Positions 1 to 63,871 of a stretch of 63,871 bases of DNA are shown piece by piece. Source of the stretch: Acidimicrobiia bacterium (GTDB lineage Bacteria > Actinomycetota > Acidimicrobiia > IMCC26256 > DASPTH01); assembly GCA_040880805.1 (NCBI GenBank), contig JBBDHW010000061.1, positions 1-63,871 of the forward strand, written 5' to 3'. The stretch's first letter is position 1. Each line of letters begins with the position of its first letter. The translations under genes were made by a program, and so were the position numbers. A model generated the notes under the pieces. The model saw only the letters and a program-made list of their open reading frames with translations. It was not told the origin of the DNA and made no database searches.

Positions 1-717
1 CTCACGCGCGCGCGCGACTGCCGCAGCATCGGGCCCGGTCGCGACGAACGCGTTGACATGCAGCATCACGTCGGAGCGTGAGCGGCCGGTGCGCGCCGCG
101 CCGCGCGCGAGGTTAGGCAGCGTCACCTCGCGCAGGAACGCGGGCGCGCTGTTGGTGGGATGCGTCGCGAGCCCGGCGGCGAGCTCGCCGGCGAGCGCGG
201 TCATCGCCGGCCCGATGCCGGCGAGGTGGACCGGCACATCGGGATGAGCGAGCGGCGGCGGCTTCATGTAGTCCTGCATGCGGGTGAAGCGGTACTGCTC
301 GCCCAAGTAGCTGAGGGGAGTCCCGTCCTGCCAGCACTCGAAGATCGCGCGCAACGACTGCACGTACTCGCGCATGCGCGGCGCCGGCGCGGTCCACGGC
401 ATGCTGTAACGGTCGACGACGATCGACTTCAGCAGCGGCCCCAGGCCGAGCTCGAAGCGCCCGCCGTACGCGGCGCGTAGGTCCCACGTCGCGACGGCAA
501 CGATCATCGGGCTGCGCGCGAACGCGATCAACCCGCTCGTGCGCACTCGGAGCTGCGAGGTCGCGGCCAGCGCGGTCGCCGCCACGAGAAACCCGTCGTG
601 GACGGCATCCGGCACCGTCACGCCGTCGAAACCCAGTGCCTCGACTCGACGCGCTTGCTCGGCCACGTCGGCGAGCGGCAGGTGGATGTCGACGCCGGTC
701 CAGACCTCATGGAACAT
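1..717 (-). CDS. LLM-class F420-dependent oxidoreductase (3' end outside window)
   Basis: The minus-strand frame is open from an ATG at 717 to the left edge, giving 239 residues without a stop. It reads as a luciferase-like TIM barrel: an N-terminal VDIHLPLADVAEQARRVEAL segment, a GFDGVTVPDAVHDG strand-loop, RTSGLIAFARSPMIVA, and GGRFELGLGP. Such proteins normally use reduced F420 or FMN to oxidise or monooxygenate small substrates in the cytosol. GGGAG lies 8 nt before the ATG and supports this start. The C-terminal third is outside the window. The substrate cannot be read from sequence; the neighbouring catabolic genes suggest an oxygenation step. Two inverted repeats just upstream may be operators. 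Confidence 0.85.
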   Translation of the reverse strand, partial: MFHEVWTGVDIHLPLADVAEQARRVEALGFDGVTVPDAVHDGFLVAATALAATSQLRVRTSGLIAFARSPMIVAVATWDLRAAYGGRFELGLGPLLKSIVVDRYSMPWTAPAPRMREYVQSLRAIFECWQDGTPLSYLGEQYRFTRMQDYMKPPPLAHPDVPVHLAGIGPAMTALAGELAAGLATHPTNSAPAFLREVTLPNLARGAARTGRSRSDVMLHVNAFVATGPDAAAVARARE

Positions 718-735
718 CGGTCGCACTCCCGTCGG

Positions 736-768
736 CCGACCGATCAACGGTCGGTGTTCGATCAACAC
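736..768. promoter_or_regulatory. Two adjacent perfect inverted repeats upstream of the LLM oxidoreductase
   Basis: CCGACCG-5-CGGTCGG (736-754) is followed, sharing one base, by GTGTT-5-AACAC (754-768). They begin 19 bp before the oxidoreductase ATG at 717. Adjacent dyads of this size at a promoter are typical of TetR- or GntR-type operators. No such regulator gene is visible nearby, so the binding protein is unknown. Confidence 0.4.
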
Positions 769-1012
769 GGGCATTCTCGCGTCACCGTCGCCACGATGGC
801 GCCGCCGCCCGAAACCATTGCCGTCCGGCCCGGATCGGCTCCTTGATCGTCGTATGCATGAGCGGCGCTGATAGCGTCGCTGTCGTGGCGTTGATCTCTC
901 ACTACTGAGTCCGCGGGCCTCCTCGTTCGACTGTGCCCGGACCGTGTTTCACCGGTTCGGCAGCAGCTTGGGCGGCTCGCGCCGCTCTTGGTCCTTAGTC
1001 GGATGAGGTGAC
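769..1012. other. Intergenic stretch, no gene recognised
   Basis: Together with 718-735, about 290 bp separate the LLM oxidoreductase from the ABC ATPase stub. Only short overlapping frames without recognisable domains are present. No tRNA fold or terminator hairpin with a U tract was found. Confidence 0.4.
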
Positions 1013-1462
1013 GTGATGCGTGATGGTATTGTGAGGCGTCGTGTCGCGAGTGGGGCTCCGCGGGCCGCTACCGGTGCGGGTGGCGATGTGCCACTCGATG
1101 TCCGGGGGGTGACGAAGACTTTCCATCGGAGTCGCTTCGCGATCGGTGGTCGCAGGAGGTCGCGCGGTCGCTCGCACGTCGCGGTGCGAGACGTGTCGTT
1201 CCGGATGAGGTTGGGTGAGATCTACGGCGTGATCGGCGCGAACGGGTCGGGCAAGTCGACCATGATCCGGATCTTGAGCACTCTGTTACTCCCCGACGAT
1301 GGCGATGTTCGGGTTTTTGGCCGAGACGCCATTCGGGATCCGTTGCCGGTGAGGCCGCCGAACGTGTTTCCAAACGACCGCGACGCTGACCCAGACCGAC
1401 GACTCCGGCTGACCGTGCGAGCCTCAGCCGGCAGCGAGCAGATGAACGCTGTTGAGATCTGA
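1013..1462 (+). pseudogene. Truncated ABC-transporter ATPase (N-terminal stub)
   Basis: The frame encodes the first part of an ABC ATPase. LDVRGVTKTFHRS begins the A-strand, AVRDVSFRMRLGEIYGVIGA follows, and Walker A is GANGSGKST. IRILSTLLLPDDGDVRVFGR then matches the DrrA/NodI-like exporter class. Similarity stops near nt 1353, and the frame drifts through unrelated sequence to a stop at 1462. The Q-loop, signature motif, Walker B and switch His are all missing, so it cannot hydrolyse ATP. I read it as the residue of a deletion. It sits in a debris-rich stretch with a tRNA-end-like repeat 150 bp downstream. Confidence 0.75.
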
Positions 1463-1616
1463 GATGTCGTCGGGCTGCGTGGGCGATGCAACACGCCGTC
1501 GTCAGCTGAGCTTCGGGCCTGACCGCGAACACCGGAGTGTCCCGGAACGCGCAACTGTCGGGCCCGATCGGGAGGAGCGGCCGGACACGCGACATGTGCG
1601 CTGATCAGGCACGATG

Positions 1617-1672
1617 TTGTCGGAACGACAAGGCCGGTGGAAGTGATGAGACAGCTCTCAAACCCTCGCGAC
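1617..1672 (-). repeat. Degenerate copy (A) of the hairpin + tRNA-3'-end repeat
   Basis: TTGTCG-GAA-CGACAA (1617-1631) is a small hairpin. It is followed by a degraded version (1637-1672) of the tRNA T-arm/acceptor-like sequence seen cleanly at 13.2, 23.4 and 24.7 kb. The flank CTGATCAGGC at 1601-1610 also matches CTGACCAGGC beside copy B, so the homology extends beyond the tRNA-like part. Confidence 0.4.
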
Positions 1673-1788
1673 CCACTCGAGGGCTGACTCACACGCTGTC
1701 TGAGACGAACCGATCGACGGTCTGGACGGCGTCCCCCTAACGGTGCTTACGTGTGTGTTCAACGGTTCTGGGCCGAGGGGAGCATGTC

Positions 1789-2865
1789 ATGACGACCGTT
1801 GAGCTGGACATGGGCAAACTCGAGGCGTTCGGCGGGCAGATGGTGGGCTTCCTCAACGGCGGTGCGGCAGCACTGGGGCTGAGCATCGGCCATCAGACAG
1901 GCCTGTTCGACGCGATGGCCGAGCTCCCACCGGCGACATCAGACGAGATCGCCGAAGCCGCCGGTCTCAACGAGCGCTACGTGCGGGAGTGGCTGGGAGC
2001 GATGGTCACCGCAGGTGTGGTCGAGTACGACAGCGGCCGCGGGGCATACGTGCTGCCACCCGAGCACGCGGCACTCACGACTCGAGCGGCAGGACCCAAC
2101 AACTACGCGTGCTTCATGCAGTTCATTCCGATGGCCGGTGCAGTGGAAGCCGAAGTCATCGACAAGTTCCGCCACGGCGGCGGCGTCCCCTACTCCTCGT
2201 ACACGCGTTTTCACGAAGCAATGGCCGACCTCTCCGGCGCGATCTTCGACGCGAATCTCGTGAGTTCGACACTGCCGTTAGTGCCCGGCATCGTCGAGCG
2301 GCTGGAAACAGGCATCGACGTGGCCGACATCGGCACAGGTTCCGGGCACGCAATCAACGTGATGGCGAAGGCATTCCCGAAATCGCGCTTCGTCGGGTTC
2401 GACTTCTCCGAAGAAGCGGTCGAGCGAGGTCGCACCGAAGCCGCGGCGTGGGGGCTCACCAACGCCTCCTTCGAGGCGAAGGACGTCGCGGCGCTCGACG
2501 ACTCACTCCAGTTCGACTTCATCACAACATTCGACGCCATCCACGACCAGGCGAAACCGCGGGAGGTCGTGGAGGGAATTCACCGCATGTTGAAGCCAGG
2601 CGGATACTGGCTCTGCGTCGACGTCCAGGCCTCCAGCCACGTCGGCGAGAACGTCGAACACCCCATGGGCGCGTTCATGTACACCATCAGCTGCATGCAC
2701 TGCATGACCGTGTCGCTCGCCTACGACGGCGAAGGCCTCGGCGCGATGTGGGGTGTACAGAAAGCGCGGGAGATCTTCACCGACGCAGGATTCGGCCCAA
2801 TCAACATCCATACCCTGCCCGGCGACCCGATGAACAACTACTACGTCTGTGAGAAGAGCGCCTGA
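1789..2865 (+). CDS. SAM-dependent methyltransferase, Rv2258c-like
   Basis: This 358-aa protein has an N-terminal winged-helix-like dimerisation region (about residues 20-110: FLNGGAAALGLSIGHQTGLF, then EIAEAAGLNERYVREWLGAM). A Rossmann methyltransferase domain follows, with the SAM motif I VADIGTGSGHAINVMAKAFP and the acidic strand-2 end RFVGFDFS. The layout matches the Mycobacterium Rv2258c family, whose substrates are unknown small molecules. I chose the ATG at 1789 because GAGGGG precedes it. An in-frame ATG at 1753 would add 12 unconserved residues. It stands alone between a pseudogene stub and a thioesterase-like remnant. Confidence 0.87.
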   Translation: MTTVELDMGKLEAFGGQMVGFLNGGAAALGLSIGHQTGLFDAMAELPPATSDEIAEAAGLNERYVREWLGAMVTAGVVEYDSGRGAYVLPPEHAALTTRAAGPNNYACFMQFIPMAGAVEAEVIDKFRHGGGVPYSSYTRFHEAMADLSGAIFDANLVSSTLPLVPGIVERLETGIDVADIGTGSGHAINVMAKAFPKSRFVGFDFSEEAVERGRTEAAAWGLTNASFEAKDVAALDDSLQFDFITTFDAIHDQAKPREVVEGIHRMLKPGGYWLCVDVQASSHVGENVEHPMGAFMYTISCMHCMTVSLAYDGEGLGAMWGVQKAREIFTDAGFGPINIHTLPGDPMNNYYVCEKSA

Positions 2866-3163
2866 GCGGCCGAACCGGTTATCTACCCCCCGGGCCCTGA
2901 ACCGCTCGCGTCGGGTATGCGTGCCGGCTCCGGGCCGCGGGTGAAGGAGTCGCGCTCCTCGTGATGCTCGACACCGGCGCCCCCGCGCCCCGCCGCGGGA
3001 AGCGTGTACAGCGCCTCGCCGGCCGCGCCCGGGCGCGCGGCCCGCGTGGCGTCGAAGCCGCACCGGCTGACCGCTCCTCGCCGTTGGGCGTTGACGACTG
3101 CCGGGCTGCTCCCGCGTCCCGGCTACCACCAGTACGACCCTCTTCCTCCGGCTCAGCGGGCAC
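2866..3163. other. Intergenic, probably degraded coding sequence
   Basis: About 300 bp lie between the methyltransferase and the thioesterase-like tail. A YHQYDPLPPAQRAHG-like reading in one frame just before 3164 suggests that the upstream part of the same lost protein survives out of frame. Nothing else is recognisable. Confidence 0.3.
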
Positions 3164-3376
3164 ATGGCGCGCGACTACCAGCCGGCATCGACCTTTGACG
3201 GTCCGATGCTGCTCGTGCGCGGCGACCAGGGCGAGGACACGTCGCGCGACCTGGGCTGGTCGAGCCTCGTGACCGGCCCGATCACGGCCGTCGACGTGCG
3301 CGGCGACCACAACCGCATCCTGCGCAAGCCGGCGGTCGATCGCGTGGGCCACATTGTGCGGGCCGCGCTTCGCTGA
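3164..3376 (+). pseudogene. C-terminal remnant of a thioesterase/alpha-beta hydrolase
   Basis: The 70-residue frame contains FDGPMLLVRGDQ, LGWSSLVTGPI and VDVRGDHNRILRKPAVDRV, ending GHIVRAALR. This is the order seen at the C-terminus of type I/II thioesterase domains of peptide and polyketide synthases, with GDH carrying the catalytic His. The nucleophile-elbow half and any synthetase are absent. The preceding sequence appears shifted into another frame. I infer a truncated, non-functional relic; the family call rests on pattern recognition only. Confidence 0.45.
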
Positions 3377-3402
3377 CAGGCGCGCGCCACGTCCGGCGTC
3401 GG

Positions 3403-4257
3403 TCAGTCGGACCAGGGTTCCTGATCCCAAGCCCGGTCGAGGCCCCTCATCCCGCCGCCCATGGGGAAGAACTGGCGCTGGGCGTAGGCCTCGCGCGCGT
3501 GGCCGTGACCGAGCTCGTCCAGGAACGCACGTTTGAAGTTCTGGGTGAACAGCTGCCGCGTGTAGCGCAGCACGAGCGGCGGACGCTTCGCGAGCTCGCG
3601 CGCCACCTCCCACGCGCGGTCGAGGAGCTTGTCCTTGGGCAGCACTTCGGCGACGGCGCCCCACTCCATCGCCTCGTGCGCGCTCAGCTTCTTGCCCATG
3701 AGCAGCATGGAGCGCGCCCGGTTCGGCCCGACGAGCAGGGGCCACATGACGGCCTGGCCGTCGCCCGGCACCAGGCCACGGGGGAAGTGCGCGAGGTCCT
3801 GGAAGTAGGCCGTCTCGGAGGCCAGCACGATGTCGGCCAGCAGCGGAACCTCGGAGTGGATGCTGCACGGGCCGTTGACCGCGCTGATGATCGGCACGTC
3901 GACGGCGAGCACATTCTCTATGAGCATGCGGCCGTACCACGCCTTCTCATCGAGCTGCGTAAGCCCCTCCTGGCCCTCCATCGCCAGGTAGACGGGCTTG
4001 ACCGTGCTGCCACCGGGAGCCGCGCCCCAATTCGCGTTGTAGTTCTCGCCGGTCCCGGTATGGATCAGGACCTTGATCTCACGGTCGCCCGCGATGTCAG
4101 CGAACGCGTCGGACATGGCGTCATGCGCGTCCCAGCTCCACACGAGACTGTCGCCGTTGGTGTGGCATTGCATGAAGAGGATGCCCTCTTCGCTCAGCTC
4201 GAACGTGTAGTTCGCGTACCGGTCCTTGTACTCCGAGTACCTCGTGCGCTTAGCCAC
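3403..4257 (-). CDS. 6-oxocamphor hydrolase-like crotonase (C-C bond hydrolase)
   Basis: This 284-aa crotonase-fold protein resembles Rhodococcus 6-oxocamphor hydrolase more than ordinary enoyl-CoA hydratases. Residues 126-170 contain AVNGPCSIHSEVPLLADIVL and FQDLAHFPRGLVPGDG. His134, His157, Asp166 and Glu256 (in GHAREAYAQ) fall where that enzyme has its catalytic His122, His145, Asp154 and Glu244. The known enzyme cleaves a non-enolisable beta-diketone by a retro-Claisen reaction without CoA. The start is a GTG at 4257; an upstream ATG in another frame stops at once. It lies 35 bp downstream of the aldehyde dehydrogenase on the same strand, so the two are probably co-transcribed. Function by residue matching is good; the substrate is inference. 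Confidence 0.8.
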   Translation of the reverse strand: MAKRTRYSEYKDRYANYTFELSEEGILFMQCHTNGDSLVWSWDAHDAMSDAFADIAGDREIKVLIHTGTGENYNANWGAAPGGSTVKPVYLAMEGQEGLTQLDEKAWYGRMLIENVLAVDVPIISAVNGPCSIHSEVPLLADIVLASETAYFQDLAHFPRGLVPGDGQAVMWPLLVGPNRARSMLLMGKKLSAHEAMEWGAVAEVLPKDKLLDRAWEVARELAKRPPLVLRYTRQLFTQNFKRAFLDELGHGHAREAYAQRQFFPMGGGMRGLDRAWDQEPWSD

Positions 4258-4292
4258 TGCTCGGCATCCAGTTGACGTCGCGATGGCGCGGG

Positions 4293-5786
4293 TCAGGCGA
4301 GACCGGTGGCGATGGTCTTGGTCTCCAGGTACTGCTGGAAGCCCTCGATCCCGTTCTGACGACCCACGCCGCTCGCCTTGTAGCCACCAAAGGGCGCATC
4401 GGCGCCATAGGAGATCCCGCCATTGATGCTGATGGTGCCGGCCCGCAGCCGGCGTCCGACCGCCGTCGCCCGCTCGACCGAACCCGACGTGACGTAGCCG
4501 CCGAGGCCGTACTGGTTGTCGTTCGCAATGCGCACGGCGTCGTTGTCGTCGTCGAACGGGATGACGACGAGCACAGGGCCGAAGATCTCCTCGCGGGCGA
4601 TCGTCATCGCGTTGTCGACGTCGGCGAAGAGCGTCGGCTCCACGAAGTAGCCCTTCTCGAACTGCGCGGGACGGCCACCACCGACGACGACGCGGGCACC
4701 TTCCTCTTTGCCCTTCTCGACGTACGAGAGCACGCGATCGCGCTGCTTGGCGCTGACCTGCGGGCCCTGCAGCATCCCCGCGTCCGTCGGGTCGCCGTAC
4801 GGGAAGTTTGCGAAGCCCGGCGTGGCGATCTCGATGGCTTCGTCGTACCGCGAGCGGGGAACGAGGAGTCGCGTCGGCATCACACATCCCTGTCCGCCGT
4901 GCACGCACACAGTGGCGACGCTCGACATCTTGGCCTCGAGGTCGGCGTCGTCGAGCACGATGTCGGCGGACTTGCCGCCCAGCTCGAGGAACAGCCGCTT
5001 CATCGTGGCCGAACCCTTCTCGAAGATGCGGCGACCGGTCGCCGTCGAACCCGTGAACGAGATGAGATCGACGAGCGGGCTCACCACCAGTTCCTCACCG
5101 ACCATGTGGTCGGACGAGGTCACCACGTTGAAGACGCCGGCGGGGATGTCGGTCTGCTCTGCGACGAGGCGGCCGATACGCGTCGCGTTCCACGGCGTGT
5201 CCGGCGCGGGTTTCAGGATCATCGTGTTGCCGGTGGCGAGCGCCTGACCGATCTTCTGGATCGACACCTCGAAGGGGTAGTTCCACGGAACGATCGCTCC
5301 CACGACGCCGGCGGCTTCCTTCACGACCTTGCGCGCGGCACGCCCACCGAACGCGTGACCCTCTTCGAGGTCGCGCTCCCACTCGAACGTGTCGATGGTC
5401 CGCGCCGGCCAGGTGAGGCCGTCTTCGAGCGGAGCGTCGAGCTGCGCACCGTAGGTGAGCATGATCGGCGTGCCGACCTCGGCGACGAGTTCGGCGCGCA
5501 ACGCCTCCTTCTCGCCCTCGATGGCGGCCTGCAGCTGCTCGAGGCAGCGCTTGCGGAACGCGCGGTTCGTCGACCAGTCGGTCTCGTCGAACGCGCGGCG
5601 GGCCGCGGCGATGGCGAGCCGCACATCGTCGACGGCCGCGTCGGCCACGTCGCCGAGCACGTCCTCGGTGGCGGGGTTGACATTGTCGAACCGCTTACCG
5701 GACGCCGCTTCCACCAACTCGCCGTCGATGAGCATGCGCATCTCGCCGTGGACGGTGCCCGGGCGGTCGGTTTCGATCGTGGCCAT
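4293..5786 (-). CDS. Aldehyde dehydrogenase (NAD(P)+-dependent, ALDH superfamily)
   Basis: This 497-aa protein is full length for the family. It has the NAD-binding run VVGAIVPWNYPFEVSIQKIG, the general-base Glu in FLELGGKS, and the nucleophile Cys in GGQGCVMPTR. EEIFGPVLVVIPFDDDNDAV and the C-terminal PFGGYKASGVGRQNG segment complete the fold. It would oxidise an aldehyde to a carboxylate in the cytosol. The ATG at 5786 gives the normal N-terminus (MLIDGELVEAASGKRFDNVNP); upstream in-frame sequence is not conserved. It heads a probable two-gene unit with the 6-oxocamphor-hydrolase-like gene, which suggests that it oxidises an aldehyde from the same pathway. Confidence 0.92.
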   Translation of the reverse strand: MATIETDRPGTVHGEMRMLIDGELVEAASGKRFDNVNPATEDVLGDVADAAVDDVRLAIAAARRAFDETDWSTNRAFRKRCLEQLQAAIEGEKEALRAELVAEVGTPIMLTYGAQLDAPLEDGLTWPARTIDTFEWERDLEEGHAFGGRAARKVVKEAAGVVGAIVPWNYPFEVSIQKIGQALATGNTMILKPAPDTPWNATRIGRLVAEQTDIPAGVFNVVTSSDHMVGEELVVSPLVDLISFTGSTATGRRIFEKGSATMKRLFLELGGKSADIVLDDADLEAKMSSVATVCVHGGQGCVMPTRLLVPRSRYDEAIEIATPGFANFPYGDPTDAGMLQGPQVSAKQRDRVLSYVEKGKEEGARVVVGGGRPAQFEKGYFVEPTLFADVDNAMTIAREEIFGPVLVVIPFDDDNDAVRIANDNQYGLGGYVTSGSVERATAVGRRLRAGTISINGGISYGADAPFGGYKASGVGRQNGIEGFQQYLETKTIATGLA

Positions 5787-6024
5787 GTCGGAACTCGTTC
5801 CTGTTCGTGGGTCGGACCAAGCGATCGCAGATCCGCGGAGCGAGATTATTCGCTCGGAAGCAGGAGGCATCCGCCGGCAGCGGCTCAGTTTGAGAAGGGA
5901 AGGGGACGCCTTCGAACATCCCTTCGGTGTATGCGACAAGGGCTCCAAGGGACGCTTCGGGCGTGTCGTGCGGTTCGTCCGTGATGGACCGATAAGTGTC
6001 ATACCCCCATGCTTGACTCATCTT

Positions 6025-6999
6025 GTGTTCGACGTGAGAGATCATCTCGACGGCTTGCGGTGCCGGGAGACCTCGTGGCTGCTGGAGCGCCGCGAGGAAC
6101 TGGTGCGCGAGCAGCGCCGCCTGCGCGTCGAGGAACTCGCCGTGACCCGCGTGCTCGACGAGCGCGGCAAAACCGACGACACGCTCGCGGCTCGCGACGG
6201 CGTCTCGGTACGGGCGATGCGCGAGACGATTGAGACCGCACGGGCGCTGGAATCCCTGCCGTGCGTCGCGGCCGCGGCGCACGCCGGAGCGCTCAGCGAC
6301 GAGCAGCTCGGCCACGTCGCCCAACTCGCCGACGCCGAAAGTGACGCCGAGTGGGCCCACCGCGCACCGCGCGTCGCTCCCGTCGATCTGGCGCGGATGG
6401 TGCGCAGCGCCGCCAAGCCGACGACCGAAGACGGACGCGCCCGCCAAGAGGCGCGCAGCCTGCGCATGTGGTGGTCGCCCGACAAGGGAATGCTCAACCT
6501 TCGCGGCGCGCGAGCGGATCTCGACGGCGCCCGCTTCGAAGCCACCATCAACCGCATGATCGAAGCCATGACGCCGCCGCCGGGTCAACCCTGGGACAGC
6601 CACGACCACCGAGCCGCCGACGCGCCGAACCCGTCCTCCTCGACGACGACGGCATCCCGATAGCAAATCGGAACCCGATTCCCCGGCCTCTCGACCAAAC
6701 TCGCCCGCGCGATCCTGCTACGCGACGGCCACTGCCGCTTTGGCACCTGCGACTCCCGCCACAGCCTCGAGATCCACCACCTCGTTCCCCGCTCCTGGGG
6801 CGGCAGCGACGAACCCTCCAACCTCGCCGCCGTCTGCAAAGCCCACAAGCATCACCAGATGCTCATCCCCAACGGCGCACGAGCGCTCGTCGGCAACCCC
6901 GACCAACCCGACGGGCTCCGCGTCGTCGCCTACCACGACCTCACCCACAACCAAGCCCGCCACTACGGACTTCCCCCACCCCCACGAGCGGGCCCATGA
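6025..6999 (+). pseudogene. DUF222/HNH endonuclease (13E12-repeat type), broken
   Basis: The N-terminal part is a normal DUF222 domain (SWLLERREELVREQRRLRVE, then MWWSPDKGMLNLRGARADLD). The C-terminal part is an intact HNH domain (LLRDGHCRFGTCDSRHSLEI, then HHLVPRSWGGSDEPSNLAAV). Between them a TAG at 6661-6663 interrupts the frame, and the linker is much shorter than usual. The DDDGIPIA segment reads in a different frame, so at least one indel plus a deletion has occurred. Members of this family are abundant, poorly characterised actinobacterial proteins that are often tied to mobile DNA. The start at GTG 6025 is the best match to the family N-terminus. No function is expected in this state. 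Confidence 0.82.
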
Positions 7000-7049
7000 A
7001 TACCTCGCCTCGTTCTCGGCTCGAAGGGTCGCGAGAAAAGTTGCGAGGT

Positions 7050-8711
7050 CTATTCGCTCCGGAGCAGGAAACATCCTCCGGGAGTTCCGCCCCCGGTGCT
7101 CACCACCGCGAGGTGCGCGCCCCGCACCTGGCGATCCCCGGCTTCGCCCCGGAGTTGTACTGCCGCCTCGTGCACGAAACCGTACCCATGGGTGCGGCCG
7201 GCCGAGAGCTGGCCGCCGTGCGGGTTGAGCGGTAGCTCGCCGTCGAGCGCGATTCGCGCGCCGCCGTCGACGAAGTCCTTGCCTTCGCCGGTCGCGCAGA
7301 ATCCGAGCGCTTCGATCCACGAGAGACAGTTGAACGTGAACCCGTCGTACAGCAGCGCGACGTCGACGTCGGCCCGTTTGGCATTGGTACGGCTCCAGAG
7401 GTGCGCAGCCGGGCCGGCCAGCATCGGTTCATGTTCGAGCGTGCCCTGGTCCCACGAAACCGCCTCGGTGATCTGGGTACCTACCGCCTCGACGAGTACG
7501 GGTGGCTTCGCGAGATCGCGCGCGGCGTCGACGGCAGACACCACGAACGCAGTCGCGCCGTCGCACGGGACATCGCAGTCGTAGAGGCCGAAGGGCGTGG
7601 TGATCATGCGCGCGGAGAAGTAGTCGTCCATCGTGAGCGGTTCGCGATAGATGGCAGTGGGGTTACGGGCCGCGTTCGCCCGAGCCGTCAACGCGATCCA
7701 ACCCAGCGCCTCGCGCGGCGTGCCGTAGCGGTGCATGTGCAGCGACGCGTTCATCGCGATCCAGTTCGCCGCCGAGATCGCGCCGAACGGAAACCGCCAC
7801 TGCATGTCGCCCGCCACCCGGCCACCACCGCGCTGGGCGCGTCCCTGCCGCTGGAGCTCGGCGTGCGTCGACTCCCACACGGTGCGGAAGCACAGCACGT
7901 GCCGGCACAGACCCGAGGCCACCGCGAGCATCGCGTTCACGATCGAGCCCGTCTGCCCCGGTGTCTCCAGCCCGCCGCTGATCCACGTCGGGCGCACGCG
8001 CAGGGCGTTCTCCACCGCGGTGATACCGCCCTCCGAGTGACCGCCCGCCACGCCGGTGCCCGGGTACGTCGAGAGCCCGTCGATGTCTTCGCGCCGGAGG
8101 CCGGCGTCGTCGATGGCGCGCACACATGCCTCGACGGTGAGCGAGAGCGGGTCGCGCATCAGCCGGCGACCGAGTTCGGACATCCCGATACCCGAGATGG
8201 CCACCTTGTCCTCGAACTTGGCGGGCGACGCCATCGGCCGCGCGCGCCGCTTCGTTTCGTCTTCGGCAGGCAGCGGACCGAGTTCCGGATCGCCAGTCGG
8301 GACGAACAGTGGGAGCCAGACGTCGTCGTGCTGCTCGAACTCCACCGCCACCTGCATGCCCGGATGCACCGAATCGGGCGCACACCCGACCACATTCGTG
8401 GTCAGGCGGACGCGGTCGTCTTCCTCGAGCGCGACGATCGCGATGACGTACGGCGGCGTCATCGCAGGCAGCCACTGGTGCACGTTCACCGTGCACCCCA
8501 CCACGGTGCCGCGGCCCGAGACTTCCACGACGTCGATCTCGGTGGAATCGCAATACGGGCAAACAGGGGTCGGCGGGAAGAGCAGCGCTCCGCACGGGAT
8601 GCTGCGCTGCACCCGCAACGCACCGTCCCTGCCCGCGGTCCAGAAGAACGCGTTCTCGGGCGTGAGCTCCGGCAGCGGGCGAGGCGCGAGCGATGCGTCG
8701 GTATTCGTCAT
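7050..8711 (-). CDS. Fused DUF35 (OB-fold/zinc) and SCP2-thiolase-like protein
   Basis: This 553-aa fusion begins with a DUF35 domain (about residues 15-150): a small zinc region CGALLFPPTPVCPYC, then an OB-fold (GRGTVVGCTVNVHQW). A linker leads to a thiolase-like domain (VAISGIGMSELGRRLM, then CDGATAFVVS, HGGQLSAGRTHGYGFVHEA and STGGGTPGGC). DUF35 and thiolase proteins usually form two-subunit complexes, as in the Ltp2/ChsH2 retro-aldolase of sterol side-chain breakdown; here one chain carries both. The first CxxC of the zinc site reads SIPC, so one ligand is missing. The start could be the TTG at 8726; I prefer the ATG at 8711. It follows mmsA by about 24 bp. Retro-aldol or thiolytic cleavage of a CoA ester is inferred. 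Confidence 0.85.
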   Translation of the reverse strand: MTNTDASLAPRPLPELTPENAFFWTAGRDGALRVQRSIPCGALLFPPTPVCPYCDSTEIDVVEVSGRGTVVGCTVNVHQWLPAMTPPYVIAIVALEEDDRVRLTTNVVGCAPDSVHPGMQVAVEFEQHDDVWLPLFVPTGDPELGPLPAEDETKRRARPMASPAKFEDKVAISGIGMSELGRRLMRDPLSLTVEACVRAIDDAGLRREDIDGLSTYPGTGVAGGHSEGGITAVENALRVRPTWISGGLETPGQTGSIVNAMLAVASGLCRHVLCFRTVWESTHAELQRQGRAQRGGGRVAGDMQWRFPFGAISAANWIAMNASLHMHRYGTPREALGWIALTARANAARNPTAIYREPLTMDDYFSARMITTPFGLYDCDVPCDGATAFVVSAVDAARDLAKPPVLVEAVGTQITEAVSWDQGTLEHEPMLAGPAAHLWSRTNAKRADVDVALLYDGFTFNCLSWIEALGFCATGEGKDFVDGGARIALDGELPLNPHGGQLSAGRTHGYGFVHEAAVQLRGEAGDRQVRGAHLAVVSTGGGTPGGCFLLRSE

Positions 8712-8735
8712 CGTCGCGACACTCAACGCGCCCCG

Positions 8736-10220
8736 TCAGGTGTTCGACGGGAAGCCGAGGTCGATGACGCTGGTCGCGGGGTCCGGCCAACGGGACGTAA
8801 CGACCTTGGGGCGGGTATAGAAATGGATGCCCTCGGGCCCGTACATAGAGGTGTCACCGAACAGCGACGCCTTCCAACCGCCGAACGAGTGCGACCCAAC
8901 GGGCACAGGGATCGGCACGTTGACCCCGACCATGCCGACCTGCACCTCACGTTCGAACCGCCGCGCCGCGCCGCCGTCGCGTGTGAAGAGTGCGACACCG
9001 TTGCCGTAGGGATTCGCGTTGACGAGCGCCAGCGCGTCGTCGAGGTTGGCGACGCGCACCACACTCAGCACCGGCCCGAAGATCTCGTCGTCGTAGACTC
9101 GCATCCCCGGTTCGACACCGTCGACCAACGAGCACCCGAAGAAAAAGCCCTTGCCGGTCGTGGCGGCGGTGCCGTCGACGACGACGGTCGCGCCCTCGTC
9201 GGGCGCGCGTTCGACGTAGGACCGAACGCGGTCGCGGTGCTCTGCGGTGATGAGCGGCCCCATCGTCGAGGCGGGGTCGGTCCCCGGCCCGACGACGACG
9301 TCGGGGATCCGCGCCGCGATGGCGTCGACGAGCGGATCGGCGACCGGACCGACCGCTACGAGGACCGAGATCGCCATGCAGCGCTCTCCGGCCGAACCGT
9401 AGGCCGCGGAGATCGCGGCGTCGGCCGCCGCGTCGATGTCGGCATCGGCCAGCACGACCATGTGGTTCTTCGCTCCACCGAGCGCCTGGACCCGCTTGCC
9501 GTGGGCCGTGCCGATCTCAGAGACGTGTCGGGCGACGGCCGTGCTGCCCACGAACGACACCGCGTCGACGTCGGCATGGGTCAACAGGGCATCTACGGCG
9601 TCGGCGTCGCCGTGGACGACGTTGAAGACGCCGTCGGGGAAACCGGCGCGCTGCACCAGCTCCGCTAGAACCAGCGATGCCGAAGGGTCCTTCTCCGAGG
9701 GCTTCAAGACGAACGCGTTGCCGCACGCCAGCGCGTTGGCCAGCATCCACAACGGGACCATGACCGGGAAGTTGAACGGCGTGATGCCGACGACGACGCC
9801 CACTGGTTGCAGCACCGTGTGCACGTCGACACCGCGCGACACCTCCGCACTGTGCGCGCCCTTGAGGAGGTGAGGGATACCGCACGCGAACTCGACGCAC
9901 TCGAGCCCGCGCGTGACTTCGCCCCGCGCGTCTTCGAGCACCTTGCCGTGCTCGCTCGTGACGATCGCCGCGAGCTCGTCACGATGGGCATCGAGGAGCT
10001 CGCGAAGGCGGAACAGCAACCCGGCGCGGTAGCTCGACGGCGACGCGCCCCAGCCGACCGATGCGTCCACTGCCACCTTGACGATGTCGCCGACCTCTGC
10101 GGCCGAGGCGAGCGCGACCTCCCCGGTCTGCACTCCCCGCGCCGGATCGAAGACCGGCGCGGTTCGACCCGACGTCCCCGCGACGGCTCGACCGCCGACC
10201 CAGTGCCCGATCGTGTTCAT
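8736..10220 (-). CDS. mmsA: Methylmalonate-semialdehyde dehydrogenase, CoA-acylating (MmsA type)
   Basis: The 494-aa protein belongs to the CoA-dependent branch of the ALDH superfamily. The catalytic Cys lies in GSAGERCMAI. The usual general-base Glu motif is replaced by QALGGAKNHMVV, a hallmark of MmsA/IolA. Other landmarks are GITPFNFPVMVPLWM, YDDEIFGPVLSVVRV and the C-terminal GIHFYTRPKVVTSRW. The family converts malonate or methylmalonate semialdehyde to acetyl- or propionyl-CoA with NAD+. It lies between the amidohydrolase and the DUF35-thiolase on one strand with gaps of 14-24 bp. I infer an operon whose end products enter central metabolism as CoA esters. Confidence 0.92.
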   Translation of the reverse strand: MNTIGHWVGGRAVAGTSGRTAPVFDPARGVQTGEVALASAAEVGDIVKVAVDASVGWGASPSSYRAGLLFRLRELLDAHRDELAAIVTSEHGKVLEDARGEVTRGLECVEFACGIPHLLKGAHSAEVSRGVDVHTVLQPVGVVVGITPFNFPVMVPLWMLANALACGNAFVLKPSEKDPSASLVLAELVQRAGFPDGVFNVVHGDADAVDALLTHADVDAVSFVGSTAVARHVSEIGTAHGKRVQALGGAKNHMVVLADADIDAAADAAISAAYGSAGERCMAISVLVAVGPVADPLVDAIAARIPDVVVGPGTDPASTMGPLITAEHRDRVRSYVERAPDEGATVVVDGTAATTGKGFFFGCSLVDGVEPGMRVYDDEIFGPVLSVVRVANLDDALALVNANPYGNGVALFTRDGGAARRFEREVQVGMVGVNVPIPVPVGSHSFGGWKASLFGDTSMYGPEGIHFYTRPKVVTSRWPDPATSVIDLGFPSNT

Positions 10221-10234
10221 GGTCGTTTCCGTGC

Positions 10235-11398
10235 TCAGAGCCGATACAGCTTGCGCGCGTTCTCGCCGTAGATCTTCTTACGCGTCTCGGGCGCGAGCGT
10301 GGCCATCTTCGCCTCGACCGTCCCGAGCGGATTCGGATAGAGACATGTCGGGTGCGGGAAGTCGGTCTCGAACAGGATGCTGTCCTCGCCGACCGCGTCG
10401 ATGAGCTCCGGGAGCTTGTTGCGATTGTTCTCGAACCAGAACGTCGCGTAGAAGTTGCTCCGGAAGTACTCCGACGGCATCTTCTTCAGCTGCGCCAACT
10501 CGTGGGGGGCGTTCTCCGCCATCTCGTAGTCGAGCGTCTCGAGGATGAACGGGATCCATCCGACTCCGCTCTCCACCGAGACCATCTTCAGATCGGGATG
10601 GCGGTCGAACACCCCCGACAGGATCGCGTTGGTCACGACGCGCGCGTTGCCGATGAACAAGAGGGTGCCACCAATGGCGAGCTTCGTGTTCATGGGATGC
10701 GAGTCCCATGGGTACTGGCCGTAGAACGACATGGCGGTGGAGCTGGCGCCGATGTGGAAGTGCACCGGGAGCTGGAGCTCCGTGCAGGTCTCCCAGAACG
10801 GATCCCATGCCCGGTTGGCGAGGTCGGGCGCGCCGAGATCCTGCGGGTCCGACGTCATGTTCACACCACGCGCCCCGAGCGCACCGACTCGCTTGGCCTC
10901 GGCGACGCAAGTGTCGATGTCCCACGCCGGCATCAAGGGCATCCCGAGCAGGCGGTTGCCCGACTCGGCCTGGATCTCCGCCATCCGGTCGTTGTAGAGC
11001 TCGATCACCAGCCGGCACAGCGCGTCGTCCTCGAGCATGCCGAGGTACTGCCCGCCGAGCCCGATGGTGTTCGGGAAGATGACCTGGGCGTCGATCCCGC
11101 ACTCGTCCAAGACCTCGAGTCGCACCTTGGGGTCGTAGGCGCCGACATGGATCTGGTCGATCGTCCAGTGGTTGAGCGCCACGTCGGCGCTCTCCTTCCT
11201 CCCGTCGCGGCCGATGACACCGCCCGCGCCGGTCTGCCCGAGCACGTGGCCGTTGATCACCCACATTTGCTTGCCGTCGATCTCCTCCACCCGCGGCACC
11301 CGGTCCTTGTACTCGGGCGGAGCGAGACTGGTGAAGAAGTCCGGCAACTCGGACCAGTGCGAGTCGGCGTCGATGACGAGCGTGTCGTTGTTCAGCAT
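10235..11398 (-). CDS. Amidohydrolase-2 family metal-dependent hydrolase
   Basis: This 387-aa TIM-barrel protein of the ACMSD/amidohydrolase-2 group has VIDADSHWSELPDFF at the N-terminus, with DxH ligands modified as D-S-H. LPVHFHIGASSTAM and SVESGVGWIPFILETLDYEM follow, and the C-terminal metal Asp lies in LFETDFPHPTCLYPNPL. Relatives hydrolyse or decarboxylate cyclic and aromatic acids. The ATG at 11398 gives the conserved N-terminus; an upstream ATG at 11425 would overlap the divergent hydrolase gene. The next gene, mmsA, begins 14 bp downstream. A second, truncated member of the same family lies at 12.3 kb, suggesting that this locus once held two. Confidence 0.88.
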   Translation of the reverse strand: MLNNDTLVIDADSHWSELPDFFTSLAPPEYKDRVPRVEEIDGKQMWVINGHVLGQTGAGGVIGRDGRKESADVALNHWTIDQIHVGAYDPKVRLEVLDECGIDAQVIFPNTIGLGGQYLGMLEDDALCRLVIELYNDRMAEIQAESGNRLLGMPLMPAWDIDTCVAEAKRVGALGARGVNMTSDPQDLGAPDLANRAWDPFWETCTELQLPVHFHIGASSTAMSFYGQYPWDSHPMNTKLAIGGTLLFIGNARVVTNAILSGVFDRHPDLKMVSVESGVGWIPFILETLDYEMAENAPHELAQLKKMPSEYFRSNFYATFWFENNRNKLPELIDAVGEDSILFETDFPHPTCLYPNPLGTVEAKMATLAPETRKKIYGENARKLYRL

Positions 11399-11410
11399 CG
11401 ACGTCGACGT

Positions 11411-11423
11411 TAGGGTCCCCCGC
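11411..11423 (+). promoter_or_regulatory. Leaderless-type -10 element
   Basis: TAGGGT (11411-11416) lies 7 nt before the ATG at 11424. This TANNNT spacing is the usual signature of leaderless actinobacterial transcripts. The divergent amidohydrolase starts 26 bp away, so the two promoters must overlap. Confidence 0.5.
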
Positions 11424-12284
11424 ATGACTCATGCAACGGTCGACGGCTTGTCCATCTCGTACGAGGTCATCGGTGAAGGCCGCCCCTGGGTGATCACGCC
11501 CGGCGGCCGGTTCGGCAAGGACTTTCCCGGGGTCCGGGAGCTGGCCGAGGACCTCGCCGCGGAAGGGAACCGAGTGCTGATCTGGGACCGGCCCAACTGC
11601 GGCGAGTCGGACGTGAGTTTCACCGGAGCGTCGGAGTCGGCGATGCAGGCCGACACGCTGGCCGCGCTGCTCACGCACCTCGACATGACGCCGGCCGTGA
11701 TCATCGGCGGTTCGGGTGGTGCGCGGGTTTCGATGCTCACGGCCGCGCGCCACCGCGAGGTCGCATCGGGTCTCGCGGTGTGGTGGATCAGCGGCGGCGC
11801 CTTCGGGCTCATGAGCCTGGGCATGCACTACTGCGGGCAGTCGCTCGTCAAGGCCTGGCAGGGGGGCATGGAGGACGTCGTCGCCCTCCCGGAGTGGGAG
11901 GAGGTGCTCCGACGGAACCCGTCGAACCGTCAACGCTTCCTCGACCAGGACCGACGCGAGTTCATCGCGGCGATGGAACGGTGGATGCTGGCGTACTGCC
12001 CCTGCGGTGACGAACTGGTTCCCGGGCTTCCGAGCGCCGACGCCCGCGCCCTCGACCTCCCGACGTTGGTGTTCCGCAGCGGCGAGAGCGACGCGTACCA
12101 CACGCGCGCGACGTCAGAGCAGGTCGCCGAGGCGCTCCCGGACGCGCGACTCGTGGAGCCACCGTGGGGCGACCGGGAGTGGATCGAGCGCTCGTTGGAG
12201 CACCAATTGAACGGGAACCTCTTCGACCGCTGGCCGCTGCTGGTGCCTCAGCTGGCCGAGTGGTCGCGTGAGGCGTTCACGTAA
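11424..12284 (+). CDS. Alpha/beta hydrolase
   Basis: The 286-aa protein has the alpha/beta-hydrolase order. ISYEVIGEGRPWVITPGGRF contains the oxyanion strand, RVLIWDRPNCGESD is the DRxGxG-like turn, and the nucleophile elbow GGSGGARVS carries the Ser. TLVFRSGESDAYHT supplies the acidic residue. The catalytic His of the usual C-terminal GH motif is replaced in the region HQLNGNLFDRW, so the His assignment is uncertain. It is transcribed divergently from the amidohydrolase/mmsA/thiolase operon, with start codons 26 bp apart. This suggests shared regulation and a hydrolytic step in the same pathway. Confidence 0.86.
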   Translation: MTHATVDGLSISYEVIGEGRPWVITPGGRFGKDFPGVRELAEDLAAEGNRVLIWDRPNCGESDVSFTGASESAMQADTLAALLTHLDMTPAVIIGGSGGARVSMLTAARHREVASGLAVWWISGGAFGLMSLGMHYCGQSLVKAWQGGMEDVVALPEWEEVLRRNPSNRQRFLDQDRREFIAAMERWMLAYCPCGDELVPGLPSADARALDLPTLVFRSGESDAYHTRATSEQVAEALPDARLVEPPWGDREWIERSLEHQLNGNLFDRWPLLVPQLAEWSREAFT

Positions 12285-12308
12285 TCGACACGTAGTTATC
12301 GACACGCG

Positions 12309-12629
12309 CTACCCGATGCCGTAGAGCGCCAGGGCGCTGTCGGACGTGATCTGGCGCTTGTCCTCGAAGCTCAGGCCGTCGAGCGCCTCGGCGAGCTCCT
12401 CGGTGACGCCGGGGAACTTCGCGTCCGGGTGCGGGTAGTCACTCGCCCAGATGATGCGATCCGCGCCGACGAGCGGGGACTCCGCGGTCATGCGCAGCAT
12501 CGCCTCGTCGGGGTCGAAGCTGATCCAGCACTGCCGGCGGAAGTACTCCGACGGCAGCATCGACAGGTCGGCAACCTCCCACTGGTACTTCCGGCAGTGG
12601 TGGTCCATGCGTTCGAGCCACGGGACCAA
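12309..12629 (-). pseudogene. C-terminal fragment of an amidohydrolase-2 protein
   Basis: 106 residues remain: LVPWLERMDHHCRKYQWEV, PSEYFRRQCWISFDPDE, and the C-terminal metal motif IIWASDYPHPDAKFPG. They match the last third of the amidohydrolase encoded at 10.2-11.4 kb. The N-terminal two thirds, with the metal-binding HxH and barrel, are gone. Homology stops at about 12630, where a fragment of an unrelated gene begins on the other strand. The metal site is incomplete and no activity is expected. Confidence 0.8.
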
Positions 12630-13081
12630 CCATCGCGAACCAGCTCGGGCCCTCGGTCATCTTCACGCAGGGCTGGGCGCCGGTCGAGGCGAAGACGAAG
12701 GCCACCAAGCAGCTCCAGGCCGATCTCAAGAAGTACGCCGGTGAAACGGGCGTGCCCGACTTCGGGATCTACACCGGCTACGTCGACTGCGACCTGGCCA
12801 TCCTCGGGCTGAAGCAGCAGGGCAAGAACCTCGACCAGAGCACGTACACCGACGACCTGCGCAAGCTCGGTCAGGTCAACCCCGGGGGCCTCAACTGCCA
12901 GGACCTCGACATCAGCGCCGAGAGCTACGGCGAGTCGCCGTCGACGATCTGTCAGTGGGCCGTGACGGTCAAGAACGACAAGTTCGTCGTCCTCAAGCCC
13001 AAGGGCGGCAAGACGCCCTACTGGACCGGGAAGCTCATCGGCGCGTCGACCGTGGCGACGACGACGACGGCCGCGCCGTAG
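12626..13081 (+). pseudogene. C-terminal fragment of a branched-chain-type ABC solute-binding protein
   Basis: From about 12632 the plus frame reads IANQLGPSVIFTQGW and TKATKQLQADLKKYAGETGV, then FGIYTGYVDCDLAILGLKQQ and FVVLKPKGGKTPYWTGKLIG. This is the second lobe and C-terminus of a periplasmic Leu/Ile/Val-type binding protein. The signal peptide and first lobe are missing. No start codon or ribosome-binding site is appropriate. It resembles, but is not a recent copy of, the complete binding protein at 21.1-22.5 kb. It abuts the truncated amidohydrolase head to head, marking a rearrangement breakpoint. Confidence 0.75.
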
Positions 13082-13091
13082 TGGGACGCGG

Positions 13092-13205
13092 TTACGCAGG
13101 CCGGCCGAGGCCGATCCGCACGGCCTGCTCGAGTGAGCCGCCCATCATGAGCGACTGCTGATCGCTGATCACCTCGTTCGACCCGATGTCGCGGACTCGA
13201 GCTCG
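13092..13205 (-). pseudogene. Possible C-terminal protein fragment
   Basis: The minus frame ending in TAA at 13092 reads RVRDIGSNEVISDQQ followed by SLMMGGSLEQAVRIGLGRPA. It has protein-like composition and a plausible terminus, but no start and no family I can name. It ends against the hairpin of repeat copy B. It may be the tail of an enzyme lost at this junction, or chance. Confidence 0.25.
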
Positions 13206-13223
13206 CGTCTGACCAGGCGAGAC

Positions 13224-13279
13224 GTTGTCGGATCGACAACAGCTGTGGAGGTGATGGGGACTTGAACCCCGGCTTCTAC
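13224..13279 (-). repeat. Hairpin + tRNA-3'-end-like repeat (copy B)
   Basis: A perfect hairpin GTTGTCG-GAT-CGACAAC (13224-13240) is followed by 13245-13279. On the minus strand that sequence reads as a T-arm with a GTTCAAGTC loop and an acceptor-strand end ATCACCTCCAC. The T-stem carries an extra G and C relative to copies C and D. There is no 5' half, so this is not a tRNA gene. In tRNA orientation the hairpin lies just downstream, as a terminator would. The sequence from here to 13537 holds no recognisable gene. Confidence 0.6.
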
Positions 13280-13537
13280 ACCACTCACAGGGACGTCAAC
13301 CCATCACCGTCCAACAGCCATCGTTGACCGCTGCTCGTGGCACGAACACGAGGTTGGCAGCATCCAGCACCGATGCGCCGCGAGCCACGTGGTGAAGGCA
13401 CCGATCGCCGCGATGTGTCTGGCGCTGGCCACTACCCACGCCACCACGCAGCCCGCCGTCGATTGACAACTCGCATTCGGATTTGGTCGAATTCGGGCCC
13501 GTGCTACCGATGGGGTGGCGAAGGCGACGAGGTGGGC

Positions 13538-15550
13538 ATGAGCGCCGTGCGTCCGACGACAACCCTGAAGGACCCCGACTACACCGAGCCGTCCGTCGAC
13601 GTCGACGAGTGGCGCGACGAGCCGGTGCGCCACCGCTACGTGCACGGCGGCTTCGAGGGGACTGACCTTCGGTTCTCCTATTACTTCCCGCCGGAAGAGC
13701 AGTATGCGGGTCGCTTCTTCCAGCCGATCCTTGCCGTGTCGGGCACCGAGCACGCATTCGGCAGCTCCATGCTGCAGGGGATGGGCGGCTCGATCGCGTT
13801 CGCGGTCGACAGCGGCGCCTACATGGTCGAGTCGAACCTCGGTTCGCTCACCCCCTACCCCGGCGAGGACGGAACGGTCACCGGATACCGGGCGAGCGCG
13901 GCGGCCGCCGAGTACTCGCGCATCCTCGCCGCCGAGATGTACGGCGAGCACCGGCCCTACGGCTACTGCTACGGCGGCAGCGGCGGCGGCTACAAGACGA
14001 TGAGCTGCATGGAGAACACTGACGTCTGGGACGGCGGAGTGCCGTTCATCATCGGCAGCCCGATGTCCCTGCCGAACGTGTTCTCGGTGCAGGCACACGC
14101 CATGCGCATCCTCTGGGAGAAGTTCCCCCAGGTCGTCGACGCCGTCGATCCGGGCGGCAGCGGCGACATGTACGCGGGGCTGAGCGCGGAGGAACGTGAG
14201 GCGCTGGAAGAGGTCACGAGAATGGGGTTCCCGCCACGGGCGTGGTTCGACGTCAAGCGCATCGCCCAGGGCTACACCGGCGTGTGGTCCATGCTCGGGA
14301 ACAACATGATCAAGTACGACCCCGACTACTTCGAAGACTTCTGGAGCGTGCCCGGGTACCTGGGAGCGAACCCGCCCGAGTCGCTCCTGCAGGCACGCAT
14401 CCAGCACAAGGCCACGGTGGTCAAGCCGATCATGGCCGACCAGGCGGAGGAGTACGGGCTCGGCACGGGCGTCGCGATCTTCCGGACCGAGGCGATGGCG
14501 GACATCCCGATCGCCCTGCAGCTCGACGGGCTTCCGGACGGCAGCCTCATGGGCGCCATGATGTCGATGACGAGCGGCAAGGGCGCCGGCCACAACTTCT
14601 GGATCATCAGCACGCAGGGCGACGTCGTCGTGACCGGGCAGGGCGAGACGGAGTTCGCGGCGCTGTCCGGCGTTGCCGCCGGCGACGAGGTCCTGATCGA
14701 CAACTCCGTCTACCTGGCCTTCCAGACCTACCACCGGCACCAGGTCCATCCCGACTTCCGGGTCTGGGATCAGTTCTGCGTCGCCGGCCAGCCCGTGTAC
14801 CCCCAACGGCCGAACGTCATCGGACCCCAGTTCAGCTTCCCCGGCGCGGGGTCGGTCCAGAGCGGCCGGTTCACCGGCAAGGTGATCGTCGTCGAGTGCC
14901 TCATGGACGAGGCGGCCTACCCCTGGCAGGCGGCCTGGTACGACGGGCTGGTCCACGAGGTCCAGCCCGACGCCGACGACAAGTTCCGCCTCTGGTACGT
15001 CGACCACGCAATGCACATGCGCCCGCAGGTGGGGCCCGACGATCCACGTCCGGTGCGGACGACGCGCATCGTCAACTACGGCGGTGTCCTCGAACAGGCA
15101 TTGCGGGACCTCGCCGCCTGGGTCGAGAAGGGCGCGGCCCCGCCGGCCAGCACCACCTACCAGGTGATCGACGGCCAGGTGTTCGTGCCCGCCGGCGCGT
15201 CGGAGCGAAAGGGCGTCCAACCGACCGTCGAGGTGACCGCCAACGGCCGCGCACGCGCCGACGTCGCCGTGGGCGAGGAGGTCCACTTCGCCGCGGTGGT
15301 CGAGGCACCGCCGGGAACCGGAACGGTGGTATCCGCCGAGTGGGACTTCGACGGCTCGGGCGAGTACGCCATCAGCTCCTCGGTCCTCGACGGGTCGTGC
15401 AAGCAACTCAACGTCACCGCCGCGCACACCTTCACCGAACCGGGCACCTACTTCCCCGCCCTCCGGGTGCGAACACAGCGACACAGCAACACGCGCAAAC
15501 CGCACGCCCGAATCGAGAACCTCGGGCGCGTCCGCGTCGTCGTCGAGTAG
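13538..15550 (+). CDS. Large alpha/beta-hydrolase-like protein with C-terminal PKD domain
   Basis: This 670-aa protein has a serine-hydrolase-like core. GYCYGGSGGGYKTMSCME (about residues 146-163) is a nucleophile elbow, IVVECLMDEAAYPW lies where the acidic residue is expected, and LWYVDHAMHMRP supplies candidate His residues. Residues about 565-670 form an immunoglobulin-like PKD domain (AEWDFDGSGEYAI, AHTFTEPGTYFPALRVRT). No signal peptide is visible at the ATG at 13538, which has GAGG 5 nt upstream. The overall pattern recalls secreted or bile-acid-like esterases of unknown substrate. It converges on the small monooxygenase gene at 16.8 kb, with the IS630 element inserted in between. The precise reaction is unknown. 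Confidence 0.75.
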   Translation: MSAVRPTTTLKDPDYTEPSVDVDEWRDEPVRHRYVHGGFEGTDLRFSYYFPPEEQYAGRFFQPILAVSGTEHAFGSSMLQGMGGSIAFAVDSGAYMVESNLGSLTPYPGEDGTVTGYRASAAAAEYSRILAAEMYGEHRPYGYCYGGSGGGYKTMSCMENTDVWDGGVPFIIGSPMSLPNVFSVQAHAMRILWEKFPQVVDAVDPGGSGDMYAGLSAEEREALEEVTRMGFPPRAWFDVKRIAQGYTGVWSMLGNNMIKYDPDYFEDFWSVPGYLGANPPESLLQARIQHKATVVKPIMADQAEEYGLGTGVAIFRTEAMADIPIALQLDGLPDGSLMGAMMSMTSGKGAGHNFWIISTQGDVVVTGQGETEFAALSGVAAGDEVLIDNSVYLAFQTYHRHQVHPDFRVWDQFCVAGQPVYPQRPNVIGPQFSFPGAGSVQSGRFTGKVIVVECLMDEAAYPWQAAWYDGLVHEVQPDADDKFRLWYVDHAMHMRPQVGPDDPRPVRTTRIVNYGGVLEQALRDLAAWVEKGAAPPASTTYQVIDGQVFVPAGASERKGVQPTVEVTANGRARADVAVGEEVHFAAVVEAPPGTGTVVSAEWDFDGSGEYAISSSVLDGSCKQLNVTAAHTFTEPGTYFPALRVRTQRHSNTRKPHARIENLGRVRVVVE

Positions 15551-15585
15551 GAAGTGACCACCACACAACTCGAGCAAGTCGGCTA

Positions 15586-16820
15586 GTGGCCTGGAAGGCT
15601 GTTACGCCTAGAAATCTTGGTTGATCGGGAATTTTTGCGGTTGAGGCGCGTTCGTCTGGTGTTGTCGACCAACATCGGAGGAACACCATGGCACGCCGCG
15701 GACGACCGACCGTCGAGATCACCTTGAGCGCCCAGGAGCGCTCGACCCTGCAACGCTGGGCCCAGCGCCACTCGTCGTCGCAGGCGTTGGCGTTGCGCAG
15801 CAAGATCGTGTTGGCCTGCGCCCAGGGCGACCCCCACGGCGAGATCGCCGCCAAGTTGGGCTGCCACCCGACGACGGTGGGCAAGTGGCGGCACCGGTTC
15901 GCCGCTGATCGTCTCGACGGCCTCGTCGACGCGCCCCGGCCGGGCGCGGTTCGCAGCATCGGCGACGACGTGATCGAGGCGATCGTGGTCGAGACGCTCG
16001 AGACCGCACCGCCGGATGCGACGCACTGGTCGACGCGAGCGCTGGCGGCCAAGCACGGGATCTCCCACACCACGGTGCGGGAGATCTGGCAGGCGTTCGG
16101 GCTCAAGCCCTGGCGCCACGACGAGTTCAAGGTGTCCCCCGACCCCGACCTGGTGGAGAAGATCCGCGACCTGGTGGCGCTGTACATGAACCCGCCGGTG
16201 GTCGCGGCGATCTTCGCCGTCGACGAGAAACCCCAGATCCAGGCGCTCAACCGGACCGCGCCCACACTGCCGATGTTGCCCACCACCCCCGCGCGGGCCA
16301 CCCATGACTACCAGCGCAACGGCACCTGCGACCTCTTCGCCGCGCTCGAGATCGCCACCGGCAAAGTCATCACCGACATCCGCGCCCGTCACACCAGCGC
16401 CGACTTCGTCGCCTTCTTGAACAAGGTCGACCGTGAGGTCCCCGCCGAACTCAGCGTGCACGTGATCCTCGACAACCTCTCGACCCACAAGACCCCGACC
16501 GTGCACAAATGGCTGCTGCGCCACAAACGATTCCACTTCCACTTCACCCCCACCTACGGATCCTGGATGAACCTCGTCGAGCGCTGGTTCGCCGCCTTGA
16601 CCACCAAGAAACTCAAACGTTCCGCCCACCGCTCGGTCAAAGAACTCGCCGCCGACATCACCGCCTGGGCCGCGAACTGGAACCAGAACCCGACCCCGTT
16701 CGTGTGGCACAAGACCGCCGAACAGATCCTCGAACGCCTCGCCGGCTACTGCGCCGCCATCAACCAAGACCCAACCAAATGACCGCCGCACTTTCACGGC
16801 GCTTCAACCTTCCAGGACAC
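15586..16820 (+). mobile_element. Complete IS630-family insertion sequence (1,235 bp)
   Basis: The ends are imperfect inverted repeats. The left reads GTGGCCTGGAAGGCTG from 15586, and the right in reverse complement reads GTGTCCTGGAAGGTTG from 16820. Both are flanked by TA (15584-15585 and 16821-16822), the target duplicated by IS630/Tc1-type elements. One intact transposase gene fills it. Insertion was between two convergent genes and damaged neither: the TAG stop of the small monooxygenase gene uses the duplicated TA. Confidence 0.9.
15688..16782 (+). CDS. IS630-family DDE transposase
   Basis: The 364-aa protein opens with a helix-turn-helix that binds the ends (GEIAAKLGCHPTTVGKWRHR, then LAAKHGISHTTVREIWQAFG). 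The DDE catalytic triad follows: Asp in IFAVDEKPQIQALNR, Asp in HVILDNLSTHKTPTV, and Glu in SWMNLVERWFAALTTKKLKR. It is uninterrupted and of normal length, with GGAGGA 5-6 nt before the ATG. It should cut and paste the 1.2-kb element into TA sites. The gene is probably active or recently so, unlike the other mobile debris in the window. Confidence 0.95.
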   Translation: MARRGRPTVEITLSAQERSTLQRWAQRHSSSQALALRSKIVLACAQGDPHGEIAAKLGCHPTTVGKWRHRFAADRLDGLVDAPRPGAVRSIGDDVIEAIVVETLETAPPDATHWSTRALAAKHGISHTTVREIWQAFGLKPWRHDEFKVSPDPDLVEKIRDLVALYMNPPVVAAIFAVDEKPQIQALNRTAPTLPMLPTTPARATHDYQRNGTCDLFAALEIATGKVITDIRARHTSADFVAFLNKVDREVPAELSVHVILDNLSTHKTPTVHKWLLRHKRFHFHFTPTYGSWMNLVERWFAALTTKKLKRSAHRSVKELAADITAWAANWNQNPTPFVWHKTAEQILERLAGYCAAINQDPTK

Positions 16821-17101
16821 TAGCGCTTGATGGTGTTGTGAACCTCGAAGACGGCTGGGGGTCCGGAAAACTCGATCCCGACTTCGCTCAGCAACGGCAT
16901 GAGCCGCTCGCCGAACGCCTCGAACTGCTCCCGCGTGTCCCAAATCTCGCTCACCAAGAGGTTCCCCTCCGAGCCGAAGCAGACGTGGTAATCGAGCCCA
17001 GGGGGAGGAAAGTCCTCCTTGGCTTCCTCAAGCATGCGAATGGTCGTGTCGTACTTCTCGGCAGTCAGAGACGTGGGGCTGAAACGGACGACGATACTCA
17101 T
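16820..17101 (-). CDS. Small ABM/dimeric alpha-beta-barrel domain protein
   Basis: 93 residues, MSIVVRFSPTSLTAEKYD at the N-terminus and LLVSEIWDTREQFEAFGERL in the middle, match the antibiotic-biosynthesis-monooxygenase (dimeric alpha/beta barrel) fold. Such single-domain proteins are cofactor-less oxygenases or stress proteins of mostly unknown substrate. I chose the ATG at 17101; the upstream in-frame extension is unconserved. The stop codon TAG is read through the TA target site at the right end of the IS630 element. The sequence on the other side of the element shows that the stop was the same before insertion. Confidence 0.72.
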   Translation of the reverse strand: MSIVVRFSPTSLTAEKYDTTIRMLEEAKEDFPPPGLDYHVCFGSEGNLLVSEIWDTREQFEAFGERLMPLLSEVGIEFSGPPAVFEVHNTIKR

Positions 17102-17285
17102 GGGAAATGCCTCCACTTTGGGTCGGGTCCACCCTATCGGTGCAGCAGGCAAGCGTCCCCGACTTGGCACCCATTACATGCCGGAACGCGGGAAGACCGC
17201 GATCCCGATCAGCACTGCGGCATTCGACCGGTTGACTCTCAGCTTCAACAGAGGCCCTACTCGCGCATGGACGAGCGGTCACGCG

Positions 17286-18854
17286 TCAGCCCTGGACGCC
17301 GAGGTACGCCGCCGAGAGCTCGTCGGCGATCTCGGTGGGCCGCCCGACCACCTGAATGCGCCCGTTGATCATGATCGCGGCGACGTCCGCCACACCGAGC
17401 ACCTCGTGCGCGAACTGCTCGACGATGAGGATCGAGACCTTCTCGGCGGCGATGCGTCGGACCACCTCGTAGAGCTCCTCGACGATCAGCGGTGCGAGGC
17501 CCATCGAGAGCTCGTCGAGCATCAGCACCTTGGGCTCGGTCACCATCGCGCGCGCCATCGAGAGCATCTGCTGCTCGCCACCCGAGAGCGTGCCCGCGAC
17601 CTGCTTGCGGCGCTCCTGGAGCCGCGGGAACCGGTGATAGGCGCGTGCCTCGACGTCGGCCAACGAGACGCCCGCGAACGTGATCATGCGAAGGTTCTCG
17701 AGCACAGTGAGGTTCGGGAAGATGCCCCGACCCTCCGGGATCGTGCACACGCCGCGTCGAGCCAGGTTGTCGGCCGACACGCCGTTCACCCGTTCACCGA
17801 GGAGCCGCACGTCGCCGGAGACGGGCTCGAGCTGGCCGCTCGCCACCTTCAAGGTCGTGGTCTTGCCGGCACCGTTCGGACCGAGGAGCGCGAACACGCA
17901 CCCGGGCGGCAACGAGAGGTTCACGCCGTGGAGCACGTTGATCGAGCCGTACGCGGCTCGAACGTCTCGCAACTCGAGGACCGAGGTTTCCGAGGCATCG
18001 CCGGTCCCGTAGTGAAGCGACTCGGCCGCCCGCTCGCTCAGCGGCGCGCGCTCGTCGGCCGACACGTCGTCGAGCGCGACCTCGTGCAGCAGCTCCACCT
18101 GCTCGGCGGACATCTCGGCCTCGGCTTCCTCGTCACCCTCCCCGAGGTAGGCCGCGCGAACCAGCGGGTTCGCCTGCACCTCGGTCGGGGTCCCGACCGC
18201 GATGATCTGCCCGAAATCGAGCACGTGGATGCGGTCGCACGCGGCCATCACCAGCCCCATGTCGTGCTCGACCAGGAGGACCGCCAGGCCGTCGGCGGCA
18301 AGCTCACGCAGGAAGCTCGCGAGCTGTGTGGTGTCCTCCTCGGTCAGGCCCGCCGACGGCTCGTCGAGGAGGAGGACGAGGGGCTTCGTCGCGAGCGCGC
18401 GCGCCAGCTCGACACGCCGCGCCGTACCGGTGGGGAGCTTGTCGACGCGCTCCCCCGCGACGTCGCCCAGCCCCACGCGCGCGACGAGCTCGTCGGTGAG
18501 GTCGGCGGGCCGGAACCTCTCGCGCGACCAACCCCGGCGCATCTCGGCCGCGACGAGCACGTTGTCGCGCACCGAAAGTGTGCCGAACGTCTCGAGCCGC
18601 TGGAAGGTCCGGCCGATCCCCAGGCGGGCGCGGCGGTGCGGCTTGGCCCCGGTGATGTCGTCGCCGGCCAGGATCACCCGACCGGCGCTCGGCGGCTGGA
18701 GCCCGCCGATCACGTTGAAGAGCGTCGTCTTGCCGGCGCCGTTCGGGCCGATGAGGCCCGTGACCTCGCCCGCCGCGACTTCGATGTCGACGTCCGACAG
18801 CGCCAGCAGACCGCCGAATTTCACCGAGACCGATTGCACGGACAGGAGTGTCAT
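17286..18854 (-). CDS. Fused LivG-LivF-type ABC ATPase (two nucleotide-binding domains)
   Basis: The 522-aa chain contains two complete ATPases. The first (about residues 1-245) has Walker A GPNGAGKTT, signature LPTGTARRVELARAL and Walker B VLLLDEPSAGL, with the LivG-type C-terminal tail VGTPTEVQANPLVRAAYLG. A linker rich in Glu and Ala (about 246-285) leads to the second, LivF-like domain with GPNGAGKTT, LSGGEQQM and VLMLDELSMGL. In most bacteria these are two proteins of a branched-chain amino acid/amide importer. Its ATG overlaps the permease stop by 4 bp (ATGA), so translation is coupled. The substrate may be an amino acid, amide or hydrophobic acid; the catabolic context favours the last. 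Confidence 0.9.
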   Translation of the reverse strand: MTLLSVQSVSVKFGGLLALSDVDIEVAAGEVTGLIGPNGAGKTTLFNVIGGLQPPSAGRVILAGDDITGAKPHRRARLGIGRTFQRLETFGTLSVRDNVLVAAEMRRGWSRERFRPADLTDELVARVGLGDVAGERVDKLPTGTARRVELARALATKPLVLLLDEPSAGLTEEDTTQLASFLRELAADGLAVLLVEHDMGLVMAACDRIHVLDFGQIIAVGTPTEVQANPLVRAAYLGEGDEEAEAEMSAEQVELLHEVALDDVSADERAPLSERAAESLHYGTGDASETSVLELRDVRAAYGSINVLHGVNLSLPPGCVFALLGPNGAGKTTTLKVASGQLEPVSGDVRLLGERVNGVSADNLARRGVCTIPEGRGIFPNLTVLENLRMITFAGVSLADVEARAYHRFPRLQERRKQVAGTLSGGEQQMLSMARAMVTEPKVLMLDELSMGLAPLIVEELYEVVRRIAAEKVSILIVEQFAHEVLGVADVAAIMINGRIQVVGRPTEIADELSAAYLGVQG

Positions 18855-21040
18855 GGCGCGTCTCCTTCGGCCGCGTCGGATCCGACTCCCGCGGGTACAG
18901 CAGGCTGATCCGGCGCCTCTCCGGCACCGTTCGCCGACACCTTCGGCGCCTTGCCTTTGGCGGCGCGCTTCATGGCGCGCTCGGCCCGTAGCGTCTCACG
19001 CGCGTCGTGGCGCCACGGCAGCAGCGCCGAGAAGGCCGCACCGATCTCGACCGCGGCACCTTCGGGGGCCCGGCCGACGCCGAGGGCCGCCAGGCCGGGT
19101 CCGAGGCGGGTGAGCGCCACGAACACGGACACGCCGACGACGACCCACGTCACCTCGTTCTGCACGATGAGCAAGAGGACGAACGCGATGCCGCCGAAGA
19201 GGGCCCCGCTCACCGTGCCCACGCCCCCCACGACGAGTAGCAGCAGGAAGGGGACGCCCACGAGCATCTCGAAGTCCATCGTGGTCGCCGTGCCCCGGTG
19301 CATGCCGAGGAGCGCGCCGGCGAAGCCCGCCATGGCGGCGGCGAGCGCGAACACAGCGAGCTTGGTCCAGAGCAGGTTGACGCCCACCGTGGCGCACGCG
19401 GCGGGGCTGTCGCGGAGGGCGATGAGGCGCCGGCCGAACCGGCTCCGTCGCAGCCACACGACGAAGCACGCGAGCGCGCCGAAGATCACGGTGCAGGCGA
19501 GCAGGAAGTTCTTTTGGTGCTGCGTGTCGAATTGGATGCCGAACAGATCGAGGCGCGCGATCCGGGGGCCGGACTGGCCGAACACGTCGGGTTGATCGAA
19601 GAACAACGGCACCGCCATCACCGCGAACGCCATTGACGCCAGCGCGAGGTAGAGGCCCTGGAGCCGCAAGGCGGGCAGGGCCATGAGCACGCCGAACGGG
19701 ACCGCGACGATCGCCCCCGCGAGCAAGCCGAGCGGGCTCCCCGGGGCGAACCAGTCACCCGCCTTGCCGGCGACCTCCGACATCGCCCAAGCGCCGGCGC
19801 CGACGAAGGTGATCTGGGCGAGCGAGATTTGACCGGCCCAGCCGGTGAGGGGCACGAGCGACAGCATGATGCAGGAAGTGATGATGGCGAGGGTCACGCG
19901 GTTGAGGTTCGGGATGTCGTTCCCGATCAAGGTCGCGACCAACCACACCACGACGAACAGGACGGCCATTCCCAGCGCGGTCTCGCGCACCGACGTGATT
20001 TGCGGCACGCGGTGCTTCGGGGCGAGCCGCCCCAGCTCGATGCGGGCCTGTGGCACGGCCAGGAGCGCGACGAACAGGATCGCCGCGGGGATGGCCGTGC
20101 TCGCGTACGCCCACCGACCACCCCAGCTGAGGAAGCTCACCTGGAAGCTCACCGCGAACCCGATGATGAGCCCACCGACGTAGGTCAGCGGGAGACTGCG
20201 GAGGCGCCCGATGATCGCGGCCGCGAAGGCGTCGACGATGAACAGTGTGAGTGAGTCGTAGCGCAGGCCGCTGTCGGGTGCGTACAGGATCCCCGCGATC
20301 GCGGCCATCGAGCACCCGAGGGCCCAGGCGAGGGCCGCCGACCGGCCGGGTCGCGCGCCGGTGAGACCCGCCAGCGCGCGGTTGTCGACCACCGCGCGCA
20401 TCGCGACACCGGTTCGGCTCCGGTACAGGAGCAGGCGCAGGAATGCTGCAATCAGAATGGCCACCAGGATCGTCGTCAGGCGGTGCCACGTGATCAGCGT
20501 GCCGCCGATCGTGAGCCCGACCTGGTGGTCGAGGCCCGGGATCGGCGCTCCCTTCCCTTCGAAGAAGTGGGGCAGTCCGATGATGTCGTCCTGGTTCCAG
20601 ATCAGCTGGGTGACGCCGAGGAAGAAGAACATGAGGCCGAGGCTCACGACGACCTGCACGACGAGCTGGGCGTTCACGAGCCTGCGCATCAGCCCGCGCT
20701 CGATCCCCGCGCCGACGAGCGGGGCGGCGAGGCCGATTACCAGGATCAGCGCCAGCGGTGCCGGCCACCCCCAGTCGACCCGCAACTGCCAGTACAGGAA
20801 GGCCATCGACATGCCAATGGCGCCCTGCGCGAAGTTGAACACTCCCGACGTCGTGTAGGTGAGGACCAGGCCCGACGCCGCGATGGCGTAGATCGACCCG
20901 GTAGTGATCGCGGCGACGATCGCGGCGATCAGCGTGTCGGTCGTGAGGGCGTTGTCGCGAAGGGACTGCGAGACGACGACGCCGACGAAGACGGCGACGC
21001 CGAACGCCAGCGCCAAGCCCGCTCCCTTCACCTTCGTCAC
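18851..21040 (-). CDS. Fused LivH-LivM-type ABC permease
   Basis: The 729-aa membrane protein joins two permeases. The N-terminal LivH half includes GSIYAIAASGLVLTYTTSGV and FNFAQGAIGM; the LivM half (from about residue 350) includes LTGWAGQISLAQITFVGAGA. The cytoplasmic coupling motifs are near AVVDNRALAGLTGARPGR and IALRDSPAACATVGVNL, and about 17-18 hydrophobic segments are visible. The C-terminal 70 residues are charged and Ala-rich, and probably cytosolic. The start is a GTG at 21040. Together with the ATPase fusion and the binding protein it forms a complete importer from only three polypeptides. Confidence 0.9.
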   Translation of the reverse strand: MTKVKGAGLALAFGVAVFVGVVVSQSLRDNALTTDTLIAAIVAAITTGSIYAIAASGLVLTYTTSGVFNFAQGAIGMSMAFLYWQLRVDWGWPAPLALILVIGLAAPLVGAGIERGLMRRLVNAQLVVQVVVSLGLMFFFLGVTQLIWNQDDIIGLPHFFEGKGAPIPGLDHQVGLTIGGTLITWHRLTTILVAILIAAFLRLLLYRSRTGVAMRAVVDNRALAGLTGARPGRSAALAWALGCSMAAIAGILYAPDSGLRYDSLTLFIVDAFAAAIIGRLRSLPLTYVGGLIIGFAVSFQVSFLSWGGRWAYASTAIPAAILFVALLAVPQARIELGRLAPKHRVPQITSVRETALGMAVLFVVVWLVATLIGNDIPNLNRVTLAIITSCIMLSLVPLTGWAGQISLAQITFVGAGAWAMSEVAGKAGDWFAPGSPLGLLAGAIVAVPFGVLMALPALRLQGLYLALASMAFAVMAVPLFFDQPDVFGQSGPRIARLDLFGIQFDTQHQKNFLLACTVIFGALACFVVWLRRSRFGRRLIALRDSPAACATVGVNLLWTKLAVFALAAAMAGFAGALLGMHRGTATTMDFEMLVGVPFLLLLVVGGVGTVSGALFGGIAFVLLLIVQNEVTWVVVGVSVFVALTRLGPGLAALGVGRAPEGAAVEIGAAFSALLPWRHDARETLRAERAMKRAAKGKAPKVSANGAGEAPDQPAVPAGVGSDAAEGDAP

Positions 21041-21089
21041 CGGCGTGCCGCCGCCTTTCCGATGCCCGGTCGGGCCGTCACCTCCCCGT

Positions 21090-21121
21090 GGTGGCCCGTC
21101 ACCGATCGGTCACGGGCCACC
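21090..21121. terminator. Intercistronic hairpin between binding-protein and permease genes
   Basis: GGTGGCCCGT (21090-21099) pairs perfectly with ACGGGCCACC (21112-21121). The 12-nt loop holds a second dyad, ACCGATCGGT. No U run follows on the minus strand. The position after the solute-binding-protein stop (21144) and before the permease start suggests a partial terminator or 3'-end stabiliser that keeps binding protein in excess. Confidence 0.5.
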
Positions 21122-21143
21122 GACGAACGGCACCCGAGGGGGG

Positions 21144-22487
21144 TCAGCCAGCACCCTCGATGTCCGCGTTGAGCGGATACAGGTTGCTCGGGCTGCAGTC
21201 GAACGTGGCGGTCTTCTTCGGCCACACTCGCACCCACTTGCCGCCCTTGGCCTGGAGCAGCGTGAAGCAGCCGCTCGGCTTCTTGCCTCCGAGATCCACC
21301 TTGCCGATCATGCCCTCGGCGCTGAAGTCGTGGACCTTGCGGATCTCGTCGAGGAACTTGGCCCGGGTCAGTCCGTTCACATTGGCCTTGGCGATGCTGT
21401 TCACGACCTGCTTGAAGGCCAACGCCGCGACCCACGCCTGCGCGCCGAAGCCGTCGGTGTTGGCGGCGCCGCCGACCGAGTCGAGGAAGGCCTTGACCGG
21501 CGGCGACTTCTTCGCCTCCTCGAGCGGCACGAAGAACGTGTCGACGTACTGGCCCTCGCCCGCGGCGCCCGCTTGCTGCAGGAACCGCGTGCTGTAGCAG
21601 GCCAGCGAGCAGTACCAGACCTTGACCGACGTCACGCCCTGCGTCTGGGCCTCCTTGCGCATGTTCGCCATGGCAACATCGTTGCTGCCGTTGCGAACGA
21701 TGTTCGAGCTGTTCGACTTGATGGACTGCGTGTAGGGCAGGAACATGTCCTGCGAGTCACGGCCGTGCACGTCGAACTGGTCGTCCTTCTTGACCCCGAT
21801 CTTCTGGGCCGCCAACACGCCGGGCAGCGTCGCCGTGCGGGTCGACTGGAGGTCGGCCGGGATCAGGAAGATCCCGTGCAGGTTCTTGTCGACGTTCTTC
21901 TGGAACCAGCGGTAGGGACCGATCCGCACGTGGTACGTGCGGCCGCTCGCGTCGCTGAAGTCCTTCTCGGCGGCGATGATCGGGAACGAGACCGGCGAGT
22001 TCTGGTGCTTCGGGTCGGTCGTGAGCTCGGGGATGTCCGGGATGCCGGTGGCCTTGCCGTTGGCGTCCTTGCACTGCACCATGTCGTCGACGTTGTTCAC
22101 GAACAGCGCCGTGGTCCCGACCATCGCGAAGTCGTTCTGGCATGCCTTGATGATGGCGTTGCGGGTCTCGTCGGGGTTGAGCTTGGAGTCGATGAAGTCG
22201 ACGACCACCTTGCGGCCGGCGAGGCCGCCCCCGCCCTTCTTGCTGTTGATGTACTTGGCGAAGGCCTGGACGGCTTCCGCGGACTTCTTGAAGAGCCCGG
22301 GCGCCAGCGGCGTGTCGTTGTCGGCGATCACCGCGATGCGGATCTCCTTGTCGGTGACGCCGATCTCCGTGGCCTTCAGCGCCTGCTTCGTCTGGCCACC
22401 CACCGTCGCGCCGACCGATGAGACGTGCGCGGTCGCGAGCACGGTGACGACGCCCACGGTGAGAACCGCCCAGCGGCTCCGCTTCAT
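21144..22487 (-). CDS. ABC solute-binding protein, branched-chain amino acid/amide type
   Basis: The 447-aa protein starts with a signal peptide (MKRSRWAVLTVGVVTVLATA, cleavage likely soon after HVSSVGA) and lacks a lipobox Cys. The mature part is a type I periplasmic binding fold of the LivJ group: IRIAVIADNDTPLAPGLFKK, GRKVVVDFIDSKLNPDETRN and KVDLGGKKPSGCFTLLQAK. AGGGGGAACC precedes the ATG. It is the first gene of the importer operon, separated from the permease by 103 bp with a hairpin. Five conserved-looking Cys may form disulfides outside the membrane. The ligand is unknown. Confidence 0.9.
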   Translation of the reverse strand: MKRSRWAVLTVGVVTVLATAHVSSVGATVGGQTKQALKATEIGVTDKEIRIAVIADNDTPLAPGLFKKSAEAVQAFAKYINSKKGGGGLAGRKVVVDFIDSKLNPDETRNAIIKACQNDFAMVGTTALFVNNVDDMVQCKDANGKATGIPDIPELTTDPKHQNSPVSFPIIAAEKDFSDASGRTYHVRIGPYRWFQKNVDKNLHGIFLIPADLQSTRTATLPGVLAAQKIGVKKDDQFDVHGRDSQDMFLPYTQSIKSNSSNIVRNGSNDVAMANMRKEAQTQGVTSVKVWYCSLACYSTRFLQQAGAAGEGQYVDTFFVPLEEAKKSPPVKAFLDSVGGAANTDGFGAQAWVAALAFKQVVNSIAKANVNGLTRAKFLDEIRKVHDFSAEGMIGKVDLGGKKPSGCFTLLQAKGGKWVRVWPKKTATFDCSPSNLYPLNADIEGAG

Positions 22488-22574
22488 GGTTCCCCCTGTT
22501 CCGGCCCGCCGAGCGACGGGACACCCAGATCGGCCTGCGTCGCCGCCCGGCGTGCCGGACATCCTGACCCAAAC

Positions 22575-22588
22575 CGAAACATGTTTCA
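22575..22588. promoter_or_regulatory. TetR-type palindrome upstream of the importer operon (KstR-like)
   Basis: GAAACATGTTTC (22576-22587) is a perfect 12-bp palindrome. With its flanks it matches 13 of 14 positions defined by the mycobacterial KstR consensus TNNAACNNGTTNNA. It lies about 90 bp upstream of the binding-protein ATG. KstR represses sterol and lipid catabolism in actinobacteria. No TetR gene is in the window, so the regulator is inferred. Confidence 0.4.
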
Positions 22589-22671
22589 ATACACCGCAAG
22601 CTTCCACGGCGACGGCCCCGCGGCGCAATCCTGACATGCCGCCGCCGATTCCGGCGCGCGGCCCCCGGGCT

Positions 22672-22880
22672 TCAGCGCAGCGGGCGCATCGCCTCGTCGG
22701 GCTCGCCGACCAAACCGGCGATCGCCCTTGTCGATGGTCTCGCCGTAGTGCCACGGGAGGAACTGGTGCACCTCGCCGCCGTTCACGGAGAAGACGTTCC
22801 GCGTAACCGGGCAGCCGGCCATCGCCAGCCAGGCGACCAGCGGTGACACGTTGCCCGGGTGGTAGACGTCGAAGGCGGCG
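22672..22880 (-). pseudogene. C-terminal remnant of a short-chain dehydrogenase
   Basis: The minus strand reads FDVYHPGNVSPLVAWLA, then CPVTRNVFSVNGGEVHQFLP and WHYGETIDKGD. This is the C-terminus of actinobacterial SDR/multifunctional-type dehydrogenases. It then shifts frame to AGLVGEPDEAMRPLR and a stop at 22672. The Rossmann fold and the YxxxK catalytic centre are absent. I read it as the tail of a deleted gene carrying at least one frameshift. The remaining sequence to about 23340 shows nothing recognisable apart from a 51-codon open frame at 23120-23275, which has no visible domain. Confidence 0.6.
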
Positions 22881-23342
22881 GGCGCGGACCGCGCTACCTG
22901 CCGCGCCACCGCTCGCGGGCAGCCGATCAACCAGTCGGTTCCGCCACCGCGAACCCCTCTGCGCCCGCGCTCGACACGCAAGCAAACCAGCCAACCCGCA
23001 CGGCCGTCACCTGGTCGGAGAGCCGCACATGACGACAGCGTCGACGGGCAGGCCGGGCCGCACCGAGCCGGCGATATACGTGCAGCTCCGCGTTTCGACG
23101 GGCACGCTTCACCTCTTCTATGCGGGAGCCGCCCGAGTGCGTGGACCCGTTCTATCGGCGTTGTCGTCAGGCGTTGGGTGGTGTGGCTCGCGACCGGCTG
23201 ACACTGACTGGGTTGTCTTTCGAGTCGATCCGTCGACTGGGCCCAGCTTCGTTGGTTGGCATGCTTCTGGCGTGAGGTACGCCGCATCGCCCTGTTCGAG
23301 CAGTGCAATCGCAAGGCGCACCGGAAGCCGCAAGGCCACAAT
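22881..23342. other. Stretch without a recognised gene
   Basis: About 460 bp lie between the dehydrogenase remnant and repeat copy C. An open plus-strand frame at 23120-23275 begins MREPPECVDPFYRRCRQAL but has no ribosome-binding site or known domain. The region is probably decayed accessory DNA. Confidence 0.3.
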
Positions 23343-23408
23343 GTTGTGCAAACTACAACGATGTGGAGGTGATGGGACTTGAACCCACGACTTCTACGTT
23401 GCGAAGGT
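23343..23408 (-). repeat. Hairpin + tRNA-3'-end-like direct repeat (copy C, left end of cassette)
   Basis: A hairpin GTTGT...ACAAC (23343-23359) precedes a 46-bp repeat (23363-23408). On the minus strand the repeat contains CGTGGGTTCAAGTCCCATCA and then CCTCCAC. This is a T-arm with the GTTCAAGTC consensus loop and the 3' strand of a GGAGGTG-type acceptor stem. It differs from copy D at only 2 of 46 positions. No 5' half of a tRNA is present. Plus-strand translation gives the peptide MGLEPTTSTLR, which is frequently annotated as protein by mistake. Confidence 0.75.
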
Positions 23409-23532
23409 CACCGGGCACATCCACCACATCGTCATCGTTCCATCTGTGCACGTCAGCACGGCGCCGCGGTCCAGTGTGTCCAATGCTTCTGTCGGCTTCG
23501 CTCGCGTTGGTTGACAATCGGTTGACAGCTCG

Positions 23533-24048
23533 TTACGCGTCATCGACCGCGCGCTGCTGCGTTCGAAGGAACTCGATCAGGTCGGGGAGCACCGCGATGT
23601 CCTTCTCGCGACCGGCCGCCTCCTTGGAACGAATGACGTCCTCGAGCGCGGCGATCCGTACGTCGACGTCGAGGAGCCGAACGGTGACCGCAGAAGCCAC
23701 GAGATCCGAGTAACCGCCGGTGCCGTCAGGAACGAACGTGATGTCGACGGGCCCGTATCGCGTGACGAGGTTGAGGAACCCGTCGATCGCGGCGAGGGTC
23801 GTGCGGTCCAAGGTGATGGCAATACCCGCGGGTTCGTCCGGCCCGACCCAGAGACGCGCGTCGATTTCGCGCAGCGCGCGCGAGAGACGGTCGAGGTTCT
23901 TCGCGTCGCGCGCGGGCACGACGTCAGCATCGCGAGTACGCGCCACCGGCGCGCCATGGAGCTGAGACGCCGCACCGCCCACGATGACGTACGCGACGTC
24001 ATGGCGGTTGAGACATTCGGCGAGCGAGGCGATCTGCTCGTCGCTCAT
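23533..24048 (-). CDS. Nucleotidyltransferase-fold protein, putative effector of a toxin-antitoxin-like operon
   Basis: The 171-aa protein carries the polymerase-beta-type nucleotidyltransferase signature: YVIVGGAASQLHGAP followed by ARTRDADVV, giving the GG..S and D-x-D metal ligands. A helical C-terminus includes LEDVIRSKEAAGREKDIAVL. It fits the DUF6036/AbiEii-like group of stand-alone nucleotidyltransferases, several of which modify tRNA or protein as toxins. Its ATG (24048) overlaps the stop of the upstream small gene as TGATG, so translation is coupled. A candidate third carboxylate lies in PVDITFVPD. Toxin activity is inferred from context only. A dispersed GTP- or ATP-dependent enzyme of other purpose is possible. 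Confidence 0.75.
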   Translation of the reverse strand: MSDEQIASLAECLNRHDVAYVIVGGAASQLHGAPVARTRDADVVPARDAKNLDRLSRALREIDARLWVGPDEPAGIAITLDRTTLAAIDGFLNLVTRYGPVDITFVPDGTGGYSDLVASAVTVRLLDVDVRIAALEDVIRSKEAAGREKDIAVLPDLIEFLRTQQRAVDDA

Positions 24049-24245
24049 CACCGTGCTTGCTCGGGCCCGGACTGCTCGCGGTCGCCGCCCTGCTGTGGCG
24101 CGGCGATCGCGAAGCGCACCGCGATATCGCGCGCTGCGACCTCGGCATCGAGACCGCGATGCTGATGACACCGCTCGCCGGAGCCGGCGACGACCCGCTT
24201 GCATAGACCGCTCGGGGTCGGAAACCGACAGCGAAACGGCGTCAA
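24048..24245 (-). CDS. 65-aa Cys/His small protein, possible zinc knuckle
   Basis: Starting at a TTG (24245) that overlaps the XRE stop as TTGA, the frame encodes MTPFRCRFPTPSGLCKRVV, then AGSGERCHQHRGLDAEVA. The pattern C-x8-C-x10-C-x2-H resembles small zinc-binding modules of phage proteins that read like RCTATTKSG-C-W-H. The second half (RDIAVRFAIAAPQQGG) has no known domain. The stop overlaps the nucleotidyltransferase ATG. Because both ends are coupled and the frame fills the gap exactly, I judge it a real gene, although it was too short and too weakly started to be obvious. Its role could be an antitoxin, adaptor or RNA-binding partner. Confidence 0.6.
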   Translation of the reverse strand: MTPFRCRFPTPSGLCKRVVAGSGERCHQHRGLDAEVAARDIAVRFAIAAPQQGGDREQSGPEQAR

Positions 24246-24565
24246 CGGCCGCCGGCGACTACCGCCTGCTGCTCCCTCGCCCACCGGCGTCGCTCCGCCG
24301 CCGGACGAGTCGCTTCCCACTCCTCGACAGCGCGGGACTGGACATCTGGTTCCGACAGGCGCGCCCGCAGCTCGAAGCCGGCGGCAGCAACCAAACGCTT
24401 CAGGACCGGCAACGTCGGCTGACGGCGGCCGTTCTCGTAGGCCGAAACCAGCGACTGCGCAACCCCCGCCCGTGCCGCGAGTTCCGATTGCGTCAGACCG
24501 GCCTTCGCTCGAGCCAAGCGAAGCAGGTCACCGGCAAGCTCATCCCGGGGTTCGCTGACAGCCAC
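24242..24565 (-). CDS. XRE-family helix-turn-helix regulator
   Basis: The 107-aa protein has a Cro/CI-type HTH at about residues 12-67: RLARAKAGLTQSELAARAGV and AQSLVSAYENGRRQPTLPVL. A basic and acidic C-terminal helix (EEWEATRPAAERRRWAREQQ) follows and could bind a partner. The start is a GTG at 24565 with no ribosome-binding site but a TATACT box 7 nt upstream, implying a leaderless mRNA. A perfect 20-bp palindrome overlaps that box, so the protein very probably represses its own operon, as antitoxins do. It is the first gene of a three-gene coupled operon. Confidence 0.87.
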   Translation of the reverse strand: MAVSEPRDELAGDLLRLARAKAGLTQSELAARAGVAQSLVSAYENGRRQPTLPVLKRLVAAAGFELRARLSEPDVQSRAVEEWEATRPAAERRRWAREQQAVVAGGR

Positions 24566-24572
24566 GCGAGCA

Positions 24573-24593
24573 AGTATACGCGATCGCGTATAC
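24573..24593 (-). promoter_or_regulatory. Leaderless promoter overlapped by a perfect 20-bp operator
   Basis: GTATACGCGATCGCGTATAC (24574-24593) is a perfect palindrome. On the minus strand its end forms the -10 box TATACT (24578-24573), placed 7 nt before the GTG of the XRE gene at 24565. A dimer bound here would exclude RNA polymerase. This is the strongest operator-like signal in the window. Confidence 0.75.
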
Positions 24594-24681
24594 CCGCGCC
24601 ACATCGTCTCGGGTGGTTGACAGAGCGGTGGACCGAGCCCAACCGATAGGGCGCCGCGCGGCCCTTGACCTGCGCAATCGC

Positions 24682-24727
24682 GTGGAGGTGATGGGACTTG
24701 AACCCACGACTTCTCCGTTGCGAACGT
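24682..24727 (-). repeat. tRNA-3'-end-like direct repeat (copy D, right end of cassette)
   Basis: This 46-bp sequence is identical to copy C except at positions 34 and 44. It includes the T-loop consensus and acceptor 3' strand on the minus strand. Unlike copies A-C it lacks the adjacent hairpin, as would be expected if the hairpin belonged to the outer flank of the ancestral tRNA. The following 130 bp to 24855 hold small GC-rich stems (TTCGCGGAC, GTCGC) but no gene. Confidence 0.7.
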
Positions 24728-24855
24728 AAACACGTCGCCTTTCGGACCCTGCACAAACGCGGCGACTTCGCATGTGACCTGCGAAAACACTGCTCGGTAG
24801 TTCGCGACGCTCCTCGTCGCTTTTCGGAGTCCCGCGGACTTTTCGCGGACTGGCG

Positions 24856-25137
24856 CTACGCGGCGGACTGGACGGCGGGCGCGAGGGCAGCGGGATCGAT
24901 CGTGACCCGCTCGGGGATCGTGATGACGATCGGCTTGGCGCCATCGAGCAATTGCTTCGCGTTGACGAGCGTGATCCCAACGAGCTTGCCATCGCCGTCG
25001 TAGCGAAGGGCATGGCCTTCGGGGGACTCGTCGAAGTCGACCGCCTGACTCGGGTCCCCGACATGCAGGTACAACACGTCCGCCTCCGCGTCGTAGCGGA
25101 CGCGGTCAAAGGTCGTATGGCCAACAGTGATGCTCAT
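24856..25137 (-). CDS. DUF2283 family small protein
   Basis: The 93-aa protein contains FDRVRYDAEADVLYLHVGDP and GHALRYDGDGKLVGITLVNA, the typical DUF2283 beta-rich core (Y-D-x-x-x-D-x-L-Y). Such proteins are often next to toxin-antitoxin or mobile genes, and their biochemical role is unknown. GGAG lies 9 nt before the ATG at 25137; an upstream in-frame extension of 12 residues exists but is unconserved. It sits just outside the right repeat of the cassette, on the same strand as the cassette operon, but has its own start region. Confidence 0.8.
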   Translation of the reverse strand: MSITVGHTTFDRVRYDAEADVLYLHVGDPSQAVDFDESPEGHALRYDGDGKLVGITLVNAKQLLDGAKPIVITIPERVTIDPAALAPAVQSAA

Positions 25138-25282
25138 GGCATTGATCTCCGAGCGAACGCGGTCACGATCCATCCTCGTCCGGTCGCCTCATAGCGTACG
25201 ACAACCTTCAGCCACCGACCGGGCCCGGTCCTTTCCCGGTAAGTAAGGAAGAAACCTCAACGCTGGTAGGGGGACGATGAGG

Positions 25283-26127
25283 TCATATTGGGTCGGCGCA
25301 GCGGGCGACGATCCGCCGGAGGGGGACGCCGAGGGTTTGGTCCACCCAACGCTCACTGAGCCGACCGGCAGCCACGACCTGAGCGGCGTCTACGCCGGGC
25401 AGGTATAGCGACGCGACGAGTTGCTGTGCAGCGTCGGCCGTCGCGATCCGATAGGTGAAGCGTCGGAGTCGATCCTCGACGAGGGTGAGCCCAGCTCGCT
25501 CGAGCAGACCGGGGAGGTCTGCGAGCACGACGTCGTTGGGGTAGGTGAGCGTCGGCGGCGGAGTGCAAGGAGAAGGCGCCCGTAGCGACGGCGATCCCCG
25601 AGTTCCAGCGGCCGGGTCGTTGGGAGGAGCGCGACGAGTTGACCGCTCGGCCGCAGCACCCGCGTGGTCTCGCGGAGCACGTTCTCGAGGGGCTGGGCGA
25701 GCATCAGAGCCATCGAGCAGACCACGGCATCGAAGGACGCCGCGGCGAACGGCAGGTTGGCGGCGTCGCCGGGGACGAGCGGGGATGCGCCGCGCACGGT
25801 TGCCTGGTCGAGTTCTGCCGACGAGACGTCCATGCCAACCCAGGGTCCCGTCGTGAGATCGTGAAATGGGCCGCTGCCGCACGCGAGGTCGAGCACCACT
25901 GCGTCTGGCTCGACCGTTTCGGCGACCCATTGGTGCGGGTTGACGCCGGCTTGGTCGACGCAGTGTCCGAGCACCCGTTCGGTCACGCCGGCCCGTTGGT
26001 GATGGAACGCCTCGAGATAGGGCCGCCACGAGGGTGCGCGGTCGGTGTGAGCGTCTCGGAACATTGGTTCAGACGCTAGGGGCGTGACGTCTAGTGCGCG
26101 CCACCACGCGGCGAGACGGGTGCGCAC
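25283..26127 (-). pseudogene. Class I SAM methyltransferase with a frameshift
   Basis: From a GTG at 26127 the frame reads LAAWWRALDVTPLASEPMFR and then motif I VVLDLACGSGPFHDLTTG, with LRETTRVLRPSGQLVALLP as motif post-III. Near 25550, in a GCC-rich stretch, the reading moves to another frame, where LTYPNDVVLADLPGLLERAG continues the family to the stop at 25283. One indel explains this. It may be a true mutation or an assembly error; the two halves are otherwise well preserved. It is divergent from the ArsR-type regulator with 58 bp between starts. Confidence 0.75.
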
Positions 26128-26157
26128 CGAGCCGGAACAGATGGCAACCGGCCTATA

Positions 26158-26185
26158 TATCCGGATAACCTGTTATAGTTTCCAT
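26158..26185 (+). promoter_or_regulatory. Operator and leaderless promoter of the mer regulator
   Basis: TATCCGGATA (26158-26167) and ATAACCTGTTAT (26165-26176) are overlapping perfect palindromes. The second runs into the -10 box TATAGT (26174-26179), which lies 6 nt before the GTG at 26186. This layout fits ArsR-family autorepression and may also control the divergent methyltransferase. Confidence 0.6.
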
Positions 26186-26533
26186 GTGACTTCGACAGCG
26201 CCGACAGTGGCCCTCGTGGGGACGGCGACGGCCCGTTTCTTCCGTGTGTTCGGAGATCCGACGCGCTTGGCGATCCTGGAGCTGTTGGAGGAGGCGCCCC
26301 GCACGGTCTCGGAGCTGGTCGATGCGCTGGGTGCGCCCCAGAGTCGGGTGTCGAACCATTTGGCGTGTCTGCGTTGGTGCGGTTTCGTCGAGACCGAGCG
26401 CGCGGGACGACAGGTGACGTACCGGCTTGCCGACCGGCGGGTACGCGACGTGCTCGACGCGGCGCGCGGGCTAGTGGCCGATCACTGCGATCACCTGGCC
26501 TCGTGCACGCGCATCGGTCCCGGGTGGGTGTAG
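26186..26533 (+). CDS. ArsR/SmtB-family metal sensor, CmtR/MerR(ArsR)-like
   Basis: The 115-aa winged-helix repressor includes FFRVFGDPTRLAILELLEEA and the recognition helix SRVSNHLACLRWCGFV. Cys61 and Cys65 in the recognition helix form the C-x3-C pair that binds Cd/Pb in CmtR. A C-terminal DHCDHLASC supplies further thiols (Cys101, Cys107). Metal binding would release the operator and induce expression. It precedes merA by 47 bp on the same strand, so it most likely senses Hg(II), like the ArsR-type MerR of Streptomyces. The GTG start follows the -10 box directly, with no Shine-Dalgarno. Confidence 0.87.
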   Translation: MTSTAPTVALVGTATARFFRVFGDPTRLAILELLEEAPRTVSELVDALGAPQSRVSNHLACLRWCGFVETERAGRQVTYRLADRRVRDVLDAARGLVADHCDHLASCTRIGPGWV

Positions 26534-26580
26534 CGCCGCCGCGCACGGGGCGCGTCGACGTCAGTTGAGAGGACGGACTC

Positions 26581-28227
26581 ATGCGACGGATGCAAATCGA
26601 AGGTATGACGTGCGAGCGCTGCAACGAGACGGTGGCGGAGGCGCTTGCCGCGGCCGGAGCCGAGAAGGTTCGGGCCGATTTCTCGCGCGGTAAGGCAACG
26701 TTTGAACCCGCTGAGGCATCCGAGGCTGCGTTGACCGGAGCGGTCGAAGCGGCGGGGTACCGCGTCATCGGTATCGAGGATGCCGAAGCACGCGCCGAGG
26801 GGCCTGTGCATCGGCGCGGCCCGGCTCCACGGTCCGAGTACGACCTGATCGTGGTGGGGTCGGGCAGCGCCGCGTTCGCCGCTGCGATCCGGGCCAAGGA
26901 TCTGGGTGCATCGGTAGGGCTGTGCGAGGCGAACACGGTGGGCGGCACTTGCGTCAACATCGGCTGCGTGCCGTCCAAGGCCATGCTCGCCGCCGCCGAT
27001 CTCTACCACCGCGCGGGGCATAATCCGTTCGCGGGAGCACCGACGTCGGCGGGAACGGTCGATCTCACCGCACTGGTCGCCGCCAAGGACGAGTTGATCG
27101 ACCGGTTGCGCTACGACAAGTACGAGCATCTCGCCGAGGTGTACGGCTTCACGCTCCTGTGCGGCTACGGCGAGTTCACCGGCCCGGACACGTTCGCGTG
27201 CGACGGGCACGAGCTGCGAGCCGACCACTATCTCGTGGCGACGGGGGCGTCACCCGCGGTGCCCGCCATTCCGGGCCTCGAAGACGCCGGCTACTTGACC
27301 AGCACGACCGCCTTGGCGCTCACGGATCTGCCGGGTTCGATCGCCGTGATCGGCGCCAACGCGATCGGCCTCGAGCTCGGTCAGCTGTTCGCGCACCTCG
27401 GAAGCCGAGTCACGTTCCTCGAAGCGCTGCCTCGTATCGCACCCTTCGAGGAAGCAGAGATTTCCTTCGCGTTCAGCGAGGTCTTGCGCGACGAAGGCGC
27501 CCACGTCCACACCGGCGTGACGATCACCGCCGTCCGGCGTGCCGGTGAGCGCCGCGTCGTCGTGTTCGACGCCGACGGCGTTTCCCACGAGCTCGAGGTC
27601 GACCAGGTGCTCGTGGCCACCGGCCGCCGCCCCAACACGCGTGCCCTCGGCCTCGAGCGCGGGGGCGTCGCGCTCACCGAACGGGGCGCGGTCCGGGTCG
27701 ACGAGTTCCTCGCGACCTCCAACCCGCGGATCTGGGCCGCCGGCGACGTGACGGGAGCGCCACAGTTCGTCTACGTCGCAGCCGCCCAAGGCACCGTCGC
27801 CGCCGACAACGCGATCGGCGGGGCCGGTCGCACGGTCGACTTCACGGCCCTCCCGCGAGTGACATTCACCAGTCCCCAAATCGCTGCGGCCGGGATGACC
27901 GAAGAGGAAGCGGTCAAGGCCGGGCACCGCATCGATTCGCGTGTCCTACACCTCGATGCCGTTCCCCGGGCGCTGGTGAACCGGGATACCCGCGGACTGT
28001 TCAAACTCGTCGCCGAGGAAGGCACAGGCCGACTGCTCGGCGTCCATGTGCTGGCCGACAGCGCCGGGGAGGTCATCGCCGCGGCTGTCCATGCCCTCAA
28101 GGCGCGCATGACGGTCAAGGAGCTCGCCGAGACCTGGGCGCCGTATCTCACGATGGCCGAAGGGCTCAAGCTCGCGGCCCAGACCTTCACCCGCGACGTC
28201 TCGCAACTGTCGTGCTGCGCGGCATGA
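26581..28227 (+). CDS. merA: Mercuric reductase
   Basis: This 548-aa FAD-dependent disulfide oxidoreductase reduces Hg(II) to Hg(0) with NADPH in the cytosol. The N-terminal metal-binding domain has GMTCERC (Cys11, Cys14). The FAD Rossmann motif is IVVGSGSAAFAAAI, and the redox-active pair lies in GGTCVNIGCVPSK. The second Rossmann motif is SIAVIGANAIGLELGQLFAH. The C-terminal vicinal pair Cys545-Cys546 (LSCCAA) that delivers Hg to the active site is present, so all functional thiols are intact. GAGAGG precedes the ATG. It is the second gene of a regulator-merA-membrane protein-merB unit. Confidence 0.97.
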   Translation: MRRMQIEGMTCERCNETVAEALAAAGAEKVRADFSRGKATFEPAEASEAALTGAVEAAGYRVIGIEDAEARAEGPVHRRGPAPRSEYDLIVVGSGSAAFAAAIRAKDLGASVGLCEANTVGGTCVNIGCVPSKAMLAAADLYHRAGHNPFAGAPTSAGTVDLTALVAAKDELIDRLRYDKYEHLAEVYGFTLLCGYGEFTGPDTFACDGHELRADHYLVATGASPAVPAIPGLEDAGYLTSTTALALTDLPGSIAVIGANAIGLELGQLFAHLGSRVTFLEALPRIAPFEEAEISFAFSEVLRDEGAHVHTGVTITAVRRAGERRVVVFDADGVSHELEVDQVLVATGRRPNTRALGLERGGVALTERGAVRVDEFLATSNPRIWAAGDVTGAPQFVYVAAAQGTVAADNAIGGAGRTVDFTALPRVTFTSPQIAAAGMTEEEAVKAGHRIDSRVLHLDAVPRALVNRDTRGLFKLVAEEGTGRLLGVHVLADSAGEVIAAAVHALKARMTVKELAETWAPYLTMAEGLKLAAQTFTRDVSQLSCCAA

Positions 28228-28246
28228 ACCCAGATCCGGAAGTGAC

Positions 28247-28528
28247 GTGAGCACACCCAAGCGTCTCCCCACCGGTGCAGGAGTCGTGATCGGCGGGCTC
28301 ATCCTCGTGCTCTGCTGCGCCGGGCCCGCCCTCGTCGCCGGCGGCGCGCTCGCCGCGGTTGGCTCGATCCTCGGCAACCCTGCGGTCATCGCCGCCGGTG
28401 CAGCGCTGCTCGTGGGTGCCTTCGCCGTCCCCTACACACGGCACGCCCGTGCTCGTCGTTTGCCCGACTGCTCCTGGTCATCACAAACGATCCGACGACA
28501 GGTAGCGCGCGGGTGGACTCGCCGATAG
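28247..28528 (+). CDS. Small two-helix membrane protein, MerF/MerT-like
   Basis: The 93-aa protein has a first hydrophobic helix GVVIGGLILVLCCAGPALVA with a vicinal Cys pair, and a second, LGNPAVIAAGAALLVGAFAV, followed by a basic tail. Two helices with CC in the first are the hallmark of MerF/MerT mercury uptake proteins, but overall similarity is low. The second cytosolic Cys pair of MerF is reduced to a single Cys (LPDC). The GTG start has GGAAG upstream, and the 3' end overlaps the merB start by 16 bp. Carrying Hg(II) to MerA is inferred. Confidence 0.7.
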   Translation: MSTPKRLPTGAGVVIGGLILVLCCAGPALVAGGALAAVGSILGNPAVIAAGAALLVGAFAVPYTRHARARRLPDCSWSSQTIRRQVARGWTRR

Positions 28529-29202
28529 GCGCGCCGTCACTGGCCCGCTCGCAACGAAGCGCCCATGACAACCCCGTCTTGGGTGCGTTGCTGCGTGACG
28601 TCCTGGTCCCCCATGACCGCCTCGACGGCGCGCTCGTAGACACCGAGGCGGTGCTGTCGGCGGCGTTCCGGTCGATCCTGCACGGGGCTGCCTCCACCAT
28701 CGACGCGCTTTCCGCGACGACTGGTATCCCCCGCCGCACGGCGCGAGCCGCCATCGAAGCGCTCGCTGCAAGGGGACGCGTTGCCCGCACCGACGACGAT
28801 CGAGTGGTGGCCGCCGCGGGTCTCAGCCTGGAACCGGCACCCCACATGGTGGTGCTGTCCGGCGTCATACTCCACGCGTGGTGTGCCCTCGACGCGATCG
28901 GGATCCCCGCCGCGCTCAAGCGCGATGCGGTAGTGCGCAGCACCTGCGCCCGCTGCGGCCAGCCCATTCGCTGCGTGATCGAACGCGGGGAACCGCGCGG
29001 CGACTGTGTCGCGAGCGTCCCGGCGCGGGTGTGCTCCAAGCCGCGGGAGCAGTTCTGCCCACGATCCCGATTCTTCTGTCGCGACACGCATGCTCAAGAG
29101 TGGCTCGCTCGCGACGGTTGCGGCCCGGCCTTGGTGCTCGAACCTTCGGAACTCGCCGGACTCGGCCGGGCGGTGTGGGACTGGACGAACCCGAGCAGAT
29201 AG
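28513..29202 (+). CDS. merB: Organomercurial lyase (MerB-like)
   Basis: The 229-aa protein has a winged-helix N-terminus (STIDALSATTGIPRRTARAA) and the MerB core. Cys124 and Asp127 in HAWCALDAIGIP, and Cys189 in FFCRDTHAQEW, match Cys96, Asp99 and Cys159 of the E. coli plasmid enzyme in spacing. The enzyme breaks the C-Hg bond and passes Hg(II) to MerA. Additional Cys-rich motifs (STCARCGQPIRC) are unusual for MerB and may bind metal. The start is a GTG at 28513 inside the preceding gene, so translation is probably coupled. With merA it gives broad-spectrum mercury resistance. Confidence 0.85.
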   Translation: MDSPIGAPSLARSQRSAHDNPVLGALLRDVLVPHDRLDGALVDTEAVLSAAFRSILHGAASTIDALSATTGIPRRTARAAIEALAARGRVARTDDDRVVAAAGLSLEPAPHMVVLSGVILHAWCALDAIGIPAALKRDAVVRSTCARCGQPIRCVIERGEPRGDCVASVPARVCSKPREQFCPRSRFFCRDTHAQEWLARDGCGPALVLEPSELAGLGRAVWDWTNPSR

Positions 29203-29236
29203 CGAGATGCGGTCTCGGCTCGCAGGAGCGCTGCGC

Positions 29237-29330
29237 GAGCGAAGATCGCCCGGTGGGCGGTGGCCCGGTCAGGGAAGCGGTAGCGGTGCACGACCTCACG
29301 CTCGAGCGGTGACCAGAAACGGCGCGACAC
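29237..29330 (-). pseudogene. Possible IS3-type transposase remnant
   Basis: About 30 residues, RRFWSPLEREVVHRYRFPDR then ATAHRAIFA, resemble the conserved C-terminal stretch of IS3-family transposases (SFWSSLKRELVHR-RF-T-EAR-AIF). The sequence on both sides does not continue the match. The intergenic stretch 29203-29510 otherwise holds no recognisable gene. Confidence 0.35.
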
Positions 29331-29510
29331 AACTCTGCTGAGAGGATCACGACGCGGAGCGGCGCGGTTTGCGAACTCTTCGACGCCGTCGGTCTGAATC
29401 GGTACGTCGACGACCTCGCCGAAACCTGGCCACTCTCGACCGGCATCCTCGTGACCACCGGGGCTGCGCGCCGTGCTGGGAAATGTGATGTCGGGGGCGG
29501 TCGCGGCGAC

Positions 29511-30071
29511 TCAGCGTCGCGCGGGATGGAGTCGCGACCGGAGCCTGGCGCGACCTCGGTGGAGGCGTGTCTTCACGGTGGACACTGCCACACCGAGGAC
29601 GTCTGCCACCTCGTCGTTGGAGAACCCCTCGATGTCGCGCAGAGCGACGACGACCCGCTGATCCGGAGGAAGCAACGCAAGCGCGGTGCGGACGGCATCG
29701 ATGACCTGGAGCCGCGACACGACCTCGCCCGCGAGGTCTGTTCCGTTTGGCTCGGCGGTATCTCTCAGCTCGTCGATGTTCACGGGGTGGTGGCGCCGGC
29801 GACGTAGCCGCATGAGCGCCGTGTTGGTGGCGATTCGGTACAGCCAGGTGAAGACGGCGGCGTCGCCCCGGAAGCCATCGAGGTTCCGCCACGCCTGCAC
29901 AAAGGTGTCCTGCGTTGCTTCTTCAACGTCGCGAGGATCATCGAGCATCCGAGACAGCACGGCCGCGATACGCGGCTCGAACTCGGTCACGAACTCGGCG
30001 AACGCGACGCTGGCCCAACCGGACCGGCGAGTCAACACGTCGACAACGGGTGAATCTCGCGGGTCCGTCAC
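29511..30071 (-). CDS. ECF-type RNA polymerase sigma factor
   Basis: The 186-aa sigma factor has region 2 (LDDPRDVEEATQDTFVQAWR, FTWLYRIATNTALMRLRRRR) and region 4 (LLPPDQRVVVALRDIEGFSN, then VADVLGVAVSTVKTRLHRGR). It would direct polymerase to stress promoters. The start is uncertain: GTG 30071 (chosen) and TTG 30080 are both near, and an in-frame extension to 30266 would overlap the divergent anti-sigma gene. The divergent neighbour begins at 30087, leaving about 15 bp, so the two promoters must lie inside each other's coding or leader regions. Confidence 0.9.
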   Translation of the reverse strand: MTDPRDSPVVDVLTRRSGWASVAFAEFVTEFEPRIAAVLSRMLDDPRDVEEATQDTFVQAWRNLDGFRGDAAVFTWLYRIATNTALMRLRRRRHHPVNIDELRDTAEPNGTDLAGEVVSRLQVIDAVRTALALLPPDQRVVVALRDIEGFSNDEVADVLGVAVSTVKTRLHRGRARLRSRLHPARR

Positions 30072-30086
30072 GGCATCCAACTCGAC

Positions 30087-30353
30087 ATGTCCTTGCCACC
30101 CATGCTCCGGTCCGGCACATGCCTGGGAACCCGCCGACGCCTTGGCTCCTTCCTGGACAATGATCTCGGGGAAGTCGACGCTGCACGGGTTCGCCTCCAT
30201 CTTTCGGCGTGTCGCCACTGCCGTGACGCCAGACGGCGGCTCGAAGCGACGCTGAGCGACCTCCACCTTCTCGCGGCGTCGCGCCCGCCGCCGGCTCGGT
30301 CAGTGGTGAACAGAGTCATGGCCCTGATTCGCATCGAGTCACCCCCGAAATGA
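30087..30353 (+). CDS. Small zinc-finger anti-sigma factor (ZAS-like)
   Basis: The 88-aa protein contains LGSFLDNDLGEVDAARVRLH and the H-x3-C-x2-C motif HLSACRHC typical of zinc-binding anti-sigma domains. A helical tail ends VVNRVMALIRIESPPK, with no membrane segment. Such proteins hold ECF factors inactive and release them on thiol oxidation or another signal. Its partner is almost certainly the divergent ECF factor at 29511-30071. Divergent rather than co-directional order is unusual for such pairs. The ATG has no evident ribosome-binding site. Confidence 0.72.
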   Translation: MSLPPMLRSGTCLGTRRRLGSFLDNDLGEVDAARVRLHLSACRHCRDARRRLEATLSDLHLLAASRPPPARSVVNRVMALIRIESPPK

Positions 30354-30393
30354 CGGTTCGAAGCGTGATCGGCGCGATCCAAGGGATTATTCC

Positions 30394-31566
30394 GTGAAGG
30401 TCTCAGCTCGTCTCGTAGCGCTCGTGGCCGCGATCGTCGTCGCCGCCGCCGCGCTGATCTCGGTAGTGGCGTCGTCGGATTCGTCCTCACCCGCGGCACC
30501 CACGGCCGCGTGGCCGGCCGTCGAACGCGCGGCACACGGTCAGACCGTGAAGTTGTGGATGTGGGGCGGTGAGGACGCCCTGAATCGGTATATCGATGAG
30601 GAAGTCGCGCCACGTGCCGCGGCTGTCGGGGTGCGACTCGAGCGCGTGCCAGTCGACGACACCGCTACCGCGCTTGCGCGAATCGCGTCGGAGCGCGACG
30701 CAGGTGTGAAAAGCGGAGGCGCGGTCGATCTCCTTTGGGTGAACGGGAAGAACTTCGAGCAGGGCAAGGCAGCCAACCTGTGGCTTACCGACTGGGCCGA
30801 TGCGGTTCCCAACGCCAGGTACCTCGACGCGGCTGACACGACACTGCAAAAGGATTTTGGGGTGGCGGTCGACGCGCAGGAACTGCCCTGGAGCCGCGCG
30901 GCGTTCGTGTTCGCGTACGACCCCAACAAGATGACGTCGCCACCACGCACGTTCGCCGAGTTCGCGTCATACGCGAAGGCACACCCGGGTCGAGTGACGT
31001 ATCCGGCTCCGCCGGACTTCACCGGTTCCGCGTTCGTCCGCCAGGCCGTCCAGGCGCTCGGTGAAGACAAGGCGATGAAGCTCCTCGCCGATCTGGAGCC
31101 GTCGCTGTGGCAAGGGGGCCGAAATCACCCCAAGGACGAGGCCGAGCTCGAGCAACTGTTCGCGAACGGCCAGGTCGATCTTGCGATGAGCTACAACCCG
31201 AATTTCGTCGACACCGCGGTTCAGCGCGGGGAGTTCCCGACGACGGTTCGGCCGTATGTGTTCGAGTCGGGAACGCTCCAAAACGTGAGTTTCCTTGCGA
31301 TTCCCGCGAACGCCGCGCACCGCCAAGGAGCAGAAGTCGTCGCGAACCTGATGCTCTCACCCGAGCTGCAGGCCCTCAAAGCCGCCCAGGTCGGGATTCC
31401 GACGGTGCTCGACATGGCCCGGCTCACCGACGCGCAACGAACCCGGTTCAATGCCGTCGCTTCGTCGCCGTATCGGCTGGCGGCCTACGGCACCCCGCTC
31501 GGCGAGCTCGCGGCAGCCAGGGTGCCTGAGATCGACCGCCGCTGGAAGCAGGACGTGCTCCGATGA
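30394..31566 (+). CDS. ABC solute-binding protein, YnjB-like
   Basis: The 390-aa protein has an N-terminal signal-anchor (ARLVALVAAIVVAAAALISV) and a type II binding fold. VKLWMWGGEDALNRYIDEEV, VDLLWVNGKNFEQGKAANLW and WQGGRNHPKDEAELEQLFAN match the YnjB group of the E. coli ynjBCD importer, whose ligand is not established. No lipobox is visible. The GTG start follows 40 bp after the anti-sigma gene, and the end overlaps the ATPase ATG by 4 bp. It is the first gene of an importer with its own permeases downstream. Confidence 0.85.
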   Translation: MKVSARLVALVAAIVVAAAALISVVASSDSSSPAAPTAAWPAVERAAHGQTVKLWMWGGEDALNRYIDEEVAPRAAAVGVRLERVPVDDTATALARIASERDAGVKSGGAVDLLWVNGKNFEQGKAANLWLTDWADAVPNARYLDAADTTLQKDFGVAVDAQELPWSRAAFVFAYDPNKMTSPPRTFAEFASYAKAHPGRVTYPAPPDFTGSAFVRQAVQALGEDKAMKLLADLEPSLWQGGRNHPKDEAELEQLFANGQVDLAMSYNPNFVDTAVQRGEFPTTVRPYVFESGTLQNVSFLAIPANAAHRQGAEVVANLMLSPELQALKAAQVGIPTVLDMARLTDAQRTRFNAVASSPYRLAAYGTPLGELAAARVPEIDRRWKQDVLR

Positions 31567-32606
31567 GCGGTCTTCAGTGTCGCTGTGTGTGGGTCGAGAT
31601 TGGCGGGCGCCCAGTCCTCCGCGGGGTGGACCTCGCGGTGAGGTCCGGCTCTGTATGCGCGCTCGTCGGGGAATCAGGGGCGGGCAAGACCACCCTCTTG
31701 CGCACTGTCGCGGGCCTGTCGACCGTCGTCGACGGCTCGATCGAGATGGGCGGCCGGTCGATTCTCGGTCGCCGGCCTGAACGGCGGCGAGTCGGCTTCG
31801 TCTTCCAGGACGCAAGGCTTTTCCCGACGATGAGCGTGGGTGACAACGTGGCGTACGCGCGACGGGTTCGGGGAGAGGGTCGCGCCGAGCGCTTGGCCGC
31901 AGCGCAGGAGCTCCTCGCGGAAGTTGGGCTGTGCGAACGTATGGCCGACCGCCCGAACGCGTTGTCCGGCGGCGAGGAGCAACGGGTGGCCCTGGCCCGG
32001 GCGCTGTGCGGGGAGCCTGACCTCTTGTTGCTCGACGAGCCTCTCAGCGCAGTCGACGGTCCACGCCGCGACGACCTCCGCGCGCTACTTCGACGATTGC
32101 AGCGCACCCATGCCGTCACCACGGTCATCGTCACCCACGATGTGTCCGATGCAGCCGCGCTGGCCGAACAGATCGCAGTGCTCGACGACGGCGTCATCGT
32201 GCAGTGTTCGCCACCTGATGAGTTGTTCGAGCGTCCGCTCAGCCCCCGAGTCGCGCGCCTCACCGGCAACCCCAACCTCCTGCGAGCGACACCCGACGAA
32301 GCGCTGTGCTTCTCTGGGTCCGGCCCCACGCCTGATCGTCGCGGTGATGACGTGTTCACGATCCGCCCCGAACATGTGCGTCTCGACGCGAACGCTGACT
32401 CGTTGACGAGCGTCGCCGACTGCGAACCGCGTGGCACCTACATCCGAGTGCAGCTCGTGGGCCCCGTCGGTCGACTGGTCGCGCACGTGGCGCCCGCCCG
32501 TCGGTTGCGTCGGGGTGATCGGGTTGCGGTCACCGTGCCTCGCGAGCACCTCTGGCGGTTTCCCGAGGATCAAGGGATCCGCCATCCGGCGGGTCGTCGT
32601 GGCTGA
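31563..32606 (+). CDS. ABC transporter ATPase with C-terminal TOBE domain, YnjD-like
   Basis: The 347-aa ATPase has Walker A GESGAGKTTLLR, Q-loop GFVFQDARLFPTMSV, signature LSGGEEQRVALARAL, Walker B LLLLDEPLSAVD and switch His VTHDVSDA. A C-terminal regulatory TOBE region (FTIRPEHVRLDA) extends it beyond E. coli YnjD. It energises the importer with YnjB-like and two permease proteins. The ATG overlaps the preceding stop (ATGA). Its last 77 bp overlap, on the opposite strand, the end of the CDP-alcohol phosphatidyltransferase gene, an unusually long antisense overlap within a conserved cluster. Confidence 0.92.
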   Translation: MSGLQCRCVWVEIGGRPVLRGVDLAVRSGSVCALVGESGAGKTTLLRTVAGLSTVVDGSIEMGGRSILGRRPERRRVGFVFQDARLFPTMSVGDNVAYARRVRGEGRAERLAAAQELLAEVGLCERMADRPNALSGGEEQRVALARALCGEPDLLLLDEPLSAVDGPRRDDLRALLRRLQRTHAVTTVIVTHDVSDAAALAEQIAVLDDGVIVQCSPPDELFERPLSPRVARLTGNPNLLRATPDEALCFSGSGPTPDRRGDDVFTIRPEHVRLDANADSLTSVADCEPRGTYIRVQLVGPVGRLVAHVAPARRLRRGDRVAVTVPREHLWRFPEDQGIRHPAGRRG

Positions 32607-33195
32607 GCGAGCGTCGCGCGAAGTTGACCCTCTGGCCGGCGGTGACGACCACCATCGCCGCGAAGATCCATGCGACCAGCACGGCGTGTTGGTGGAAGAC
32701 GCAGAACGCGACGTAGGCAACGATCGTCTCCGTACCCTCAGCGATGCCGCCGACGAAGTGCAGCGAGCGCTCGTCGGGTCGCTGCCGCGCGCTGCGCTCC
32801 GCGATCGAGGACCACGCCAGAAACGCCGCGCCGGAGATGTAGTAGCTGACGAGGAGCGCGGCGCAGGCGACACGCGCCTCAGGTACCGCGATGGCAACGC
32901 CGAGCACGAACCCACCATAGATAGCGAAGTCGGCGACGATGTCAAGGTAACCGCCGAAGTCAGTCGCGCCACGGCGGCGAGCTACTGGACCGTCGAGACC
33001 ATCGGCGACGCGGTTGGCGATCCACAGGCCCAACGCCAGCCACCACAATCCGAAGCCGGCCGCGACACACGCGCCGACGCCGAGGCCGAAGCCGAAGCCG
33101 GTGATGGCGTTCGGCGACACACCGGCACCGGCGAGACGGACCGCGATCGCGTCGAGCGGACCGGCGACTCGAGGACGCAACACCGCGTCGAGCAT
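32530..33195 (-). CDS. CDP-alcohol phosphatidyltransferase family membrane protein, YnjF-like
   Basis: The 221-aa protein has about six hydrophobic segments and the family motif: NRVADGLDGPVARRRGATDF, then GGYLDIVADFAIYG, close to D-x2-DG-x2-AR-x7-8-G-x3-D-x3-D. The family transfers a phosphatidyl group from CDP-diacylglycerol to an alcohol. E. coli YnjF sits beside ynjBCD in the same way, supporting a conserved functional link of unknown nature. It lies antisense inside the importer cluster, between the ATPase and the first permease, and its 3' end overlaps the ATPase gene. I chose the ATG at 33195, giving the usual N-terminus MLDAVLRPRVAGPLDAIAV. Confidence 0.85.
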   Translation of the reverse strand: MLDAVLRPRVAGPLDAIAVRLAGAGVSPNAITGFGFGLGVGACVAAGFGLWWLALGLWIANRVADGLDGPVARRRGATDFGGYLDIVADFAIYGGFVLGVAIAVPEARVACAALLVSYYISGAAFLAWSSIAERSARQRPDERSLHFVGGIAEGTETIVAYVAFCVFHQHAVLVAWIFAAMVVVTAGQRVNFARRSLSHDDPPDGGSLDPRETARGAREAR

Positions 33196-33252
33196 CGTCA
33201 GCACCGCTCCCGGGCCGGGATACCCGTCGGGGTACTGCCTGCGATCGCGACC

Positions 33253-34014
33253 ATGACCGTGCTCTTCGGGGGTGCGGTGGTCGGGATCCTGGTGTCGTCG
33301 CTGCGGCCGGGCCAGATCTCGGGCGGCGCGATCGGGCTGGGCGCCTGGACCGCGGTACTCGGCGACCCATCGTTTTGGCGGGCGGTCACGTTTACGCTCT
33401 GGGTCGCGGCGGGTGCGACGGTCGTCTCGGCGTTCCTCGGCCTCGGCGCCGCGGTGCTGTTCCGACGCGTAGGGTTCGGCCGCGTGCTGTTCGGGGCACC
33501 AATCGCGGTACCGCACCTCGTCGTGGCGGCGCTTGCAGTGGTGTGGTTCGCTCCTGGTGGCTTGATGGACCGCGTCGGCGTGAATGCCCTGCCGTTGGTG
33601 GGCGACGCCCATGGCTTCGGGATCATCGCGGTGTACGTATACAAGGAGACTCCCTTCCTCGCCCTCCTGGTGCTCGCGGCGTGGGACCGCCGGACCGAGG
33701 AGCTCGAGGAGACAGCGGCGACACTCGGCGCGAGTTGGTGGGGGCGTCTACGCGACGTCGTGCTGCCACGGGTCGGGCCGCCACTCGCCGCGGGGTCGCT
33801 GATCGTCGCGGCGTTCGTGATCGGCGCGACCGAGGTGCCGCTCGTGGTCGGGTCGACTCGGACGGACACCATCGCGACGTACGCGCTGTCGCTCACTCGC
33901 ACCGACGGCCCCGCGGCGCGGGCCGCCGCGGCGGCTGCGCTCATCGTCGCGGCCATGATCTCCCTGGCACTGGGCGGACTGTGTGTCACCCTGTGGCGGA
34001 GGACACGCCGATGA
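33253..34014 (+). CDS. ABC permease (first of two, YnjC N-half-like)
   Basis: The 253-aa membrane protein has about six helices and the inner-membrane permease loop EELEETAATLGASWWGRLRD, which contacts the ATPase. The N-terminal start is uncertain. The ATG at 33253 cuts into the first helix, and hydrophobic residues (VGVLPAIAT) continue upstream without a standard start codon, so a non-ATG start near 33235 is possible. Its stop overlaps the second permease as ATGA. In E. coli the two permease halves are one protein; here they are separate genes. Confidence 0.85.
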   Translation: MTVLFGGAVVGILVSSLRPGQISGGAIGLGAWTAVLGDPSFWRAVTFTLWVAAGATVVSAFLGLGAAVLFRRVGFGRVLFGAPIAVPHLVVAALAVVWFAPGGLMDRVGVNALPLVGDAHGFGIIAVYVYKETPFLALLVLAAWDRRTEELEETAATLGASWWGRLRDVVLPRVGPPLAAGSLIVAAFVIGATEVPLVVGSTRTDTIATYALSLTRTDGPAARAAAAAALIVAAMISLALGGLCVTLWRRTRR

Positions 34015-34763
34015 GCCGGCGCGTCATGGCGATCCTCGTGGCGACGGCGGTGATCGTGTCGCTGCTGCCGCTCGTCGTGCAGGCCGGCGCCAACGAGTGG
34101 CACGCTCCGGCGCTGGTACCGCAGCGCTTCGGATGGCGCGGGATCGACGCAGTCTTCGGGGATCCGTTGCTGGGACGCGCAGTGTTCAACTCTTTCGTGG
34201 TCGCGACCATCGCCGTGGCGCTCGCGTTGGCCATCGGGTGGCCGGCCGCACGGGCACTCGCCGTGGCCGATCGACCGGGTCCCCTCGTGGTGCTCATTGC
34301 GGCGCCCCTGCTCGTCCCCGGTCTCGTCGTCGGGGATGGCCTGTCGGTGTGGTTCCTGCGCCTGCATCTCGCCGATCATCTTCTCGGCGTGGCGCTGGCG
34401 CATCTCGTGTACGTGCTTCCGTATGTGATCCTCGCCCTGACGCCCGGCTTCACGCGTCAGGTGTTCGACGCCGACGAAGCCGCTTCCACCCTCGGAGCGT
34501 CGCGACCGTTTCGCCTCTCGACCGTCACGCTGCCCGCCGTTCGGTCGAGCTTGTGGCTGGCGATCGGGCTCGGTTTCATCATCTCGTGGAGCCAGTTCGG
34601 CACGAGCCTCGGCGTCGGCGGGGGCCTTCCCATGCTTCCCCTGGTTCTGGTGCCCTTTGTGCGCAGCGATCCCCAAATCGCCGCCGTGCTCGACCTGGTG
34701 TTCCTCGTGCCACCGCTCGTCGTGCTTCTCCTCGCGGGCCGGCGCCACGTTCACACTGCCTGA
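34011..34763 (+). CDS. ABC permease (second, YnjC C-half-like)
   Basis: The 250-aa protein has six hydrophobic helices, beginning RRVMAILVATAVIVSLLPLV, and the coupling loop FDADEAASTLGASRPFRLST. The latter is the EAA motif common to thiamine, iron and phosphonate permeases. It completes the importer: binding protein, ATPase and a permease heterodimer. The ATG overlaps the preceding stop codon, showing translational coupling with the first permease. The ligand is unknown; its location among redox and metal genes does not decide it. Confidence 0.88.
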   Translation: MSRRVMAILVATAVIVSLLPLVVQAGANEWHAPALVPQRFGWRGIDAVFGDPLLGRAVFNSFVVATIAVALALAIGWPAARALAVADRPGPLVVLIAAPLLVPGLVVGDGLSVWFLRLHLADHLLGVALAHLVYVLPYVILALTPGFTRQVFDADEAASTLGASRPFRLSTVTLPAVRSSLWLAIGLGFIISWSQFGTSLGVGGGLPMLPLVLVPFVRSDPQIAAVLDLVFLVPPLVVLLLAGRRHVHTA

Positions 34764-34887
34764 TAGTGCAGTGGTCGCGCGGGACCTCGGCGGTCGGATT
34801 GGTGGTCGAATGCGGGCACGAACAGTTTGATGCTTGGATCCAGACGCGAGGCGCGCCGAATCGAGCGTCCAGCGCATCGAACCTCAC

Positions 34888-36294
34888 GTGGACCGACTCC
34901 TGAACCGTGTCCGCGCCCTCGAGCTCGCTACCCGCCCCGACGATCCCGAGGTCGAGCGGGCACTCGCTCGTCGATGGGACGAGCTGCCTGAGCATGTCCG
35001 AACGCCCGGCCAGCTGCTCGGCCGCCGCCTCGCAGGATGCGAAGGAACCCACGGCGTGTTCCCCGCGTGCGACTTCGCTTGCAAGCCCTGTTACCACTCC
35101 GTCGACGCGAACCGGGTACCGATCGACGGGGCGCACACCACAGCCGTCGTCGAAGCACAAATGGCATATTTCCGTGCCCACCGGGGGCCCGTCCAGCATG
35201 CGCAACTGATCGGCGGCGAGGTCTCGCTGCTCTCACCGGAAGACCATGCCGCGACCATCGAGGTCATGCGAAGCCACGGCCGGATGCCCATGAGTTTCAC
35301 CCACGGTGACTTCGACTACGAGTATCTCCTGCGGCTGGCCGTTCGACCTGACGGCAGTCGCCGCTTCGACGTCGTGTCGTTCGCGGTCCATATCGACTCG
35401 ACGATGTTCGGGCGGCGCGGGATCGAGCATCCCACCAACGAGACCGACCTCAACCCGTACCGTGCACGGTTCTGCGCGATGTTCGATCGGCTCGAAACAG
35501 AACACGGCGTACGTTCGCATCTGGCGCACAACATGACGGTCACGCCTGCGAACGTCGACCAGATCCCGGCCGTGATCGGGGCGTGTCGCACGATGGGGTT
35601 CCGGGTCTTGTCCTTCCAGCCCGCCGCGTACATCGGCAACGAGGCGCGCTGGCGAGAGGATTTCCGCGCCATGAGCGACGACGACGTCTGGGACCAGGTG
35701 GAACTCGGCGCCGGCACGCGGCTGCCGTACAAGGCAGTTCAGGTCGGAGACCTCCGCTGCAACCGCACGACCTGGGGGTTCTTCGCCGGGGATCGCTATG
35801 TCCCACTCCTCGACGACACCGAACCCGCCGACCTGGAAGTCCGCGACGCGCTGTTCGCCGCCTTTCCCCGCAGCTTCTTGTTCGTCCCGCGATCGCTGCA
35901 GGCCCTTCGGGTTGCGCGGGCTCTTGCTCGACGGCCGAGTGGCATTGCGCTCGCAGCGGCGTGGGCCCGACGGGCCGTGCGTCGAGCGGGTGGGATCGGA
36001 CAGCTCCGCCAAGGCGTCCAGCCGCTCACCTTCGTGATGCACAATTTCATGGACGCACGTGATGTCGCACCGGCGTGGGAGCTCCTCCAGCGCGGTGTGA
36101 TGAGCCTCGACCCGGCGATTCGAGCCACTCAGGAGCGGCTCCAAGCCTGCTCGTATGGGATGGCCCATCCGGACATCGACCAGATCGTCCCGGCCTGCGC
36201 CCAACATTCAGTCTTCGATCCCGGCGAGAACCGCCAGCTCGTGACCTTGCTCGCGTCACCGAAACGGCGTCCGGCGCCCGCGAGCCGCCGCTGA
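34888..36294 (+). CDS. Radical SAM protein of unknown function
   Basis: The 468-aa protein carries the radical SAM cluster motif C-x3-C-x2-C in FPACDFACKPCYHSVDAN. GGEVSLLSPEDHAATIEVM is the glycine-rich GGE SAM-binding segment. Further landmarks are FDVVSFAVHIDSTMFGRRGI and LAHNMTVTPANVDQIPAVIG. A second Cys group (CSYGMAHPDIDQIVPAC) could hold an extra cluster. The start may be GTG 34888 (chosen) or an in-frame TTG at 34834; neither has a clear ribosome-binding site. It follows the importer with 124 bp between. No peptide substrate, tailoring partner or quinohemoprotein is nearby, so the reaction cannot be guessed. Confidence 0.85.
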   Translation: MDRLLNRVRALELATRPDDPEVERALARRWDELPEHVRTPGQLLGRRLAGCEGTHGVFPACDFACKPCYHSVDANRVPIDGAHTTAVVEAQMAYFRAHRGPVQHAQLIGGEVSLLSPEDHAATIEVMRSHGRMPMSFTHGDFDYEYLLRLAVRPDGSRRFDVVSFAVHIDSTMFGRRGIEHPTNETDLNPYRARFCAMFDRLETEHGVRSHLAHNMTVTPANVDQIPAVIGACRTMGFRVLSFQPAAYIGNEARWREDFRAMSDDDVWDQVELGAGTRLPYKAVQVGDLRCNRTTWGFFAGDRYVPLLDDTEPADLEVRDALFAAFPRSFLFVPRSLQALRVARALARRPSGIALAAAWARRAVRRAGGIGQLRQGVQPLTFVMHNFMDARDVAPAWELLQRGVMSLDPAIRATQERLQACSYGMAHPDIDQIVPACAQHSVFDPGENRQLVTLLASPKRRPAPASRR

Positions 36295-36811
36295 TCGCGT
36301 GAGCGCAGCAAACCTCGTCTGAAACCGGGACTACGGAACGCTCGAATCAGGACGCGACGAGCAAGGTCGCCACCATCCTGCTTCACGGAGGCCGGGAATC
36401 ATGAAGTTGAGCGTGTAGTTGACCGGTACGAGCGAGATGATGCGGGGAGCGCCGGGAAGCACGCGCGATTCGCGAGTCGAGGAAGTCGTGGCGCCGCCGG
36501 CGGGTTCCCTCGGTATCCGAGTTCGCGAGTGAGGAGCGTGGCATGCGTCTTCGACGTGTTCGGGCAGCGAAGACGGTCGACGAGGACCGCGAGGCGAGGC
36601 TCGAAGACATCAGCCCGGCCGCATTCTCGGCCTGTTCGCGAAATTCACTTGGACCGGATGCTGTGGGGTCCGTCGTGCGCGGCGTGCCTCATCTCTCCCG
36701 TGTACCTTGACGACGCAGCGCATCGGAGGGAGTTCGAAGCAGTGCTGTTCGCGTCGAACGGGACTCCGTGATCGGTCCGGCTGATAGCCGCCGCGGCGCG
36801 GGGGCTGCCCG
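36295..36811. other. 517-bp stretch without a confident gene
   Basis: The most gene-like frame is plus 36543-36710 (MRLRRVRAAKTVDEDREARL, 55 aa) with GGAG upstream but no domain. On the minus strand at about 36370-36470, LPGAPRIISLVPVNYTLNFM reads like a protein but has no start. The stretch may contain decayed genes. Confidence 0.3.
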
Positions 36812-37345
36812 ATGATCGACGACGTCGGTTCACTCGCCCCGGACTTCGAGCTTGCAGACGAGTCTGGCGCGAGGTGGCGGCTGTCCGCGCATCGCGGCCA
36901 GCCGTGCGTCCTCATGTTTCACCGGCATCTCGCGTGCTTGCCGTGTCAGGACCATCTGCTCGCACTGCGAGACCATGTGGAACGTTTCGGCGACGCGACG
37001 ATCGCGGTAGTGACGTTTTCCGACGTCGAGCGTCTCGCGGCGTATCGATCCGCGCTCGCGTTGCCATTCGCGGTGTTGAGCGACGGCGATCGCAGCGTCT
37101 ACCGACGGTATGGGCTCGAGCGCGGCTCGTGGTGGCGGATCTACGGTGTGCGCACACTCCGCGAATACGCGCGCCTGTTGCGCGCCGGCCGCCGCCCCAC
37201 ACGACCGACCGAGGACACGTTGCAACTCGGTGGTGACTTCGTGATCGATCCCGACGGCGTCATCGTCTTCGCGGCGCGGCCCGCGAGCCCGGCGACTCGA
37301 CCATCGGTCGAGGTGCTCATCGACGCGGTCGAGGCGTGCCGCTGA
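36812..37345 (+). CDS. Peroxiredoxin-like protein (AhpC/TSA-related)
   Basis: The 177-aa thioredoxin-fold protein begins GSLAPDFELADESGARWRLS and has C-x2-C in HRHLACLPCQDHLLAL. VSRIYGV-like WWRIYGVRTLREYARLL and FVIDPDGVIVFAARP complete the family pattern (PF13911-like). It probably reduces peroxides or serves as a thiol oxidoreductase. The expected Thr/Arg catalytic environment is altered (MFHRHLACL rather than YRGxWCPxC). It precedes the DUF427-disulfide reductase operon by 74 bp. A similar but distinct protein is encoded at 48.1 kb, and a broken one at 46.2-46.8 kb. Confidence 0.8.
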   Translation: MIDDVGSLAPDFELADESGARWRLSAHRGQPCVLMFHRHLACLPCQDHLLALRDHVERFGDATIAVVTFSDVERLAAYRSALALPFAVLSDGDRSVYRRYGLERGSWWRIYGVRTLREYARLLRAGRRPTRPTEDTLQLGGDFVIDPDGVIVFAARPASPATRPSVEVLIDAVEACR

Positions 37346-37419
37346 ACGATCCTGGAAGCCCTGATCGCCGAGGCGGGTTCCCAGTTCACCCACGTGTCAC
37401 ACGATGGTCGGAGGCCTCG

Positions 37420-37764
37420 ATGTTGCGAGCAGTCTGGAACGGCGCAGTCGTAGCCGAAAGCGATCACACCGTCGTCGTCGACGGGTACCACTACTTCCCT
37501 CGCGCATCGGTGCGCTCCGAATACTTGCAAGCGAGCGACCACCACTCGCGTTGCGGCTGGAAGGGAACGGCCAGCTATTACTCCCTCGCCGTCGACGGGG
37601 AGCTGAACCGCGACGCGGCGTGGTACTACCCGGACCCTGCAGCGGCCGCAGCCACGATCGATGGCTACGTGGGCTTCTGGCACGGGGTGACGATCAGCGA
37701 GATCGACGACGAGACCGCTTCGGCGTGTGACCCACCGGGAGTAGATCGCCCGATCCGAGCATGA
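37420..37764 (+). CDS. DUF427 domain protein
   Basis: The 114-aa protein shows the DUF427 pattern: RAVWNGAVVAESDHTVVVDG, YHYFPRASV, CGWKGTASYYSLAVDG and AAWYYPDP. The fold is a compact beta-barrel of unknown biochemical role. GGAGG lies 6 nt before the ATG. The stop overlaps the ATG of the following flavoprotein as ATGA, so the two are co-translated. A paralogue occurs at 50.6 kb beside another flavin disulfide reductase; the repeated association suggests a redox-linked function. Confidence 0.88.
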   Translation: MLRAVWNGAVVAESDHTVVVDGYHYFPRASVRSEYLQASDHHSRCGWKGTASYYSLAVDGELNRDAAWYYPDPAAAAATIDGYVGFWHGVTISEIDDETASACDPPGVDRPIRA

Positions 37765-39140
37765 CCCGGCGCCTCCTGGTGATCGGCGGCGACGCGGCCG
37801 GGATGAGCGCGGCGTCGCAGGCACGTCGCCGTCGAGACGTGGATGCCCTCGAGATCGTGGCGTTCGAGCGCGGGAATCACGTTTCGTACTCTGCCTGCGG
37901 GATCCCGTCGTTCGTCGCGTCGGAGGTCGCGACCTCCGACGAGTTGATCGCCCGGGACATCTCGGAGTTCCGGGATGGGCTCGACATCGATGTGCGGATA
38001 CGCCATGAAGTCGTCGAGATCGATGTGTCCCGGCGTGCGGTGCACGTGCGTGCGCTCGATGACGCGACCGAGCGCTGGGAGCCCTTCGACGAACTGGTCG
38101 TGGCGACCGGAGCAGTCCCGGTTCGGCCGTCTCTTCCCGAATTCGACGCGTCGGATGTCTTCGGGCTCCAGGTCCTCGACGACGGGATCGCGCTGCGGCG
38201 CGCGATCGACACCGGCAGCCCACGCCGCGCGGTGGTCGTCGGTGGCGGCTACATCGGCCTCGAGATCGCCGAGGCGCTCGTCATGCGAGGGCTTTCGGTG
38301 ACGCTGGTCGACGCCGGTGCCCAGCCGATGCACACGCTCGATCCCGACATGGGTGCGCTCGTCGCCGACGCGCTCCGGGCCGCCGGCGTCACGGTCCATC
38401 TCGATGAGCGGGTCGAAGCGATCGATCACCCATCCGGGAACGGGCTCACGGTGATCACCACGGCCCGCACGGTCCCGGCGGACCTTGTCGTCTGCGGGCT
38501 CGGTACCCGGCCCAACTCGGGTCTCGCCGCTCGCGCGGGCGTGCCCGTCGGCGTGACCGGCGGAGTGGTCACCGACGCGCGGATGCACACCGCGATCGAG
38601 GGTGTGTGGGCCGCGGGTGACTGTGTGGAGACCCGCCACCGAGTTTCGGGCCGTGCGGTGGCGATCGCGCTGGGCACCCACGCGAACAAGCAGGGCCGGG
38701 TCGCAGGCATCAACATCGGTGGCGGCTCCGCGTCGTTTCCCGGTGTGATCGGCACCGCGATCACCAAGATCTGCGGTGTCGAGATCGCGAGGACCGGCCT
38801 GAACGAGGCGCAGGCCGCCGACGCAGGCTTCGAGTTCGTCAGCGTCGCGATCGACTCCACCACGAAGGCCGGGTACTTTCCGGGCGCGGCGCCAATCCGA
38901 CTCAAGATGATCGCCGACGCGAAGGATGGACGCGTGCTCGGTGCGCAGATCGTGGGAGGCGACGGCGCGGCGATGCGCATCGACGCCATCGCGGTCGCGA
39001 TCTGGAGCGGCATGACCGTCGACGAGCTCTCGAGTCTGGACCTCGCGTACGCGCCGCCGTTCGCGCCGGTGTGGGACCCGATTCTCATCGCGGCCCGCAA
39101 GGGCGCCGAAGCGGTCGCTGGGCGGCAGGCCGTCTCGTGA
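37761..39140 (+). CDS. FAD-dependent pyridine nucleotide-disulfide reductase, CoA-disulfide-reductase-like
   Basis: The 459-aa protein has the FAD motif RRLLVIGGDAAGMSAASQAR and a single active-site Cys in HVSYSACGIPSF. This single Cys is typical of the CoADR/NADH-oxidase group rather than the two-Cys class. The NAD-binding motif is RAVVVGGGYIGLEIAEALVM, FAD contact is GVWAAGDCVE, and there is a C-terminal dimerisation domain (LDLAYAPPFAPVWDPILIAA) with the YAPPF/S tyrosines. It may reduce CoA disulfide, peroxide, oxygen or polysulfide. It overlaps DUF427 upstream and the next disulfide reductase downstream (GTGA). The tight operon implies a joint thiol-redox task. Confidence 0.88.
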   Translation: MTRRLLVIGGDAAGMSAASQARRRRDVDALEIVAFERGNHVSYSACGIPSFVASEVATSDELIARDISEFRDGLDIDVRIRHEVVEIDVSRRAVHVRALDDATERWEPFDELVVATGAVPVRPSLPEFDASDVFGLQVLDDGIALRRAIDTGSPRRAVVVGGGYIGLEIAEALVMRGLSVTLVDAGAQPMHTLDPDMGALVADALRAAGVTVHLDERVEAIDHPSGNGLTVITTARTVPADLVVCGLGTRPNSGLAARAGVPVGVTGGVVTDARMHTAIEGVWAAGDCVETRHRVSGRAVAIALGTHANKQGRVAGINIGGGSASFPGVIGTAITKICGVEIARTGLNEAQAADAGFEFVSVAIDSTTKAGYFPGAAPIRLKMIADAKDGRVLGAQIVGGDGAAMRIDAIAVAIWSGMTVDELSSLDLAYAPPFAPVWDPILIAARKGAEAVAGRQAVS

Positions 39141-40516
39141 GTCGCCGCGGAGCGGAGTTCGATCTGGTCGTGATCGGTGGAGGCGCCGGGGGTCTGAGCG
39201 CGGCCCGCGCCGGTGTGCGGCACGGGGCCCGCACGGTGTTGGTACACGACGGCCCCATCGGCGGTGACTGCACATTCACCGGCTGCGTGCCCTCGAAAGC
39301 GCTGATCGAAGCCGCCGCTCGCGGCGCCACGTTCGTCGAGGCGTTCGCTGCGGTCCACCGCGCGGTCGAGACGATCGCGCGCACCGAAACCGCCGACGTC
39401 CTCGAAGCCGAGGGCATCACCGTCCTCGCCGGCCGCGGCCGATTCGTCGCACCCCGGGAGCTCGACGTCGACGGACGGCGCGTCCGCGCCCGGCGGGTTG
39501 TCGTCGCGACCGGCGCGGCGCCGGTCATACCTCCAATCGTTGGGCTCGGCGATGTCGCGTACCTCACGAACGAGAACGTGTTCAACCTCCGACGCGCTCC
39601 CACGTCGCTGACTGTTCTCGGCGGCGGCGCGATTGGTTGCGAGCTCGCGCAGGCGTTCCGGCGCCTCGGTTCGGCCGTAACGGTGATCGAAGCGCTCCCG
39701 CGGCTCGTCGCGCGCGAGGAACCGGAAGCGTCCATTGTCCTGGAGGACACGTTCGCCGCCGAAGGCATCACCGTGTGCACGGGAAGCTCCGTCACCAAGG
39801 TCGAAGCGAACCCAGATACGACGGTGCTCGTGGGCCTCGACGACGGCAATTCGGTGGTGTCGGATCTGCTGCTGATCGCGGTCGGCAGACGGCCCGTGAC
39901 CGAGGGCCTGGATCTGGAGGAGGCGGGAGTCGAGACCGACGAGCGCGGCTTCGTCAAGACCGATGATCATCTCGCCACCACCGCGCGCGGGATCTGGGCG
40001 GTCGGAGACGTCGCCGGGAAGCTCCAGTTCACACACGCCGCCGACGAGATGGGCCGGATCGCGGTCGCGAACGCGTTCAGCAGGATGCGGAAGCGGCGAT
40101 TCAATCCGGTGTGGATCCCGTCGGTGACGTACACGACACCCGAGATCGGCCGGGTCGGCTTGGCCGAGGCCGACGCGGTGGCACGCGGTGGACGGGTGGC
40201 GTACTTGCCGATGTCGGAGGTCGACCGTGCGATCGTCGCCGGCCAGACCCGCGGGTTCGTGAAACTGGTGGCCGGCCCGCGACGGATCCTGCGCAACGCC
40301 GGGGGTGGCCAGATCCTGGGCGCGACAGTCGTTGCCGAACGCGGCGGCGAAATCGTGCACGAGGCGGTACTCGCGATGCGTACGAAGATGTTCACCGGGC
40401 GCCTCGCCGAAGCGGTCCACGCGTATCCGACCTGGTCGGTGGCGATCCAGCAGGCGGCCGCGCAGTTCTTCATGGAGATCGGCGGACGGTCCGCGCGACC
40501 GGCGCGGCGAGAGTGA
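39137..40516 (+). CDS. Pyridine nucleotide-disulfide oxidoreductase (class I, MerA/Lpd-like)
   Basis: The 459-aa flavoprotein has the redox-active pair in GGDCTFTGCVPSKAL. The FAD motif is DLVVIGGGAGGLSAARAGVR, the NAD(P) motif LTVLGGGAIGCELAQAFRRL, and GIWAVGDVAGK follows. The C-terminal active-site motif is AVHAYPTWSVAIQ. The usual Glu that pairs with the catalytic His (H-x-x-P-T-x-x-E) is Val here, so the proton relay may differ from lipoamide dehydrogenase. It lacks the N-terminal metal domain and C-terminal Cys pair of MerA. It starts at a GTG overlapping the upstream stop. Its disulfide substrate is unknown. Confidence 0.88.
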   Translation: MSRRGAEFDLVVIGGGAGGLSAARAGVRHGARTVLVHDGPIGGDCTFTGCVPSKALIEAAARGATFVEAFAAVHRAVETIARTETADVLEAEGITVLAGRGRFVAPRELDVDGRRVRARRVVVATGAAPVIPPIVGLGDVAYLTNENVFNLRRAPTSLTVLGGGAIGCELAQAFRRLGSAVTVIEALPRLVAREEPEASIVLEDTFAAEGITVCTGSSVTKVEANPDTTVLVGLDDGNSVVSDLLLIAVGRRPVTEGLDLEEAGVETDERGFVKTDDHLATTARGIWAVGDVAGKLQFTHAADEMGRIAVANAFSRMRKRRFNPVWIPSVTYTTPEIGRVGLAEADAVARGGRVAYLPMSEVDRAIVAGQTRGFVKLVAGPRRILRNAGGGQILGATVVAERGGEIVHEAVLAMRTKMFTGRLAEAVHAYPTWSVAIQQAAAQFFMEIGGRSARPARRE

Positions 40517-40531
40517 CGGTGTGGCGATCCG

Positions 40532-41734
40532 TTACTTCGACCGACCGAAGATCGTCGTCCGAGGGTTGAACGCGGCCCACGCGAACCAGAACGTGTCCAG
40601 GTGCGTGCTCGGCGCGAGCGCACGGCCCGCGAGCGCACCCGAGGTGGCGCGCCCGAACCCATCCCATTCCGAACCGGTTTCACGGTCGACGAAGCCGCGA
40701 CCGCGCCTCCACCGGAACGTGAGCTGCGTCCCGTCGACCACGGGGTCGAAGACGCCGACTGCGCCGACGTCTCGCCCGGAGCTGACCGAATCGGTGTCGA
40801 GCGCGGAGGCAGTTCCCGCGCTCCACCAGACCGTGAGCGGGCCGTGGTTGGTGGTGACGTCGACCACGTGTCGCGTGCGGAGCGTGTCGTAGGTGACCGC
40901 GGTTCCGGACGCGCCATCGTCGATGCCGACAACGCGAGTCATCGGGCGGAGGCGAGCGTCGATGTTCCCGTCGTAGAGGAACGGCCGGTTGCCGGCGTTG
41001 TCGTAGCCGACGTACGGGTTGGTGCCGTACGCCCGATCGAATCCTGTGTCGGTCGTGAGGACGAGACCGTCGGGGTTCGCACGGCGCCAGTCGCGCCACG
41101 CGACCGTTGCCACGGGGAATGTCGACAGTGTCGTACCGGTCAGGACACCCGCGACCGCTCGTCCTTCGAACTGTACCCACAGCGATTCGGTCTGCCGGTC
41201 GTACATCACCAGGTCGGAGCGATACAACAGACCGGAGGTCCCGAAGTCGACGACTCGGCCGCCGACGCGTCGATCGAACGCGATCGCGGTGTTGCACAAC
41301 GGGCAGTACGTGACCGCGACCGGGACTCCGTCGAGCGTGTCGTTCACGATCTCGTGCCACACGAGGATCCGCACCGGGTAGGCACGGGACTCGCCGTCGA
41401 GTTCGACTGCGATCACGGGTTCGCGCTTGTCGAGCCAGTCGACGTCGGCGGCCCGCTCGAACCGCGGTGAGTCGATCGCGGGGATCCCATCGGGCGGGGG
41501 ACCGCCGGATCGCAGCGCGCCCGGGTTGACCAACGGCTTCGGGAGACCGGGCGCCCTCGGGTCGTCGAGCGCGGACGGCACGTCCTCGCGGGGGCTCGAC
41601 ACGATCTGCGGCGTCTCGGCGTCGCGGGCCGACGCCGGCCCCGATACGCCGACCGCGATCGAGGATGCAAGCACGAGGGCCAGGCCGAACGACACGCCGG
41701 TCCGGTGCCGGTGGGTACCCGCACGCGGCCGCAT
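40532..41734 (-). CDS. DUF3179 domain protein, exported
   Basis: The 400-aa protein has an N-terminal signal segment (GVSFGLALVLASSIAVGVSG). The DUF3179 core includes AYPVRILVWHEIVNDTLDGV and the conserved C-x2-C AVTYCPLCNTAIAFDRRV, and the C-terminal region includes WFAWAAFNPRTTIFG. The C-x2-C may bind metal or heme, or act as a redox site outside the membrane. Its function is not established. Its ATG directly follows the TlpA stop codon, placing it last in a four-gene minus-strand unit with an anti-sigma-like protein, CcdA and TlpA. Delivery of reductant by TlpA to its Cys pair is a plausible inference. Confidence 0.87.
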   Translation of the reverse strand: MRPRAGTHRHRTGVSFGLALVLASSIAVGVSGPASARDAETPQIVSSPREDVPSALDDPRAPGLPKPLVNPGALRSGGPPPDGIPAIDSPRFERAADVDWLDKREPVIAVELDGESRAYPVRILVWHEIVNDTLDGVPVAVTYCPLCNTAIAFDRRVGGRVVDFGTSGLLYRSDLVMYDRQTESLWVQFEGRAVAGVLTGTTLSTFPVATVAWRDWRRANPDGLVLTTDTGFDRAYGTNPYVGYDNAGNRPFLYDGNIDARLRPMTRVVGIDDGASGTAVTYDTLRTRHVVDVTTNHGPLTVWWSAGTASALDTDSVSSGRDVGAVGVFDPVVDGTQLTFRWRRGRGFVDRETGSEWDGFGRATSGALAGRALAPSTHLDTFWFAWAAFNPRTTIFGRSK

Positions 41735-42439
41735 CTAGACGTCGACGCCGTAGAACGTGTGGAGCTTCTCGCGCAGTGTGGATTCGGGGAGTGCCGCGCG
41801 TTCGACTTCGATGAGTTTGCCGTTCTTGTCGTAGAAGGCGGTGAGGGGCATGCTGTTGCCGCCTCCGAGCTCGTCGTGCAGTCCGCTCTTCTGGGCTCCG
41901 CGGATGTCGCGCGCCAACGGCCACCACAGGATGTGGTGGCGTCTCGGCATGTAGAGGGGGTCGCCGGTCTCGAGCGAGTCGACACCGATGAACTGCACCG
42001 TTCCCTTGAGTTGCTTCGACACGGTGGAGAAGCCGGGAAGCTCGGAGTCGCAGGCGCTACACCATGACGCGAAGAAGTTGACGACGACGGGAGTTCCCCG
42101 ATAGTCCGCGAGCTTCACGCGGCCGTCGCCTTGGAGGTGCGGGAGATCAAACCGTTGAGGAGACGTGACGCCGGTGGTGTTGTCGGCGCTCGACACCGCC
42201 AGCACCGCGACCGCGGCGACGATCGCGACCGCAGCCGCGGCGAGGCCGAAGCGGGTTCGGCGGCGTCGCCGGGAACTCGCGCGCGCCGCGTCTGACTTGC
42301 GTTCCCGAGCCGAGATCGTGGGCCGGCCCTTGGGCGCGGTCGCGCTCGGCCGACGGGCCGGTCGAGGCTCGGCGACGTCGGGAGACTTCGGGACGCGCGG
42401 ACCTGCATGTTTCCGTGCTCCGCGTGATTTCTTCGCCAT
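41735..42439 (-). CDS. Membrane-anchored TlpA/ResA-like thioredoxin
   Basis: The 234-aa protein has a long basic cytosolic N-terminus (MAKKSRGARKHAGPRVPK), one helix at about residues 75-95 (FGLAAAAVAIVAAVAVLAVS), and an external thioredoxin domain with FFASWCSACDSELPGF as its C-x2-C site. SMPLTAFYDKNGKLIEVERA supplies the cis-Pro loop. It should pass electrons from CcdA to exported disulfide proteins. I chose the ATG at 42439; an upstream extension overlaps the CcdA end. Immediate neighbours ccdA (upstream) and DUF3179 (downstream) support a membrane thiol-transfer chain. Confidence 0.88.
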   Translation of the reverse strand: MAKKSRGARKHAGPRVPKSPDVAEPRPARRPSATAPKGRPTISARERKSDAARASSRRRRRTRFGLAAAAVAIVAAVAVLAVSSADNTTGVTSPQRFDLPHLQGDGRVKLADYRGTPVVVNFFASWCSACDSELPGFSTVSKQLKGTVQFIGVDSLETGDPLYMPRRHHILWWPLARDIRGAQKSGLHDELGGGNSMPLTAFYDKNGKLIEVERAALPESTLREKLHTFYGVDV

Positions 42440-42449
42440 CAGGGTCCTT

Positions 42450-43205
42450 TCATCCGAGGGTGACGAGGTTGTCGAGCCCGATCGCACGCAGCCCGCCTTG
42501 GAGTTGGCTCGTCACCCAGGTGAGCCGGTTGAACGTGAGCAGCACACCGAAGAACGCGAGCGAAGTCGCCGAGATGATCGTCAGCGCGGTGAAGTGCCGT
42601 TTGACGAACGCGAAGACCCGCGTGAGGTGCCCGAACGCGAGTCCGGCGACGAGGAAGGGGATCCCGAGCCCCAGCGAGTACACGGCGAGGAGCGACGCGC
42701 CACGCGCGGCATCGCCTCGTGTCGCGCTGATCGCAAGCACCGATCCGAGTACCGGGCCGATGCAGGGGGTCCACCCGAACGCGAACGCCGCGCCGATGAT
42801 CGGCGCCGCGAACGGCCCGAGCCGCGACGCGCTCGCGTGGAAGCGTTTCTCCGCGAACAGCCACGGCGATCGCAGCACGAGGGATGCCAGCAGGAACAGC
42901 GCCATCGACAACACGACGAGTCCCGAGATGCGAGTCAGGAGCAGCTGGTTCTGCACCAGCGTGTGTCCGATCGACGTCGCGCCGAGCCCGAGGAGGATGA
43001 ACACCACCGAGAAGCCCGCGACGAACAGCCCCGTGTCGCGCGCGATGCGGCCGAGGTGGCGCCGGCTCGGTTCGCGTACCTCGGCGACTTCGAGGCCGGT
43101 GATGAGTGCGAGATAGGCGGGGACGAGTGGCAGGACACACGGCGAAAGAAACGAGACGACACCGCCACCGAACGCGGCGAGGTACGAGACGGAGTCACCG
43201 CCCAT
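42450..43205 (-). CDS. ccdA: Cytochrome c biogenesis/thiol transporter CcdA
   Basis: The 251-aa protein has six hydrophobic helices and the two transmembrane Cys of the family, in VVSFLSPCVLPLVPAYLAL and AFAFGWTPCIGPVLGS. It carries electrons from cytosolic thioredoxin across the membrane to TlpA/ResA-like proteins. It begins inside the end of the anti-sigma-like gene (an 11-bp overlap) and is followed 11 bp later by the TlpA-like gene. No cytochrome c biogenesis genes (ResB, ResC) are in the window. The target may therefore be the exported DUF3179 protein instead of apocytochrome. Confidence 0.92.
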   Translation of the reverse strand: MGGDSVSYLAAFGGGVVSFLSPCVLPLVPAYLALITGLEVAEVREPSRRHLGRIARDTGLFVAGFSVVFILLGLGATSIGHTLVQNQLLLTRISGLVVLSMALFLLASLVLRSPWLFAEKRFHASASRLGPFAAPIIGAAFAFGWTPCIGPVLGSVLAISATRGDAARGASLLAVYSLGLGIPFLVAGLAFGHLTRVFAFVKRHFTALTIISATSLAFFGVLLTFNRLTWVTSQLQGGLRAIGLDNLVTLG

Positions 43206-43440
43206 CGCGCAGCAACCCTTCGGCGAAACGGTGCAGGCGGATCGTCGCCAGTGGTGGTGGTGAGCAGGCCGCCAAGCGCCCGAGGCTGCGCTTGAGCGCG
43301 ACCGTCAGCGAGATTCCGTCGCGACATACCGTGCAGCGTTCGGCATGCTCGAGAATGCTCGCCGCGGTGGCGTCGCCGAGTTCACCGTCGACCAACGCGT
43401 CCAGCGCCTGACGGCTGTGGCGGTGCCTGCTCGTGCCCAC
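43195..43440 (-). CDS. Zinc-finger anti-sigma-like protein
   Basis: The 81-aa protein has the HC2-type zinc site in LEHAERCTVC (H-x3-C-x2-C). A preceding helix, RQALDALVDGELGDATAASI, is typical of anti-sigma N-termini. It overlaps the ccdA start, so it leads the CcdA-TlpA-DUF3179 unit. It is divergent from an ECF sigma factor that starts 71 bp away and already has its own co-transcribed anti-sigma protein. A redox-sensing role that couples thiol status to this locus is inferred. Confidence 0.78.
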   Translation of the reverse strand: MGTSRHRHSRQALDALVDGELGDATAASILEHAERCTVCRDGISLTVALKRSLGRLAACSPPPLATIRLHRFAEGLLRDGR

Positions 43441-43510
43441 GACGCGGGAACCCGCCGACCGGGGCCTCGATTCCCTGGAATGAGTTGGGGACGCGCAGGG
43501 TTACCGGGGT

Positions 43511-44089
43511 GTGGAGGAGCCACAGCGACCGGGGGCCGGGGCATCAGTGGATGACCTTCGCCGCGCCGCGTTCGCGCGGTACGTCGTCCCGGAACTCGAG
43601 GTGCTGGCCCGGGTGGCAGCCTCGATCGTCTCTCGCCCGGCCGACGCGGAGGATCTCGTCCAGGACACGCTCTTGCGCGCCTATCAAGGGATCGACCGCT
43701 TCGATGGTGCGCATCCTCGGGCCTGGCTGCTCACGATCATGCGCAACGCCGAGATCAACCGCACCCGTCGACGCCGACCCGAGTTGCTCCGCGACCCCGA
43801 CGCCGAACTCGAGCGCCTCGCGGCCCGCCCGACAGAGCCCGGCAGCCTCACCGAAGATCTCGCGTTCCGCGCCGAGTTCGACGGCGTCGTGGCGCGTGCG
43901 CTCGGCGCGCTTCCCGACAAGTTCCGCCGAGTTGTGGAGCTCGTCGACATCGACGGGCTCAGCTACGCGGAGGCCGCCCGACTGCTCGGAGTCCCGGAAG
44001 GGACGGTGATGAGCCGTGTCCACCGGGCACGGAAACGGATTCGTGATCGCCTCGCGACCACAGGCGTCGCCCCCCGCCGGAGGATGTGA
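43511..44089 (+). CDS. ECF-type RNA polymerase sigma factor
   Basis: The 192-aa factor has region 2 (IVSRPADAEDLVQDTLLRAY, RAWLLTIMRNAEINRTRRRR) and region 4 (LGALPDKFRRVVELVDIDGL, then AARLLGVPEGTVMSRVHRAR). The EGTVMSR helix is typical of SigR/SigE-like groups that respond to thiol oxidation. The GTG start at 43511 is tentative. Its stop overlaps the start region of the downstream anti-sigma gene, so the pair is translationally coupled. Control of the surrounding redox genes is a reasonable inference but was not shown by promoter motifs. Confidence 0.92.
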   Translation: MEEPQRPGAGASVDDLRRAAFARYVVPELEVLARVAASIVSRPADAEDLVQDTLLRAYQGIDRFDGAHPRAWLLTIMRNAEINRTRRRRPELLRDPDAELERLAARPTEPGSLTEDLAFRAEFDGVVARALGALPDKFRRVVELVDIDGLSYAEAARLLGVPEGTVMSRVHRARKRIRDRLATTGVAPRRRM

Positions 44090-44373
44090 TGACACCGATA
44101 TCCAAACTCGTGGCAAGGGCCGAGTGTCGACATGTCGCCAAAGCGCTGCAGGCATATCTCGACGGCCAGACCGACGACGTGACCGCAGCGCGCGTCGCGC
44201 GGCACCTCGACGCATGCCATCGATGCGGCTTCGAGGAGCGGACATATCGCGAGCTCAAGTCGAGCTTGGCCCGCCGAGCTCCTCATGTCGACGAGCTCGC
44301 CGTCGCGCGCCTGCGCATGTTCGCGGCCGAGCTTGTCGGGGGCCCACCGACGAACGGTCACGACCCGTCCTGA
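44089..44373 (+). CDS. Zinc-finger anti-sigma factor
   Basis: The 94-aa protein has ECRHVAKALQAYLDGQTDDV followed by HLDACHRCGFEERTYRELKS, the H-x3-C-x2-C zinc anti-sigma motif. GGAGG lies 5 nt before the ATG at 44089, whose A is the last base of the sigma stop codon. It should sequester the co-encoded ECF factor and release it when its zinc thiols are oxidised or modified. The C-terminal tail is soluble with no membrane helix. Confidence 0.88.
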   Translation: MTPISKLVARAECRHVAKALQAYLDGQTDDVTAARVARHLDACHRCGFEERTYRELKSSLARRAPHVDELAVARLRMFAAELVGGPPTNGHDPS

Positions 44374-44405
44374 GCGCGCGGCGCGCGCACGGTACTGGCG
44401 CCACA

Positions 44406-44582
44406 GTGCACGAGATCCTGCTGCCACGAACCGACACCGGCGTGTTCCTGCAGGCCGCGGTCGTGTTCCCGGCGCTCCTCGGAGCCCTGGTTCTGGTGCG
44501 TCGAGACCGCGACCTACGTATCTTCGTACTCGGCATCTTGGTGTTCACGCTCGCGCTCTTCGGGGTCCGCGCTCTGCACTGA
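44406..44582 (+). CDS. Small two-helix membrane protein
   Basis: A 58-aa frame from GTG 44406 encodes two clear membrane segments, VFLQAAVVFPALLGALVLV and LRIFVLGILVFTLALFGV, joined by a basic loop RRDRDLR. It follows the sigma/anti-sigma pair by 32 bp on the same strand and may belong to that operon, perhaps linking it to the membrane. Its 3' end overlaps the convergent HD-GYP gene by 38 bp. No family is recognised. Confidence 0.6.
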   Translation: MHEILLPRTDTGVFLQAAVVFPALLGALVLVRRDRDLRIFVLGILVFTLALFGVRALH

Positions 44583-46146
44583 CGAGCGCGTCGCGGACGA
44601 GGTCGTCTGGCGTCGGGCGCGTGACCGGCGGCACGACGCCCGCGCAGATCTCGTCTACCCAGGTGAGGTCGCAGGTCCATCGCCCGACATCGTCGAGCGC
44701 GCGGCACGAATCGCCGGGTCTGGCCACGCTTACTTCCCGAAGGAGCAAGGCCACCGCCAGCGGGTTCCATTGCTGCCCGGAGTGCTCCTCCAGCACGCGA
44801 CGGGCATCGGCGGGTGCCATGCCCTTGCGATAGTGGCGGTCGGTCGTCATCGCGTCCCACGCATCGGCGACCGAGACGATCGACGCGGCGAGAGGAATGG
44901 AGTCGCCGCTGATACCGTCGGGGTAGCCGCTCCCGTCGTGGCGCTCGTGGTGCCAGCGGACGATGTCGCTCGCGGAGCCGAGCCCTTCGGAATGCGCGAG
45001 GAGCTCGGCACCACGAGCCGAGTGTGTCTGGATCTCGCGATACTCGTCGTCGGTGAGCCGCCCGGGCTTGGTCAGTAGATCGCTCGGCACGACAAGCTTG
45101 CCGATGTCGTGGAGAAGACCGCCGAGACCGACGTCGCGCAGCTGTTCAGGCGTCAACGCGCCGCGCTCGGCAGTGCGCATCGCCAGGTCGGCCACTCGGG
45201 TCACGTGCTCGCGGGTCAACGGATCCTTCCGGTCGAGTGCCGCGACAAAGGCGTGTACCTCCGGTGAGAGCCCGAGCTCGAGCGCGAGGCGCGGATCATG
45301 GTTGACGAGGGGCGCGAGCAGGTCGGTCACCGAACGGCCGGGCCGATACGCGAGCGCCAGGCCCAGGAGCGCGACAAGAACACCGCCCGTTTCGAGGGCA
45401 TGCGCGAGCCACCAGGTCACTGACGGTGCGCTCGAGTTCGCGCCGACCGCCGCCGAGACCCCGAGATCGACGATGGCAACCGCGGTGACCAGCGACGCGA
45501 CTCGCCGGCCGATGCGAAACAGGCGCACGTGGCGCCAGGCGAGCACAACCACACCGAGAATGGCCGCCGCCGTGAGCGGGACCGTCACGAGGCCGGCGTG
45601 CTCCAGCGCCGGCACAACCGTCGGGAATGCGAGCATCGTGCCGGCCAGGAACACGGTCGCGATGATGGATACGGCACTCCAGGTCTTCCAGGCTCTCCGG
45701 ATACCCCTGAAGTGGGCCGATGCGGTCAGGATCGGGAGCGCGACGACGAGTCCGATCGGCAACGCGAGGGCGCCTGCCGTCGCGCTGACGTTCGCGTCGT
45801 GGTAGAGGTATCCCGCCACGGTGACACCGTGAACCAGCGAGAGCACGGACAGCGCAAGCACACTGGCTCCCAGCAGCGAGATCTCGGGCAGACCTCGCCG
45901 CAGACCAAGCGCGATCACCCAGCCTGCCAACGCAACGCACATCGCGGCGCCGCCCGTCACGGCCCAGAATTGCATGGCCGCGGAGGCCCAGGCTCCGCCC
46001 GCGGTTCTCGAGGCGGACCGCGCGAGCAGGCCGATCGAGAGCCCGACGCCGACGCCGACGATCACCGCGGCACGGATCCGAACGGAGCTCCGATCGTGCG
46101 GCGCGGTATGGGACACCACGCCCGTCGTGCCCGGACTCCCCCACAT
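44545..46146 (-). CDS. Membrane HD-GYP phosphodiesterase
   Basis: The 533-aa protein has about seven to eight membrane helices in residues 20-290 (RIRAAVIVGVGVGLSIGLLA onward). A cytosolic HD-GYP domain follows: LGGLLHDIGKLVVPSDLLTK, HSARGAELLAHSEGLG and WHHERHDGSGYPDGISGDSI, then VADAWDAMTTDRHYRKGM. HD-GYP proteins degrade cyclic di-GMP; the metal ligands HD, HH and the GYP loop are all visible. The membrane part is probably a sensor of unknown signal. I chose the ATG at 46146; a GTG at 46203 would extend it by 19 residues. Confidence 0.9.
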   Translation of the reverse strand: MWGSPGTTGVVSHTAPHDRSSVRIRAAVIVGVGVGLSIGLLARSASRTAGGAWASAAMQFWAVTGGAAMCVALAGWVIALGLRRGLPEISLLGASVLALSVLSLVHGVTVAGYLYHDANVSATAGALALPIGLVVALPILTASAHFRGIRRAWKTWSAVSIIATVFLAGTMLAFPTVVPALEHAGLVTVPLTAAAILGVVVLAWRHVRLFRIGRRVASLVTAVAIVDLGVSAAVGANSSAPSVTWWLAHALETGGVLVALLGLALAYRPGRSVTDLLAPLVNHDPRLALELGLSPEVHAFVAALDRKDPLTREHVTRVADLAMRTAERGALTPEQLRDVGLGGLLHDIGKLVVPSDLLTKPGRLTDDEYREIQTHSARGAELLAHSEGLGSASDIVRWHHERHDGSGYPDGISGDSIPLAASIVSVADAWDAMTTDRHYRKGMAPADARRVLEEHSGQQWNPLAVALLLREVSVARPGDSCRALDDVGRWTCDLTWVDEICAGVVPPVTRPTPDDLVRDALVSAERGPRRARA

Positions 46147-46220
46147 CAGGTCGCCCACCTCTCCACGATCCTCCCCACGATGATCTCCTCGCCGGAATAC
46201 CACTGTCCGCAGTTATCTGG

Positions 46221-46764
46221 CTACGAAACCCACGGAGAGCGCGAGATCTTCCCGGTTCCTGGCGACTCAGACAGTCGTCGCCTGCTCTGCGGCACGTTCT
46301 CGCGCATGCGGCGGGAGTGCGTCAACGCAAGGAGCTCTTCGGGAGCTGGGCGGGCATGCGGTCCGGACTGCACGCTGGCGTGGCGGACCCGGACGTGAGG
46401 GTCGAGCAAGAAGAACGCCGGCTCGAAGCAGTGGCGGTCATGATTCACGAAGATGTCGAGCTGCTCGCCGATCGAGAGGCCCGCGCTGTACGCAACGGGA
46501 ATCGACGTCTGGCGGTCTCGGGTTGATCGTGCCTCGGCTTCCGAGTCCGTCGAGATCGCCACCCATCGCAACTCGGCGATCTCGGTTTCGGCGCTGAGCT
46601 ACTGCACTCGATCGAAGGAGGCGTGGCAGATCGGCACCATGCGGCGCGGGAGAAGTAGACCACCGCCCACGACCCGGCGACGGGTCCCGGAGACTTGTCG
46701 CACTCACGTCGAGTGTTGAGAGCGCCAGATCGGGAAAGATCTCACCGTTGTGAAGTCTCGGCAT
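46221..46764 (-). pseudogene. Peroxiredoxin-like gene broken by frameshifts
   Basis: The reading begins at ATG 46764 (MPRLHNGEIFPDLALSTLDV). It continues in a second frame as VYFSRAAWC (active-site Cys region) and in a third as RWVAISTDSEAEARSTRDRQ, then FFLLDPHVRVRHASVQSGP, typical of AhpC/TSA-like proteins. At least two shifts separate the parts, and the stop used by the last frame is at 46221. It is a decayed relative of the peroxiredoxin-like genes at 36.8 and 48.1 kb. Confidence 0.7.
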
Positions 46765-46824
46765 GGTCGGCCACTTCCGGTCTCGGAAACCCGACCGTCC
46801 CACTCGCCACTCCGCCCCCGGCGC

Positions 46825-47118
46825 CTACCGTCGGTCAGTCGGGCCGCGCTCGCCCGGGATCTGATCGATCGGAGCAACTCGACACGCGGAGAGGAAACCG
46901 ATGCTCGCCACGACGAACGGGACGCAGTAGTTGACGGCGACGCGTACCCAGGTGATCCATGTCGCGTCGCCGTCGACGATGGTGGAGCCCTGGTTCACGG
47001 CCGAGAGGAGCGTGCCCACGACAAGGGCGACTCGTCCCGCTGTCCTCGCCGTCACGCCGTGGGCGCAGAGCCGGGCGCATTCCCGCGGTGTCGACCAGGT
47101 CAGCGGCTGTTGCTCCAT
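46825..47118 (-). CDS. NrtS-like small integral membrane protein
   Basis: The 97-aa protein has two hydrophobic helices, TAGRVALVVGTLLSAVNQGS and WVRVAVNYCVPFVVASIGFL. The conserved-looking VNQGSTIVDGDATWITWVRV links them. The pattern matches the NrtS family linked to nitrate/nitrite transport in cyanobacteria and found widely in bacteria as a hypothetical protein. I chose the ATG at 47118 since sequence upstream to 47349 is unconserved. The stretch 47119-47399 holds no recognised gene. Transport activity is not demonstrated here. Confidence 0.68.
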   Translation of the reverse strand: MEQQPLTWSTPRECARLCAHGVTARTAGRVALVVGTLLSAVNQGSTIVDGDATWITWVRVAVNYCVPFVVASIGFLSACRVAPIDQIPGERGPTDRR

Positions 47119-47402
47119 CCTCAGCCCCCTTCTCGCTCGCTCCGCTCGTCGGAGCGCGCCGATCTCAGCCGGGTGGGGACGGTACCCGAGAACTCGGGTT
47201 CCCTCGGCGTCGAATCCCAGTCGGGAACCCGTCCGCGCGGCTGCGCCTTCCCGCGCGAGTGTGGTCGTGCCGGACACCACGTTCGGACGGGAAGAGTGTT
47301 CGCCGGCAACGGGTTTCGTTGCCAGCCAGTCCTCGACGAGTGCACCCACGGCGCAGACCGCGCAGGGCGCCGTCGAGTCGCATCAGTCGGAAGGAGACGA
47401 TG

Positions 47403-48035
47403 ATGGATCCGTGGACCGCGATCGAGACGGAACGGTTGGCGTTGGCCGACGATCTGGGCTTACTGACCGACGAGGATTGGGATGCGCAGAGCTTGTGCGC
47501 GCAGTGGAAGATCCGCCACGTAGTGGCGCATCTCGTCGGCGCGACGACGATGACCACAGGGGCCGGGATGGTGGGCCTCGCGAAGAGCGGGTTCAACATG
47601 AATCGGTTCATGGCTCGGGATGCGATCACCCGCGGCGACGGCAATGCGCCTGGGGTGCTGCTGGAGCAACTCCGGGAGACCGCCGCATCGCACAAGACGC
47701 CGCCGATGACCAAACCCGACGACGTGCTCCTCGAGGTCGTGGTGCACGGCGAGGACATTCGGAGACCACTCGGTCTCCATCGCGACTTCCCGGCCGGGAC
47801 GCTCGTTGGAGCCGCTGATCGGCTCAAGGGGTACGGCTTCCCGTTCGGCGTCAAGAAGAAGATCGCTGGGCTTCAGCTCCAGGCGACCGACGCCGAATGG
47901 TCGGTCGGCGATGGACAGGTCGCCACGGGTTCGCTGGAAGCGCTGGTCATGGCGATGGCCGGTCGGCGGGTCGCCCTCGCCGACCTCTCGGGACCTGGTG
48001 TGGGAACGCTGGCCGAGCGACTCCCGACCGCGTGA
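47403..48035 (+). CDS. Maleylpyruvate-isomerase-family mycothiol-dependent protein (DinB-like)
   Basis: The 210-aa protein begins with a four-helix DinB/MDMPI bundle: AIETERLALADDLGLLTDED, LCAQWKIRHVVAHLVGAT and LEVVVHGEDIRRPLGLHRDF. The histidines in VVAHLVG and VVHGEDIRR are the metal ligands expected for mycothiol-dependent enzymes. It is an actinobacteria-specific type of thiol transferase or isomerase, and the substrate is unknown. GGAG lies 6 nt before the ATG at 47403; another ATG 3 bp upstream is possible. It fits the surrounding thiol-redox genes. Confidence 0.86.
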   Translation: MDPWTAIETERLALADDLGLLTDEDWDAQSLCAQWKIRHVVAHLVGATTMTTGAGMVGLAKSGFNMNRFMARDAITRGDGNAPGVLLEQLRETAASHKTPPMTKPDDVLLEVVVHGEDIRRPLGLHRDFPAGTLVGAADRLKGYGFPFGVKKKIAGLQLQATDAEWSVGDGQVATGSLEALVMAMAGRRVALADLSGPGVGTLAERLPTA

Positions 48036-48128
48036 AGTGAACGACCCTGCCGCTGGTGTCGGGGAATGCGTCGAACGCACTCCGGGTTCCGTCATGACCG
48101 AGTCTGTGATCCTTGTAGGGAGGAACCG

Positions 48129-48782
48129 ATGCCGGAAACGCCCGATCTCCAGTCGCGTATTGACGACACCATGAACGGCATGACCCCCGCGAACGTGCAG
48201 GAGATGATCGACCGCATGGTCGACGATCTCCGCGCCCGGCGAGTGACTCCCGGTATCGAGATCGGCGAGGCCGCACCGATGTTCAGCGCGCCGAACGCGA
48301 CCGGTGAAGTTGTGACGCTCGAGGACCGCCTGGCCGGCGGGCCGGTGGTGTTGTCGTTCTACCGTGGTGCGTGGTGCCCGATCTGCAACATCGAACTCCG
48401 TGCGCTCCAAGAATCGCTCCCGGAGATCCGTGCGCTCGGCGCGTCGTTGATCGCGGTCAACCCCCAGAGTCCCGACGACTCGTTGAGTTTCGCCGAGAAA
48501 CTCGAACTCGACTTCGACGTTCTCAGCGACGTCGACCAAACCATCGCCGCCGCGTACCGGGTTCGGTTCACGCTCAGCGACGAGCTCCAGAGCCTGTACG
48601 ACCAGTTCGGTATGTCGCTCACCGCCATGAACGCCGACGGTTCCTGGGATCTCCCGGTTCCGGCGACGTTCGTCATCGACGCGCACGGCATCGTGCGGGC
48701 ACGGCACGTCGACCCTGATTACCGGAAGCGGATGGAGCCGTCCGCGATCCTTGCCGCGCTGCGCGAGCTCGCGGCGCCCTGA
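48129..48782 (+). CDS. Peroxiredoxin-like protein (AhpC/TSA family)
   Basis: The 217-aa protein has a helical N-terminal extension (DDTMNGMTPANVQEMIDRMV). A peroxiredoxin core follows: GEAAPMFSAPNATGEVVTLE, VLSFYRGAWCPICNIELRAL with C-x2-C, and LPVPATFVIDAHGIVRARHV. It is the usual PF00578/PF13911-type thiol peroxidase found in many aerobic bacteria and would detoxify peroxides using a thiol donor. GGGAGG precedes the ATG at 48129. It follows the mycothiol-type enzyme by 93 bp. The glutaredoxin-like gene converges from the other side. Confidence 0.9.
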   Translation: MPETPDLQSRIDDTMNGMTPANVQEMIDRMVDDLRARRVTPGIEIGEAAPMFSAPNATGEVVTLEDRLAGGPVVLSFYRGAWCPICNIELRALQESLPEIRALGASLIAVNPQSPDDSLSFAEKLELDFDVLSDVDQTIAAAYRVRFTLSDELQSLYDQFGMSLTAMNADGSWDLPVPATFVIDAHGIVRARHVDPDYRKRMEPSAILAALRELAAP

Positions 48783-48787
48783 CCGGG

Positions 48788-49165
48788 TCACGGTCCCGGT
48801 CGAGTGTCGTGGCGGCCCTGCCGCAGCCACGCCCAGACCCGAGCGGTTACTGACGGTGGCGGCGGCGCCTCTGGGTCAGGCAGGAGGTGGGGTGCCTCCT
48901 CGGTCGCGACGGTGATGACCTGACGGACGCTCGGCGCGACGAGGACGGTGGTTCCGATCACCAGGGTTGGGACGGTCTCGTTGCCGCGGGCGACCGAACG
49001 GACGAACGCGGCGGCAGCCACGTCGTTCCAGATGTCGTGGAATTCGAGTGGGAAGCCGAGACGGTCGAGGCGCCGAGCGAGCGAAGCGGAGATTCCGCAG
49101 CCGGGCCGGGTGAAGAACTGGATCGCTTCAGGTTCGGACGGGGCGGCGGCTCCGGGGACGCTCAT
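48788..49165 (-). CDS. Glutaredoxin-family protein, single-Cys active site
   Basis: The 125-aa protein has AIQFFTRPGCGISASLARRL in place of the usual C-P-Y-C, so only one active-site Cys remains (CGIS). NETVPTLVIGTTVLVAPS carries the TVP cis-Pro loop. It resembles mycoredoxin-type glutaredoxins that reduce mixed mycothiol disulfides by a monothiol mechanism. Its ATG overlaps the stop of the upstream disulfide reductase (ATGA). The coupling suggests that the flavoprotein recycles it or its thiol cofactor. Confidence 0.85.
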   Translation of the reverse strand: MSVPGAAAPSEPEAIQFFTRPGCGISASLARRLDRLGFPLEFHDIWNDVAAAAFVRSVARGNETVPTLVIGTTVLVAPSVRQVITVATEEAPHLLPDPEAPPPPSVTARVWAWLRQGRHDTRPGP

Positions 49166-50520
49166 CGGGCGAGTGCCGCGAGCGCGTCTTCGACGGCGCG
49201 GTGGAAGGTGGGATACGCGTAGATCATTCGGCGGAGATCGCGTGTGGGGATCGCGGCCTCGACCGCGAGTGTCAGCATCGAGAGGACCTCACCGCCGGCA
49301 GGTCCCATAGCGGTCGCGCCGATCAGCACTCCCCGATCTTCGTCCTCGACAAGTTTCACGAAGCCCTCGTTGCCGACCTTGTGGAGCCAGCCGCGCGCGG
49401 AGCTTTGCACGTCCGCGAAACCGATGCGGACGCGACGGCCGGTCTCACGGGCGGCAGTCTCACTCAAGCCGACCGAGCCGACCTCAGGATCAGTGAACGT
49501 CACCCGGGGGATCGCCTGGCTGGCGGCCGGTGGGTTACGACCGAGGATGTCGTCGAGCGCGATGCGCGCCTGATGCACCGCCACGTGGGTGAACGGGCCG
49601 ACGCCGGTGACGTCCCCGATCGCCCAGATTCCCTCGGCGGCGCGAAGTCGCGCGTCGACACTGATCCAGCGTGCGTGCTCGTCGAGGCCGGCGTTGGCGA
49701 CCCCGAGTGCGACGAGGTCGGGACGGCGTCCGGTCGCGACGAGCAGCCGATCGGCGACGATCTCGGGTCCGGCGTCGACCCGTACAGCAATCTGGTCTCC
49801 TTCAATGCGCGCGCTCGCCACCCGCGAGCCGGCGTGCACAGCGATGCCTTCTCGGCGCAGCACATCGGCCAGTAGCAGTCCCACTTCTGGCTCCTCGAGC
49901 GGCAACAACCGGTCCAGGGCCTCGACGATCGCAACGCGCACTCCAAACCGCGCGAACACCTGCGCGAGTTCGGCGCCGATCGCACCACCGCCGAGGACGA
50001 CGAGGGACTCGGGAAGCTCCTTGGCCGCCACCGCATCACGGTTCGTCCAGTAGTCGACTGTTTCGAGGCCCGGGATCGGCGGGATGACCGGCGACGTCCC
50101 GGTGGCGAGCACGACCCCTCGGCTGGCCTCGAACCGCTGTCCTGCGACCTCAACCGAGTTCGGGGCGACGAGGCGGCCGACGCCGCGCACGAAACGGCCG
50201 CCCTTGCGTTCGTAGCGCTCGACCGCAACTCGGTCGTCCCAGTCATCGGTCGCTTCGTCGCGGATCCGGGCGGCGACGAAATCCCAGTTCGGCGTGACGG
50301 TCACGTCGCCGGCGATACCGGGGATACGGCGCGCCTCGGCGAGAAGGTTCGCGGCGCGGATCATCATCTTGGTCGGGATGCAGCCCCAATAGGGGCACTC
50401 GCCACCGACGAGCCCTCCGTCGATGCCGATCACGTCGAGGCCCTCCTCAGCGAGACCACTCGCGACCAACTCACCCGCGATGCCCATCCCCAACACGATC
50501 ACGTCGGCTCGGTCGCTCAT
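49162..50520 (-). CDS. Pyridine nucleotide-disulfide oxidoreductase (class I)
   Basis: The 452-aa flavoprotein has the redox pair in GGECPYWGCIPTKMM. The FAD motif is DVIVLGMGIAGELVASGLAE, the NAD(P) motif LVVLGGGAIGAELAQVFARF, then GIWAIGDVTGVGPFTHVAVH. The C-terminal motif IYAYPTFHRAVEDAL lacks the canonical catalytic His-x-x-P arrangement (Y-A-Y-P-T), so it may differ from mycothione or lipoamide reductases. GC-PY-WGC groups occur in many actinobacterial Lpd-like proteins of unknown role. I chose the ATG at 50520. It is coupled to the monothiol glutaredoxin downstream and divergent from a DUF427 gene. Confidence 0.9.
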   Translation of the reverse strand: MSDRADVIVLGMGIAGELVASGLAEEGLDVIGIDGGLVGGECPYWGCIPTKMMIRAANLLAEARRIPGIAGDVTVTPNWDFVAARIRDEATDDWDDRVAVERYERKGGRFVRGVGRLVAPNSVEVAGQRFEASRGVVLATGTSPVIPPIPGLETVDYWTNRDAVAAKELPESLVVLGGGAIGAELAQVFARFGVRVAIVEALDRLLPLEEPEVGLLLADVLRREGIAVHAGSRVASARIEGDQIAVRVDAGPEIVADRLLVATGRRPDLVALGVANAGLDEHARWISVDARLRAAEGIWAIGDVTGVGPFTHVAVHQARIALDDILGRNPPAASQAIPRVTFTDPEVGSVGLSETAARETGRRVRIGFADVQSSARGWLHKVGNEGFVKLVEDEDRGVLIGATAMGPAGGEVLSMLTLAVEAAIPTRDLRRMIYAYPTFHRAVEDALAALAR

Positions 50521-50633
50521 TTGCGTGGCTCCAGATCGTCTGAGGGTCGATACGTCGGAAACCCGGCTCACCCGGCGGGGCTTCCCGCCGCCCGTCGCGG
50601 GAATCGTCCACGACGCGTCCGGGTTCCCGTCAC

Positions 50634-51062
50634 ATGACCAACACACGCGGATCTCAGAAGAACTCGGGGCTGCTGCGACGTGCCGTATGGAACGGCGCGG
50701 TGCTTGCCGAGAGCGACGACGTCGTCCGACTCGAGGGCAACGACTACTTCCCTGCCGACTCGCTTCGGGCGGAGCACTTCCAGAAGAGTCGCGCCCACTC
50801 GCTGTGCCTGTGGAAAGGAATCGCGTCGTACTACGACATCGTCGTCGACGGTGTCATCCTTCCCGAAGCCGCGTGGTACTACCCACATCCGACACCCCTC
50901 GCACGCAAGATCAAAGGGCGCGTCGCGTTCTGGGCCGGCGTCGAAGTCGAATCGATACCAGCGCGTGACCCCGAACATCACGACGCGAGCAACTCGACGC
51001 CGCGTAGCACGAAGTCGGAACCCGCCCCGATCGGATCGGATGCGACCCGCAACGTGTCGTAG
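50634..51062 (+). CDS. DUF427 domain protein (second copy)
   Basis: The 142-aa protein matches DUF427: RAVWNGAVLAESDDVVRLEG, NDYFPADSL, CLWKGIASYYDIVVDG and AAWYYPHPTPLARKIKGRVA. It is clearly homologous to the protein at 37.4 kb but diverged, with a longer N-terminus and a tail (residues 118-142) without known features. It starts 113 bp from the divergent disulfide reductase. Its last 85 bp overlap the convergent hypothetical gene, so the C-terminal tail may be constrained by both frames. Confidence 0.86.
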   Translation: MTNTRGSQKNSGLLRRAVWNGAVLAESDDVVRLEGNDYFPADSLRAEHFQKSRAHSLCLWKGIASYYDIVVDGVILPEAAWYYPHPTPLARKIKGRVAFWAGVEVESIPARDPEHHDASNSTPRSTKSEPAPIGSDATRNVS

Positions 51063-51706
51063 CGCAGCACCGCGCCGAACGGCGCGTTCCAGTATTCGGG
51101 GTCGCCGGGCCGTGCGTCGTCCCAGGGCCCGACGTAGAGATAGGGCTGCGCGCAGAAGGAGTCGCCGGGCGACGCGCCGATGTTCACGCGTCGTTGGGGG
51201 GCCGCGGCGACGTCGCAGCCGACGTCGAAGTGCTCGGGCCAGAGTTGCACGACTGATGGTTCGGCTGCGGTTCCCAGCGCGCCGATCGCGGAGTCCAGCA
51301 CCGCCCAGCCGAGGTCGAACCACCGGTGGACGAGCCGCGCCGCGTCGGCGTCGAGCGCGAGCTCTTCGGTCGGGTCTCCCAGAGGTGGCGTGTCGTGACC
51401 GGCGTCGAACGGCTCGGTGAGATCGACACCAACGAGGTCGGCCGCGTCGAGCAGCGTCGCGCTCTGGAGCTCGAGCGACGTGGTGTGGGAGCTTGGTCCG
51501 GCGATCTCGCGGATCAGCCGCGTCCCCGCGATTCGGACGACCTCGTGCTCGGGTCCGCATGCGGGCGTGCCAATGCCGCCGGGTGTCGCGCGCAGCCCGA
51601 ACTTTCCGCAGAGCGCAGCGCGTCGCCGCGCGAGCACGTGGGTCGCGAGGCGTTGGATTGCCGCTCGGGTTGTCGGGTAGGTCTCAGGGAGTTCGTGGCG
51701 TTCCAT
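50978..51706 (-). CDS. Conserved-looking protein of unknown function
   Basis: The 242-aa soluble protein has no domain I can name with confidence. Features include HVLARRRAALCGKFGLRATP near the N-terminus, WPEHFDVGCDV in the middle, and VNIGASPGDSF, PYLYVGPWDDARPGDPEYWN and APFGAVLRY toward the end. The HFD and GPWD segments look like active- or binding-site loops. It has an ATG at 51706 with GGAAG upstream. A strong hairpin lies 45-90 bp upstream. Codon use is normal for the window, so it is probably a real gene. Confidence 0.72.
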   Translation of the reverse strand: MERHELPETYPTTRAAIQRLATHVLARRRAALCGKFGLRATPGGIGTPACGPEHEVVRIAGTRLIREIAGPSSHTTSLELQSATLLDAADLVGVDLTEPFDAGHDTPPLGDPTEELALDADAARLVHRWFDLGWAVLDSAIGALGTAAEPSVVQLWPEHFDVGCDVAAAPQRRVNIGASPGDSFCAQPYLYVGPWDDARPGDPEYWNAPFGAVLRYDTLRVASDPIGAGSDFVLRGVELLAS

Positions 51707-51750
51707 CGTCGCTTCCTTCGGGAAGATCCCCGGTACGGGTGCTGCCTGCC

Positions 51751-51796
51751 GCGGGGTGATCGGGGCCGGGGCGGGAGGGTGCTCCGATCACCCCGC
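51751..51796. promoter_or_regulatory. Perfect 13-bp hairpin with a G-quadruplex-type loop
   Basis: GCGGGGTGATCGG (51751-51763) pairs perfectly with CCGATCACCCCGC (51784-51796). The loop and adjoining bases read GGGGCCGGGGCGGGAGGG on the plus strand, meeting the four-run G-quadruplex consensus. It lies between the Crp/Fnr stop (51867) and the start of the minus-strand hypothetical gene (51706). It may be a terminator for crp or a regulatory element; no U run follows. Confidence 0.55.
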
Positions 51797-51866
51797 ATGC
51801 CGAGGAACCCTCACTGTCTCGCCGGCCCTCCGAGAGTGTCCGATTGCGAACACTCATACCCTCGCG

Positions 51867-52574
51867 TCATGACCGAGGTTCACCGGTTGCGACGCGGGCC
51901 AACCCTTCGAGGTCGATGAGGTCGATCGAGCCGTACCCGAGCGACACGACGTGTTCGTGTTCCATGTGCTTGAGCGCGCGGTTGACACTCGGACGACGAA
52001 CTCCGAGCAGGGATGCGAGGACCGACTGGCTCATCCGGACTGTCCCGTCCTCGGCGTGGTGGAGCAGGAGCGTCGCGACCTGCGCCTCGACGTCCCCGGC
52101 GAGGAGCTCGACGAGGCGGGTCTGGGTGCTTGCCATCCGCTGGGCCACCGAGACGAGCCATCGCCGTGCGAGGCGCGGCCGGCGTTCGAGCAGACCGAAC
52201 AGGGTGACCGAGTCGATCGACAGCAAGACGGAGTCTTCGACGGCGCGGGCGTCGAACGGTTCGAGCATGCGGACCACCACCGGGATGTCGCCGAACACGT
52301 CGCCCACCCGGAGGAGCTGGAGCACGACGCGGCGTCCACCCAGCTCGCGGGACAGTTCGATCGAACCGCGGCGGATGATGTGGACCCGTGCCGGCGCGGC
52401 TCCCGCTCGTAGCACGAAAGTGCCGCCGGCATGGGTGGTCTCGTCGAGCTGTCCTTCGAGCTCGGCGATGTCGTCGACTCCGAGTGGGGCGAGCTCACCG
52501 CGGCCCAGACACTGCGCGATCCACGCCGCGTGCCCGAACGGCGGTGCCTCGCTCATGAGATCCATCAGTTGCAT
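51867..52574 (-). CDS. Crp/Fnr-family transcriptional regulator
   Basis: The 235-aa protein has a cyclic-nucleotide-binding beta-barrel: VLRAGAAPARVHIIRRGSIE, GGRRVVLQLLRVGDVFGDIP and DARAVEDSVLLSIDSVTLFG. The C-terminal winged HTH is MSQSVLASLLGVRRPSVNRA followed by LKHMEHEHVVSLGYGSIDLI. No N-terminal Cys cluster of the FNR type is present, so it may sense a nucleotide, redox state or heme differently. The start is one of ATG 52574 (chosen), 52565 or 52556. It is divergent from the glycogen-debranching-type gene across 208 bp. Confidence 0.9.
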   Translation of the reverse strand: MQLMDLMSEAPPFGHAAWIAQCLGRGELAPLGVDDIAELEGQLDETTHAGGTFVLRAGAAPARVHIIRRGSIELSRELGGRRVVLQLLRVGDVFGDIPVVVRMLEPFDARAVEDSVLLSIDSVTLFGLLERRPRLARRWLVSVAQRMASTQTRLVELLAGDVEAQVATLLLHHAEDGTVRMSQSVLASLLGVRRPSVNRALKHMEHEHVVSLGYGSIDLIDLEGLARVATGEPRS

Positions 52575-52782
52575 CTCACTTTCGTCGACGCGCTCGAGAT
52601 CATGGTGACACGCCACGATCATGCGTGTGGCGGTGGAGCAACATCGGGTTTCGAGCTCGTCGACGCCGGGAGGCTCTCGACCGGCCGCTGGTTCATGCCG
52701 ACGGGGAACCCGGCGTGCCCGTTCCTGCTTCCCGTCGTCTGCTGCGCGGGGAATCCGCTCCGCATGGTCAAATGCAATCACG

Positions 52783-54786
52783 ATGGCAGAGCAGCTCGTG
52801 GTTCTCGATGGCAGCACCTTCTTCGTCTCCGACCGCGCGGGCGACATGGCAAATCGGAGCGGGGACGGGTTCTTCTTCGCCGACACCCGCCACTTGTCGG
52901 AGTGGCAGCTACTCGTGAACGGTGCGCCGCTGCACCTTCTGACGAGCCGTGTGATCGATTACTACTCGGCGCGGATCTTCGGGACGTTGGCGGACGCGCG
53001 CCTCGGCGTGAATCCGACGGTGTCCGTCCAGCGTGATCGAATCGTCGCCGACGGTGTGCACGAGGACGTGTTCGTCGAGAATCACAGCGACACCCGATGC
53101 CGCGTCACCGTCGAGCTGCGATTCGATGCGGACTTCGCGGATCTTTTCGAGGTCAAAGACCAACTCGCGAAGCGCGGTACACGAAGCACCGAGATCTCGG
53201 ACCGTTCCGTGACGCTCTGGTATGACCACGGTGCCTTTCGACGAGGAACGCGACTCGTATTCAGCCTTCCCGGCTCGCTCGGCGAACACGCCGCGCGGTT
53301 CGAGCTCGAGCTCGAACCGCGGAGCCGATGGGGGCTCTGCATCGACGTCTGCTGCATCGCGGAGGACCGCGAGCATGGTCCGCGTGCGGGACACGGCGGC
53401 TTTGGTGCGCTCCAACCGCTGATGCCGCTCACACTCCAGGAATGGCTTGACGACGCCCCGCGACTCGAGAGCGACCGCCCAGGCATGGTCGCCACCTACC
53501 GGCAGAGTCTGCTCGACCTCGCGGCCTTGCGGTTCCGGCCGTTCGCAGAGATGGACTGGTCGCTGCCCGCTGCGGGTCTGCCGTGGTTCATGGCGTTGTT
53601 CGGGCGCGACAGCCTGATCACCGCGTACATGGCGTTGCCATTCCAACCCAGACTCGCGGCAGCCACACTCGATGCCCTCGCCGCCCTCCAAGCACACGAG
53701 GACGACGCGTTCCGGGACGCCGAACCCGGCAAGATCCTCCACGAGTTGCGTTGCGGGGAGCTCGCCACACTGGGTGAGGTCCCCCACAGTCCGTACTTCG
53801 GCTCGCACGATGCCACCCCCCTGTTCTTGATCCTCCTCGACGAATACGAACGCTGGACCGGCGACACCGAACGAGTTCGGCGTCTCGAGGTCGCCGCACG
53901 AGCGGCGCTGGCATGGATCGAAGGTCCCGGAGACCGTGACGGCGACGGGTACCTCGAGTACCAGACTCGATCACCGAAGGGCCTCGCCAACCAGTGCTGG
54001 AAGGACTCGTGGAACTCGGTGCTCTTCGCCGACGGCCGTCGCGCCGAGCCTCCGATCGCGACCTGCGAGATCCAGGGTTACGCGTACGACGCTCGGGTGC
54101 GCGCCGCCCGCTTGGCCCGCGAGGTGTGGGACGACGCGGGGCTCGCGGACCGGCTCGAGGCCGACGCTGCTGCACTGCGACAGCAGTTCCATCGGGACTT
54201 CTGGTGCGCCGAACGTGGGCACTACGCACTCGCGCTCGACGGCGCCAAACAACAGGTCGATGCGCTCACTTCGAACGTCGGGCATCTCCTGTGGAGCCGT
54301 ATCGTGCCCGACGAGCACGCGCCGGCAGTCGCGCGTGCGCTCCGAGCCCCGGAGCTGCACAGCGGGTGGGGAATCCGAACGATGTCGACGCGGGACTCCG
54401 GGTACAACCCGCTCGAGTACCACAACGGCACTGTGTGGCCCCACGACACTGCCATCATTGCCGAGGGGCTGCGACGCTACGGGTTCCGCGACGACGCCTC
54501 GGCGCTGGCGTTCGGCCTCTTCGAGACGGCCGAGGCTTTCGCGCATCGGTTGCCCGAAGTCTTCGCCGGATTCTCACGTGAAGACACAGTCATTGCGGTG
54601 GAGTACCCGACCGCGTCGAGCCCTCAGGCCTGGTCTGCGGCTACGCCGCTGCTCGCGCTGCGGACGCTGCTCGGTCTCGACGTCATCGACGGCGAGCTCC
54701 GTCACGAGGCGCATCTCGCGCCGTCATACGGCAGCGTCGCGCTGCGTGCGATCCCGTGCCGAGCGCAACGCTGGGACGTCACCTGA
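52783..54786 (+). CDS. Amylo-alpha-1,6-glucosidase/glycogen debranching-type enzyme
   Basis: The 667-aa protein begins with the N-terminal glycogen-debranching domain (residues about 5-200: MAEQLVVLDGSTFFVSDRAG, GFFFADTRHLSEWQLLVNG). An (alpha/alpha)6 catalytic barrel follows: LPWFMALFGRDSLITAYMAL, ATPLFLILLDEYERWTGD, LANQCWKDSWNSVLF and YNPLEYHNGTVWPHDTAIIA. The acidic residues in GRDS, KDSW and EYHNGTVWPHD are those expected for this clan. It would act on alpha-1,6 branches or related glucosyl linkages in the cytosol. The ATG at 52783 lies 208 bp from the divergent Crp/Fnr start. Its end overlaps the NAD(P)H-hydrate epimerase gene by 31 bp. Confidence 0.9.
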   Translation: MAEQLVVLDGSTFFVSDRAGDMANRSGDGFFFADTRHLSEWQLLVNGAPLHLLTSRVIDYYSARIFGTLADARLGVNPTVSVQRDRIVADGVHEDVFVENHSDTRCRVTVELRFDADFADLFEVKDQLAKRGTRSTEISDRSVTLWYDHGAFRRGTRLVFSLPGSLGEHAARFELELEPRSRWGLCIDVCCIAEDREHGPRAGHGGFGALQPLMPLTLQEWLDDAPRLESDRPGMVATYRQSLLDLAALRFRPFAEMDWSLPAAGLPWFMALFGRDSLITAYMALPFQPRLAAATLDALAALQAHEDDAFRDAEPGKILHELRCGELATLGEVPHSPYFGSHDATPLFLILLDEYERWTGDTERVRRLEVAARAALAWIEGPGDRDGDGYLEYQTRSPKGLANQCWKDSWNSVLFADGRRAEPPIATCEIQGYAYDARVRAARLAREVWDDAGLADRLEADAAALRQQFHRDFWCAERGHYALALDGAKQQVDALTSNVGHLLWSRIVPDEHAPAVARALRAPELHSGWGIRTMSTRDSGYNPLEYHNGTVWPHDTAIIAEGLRRYGFRDDASALAFGLFETAEAFAHRLPEVFAGFSREDTVIAVEYPTASSPQAWSAATPLLALRTLLGLDVIDGELRHEAHLAPSYGSVALRAIPCRAQRWDVT

Positions 54787-55478
54787 TCACGGTTCGGCTC
54801 GCCGACGTCCCGACGGTGACCGCAGATCAGATGCGTGACGTCGATCGCCGCATGATCGAGGACTTCCATATCGAACTCGTGCAGATGATGGAAAACGCGG
54901 GCCGCAACCTCGCGGATCTCGCCGTGGCGCTCTTTGATCCTCTCGACGCGGTCGTGCTCGCCGGACCCGGCGGAAACGGTGGCGGTGGCATCGTCGCGGC
55001 GCGTCATCTCGCGAACCGAGGGGTACGGATCGCGATCACGCGGTCACACGCCGACGATGACCTCTCCCCGGTCACGGCTCACCAGGTCGAGATCGCCCAA
55101 CGGATGGTCATTGCGGTCGACGACGAACCGAGGGAGGCGTCGCTCGTCATCGACGCGCTCGTCGGGTACGGCCTCCGCGGCGATCCCGCCGGCCGAACCG
55201 CCGCTCTCATCCGATGGGCGAACGAGCGGTCCTCGCCGGTGCTGTCGCTCGACATCCCCAGTGGGCTCGACGCGACCACCGGACGGATCGGTGATCCGTG
55301 CGTTCGCGCGACCGCGACACTCACGCTCGCGCTCCCGAAACAGGGGCTCGTCGACACGGTCCAAACGGGAACCCTCTACGTCGCCGACATCTCCGTGCCG
55401 CGAGATCTCTACGGAGAGATGCGCATCGACGTCCCCGCACTGTTCACTGAGGGCGCCGTCGTTCGCCTCGAACCATGA
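54756..55478 (+). CDS. nnrE: NAD(P)H-hydrate epimerase (YjeF N-terminal domain)
   Basis: The 240-aa protein is a stand-alone YjeF_N domain: TADQMRDVDRRMIEDFHIEL, LVQMMENAGRNLADLA, VVLAGPGGNGGGGIVAARHL, LVIDALVGYGLRGDPAG and LSLDIPSGLDATTGRIGDPC. The GNGGGG loop and the Asp in DALVGYG form the epimerase site. It repairs the S/R forms of hydrated NAD(P)H; the ADP-dependent dehydratase domain often fused to it is not in the window. The GTG at 54756 lies inside the preceding gene; a later start near residue 13 would remove the overlap. Confidence 0.9.
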   Translation: MPSATLGRHLITVRLADVPTVTADQMRDVDRRMIEDFHIELVQMMENAGRNLADLAVALFDPLDAVVLAGPGGNGGGGIVAARHLANRGVRIAITRSHADDDLSPVTAHQVEIAQRMVIAVDDEPREASLVIDALVGYGLRGDPAGRTAALIRWANERSSPVLSLDIPSGLDATTGRIGDPCVRATATLTLALPKQGLVDTVQTGTLYVADISVPRDLYGEMRIDVPALFTEGAVVRLEP

Positions 55479-55534
55479 ACGGGGAGGGCAGGACCGTTTC
55501 GGGTCCGACCCTCCACCGTGATCACCGGTTCGCG

Positions 55535-56248
55535 TCAGGAGACCGCGACCGGGGCGAGCGGCTGCTCGGTCACCCGACCGTCTGCGGCGAGCTCATCGAC
55601 GCGCTGCGCCTGGAAACGCAGCACCGACCGGATGGTCGTCAGGACGAGGATCACGCCGACGAGCAGGACCGCGATCCCGAAGAGACGTAACCCCGGCAAC
55701 CAGGCCGAGAACGCCCGCGTGACGCCGATGTCGGCGAGGTCGCCGCTCCGTGCGTTCGCGCCGTTCGCGATCGCGGCAGGGTCGACACCTCCGATCGAGG
55801 TCGCCGCGAAGATCCCGAGACCGAACGCGGCCATCTCGATCATCAGGCCCATGATCATCACCCACGGCGTGAACCGGCCACTCCAGGGCTTCGCCAGCTG
55901 GTAGGCGTCTGCACCGACCGCCTGTTGCACACCCCGGCCCGCATCACGCAACGTTCGCACGATGTTGACGAGGCTCATGACCACGCCCGCGAGGATCAAA
56001 CCCATCCCCAAGAACGCGATCGCGCCGGAGAGTTGGACGAGTGCTTCGCCGCGACCGAGATCCGCGGCGGCGCTCCCACCGAAGAAGTCGCCGAAGTTGA
56101 CGCCGGCGACGGCACCCACCGCGAGCGCGCCCGCGACGGTCATGACCCCCATGACCAGCATCGGGATGGCGAGACGTCGAGACATGCTCTGCGCCCAGTC
56201 GTCACCGGTGTACCGAACGGCACGTTCGATGTTCGTGTTGGTACTCAT
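55535..56248 (-). CDS. Four-helix membrane protein of unknown function
   Basis: The 237-aa protein has four hydrophobic helices: AIPMLVMGVMTVAGALAVGA, SGAIAFLGMGLILAGVVMSL, FTPWVMIMGLMIEMAAFGLG and LRLFGIAVLLVGVILVLTTI. Between helices 2 and 3 is a cytosolic loop (RTLRDAGRGVQQAVGADAYQ). There is no family I can name. It is followed in the genome by a shorter membrane gene on the same strand, upstream in transcription (56288-56623, 39 bp apart). Both share an IGVFRA-type segment (DIGVTRAFSAWLPGLRL and DTGVFRAITAWATPLGL), so they look like paralogues. Confidence 0.75.
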   Translation of the reverse strand: MSTNTNIERAVRYTGDDWAQSMSRRLAIPMLVMGVMTVAGALAVGAVAGVNFGDFFGGSAAADLGRGEALVQLSGAIAFLGMGLILAGVVMSLVNIVRTLRDAGRGVQQAVGADAYQLAKPWSGRFTPWVMIMGLMIEMAAFGLGIFAATSIGGVDPAAIANGANARSGDLADIGVTRAFSAWLPGLRLFGIAVLLVGVILVLTTIRSVLRFQAQRVDELAADGRVTEQPLAPVAVS

Positions 56249-56287
56249 CTCAGATCGTTCCTTCCGTGTCGGAGTGGATGTTGATGT

Positions 56288-56623
56288 TCAACGTTGTGCG
56301 ATGAGGCGCGGGAGCGACTCGACGAGTGCGTCACGCCGTTCACCGATCCCGCCGCGAACGCGGGCCAGGGCGGCGGGGATCGCGACTGCGAACAGCGTCG
56401 CGACGCCGAGCAACCCCAACGGCGTCGCCCATGCGGTGATCGCCCGGAACACTCCGGTGTCGCGCGCCACGTCACCAGCGGCCGGCAAGGTGTCGGCCAC
56501 ATCGATCCCGGCCACGACCAGCGCGACGAACGCCCCGATCACGATGAGGACGCCGACGGTCGTCAACGCCGCCACGGTTCGCCCGCCCGGTGTGACCCCG
56601 AGCCGATGATCAGATCTGGTCAT
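56288..56623 (-). CDS. Two-helix membrane protein, paralogue of the downstream gene
   Basis: The 111-aa protein has two helices (ALTTVGVLIVIGAFVALVVA and PLGLLGVATLFAVAIPAALA) separated by an external loop DVADTLPAAGDVARDTGVFR. Its second half aligns by eye with the C-terminal half of the 237-aa protein encoded next, as if one arose by partial duplication. The ATG at 56623 has GGAG nearby. The two genes probably form an operon. Function unknown. Confidence 0.68.
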   Translation of the reverse strand: MTRSDHRLGVTPGGRTVAALTTVGVLIVIGAFVALVVAGIDVADTLPAAGDVARDTGVFRAITAWATPLGLLGVATLFAVAIPAALARVRGGIGERRDALVESLPRLIAQR

Positions 56624-56953
56624 TTCGATGCTCCTTCTCCCGAGGGCTGTCCGCCGCTCGGCGGATCAGAAACGAACACGGGAGCGTGACTCGGCTCACC
56701 GAATGTCACCGATTCACGCTCGGTCGTGTCCGCTCCATGCCGAACCACGGAACCGCGCGGCACGAAAAGGCCGTCCCGAAGTGTTCGACTGCGCACCATT
56801 CGCATCGCTGCCGTGCGTCTCGGGCCACACGATCGGACCAGCGTTGTGCGGCTCCGAGACGAGACGCTGCGCACGTCGGAAGGCAACGTGCCCGGCCAGG
56901 GTTCTCTCACCAGACAGCCGTCACGGCGTCCGGAAGGATCTGAACGTGGGACA

Positions 56954-58540
56954 GTGGCGAGTGTGAACGATCCCGACGCCAACGTGGCAGGTTCCCGGAC
57001 CCGCGTCGCCGATTACGCCCTGCTGTCGGACTGTCAAGGCGCTGCGCTGGTAAGTCGCGAAGGATCGATCGACTGGGCGTGTCTTCCTCGTTTCGACTCC
57101 CCCGCGGTGTTCGCGGGCCTTCTCGGTACCGGCGCCGGACACTGGCGGGTCGGGCCGCGCGACCCCGTCGCTGTCGAACGGGCATACCTCCCCGACACGA
57201 TGGTGCTGCGGACAACGGTTCGCAGCGCGGGCGGCGTCGTCACCGTCACCGACGCGATGGCGCTCGGCCCGCACGAGCACGGCCACGCGATCGGGACCGC
57301 GTCGCCGCACGTGCTGGCACGCCGAATCGACGGCATCGAAGGGACCGTCCCCGTCGAGTTCGAGCTTTCCGCACGACCGGAGTACGGGCTCACCGCGCCG
57401 CTCCTCGTGCCTGACGGCAGCGGATTCCGTACCCGCGGCGGCCCCAGCTCATATGTCCTCTCGACCGGGGTACCAGTGCAACTCGACGGCAGTGACTGCA
57501 CCGCCACCGTCGATGTCGCAGCAGGCGACACGCTGTACTTCGCGTTCGCGCTCGGATCACCATGGGACGACGACACCACCCGACAGCTCACCCAATCCGA
57601 GATCGCCGAGCTGCTCGACCGGACGATCGCGGCGTGGCAGTCATGGTCGGGCCTCCACCAGACCTACGACGGTCCCTACGCGCAGCTCGTCCGCCACAGC
57701 GGCCGCGTGCTCCAGGCGCTGAGCTACGCGCCGACCGGTGCGGTCATCGCCGCACCCACGACGTCGCTCCCCGAAACGCCGGGCGGGCCGCGCAACTGGG
57801 ACTACCGGTTTTGTTGGGTACGCGACGCCAGCCTCACCCTCGAGGCCTTATGGGTCGCGGCATGCCCCGACGAAGCCGAAAAGTTCTTCCGGTTCCTCGC
57901 CACCGCGGCCGGTGGACACCTCCGATCCAGTGGCGCGCTCCAAATTCTGTACGGCGTGGGCGGTGAGCGCCTCGTCGCCGAGCACGAACTCGAGCACCTC
58001 GACGGCTTCCTCGACAGTCGCCCGGTGCGCATCGGGAACGGCGCGTGGAACCAAGCCCAACTCGACGTGTACGGCGAGCTGCTCAGCGCGGCGTGTCTCC
58101 TCGCGACCACAGTCGGTTCCTTCGACGACATCAGTCGCGGGGGCGTTCGTTGCGCCCAGGTGGATGTCCCAAGGGCGACGTACTGCCCGAATCCTCGCAA
58201 CGCCGATGGAACACCAGCGTTCGGAGTCGTCGGTTCCGAAGAGCCGCTTCCGAAGGAACGGCTACACGCGTGGTACAAGGATCACAGCGACTATGTGCAC
58301 CGCTTCAATCGCAGTCTCGACGAACTGATCGCCGCCGGCTGGCTCCTACCCCTGCGCTGCATGATTCGGGCGTTTGACTTCAGGAGATCCTCCAGGCTGT
58401 CCGCGAAGGCGGTGGGACGGCTGCGTTCGTCGCCACGACACCGGAGCGCCGTGGTCGAAGGGGCCGACCAGCCAGTGGTCGTCCGACATACCTGTCTCAC
58501 GGCGCCGGTACACTGCGCGTCGTGGACCGAAAGGCCGTGA
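56954..58540 (+). pseudogene. GH15 glucoamylase/trehalase-like gene with its catalytic end replaced by a hydrolase tail
   Basis: From a GTG at 56954 the first 390 residues are a normal GH15 start: DYALLSDCQGAALVSREGSI, DWACLPRFDSPAVFAGLLG, PTTSLPETPGGPRNWDYRFC, WVRDASLTLEALW and GNGAWNQAQLDVYGELLSAA. Similarity ends at about 58135. The remainder (GGVRCAQVDVPRATYCPNPR, then YVHRFNRSLDELIAAGWLLP) resembles the C-terminus of the Abhydrolase_10 family. It ends in unrelated sequence to 58540. Both GH15 catalytic acids lie in the lost part, so glucosidase activity is not expected. The joint is in frame, implying a deletion fusion that could still be translated. Confidence 0.75.
58509..58521 (+). 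promoter_or_regulatory. Leaderless-type -10 element of the toxin-antitoxin-like pair
   Basis: TACACT (58509-58514) lies exactly 7 nt before the GTG at 58522, the actinobacterial leaderless pattern. It overlaps the end of the chimeric GH15 frame, so the small operon has its own promoter. Confidence 0.55.
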
Positions 58541-58701
58541 CCGCTGAGGAGTTCGAAGCACTTCCGCCTGCGGAGCAAGACCGAGTCTTCGCCGCGAGCA
58601 TCGTCACCGACCTCGCCGACGTACCACCCGAGTTCCTCGCGAAGGTCCGCGCCCGGGTCGAGGCGCGCCTCTCCGCGAGTGACGCCACTCGGAAGTCGTG
58701 A
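58522..58701 (+). CDS. 59-aa antitoxin-like small protein
   Basis: A short gene starting at GTG 58522 encodes MDRKAVTAEEFEALPPAEQD, then RVFAASIVTDLADVPPEFLA and a basic/acidic tail VRARVEARLSASDATRKS. Its composition (acidic helices) and position fit a type II antitoxin, but no DNA-binding motif is evident. The leaderless -10 box and the 4-bp GTGA overlap with the following gene support its reality. No family is recognised. Confidence 0.6.
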   Translation: MDRKAVTAEEFEALPPAEQDRVFAASIVTDLADVPPEFLAKVRARVEARLSASDATRKS

Positions 58702-59012
58702 CCGCGCAACGCAGAAGCGTTCGTGCAACAGCAACGTTCTTCGAGGATCTCGATGCTCAGCTCGGTCCTGAGCGCGGTCCCAGCGGTGAGCCGTCTGCCC
58801 ACGACTTCCTGGTGTTCGAGCTCCTGCGAATCGTCGAGGTCTTTGCCGCCCGATTCGATGAGCTTCCCGAGCTGATCCCGGGTCGACCGCAATACCGCTT
58901 GCTGATCGGTGCCGGGCTGTTGGTCCGCCGGTTCGCCGTCGTCGGTCAACTCGCAGCGGACGGCGCGGTCGAGCTTGTCGAGCTGGAGCTGGACCTCGAC
59001 GCGGCGCCGTAG
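58698..59012 (+). CDS. RelE/ParE-like toxin candidate
   Basis: The 104-aa protein begins RSVRATATFFEDLDAQLGPE. Helical and strand segments follow (FELLRIVEVFAARFDELPEL, PGRPQYRLLIGAGLLVRRFA) and a closing strand VVGQLAADGAVELVELELDL. The order helix-helix-YRLLI-strand-strand resembles the RelE/ParE fold (phage-derived Gp49-like group), though the catalytic residues cannot be named with certainty. Its start overlaps the antitoxin-like stop. Such pairs slow growth or stabilise DNA; this activity is inferred. It lies just downstream of the GH15 rearrangement. Confidence 0.6.
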   Translation: MTAQRRSVRATATFFEDLDAQLGPERGPSGEPSAHDFLVFELLRIVEVFAARFDELPELIPGRPQYRLLIGAGLLVRRFAVVGQLAADGAVELVELELDLDAAP

Positions 59013-59224
59013 GTCAAACCGACACGTCACGACAAATGTCGGCGAAGCGCTGCGGGTCTTCCCACCGCGGCGTGTGGGGACGCCCGGGTACACCAACAAC
59101 GTGGCGTCGGTGATACGCCCTTTGAGTAGGTCTTGCATGTCGCCATGCGCCGAGCGGCGGGCAGATGCTGCTCGGCCTACCCGCAACGCCGGTCGTAACC
59201 CGGTCGTGAGCTGGTATCAGCAAC

Positions 59225-59243
59225 TGTTGTAGCCTGCAACTCC
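59225..59243 (+). promoter_or_regulatory. Promoter and dyads of the MarR gene
   Basis: CAACTGTTG and GTTG-7-CAAC form overlapping dyads immediately before the start. The TANNNT box TAGCCT (59230-59235) lies 8 nt before the GTG at 59244. The arrangement fits autoregulation by the MarR protein. Confidence 0.4.
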
Positions 59244-59756
59244 GTGGGCCGTACTGATGTGCGAGCGGGTTCTGGGAAGCGGACGGATCGCAGCGAGATC
59301 GGCGAAGTCGTCGATGGGGTGTTGCGTGCGTCGCGGGTCTTGGTCGCGGTCGCCGCACGTTCGCTTGTCGACGTCGACCGTGATGTGACGCTGCCGCAGT
59401 TTCGGGCTCTGATCGTTCTCGCGAGTCGCGGCGGGCTCAATCCGGGTGCGTTCGCCGACGCTCTCGGCGTGCATGTTTCGACCGCGACGCGGATGTGTGA
59501 TCGTCTCGTGGCCAAAGGTCTGATCAGCCGCGAGGTTCCGCGGACGAATCGCCGCGAGATCGTGCTCGCGTTGACGCCGCGGGGGCGTCGCATCGTGGAC
59601 TCGGTGACTCGGCGGCGGCGAACGGAAATTGCGCGGATCGTCAAGAGTGTTCCCAAATCGCAGCGGGCGTCGATGGTGCGTGCGCTGCGCGCCTTTGGTG
59701 ACGCTGCCGGTGAGCCTCCAGTCGAGGGTTGGTCGCTGGGATGGGTCGAGGAATGA
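59244..59756 (+). CDS. MarR-family transcriptional regulator
   Basis: The 170-aa protein has the winged-helix MarR core: VTLPQFRALIVLASRGGLNP, FADALGVHVSTATRMCDRLV as recognition helix, KGLISREVPRTNRREIVLAL as wing, and TPRGRRIVDSVTRRRRTEIA leading into the C-terminal dimer helix. It would respond to a small ligand or thiol oxidation; one Cys (MCDRLV) lies in the recognition helix. The GTG at 59244 is preceded by dyads. The ClC channel gene starts 54 bp downstream on the same strand and may be its target. Confidence 0.88.
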   Translation: MGRTDVRAGSGKRTDRSEIGEVVDGVLRASRVLVAVAARSLVDVDRDVTLPQFRALIVLASRGGLNPGAFADALGVHVSTATRMCDRLVAKGLISREVPRTNRREIVLALTPRGRRIVDSVTRRRRTEIARIVKSVPKSQRASMVRALRAFGDAAGEPPVEGWSLGWVEE

Positions 59757-59810
59757 TCCCGCGATCGCTCGCCGCGCCGACGCGTCCATGACATCTGGGC
59801 GCGACCAAGC

Positions 59811-61526
59811 GTGAGCGCGCTGCGGCGATGGTGGCAGCGCGGGCGCGCTCACGCACAACAGCGGTTCGGCGTCGCGCGGCCCGATCTGCGCGAGGTTGGT
59901 CTTCGTTTGCGCGTCGTGCTCGGCCTGGCGGCACTGGTCGGCGTGTCGACCGGCTGCATCGTCGCCGCGTTCGACAAAGTCGTGCGAGATGGCATGTTCG
60001 CGTGGGTGTTGCGACAGCCGGTGGCGCTGGCGGCCGCGATCCCTGCGTTGGGGCTCACCGTCGCGGTATTGGTAGCGCGAGCGCCGGGACATGGAGATAC
60101 GGCAACGACCGACGCGTACGTCCGCACGTATCACGAACGCGGTGGAACCCTCCGCGTGCAGGATCTCTGGGCGAAGCTCCTGGAGTGCGCCGCGACCCTG
60201 GGCTCGGGCGGGGCGCTCGGCTACGAAGGACCTGCGCTCCTCAGCGGCGCGACCCTCGGCTCATGGGCGGAGAGCCGATTCATGCAGCGTTTCCGCCAAG
60301 ACGACGCCAAGGTGCTCATGGTGGCCGGCGCAGCCGCCGGGATCGCGGCGGTGTTCCGCGCGCCGCTCACGGGCATCGTCTTCGCCCTCGAGGTTCCATA
60401 TACCCAGGACCTCGCTCGCCGGGCACTGCTCCCGGCGCTCGTCGGCGCGAGCACGTCGTATCTCACGTTCGTCGCACTCCTCGGTACTGGCCGGATCTTC
60501 GAGATCTCCGGAGGCGCCGCGTTCGATCTGCGCGACCTCCTCGGCGGCTTCGCCGTCGGCGTCTTGTGCGGCGCGTTGGCGCGCGTCGGGGCATGGGCGA
60601 TCGCGCGCGCCAAGCACCTCGCGATCCCGGTCGCGATCCGTGTGGCGGGAGCGGGCCTGGCACTCTTCGCGCTGGCGCTCGTGTCCCACCAATGGTTCGA
60701 CGCTCCGCTCAGCTTGGGATCTGGTTACGAGGCGATCGCCTGGGCGCAACGCCACGAGACCGCGCTCGGTCTGCTCGTTGCACTCTTCCTGGTGCGATTC
60801 GCCGCCACCTGGTTCACGGTCGCCGGCGGTGGTGTCGGCGGACTGTTCATCCCCCTCGTGACCCAAGGCGCGATCGCGGGACACGTCGTGCAAGCCGTCG
60901 TGCACGCACCCAACCCGGGGCTCTTCCCGACTGTCGGCATCGCCGCGTTCCTCGGCGCCGGCTACCGGACCCCGCTCGCCGGGGTCTCCTTCGTCGCCGA
61001 GGCAACCGGCCAACCCGGCTTCGTCGTTCCCGCCCTCCTCGCCGCCGCGGCATCCCAGCTCGTGATGGGCCGCTGGTCGTTCAGCCCGCACCAGCGCGAC
61101 GAACGGCGCCCCAATCTCATCCCCCTTGACCAGATTGCAGTCGAGACGCTCATGTCACCCAATCCCGACACGGTCACCGCCGATCGCCCCCTCGACGAGT
61201 GCCTCATCGAGATGTCACGCGAGAACCGTCGCTGGGTTCCCGTCGTCGACGACGGCCGCTACTTCGGCCTGCTCGCCCTCACCGACATCGCGAAGGTCCC
61301 GCCCGCGGAATGGTCGCATCGCACTGCACGCGACGTCGCCCGCACCGACGTCCCCACGGCAAGCGCTTCCGACTCGGTCGCGCACATCGCGCACATGATT
61401 CGCGAACATGGTGCCGGAGCCGTCGCGATCAGCGACGACGGCCGCGTCACCGGCGTTGTGACCATCCGCGACATCGCCAACATCGAACGACTCCTCGACC
61501 GGCTCGACGCCGAGGCCGACCCCTAG
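59811..61526 (+). CDS. ClC-family chloride channel/transporter with two CBS domains
   Basis: The 571-aa protein has the ClC membrane domain (residues about 30-430). The anion-selectivity motifs are GSGGALGYEGPALL, with the gating Glu in G-Y-E-G-P, and VAGGGVGGLFIPLVTQGAIA (GxFxP). The Tyr-bearing motif is near FLGAGYRTPLAGVSFVAEA. Two C-terminal CBS domains (about 445-570: VETLMSPNPDTVTADRPLDE; VARTDVPTASASDSVAHIAH) could bind adenine nucleotides. It exchanges or conducts Cl- (perhaps F-, nitrate) across the inner membrane. The first motif is GSGGA rather than GSGIP, a common prokaryotic variant. The start is a GTG at 59811. Confidence 0.92.
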   Translation: MSALRRWWQRGRAHAQQRFGVARPDLREVGLRLRVVLGLAALVGVSTGCIVAAFDKVVRDGMFAWVLRQPVALAAAIPALGLTVAVLVARAPGHGDTATTDAYVRTYHERGGTLRVQDLWAKLLECAATLGSGGALGYEGPALLSGATLGSWAESRFMQRFRQDDAKVLMVAGAAAGIAAVFRAPLTGIVFALEVPYTQDLARRALLPALVGASTSYLTFVALLGTGRIFEISGGAAFDLRDLLGGFAVGVLCGALARVGAWAIARAKHLAIPVAIRVAGAGLALFALALVSHQWFDAPLSLGSGYEAIAWAQRHETALGLLVALFLVRFAATWFTVAGGGVGGLFIPLVTQGAIAGHVVQAVVHAPNPGLFPTVGIAAFLGAGYRTPLAGVSFVAEATGQPGFVVPALLAAAASQLVMGRWSFSPHQRDERRPNLIPLDQIAVETLMSPNPDTVTADRPLDECLIEMSRENRRWVPVVDDGRYFGLLALTDIAKVPPAEWSHRTARDVARTDVPTASASDSVAHIAHMIREHGAGAVAISDDGRVTGVVTIRDIANIERLLDRLDAEADP

Positions 61527-61541
61527 CGACAAGGAGCTCAC

Positions 61542-61896
61542 ATGATCGAACAGATTGCAACGCTTCCCGACAACGTCGTGGGCTTCGTAGCCAAGGGCGA
61601 AGTCACCTCCGACGACTACAAACAGCGTCTCGTGCGAGCACGCACTCGCGGTACACGACAAGATCCGTCTCCTCTACGTTCTCGGCAGTGACTTCACCGG
61701 GTATTCCGGCGGTGCGATGTGGGAGGACGGCAAGGTGGGCATGGAGCACCTCACGCGATGGGAGCGAATCGCCGTCGTTTCGAACCAGTCAGGCATCCGA
61801 CACGCCGTGAACATCCTCGGATACCTCATCCCGGGCCAAGTCAAGGCCTTCGATCTCGCCGACGAGGCCGACGCGACTGCGTGGATCACCGGCTGA
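61542..61896 (+). pseudogene. SpoIIAA-like (STAS) small protein, frameshifted
   Basis: With AAGGAG upstream, ATG 61542 begins MIEQIATLPDNVVGFVAKGE and VTSDDYKQRLV. The reading then shifts at about 61640 to EHALAVHDKIRLLYVLGSDF and YSGGAMWEDGKVGMEHLTRW, followed by ERIAVVSNQSGIRHAVNILG. This is the usual course of SpoIIAA-like proteins of about 120 aa. A small deletion explains the shift. It may be real or an assembly error. It follows the ClC gene by 15 bp. Confidence 0.75.
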
Positions 61897-61996
61897 GCTC
61901 ACGCCAGGAGACGCTCGCGGTCGTCGAGAAGAGGGCACAGAACTGGACGTGCGCGTCGGTGAAGAGCCGGACGATCGCTGCGGGCGCGGACCATTC

Positions 61997-62286
61997 CTAG
62001 GCGGAGCCGAAGCTTTCGCGGAGGTGGCAGGCGTAGAAGTCCGGCCAGGCTTCATCGGTGTCAGCGGCGTGTGGTCGCGGTCGAGTTGCACCAGTGCATG
62101 CACCAGATGGCTCCGAACCGGTCGCGTACCCAGCAGTTGGGGCAGCTCGGAGAGAGTGAGCAACCAGTCCGCGTACCACGAAGCCCAGTCTTCATCGGTA
62201 CCGTCGGTGATGCGGTACACGCGGTGATGCGCCTCGGCTGCTTCTTCCAACAACGCCGCTACGGGTTCGTTCGTGCTTTTGGTCAT
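61997..62286 (-). pseudogene. Small conserved actinobacterial protein, frameshifted
   Basis: From ATG 62286 the frame reads AALLEEAAEAHHRVYRITDG, then DWASWYADWLLTLSELPQLL and LVHALVQLDRDHT. Near 62075 it shifts to ADTDEAWPDFYACHLRESFG with a stop at 61997. The two parts together give a normal-looking protein of about 95 residues with DWASWYADW and WPxxYA motifs, known only as a hypothetical. One indel is enough to explain it. Two neighbouring frameshifted genes (here and at 61.5 kb) could reflect local sequence error. Confidence 0.6.
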
Positions 62287-62351
62287 CGCTGCTCCACCTC
62301 GCTTGTTCCGAGGGCGGTCCGCTCGAGGCGGGCTGTTGTGTCGTCGTCCGA

Positions 62352-63146
62352 TCACTCGTGGTCGAGTTGGGCGATGAGATTCTTCGGCGCCACCTGGCGG
62401 AAGGCATCCTCGATGATGGCGGCGATCTCGTCCCAATCAACCTTGTTTGCGCCTGACGTGTCGAGGAACACGCCGAGCCACCCCGAGAACGTCCCACTCG
62501 CCGACGGGGTCGGCTCGAAGAATCGGTCCGGTTCGGCGCCCACGAGTTCCTCGGCGACGCCAGGCGGGGCGGGACACCACAACGAGATCCGGCCATCGCC
62601 GCGATGGTCGTCGTGGTAGTAGCAGAGCGGCCGGCTGTCTTGGATGAAGAAGCAGCGTGCCCCGTGGCTGAGCCGCTCGTTCACTCCGGGGAATGCGAGC
62701 GCAATCTCGCGCACGCGCTCGTATTCACGCTCTCCCATCCGGAGACTCTCGCGCAGACTGAACATTGCCGAGAGGGAAGGTCCTCGCTTCCGTTGGGACT
62801 TTGGTGTGACCGAGCGCCGGACGGCGGCAAGCTCGAGGGCTTCCTCGAGGAGGGGCTGCCAGCTTCGGTGGCGTCGGTGGGGGACGGTCACCCACTCGCG
62901 GAAGCGACGCCCGCTGGGCGCGAACGGTTCCGCCTTGCCGGCATCGATGAGAGCAGAAGCTCGTTCCTCGTTGAGCTTGACGACGAGCTCGCCCGTGCGG
63001 TGATCGCAGCTGGCAAAGAAGTCACCGTCGAGGCGCAGGCAGGGAAAGCCCATCATCGTGGAGCGGGTGACGCCGGCCCGCTGGAGCAGCGGTGTCGCGA
63101 GCGCCCAGAAGCGCTCTTGTTCGGGACTGTTGGCATGTGCGGTCAT
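62352..63146 (-). CDS. Tandem TfoX/YjbR-like and MmcQ/YjbR (DUF419) protein
   Basis: The 264-aa protein joins two related small domains. Residues 5-110 (TMMGFPCLRLDGDFFASCDH, LVVKLNEERASALIDAGKAE, PSGRRFREWVTVPHRRHRSW) resemble TfoX-N/YjbR-like proteins. Residues about 130-264 (ERVREIALAFPGVNERLSHG, RCFFIQDSRPLCYYHDDHRG, GWLGVFLDTSGANKVDWDEI) are an MmcQ/YjbR double-wing DNA-binding-like domain. Both are usually encoded separately. The ATG overlaps the upstream AHSA1 stop (ATGA), so it is the third gene of a coupled ArsR-AHSA1 operon. Function unknown. Confidence 0.82.
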   Translation of the reverse strand: MTAHANSPEQERFWALATPLLQRAGVTRSTMMGFPCLRLDGDFFASCDHRTGELVVKLNEERASALIDAGKAEPFAPSGRRFREWVTVPHRRHRSWQPLLEEALELAAVRRSVTPKSQRKRGPSLSAMFSLRESLRMGEREYERVREIALAFPGVNERLSHGARCFFIQDSRPLCYYHDDHRGDGRISLWCPAPPGVAEELVGAEPDRFFEPTPSASGTFSGWLGVFLDTSGANKVDWDEIAAIIEDAFRQVAPKNLIAQLDHE

Positions 63147-63610
63147 GTCAGACCGAGCTCGTGGGCGGTCGGGACGCGCTGGTCCGCGAGTTGATCGACG
63201 CCGGGGTCTCGGCCTTCGGCGACGGCGGCCAACCGCGCCAGGTAGTTGCTCCAGCCGCCGGAGTGCGCGTCGGCCATCGGTCCGGCGAGCCCGCGATGTA
63301 TGAGGCGAAGCTCGGTGCCCGCGTCGCGCGGTCGCAGGTCGATCTCGACCGTGGTCGATCCGGGTGCGATCCCGACATCGGCGCGATCCCAGCCGAAGGT
63401 GAACACGACGCGCCGGTCGGGCACGAGCTCGACGAACGCGCCGACGACACTGTCGCCGCTGCTGTGCGTCCAGGAAAGCGCGCCTCCAGCTTTCGGATCG
63501 GCCTGCGCCACGGGCGCCATCCATTCGGTCAGCAGCTCGGCGTCGGTCAACAACGCGTACACGCGCGCCGGCGGCGCGTCGATGAACAGCCGCTGCTCGA
63601 CCAGCTTCAC
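63143..63610 (-). CDS. AHSA1/SRPBCC-family protein
   Basis: The 155-aa protein has the START-like fold of AHSA1 homologues: VEQRLFIDAPPARVYALLTD, LLTEWMAPVAQADPKAGGAL, RRVVFTFGWDRADVGIAPGS, and the closing helix GWSNYLARLAAVAEGRDPG. Such proteins bind hydrophobic ligands or assist regulators. They are very often encoded directly after an ArsR-type repressor, as here. The GTG start at 63610 overlaps the ArsR stop (GTGA), and its own stop overlaps the next ATG. Confidence 0.88.
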   Translation of the reverse strand: MKLVEQRLFIDAPPARVYALLTDAELLTEWMAPVAQADPKAGGALSWTHSSGDSVVGAFVELVPDRRVVFTFGWDRADVGIAPGSTTVEIDLRPRDAGTELRLIHRGLAGPMADAHSGGWSNYLARLAAVAEGRDPGVDQLADQRVPTAHELGLT

Positions 63611-63871
63611 GCCGACGTTCGCTTCCGACCGCGCGTCGGCACCTGCGCTTCGGCACGCGTCTTGAGCGAGTCGAGTCGGTCGCCCCACAGCTCGTCCAAC
63701 GCGGCGCGAACCTCGGCCAACCGCTGCAGATCGACGTGGTAGAGGCGCCGCTTCGCGTCCACGCGGACGTGCATGAGGCCCGTCGTGCGCAGGAGTTTCA
63801 AGTGCGGGCTCGCGGCCGACGGTGACAACCCGGCGACCTCGGCGAGCTCGGACGCGCTGCGCTCCTCGTCG
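63607..63871 (-). CDS. ArsR-family regulator (N-terminus outside window)
   Basis: The visible 87 residues include the recognition helix GLSPSAASPHLKLLRTTGLM and the wing HVRVDAKRRLYHVDLQRLAE, followed by a tail LDSLKTRAEAQVPTRGRKR. No metal-binding Cys is seen. This subgroup, paired with AHSA1 proteins, usually senses something other than metal. The frame is open to the right edge. It is the first visible gene of the ArsR-AHSA1-YjbR operon. Confidence 0.85.
   Translation of the reverse strand, partial: DEERSASELAEVAGLSPSAASPHLKLLRTTGLMHVRVDAKRRLYHVDLQRLAEVRAALDELWGDRLDSLKTRAEAQVPTRGRKRTSA

What the first reader, a model, noticed from the sequence alone, without database searches (positions are those of the whole stretch)
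58509..59012. Leaderless two-gene toxin-antitoxin candidate missed by length filters
A 59-aa acidic protein and a 104-aa RelE/ParE-like protein overlap by GTGA and are driven by a TACACT box 7 nt from the first start. The pair lies at a rearrangement joint. The antitoxin has no recognised DNA-binding domain and may define a new partner type.
Basis: partly seen in the sequence, partly recalled or inferred. Interest (0 to 1): 0.52.

Follow-up and report, generated by a model that had tools for sequence, protein, structure and literature searches.

The report
Acidic RelE/ParE-fold toxin-antitoxin candidate
Two tiny overlapping genes in an uncultured actinobacterium form a conserved pair that looks like a toxin and its antidote; the toxin-like protein has a familiar toxin shape but an unusually acidic make-up, and related toxins elsewhere are paired with a completely different antidote.

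Summary
In a class sample of 395 genomes all 30 loci of the 104-aa family have an upstream partner: 24 the 59-aa family, 6 an unrelated SocA/Panacea antitoxin. AlphaFold2 (pLDDT 94) gives the 104-aa protein a RelE/ParE topology (PfiT Z 10.0). TANNNT lies 6-8 nt before 20 of 24 antitoxin starts (0.16 expected), so leaderless transcription is conserved. New: the two partner classes split the toxin tree once (99/99), a partner swap; the toxins are acidic (pI 4.1-4.9, 24 of 24 intact) while 12 PF05016 domains from related genomes are basic (8.2-11.3). Pfam, NCBIfam, PHROGs and PADLOC know neither protein. Best reading: a type II toxin-antitoxin family with a mini-antitoxin lacking a DNA-binding domain and a RelE/ParE-fold toxin, probably not a RelE-type mRNase. 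Toxicity, neutralisation and target are untested. New variant of a known kind.

The parts
58509..58514 (+). TACACT, -10-like box of a leaderless promoter, 7 nt before the antitoxin start
   Evidence: sequence; TANNNT at gap 6-8 in 20 of 24 loci, about 0.16 expected, 14 of 3784 control ATG/GTG in the window
58522..58701 (+). 59-aa antitoxin candidate, acidic (pI 5.0), predicted helical, no recognised domain
   Evidence: homologues directly upstream of the toxin gene
58698..58701 (+). GTGA overlap of the antitoxin stop and the toxin start (translational coupling inferred)
   Evidence: sequence; 4-nt overlap in 19 of 24 loci with the starts chosen here
58698..59012 (+). 104-aa toxin candidate, RelE/ParE (BECR) fold by prediction, acidic (pI 4.6)
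56726..58351 (+). context: chimeric ORF, truncated GH15 gene joined between about 58094 and 58127 to an Abhydrolase_10 remnant (58127-58351)

Best explanation
A two-gene type II toxin-antitoxin module. One leaderless mRNA starts at or beside the GTG of the 59-aa gene (inferred from the conserved TANNNT box). The 59-aa protein, mostly helical and without a recognised DNA-binding domain, is made first and binds the 104-aa protein; the GTGA overlap couples translation of the second gene to the first (inferred). The 104-aa protein has the RelE/ParE (BECR) fold but is acidic and shows no conserved C-terminal catalytic residues, so it most likely acts ParE-like, by binding a protein target, rather than as a RelE-type ribosome-dependent mRNase (inferred, about 0.55 within the TA reading). 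The toxin family has once exchanged antitoxin partner between Panacea and the 59-aa protein. Shown by computation: conservation of both frames and of the pairing, predicted fold, promoter box, homology of the toxins of the two partner classes. Inferred: toxicity, neutralisation by direct binding, coupling, target class.
For: Pairing: 30 of 30 toxin loci of the class search have one of two partner types upstream, 24 the 59-aa and 6 Panacea. Fold: pLDDT 94.4, pTM 0.85, order b-a-a-b-b-b; Z 10.0 to PfiT, 9.4 to RelE2 and 9.1 to RelE1 of M. tuberculosis, 9.0 to ParE2 of PaaA2-ParE2. Partner homology: profiles of 59-aa-partnered and Panacea-partnered toxins align at probability 98.8, E 8e-17 over 94 columns; Panacea is an antitoxin domain tested in the literature (PMC8832971, section 5 part 1 read). 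Tree: the partner types are the two sides of one branch, 99/99, and genomes of different orders are mixed. Asymmetric decay: 7 of 26 toxin genes are broken beside a full-length antitoxin frame, none the reverse. A chain that reads L005's antitoxin and toxin through the stop between them folds at pLDDT 90.5, pTM 0.84 with both parts ordered. Acidity: pI 4.1-4.9 in 18 of 18 plus 6 of 6 intact toxins against 8.2-11.3 in 12 PF05016 domains.
Against: No toxicity or rescue data. Foldseek finds no match at E <= 0.001 (best 0.01), and no sequence method links the toxin to a solved structure. The pTM of the read-through chain is for a tethered, artificial chain and contacts could not be inspected. Asymmetric decay is weak statistically (about 0.04 if breaks fell by gene length, my arithmetic), and draft contigs carry errors. 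The family is nearly confined to one class (2 of 396 in a phylum sample, both of that class) and has no match in the plasmids and phages searched, which is less mobile than a classic TA.
Confidence: 0.74

Rival explanations
1. The pair is a TA module but the toxin is a ribosome-dependent mRNase like RelE, with unusual active-site residues.
For: Z 9.4 and 9.1 to RelE2 and RelE1 of M. tuberculosis and 8.9 to E. coli RelE; invariant or nearly invariant arginines R5, R6, R9, R26, R67 could serve catalysis. PMC11980606 (passages read) says that the fold alone does not separate mRNases from gyrase inhibitors.
Against: Acidic in 24 of 24 intact members, basic in 12 of 12 PF05016 domains of related genomes, 11 of which end in HRxxxY; no conserved His, Tyr, Lys or Arg in strand 4 or the tail here.
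Confidence: 0.2
2. A two-gene module that is not toxin-antitoxin: for instance a small regulator and its effector, or two subunits of one acidic complex, on a RelE/ParE-like scaffold.
For: Both partners are acidic; related folds also occur outside TA, e.g. TrmO at Z 6.9; no DNA-binding domain in the small protein; no library of defence or phage proteins knows it.
Against: Six relatives are paired with Panacea, an antitoxin domain; partner exchange, patchy spread, tandem copies and broken toxins next to intact partners fit TA.
Confidence: 0.2
3. Chance ORFs in GC-rich remnant DNA at a deletion joint.
For: The pair sits beside two gene remnants, and open antisense frames are common here.
Against: Matches in 21 of 395 class genomes, codon-position pattern, conserved pairing and promoter box.
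Confidence: 0.01

Closest known systems
RelE/ParE (BECR-fold) toxins; closest solved: PfiT of PfiAT (9w3a), RelE2 (3g5o) and RelE1 (9g12) of M. tuberculosis, ParE2 of PaaA2-ParE2 (5czf)
   Same: size, strand-helix order, antitoxin-first two-gene layout
   Different: no Pfam or PDB sequence match; acidic instead of basic; conserved R-G-x-P-S-x-x-D-F loop between helices 1 and 2; no conserved catalytic C-terminus
PanAT systems (Panacea/DUF4065/SocA antitoxin, PF13274; PMC8832971, PMC10440598)
   Same: six distant relatives of the 104-aa toxin are partnered with Panacea antitoxins in the same bacterial class
   Different: the window's partner is a 59-aa protein with no Panacea domain; no homology found between it and the Panacea proteins
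PaaR-PaaA-ParE of E. coli O157 (that the antitoxin needs a third regulator gene: passages of PMC4803016)
   Same: small antitoxin with a ParE-fold toxin (fold Z 9.0 to ParE2)
   Different: no third gene conserved: the downstream MarR gene has no tblastn match in any of 24 related loci

Membership tests
Type II toxin-antitoxin module | two small adjacent, co-oriented genes that stay together across genomes | tested here: met
   24 of 30 toxin loci with the 59-aa partner, 6 with Panacea, none without
Type II toxin-antitoxin module | toxin inhibits growth and antitoxin protein neutralises it by binding | not testable with these tools
   needs expression and rescue assays; the read-through model is only suggestive
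Type II toxin-antitoxin module | antitoxin, alone or in complex, represses its own operon (usual, not universal) | tested here: inconclusive
   no DNA-binding family at E <= 0.1 in 24 antitoxins; 12 aligned upstream stretches conserve little but the -10-like box
RelE/ParE (BECR) superfamily | b-a-a-b-b-b fold | tested here: met
   (predicted model)
RelE/ParE (BECR) superfamily | sequence match to one of its Pfam families | tested here: not met
   no family at E <= 1 for the 8 members of A1 nor for 6 further toxins
RelE-type mRNases | catalytic residues on the strands and C-terminal tail | tested here: inconclusive
   no conserved basic, His or Tyr residue in strand 4 or the tail, but residues were not superposed on RelE
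ParE gyrase inhibitors | inhibits DNA gyrase | not testable with these tools
   biochemical
PanAT | antitoxin carries PF13274 | tested here: not met
   window antitoxin has no such match and no profile homology to the Panacea partners
PanAT | toxin belongs to a family that is partnered with Panacea | tested here: met
   hhalign probability 98.8, E 8e-17; partners PF13274 in 6 of 6

The most novel reading that the evidence does not exclude
A toxin family on the RelE/ParE scaffold that has turned acidic and hits a target other than mRNA on the ribosome, and that has swapped antitoxins between Panacea (thought to sense triggers) and a 59-aa protein without a DNA-binding domain, expressed without a leader: the same toxin with and without the sensor domain, a natural experiment on what Panacea does.
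Probability: 0.35. Interest if true: 0.65.

Novelty: new variant of a known kind. Interest (0 to 1): 0.5.

Why it matters
PMC10440598 (passages read) proposes that Panacea senses triggers while other elements neutralise. A toxin family that exists with Panacea and with an unrelated mini-antitoxin in the same bacterial class lets that idea be tested directly. The acidic toxins also raise the question whether the RelE/ParE fold has a target beyond mRNA and gyrase, and the family is invisible to the four protein-family libraries searched here.

Tried and rejected
Homology of the 59-aa protein to the C-terminal tail of the Panacea partners: looked alike by eye, but the profile comparison gave probability 1, E 0.055 over 14 unrelated columns; rejected. 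Third component: the MarR gene 59244-59756 and the CLC channel gene downstream have no tblastn match at E <= 1e-3 in 24 related loci, most with about 1.5 kb flanks; rejected. PDB by sequence: nothing for the toxin alone, only chance-level matches with profiles. Rfam: nothing in 58000-59300. Sigma-70 promoter or terminator by consensus: none. Plasmids and phages by tblastn: none. Viral contigs: one scan with a single relative, none. The structural search of the read-through model matched mainly its toxin part, residues 64-163, so the antitoxin fold is not placed. Viral structure library: no match at E <= 0.001.

Limits of the counts: the genome searches score only the best 12-16 candidates per genome, so tallies are lower bounds. 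The -10 count used 24 of the 26 known 59-aa pairs (left out: L039 and the second pair of L022); start codons were chosen by hand among alternatives, for nine loci after I had seen the boxes; L022, L029, L033 and L045 lack the box. Broken toxins (L007, L022 first copy, L045, L046/L036, L037, L047, L039) were left out of alignments A3 and A8. A1, used for the class search, already held one Panacea-partnered toxin (L018), so the homology test was redone with separated sets. The count of 19 came from a slicing slip and was redone (20). Two antitoxin-like hits without a seen toxin are G298 (one in-frame stop, L073) and G051:C212 (locus not fetched); most weaker hits were not examined. The pI of the PF05016 controls is for the matched domain only, and 2 of 14 (short matches) were left out.

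Full report
The window is contig C61 of a 3.49 Mb, 69-contig assembly. Its class is not named; the one named record with the pair is an Acidimicrobiaceae MAG, so I take the host for an acidimicrobial actinobacterium (inference).

Neither protein reaches any family. Pfam at E <= 1 gives one poor hit for the antitoxin (FAA_hydrolase_N, 0.12) and none for the toxin; NCBIfam none; PHROGs one for the antitoxin at 0.077; PADLOC none. All 24 aligned antitoxins against Pfam give six single-member hits at 0.024 or worse; all 24 aligned toxins against NCBIfam give none.

Homologues: 15 of 100 relatives match the toxin at E <= 0.1, of which only the window's own genome and five others are strong (E 2.8e-10 or better: G005, G073, G006, G034, G051). 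A profile finds 21 of 395 class genomes at E <= 0.001, 31 rows at 30 loci (the gene of G272 is split between two frames and fills two rows). The antitoxin profile finds 38 of 395 at E <= 0.01, with a gap between E 4e-18 and 1e-10 below which matches are doubtful. In a phylum sample 2 of 396 genomes match, the window's own and one of its class. With every locus read in the right orientation, 24 of the 30 toxin loci carry the 59-aa family directly upstream, 6 carry a protein with the SocA/Panacea domain (6 of 6, best E 4.3e-18), and none has neither. The named MAG locus L022 adds two more 59-aa pairs on opposite strands, 26 in all.

The toxins of the two partner classes are homologous: separate profiles align at probability 98.8, E 8e-17, 94 columns, and among 2811 ORFs each profile picks out members of the other class, the weakest Panacea-partnered one at E 5.9e-4. 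In the maximum-likelihood tree the two partner types lie on either side of one branch (99/99, one change against a shuffled mean of 5.5). So the family changed antitoxin once; the direction is not known. The tree also mixes genomes of different orders, as expected of transferred genes.

Fold: AlphaFold2 on the 24-row alignment gives pLDDT 94.4 and pTM 0.85 with strand 8-10, helices 12-22 and 34-55, strands 66-71, 78-85 and 91-99. Foldseek's best matches are HigB2, PfiT and ParE1 (E 0.01-0.06; none <= 0.001). VIA-align: PfiT Z 10.0 (93 residues, 3.3 A), RelE2 9.4, RelE1 9.1, ParE of 5ceg 9.1, ParE2 9.0; rows 1-33 are toxins of this superfamily before TrmO at 6.9. Z near 8 can be a common arrangement, but here the list is uniform. 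Positions alike in 16 or more of 18 rows: R5 R6 V8 R9 F15 L18 D19 L22 R26 G30 P32 S33 D36 F37 A50 F53 R67 G73 L75 V81 D88 D99. The conserved loop R26-F37 between the helices is a family mark.

Charge: pI is 4.1-4.9 in 18 of 18 intact 59-aa-partnered toxins and 4.1-4.8 in 6 of 6 Panacea-partnered toxins; antitoxins 4.3-5.3. As control I took the PF05016 matches in 61 relatives (14 matches) and computed 12 of them, leaving out two short matches: 8.2-11.3 for the matched domains, 11 of 12 ending in HRxxxY. PMC11980606 (abstract, outline and passages seen) states that ParE toxins share the fold and lack the catalytic residues of the RNases. I therefore favour a ParE-like, protein-binding action, or a new target, over mRNA cleavage; this is inference.

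Antitoxin: in the L005 read-through chain (pLDDT 90.5, pTM 0.84) the 59-aa part shows helices 8-12, 16-25 and 36-53, with no obvious helix-turn-helix or ribbon-helix-helix pattern; the toxin part keeps its fold. The tether is artificial and I could not see contacts, so this is only compatible with binding.

Expression: TANNNT lies 6-8 nt before the antitoxin start in 20 of 24 loci; the rate elsewhere in the same upstream DNA predicts 0.16, and 14 of 3784 arbitrary ATG/GTG in the window have it. An alignment of 12 upstream stretches conserves little besides that box. Leaderless-gene signals of Actinobacteria have this sequence and place (PMC3160421, passages seen; there more than a fifth of genes), so leaderless expression is well supported but is not special to TA. 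A 4-nt overlap of the genes holds in 19 of 24 loci with my starts.

Decay: in 7 of 26 pairs the toxin frame is broken (in-frame stop, frameshift or replaced end) while the antitoxin is full length; the reverse was not seen. This fits a toxic product but is weak evidence.

Joint: similarity to the genome's own GH15 gene ends about 58094 (73% over 497 bases to L086), and an Abhydrolase_10 remnant (profile 350-421 of 429) follows at 58127-58351. The remnant is only 35-37% like three of the genome's other copies, so the joint is not a mix-up with those; an assembly error from elsewhere is not excluded.

Papers: PMC8832971 (section 5 part 1 and passages), PMC10440598 (passages), PMC11980606 (abstract, outline, passages), PMC3160421, PMC13048266 and PMC4803016 (passages). 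The listings of searches showed no description of this pair; supplementary tables of the Panacea and NetFlax papers were not open to me, so the Panacea-partnered relatives may be listed there.

Noticed in passing
window 56726-58540: Chimeric ORF: trehalase-like/GH15 N-terminal part joined in frame to the tail of an Abhydrolase_10 protein; the genome has three further, nearly full-length GH15 matches and several Abhydrolase_10 matches.
   Followed up: partly
L005 about 1213-1299; L006 and L017 upstream of each antitoxin: In G006 and in both tandem copies of G034 a short reading frame ending VELIGxLSHPxDxM... stops inside the antitoxin's -10 box (its stop codon is the first half of the box); differences look mostly synonymous by eye. 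A motif search of the other loci held found it nowhere else.
   Followed up: partly
L006 774-1985 (G034 C96): Two complete pairs in tandem about 715 bp apart; both toxins 54% identical to the window toxin over the alignment.
   Followed up: no
L022 4825-6465: Two pairs on opposite strands within 1.7 kb; the first toxin has an in-frame stop and its antitoxin lacks the -10 box.
   Followed up: no
L107 (G006 C28 105158-105307): A partial PF05016 (ParE/RelE) match lies about 1.3 kb from the new pair in G006, a possible small toxin-antitoxin cluster.
   Followed up: no
window 62352-63656 (- strand): 434-aa frame with two YjbR stretches and a weak TfoX_N match, possibly more than one gene in one open frame.
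   Followed up: no
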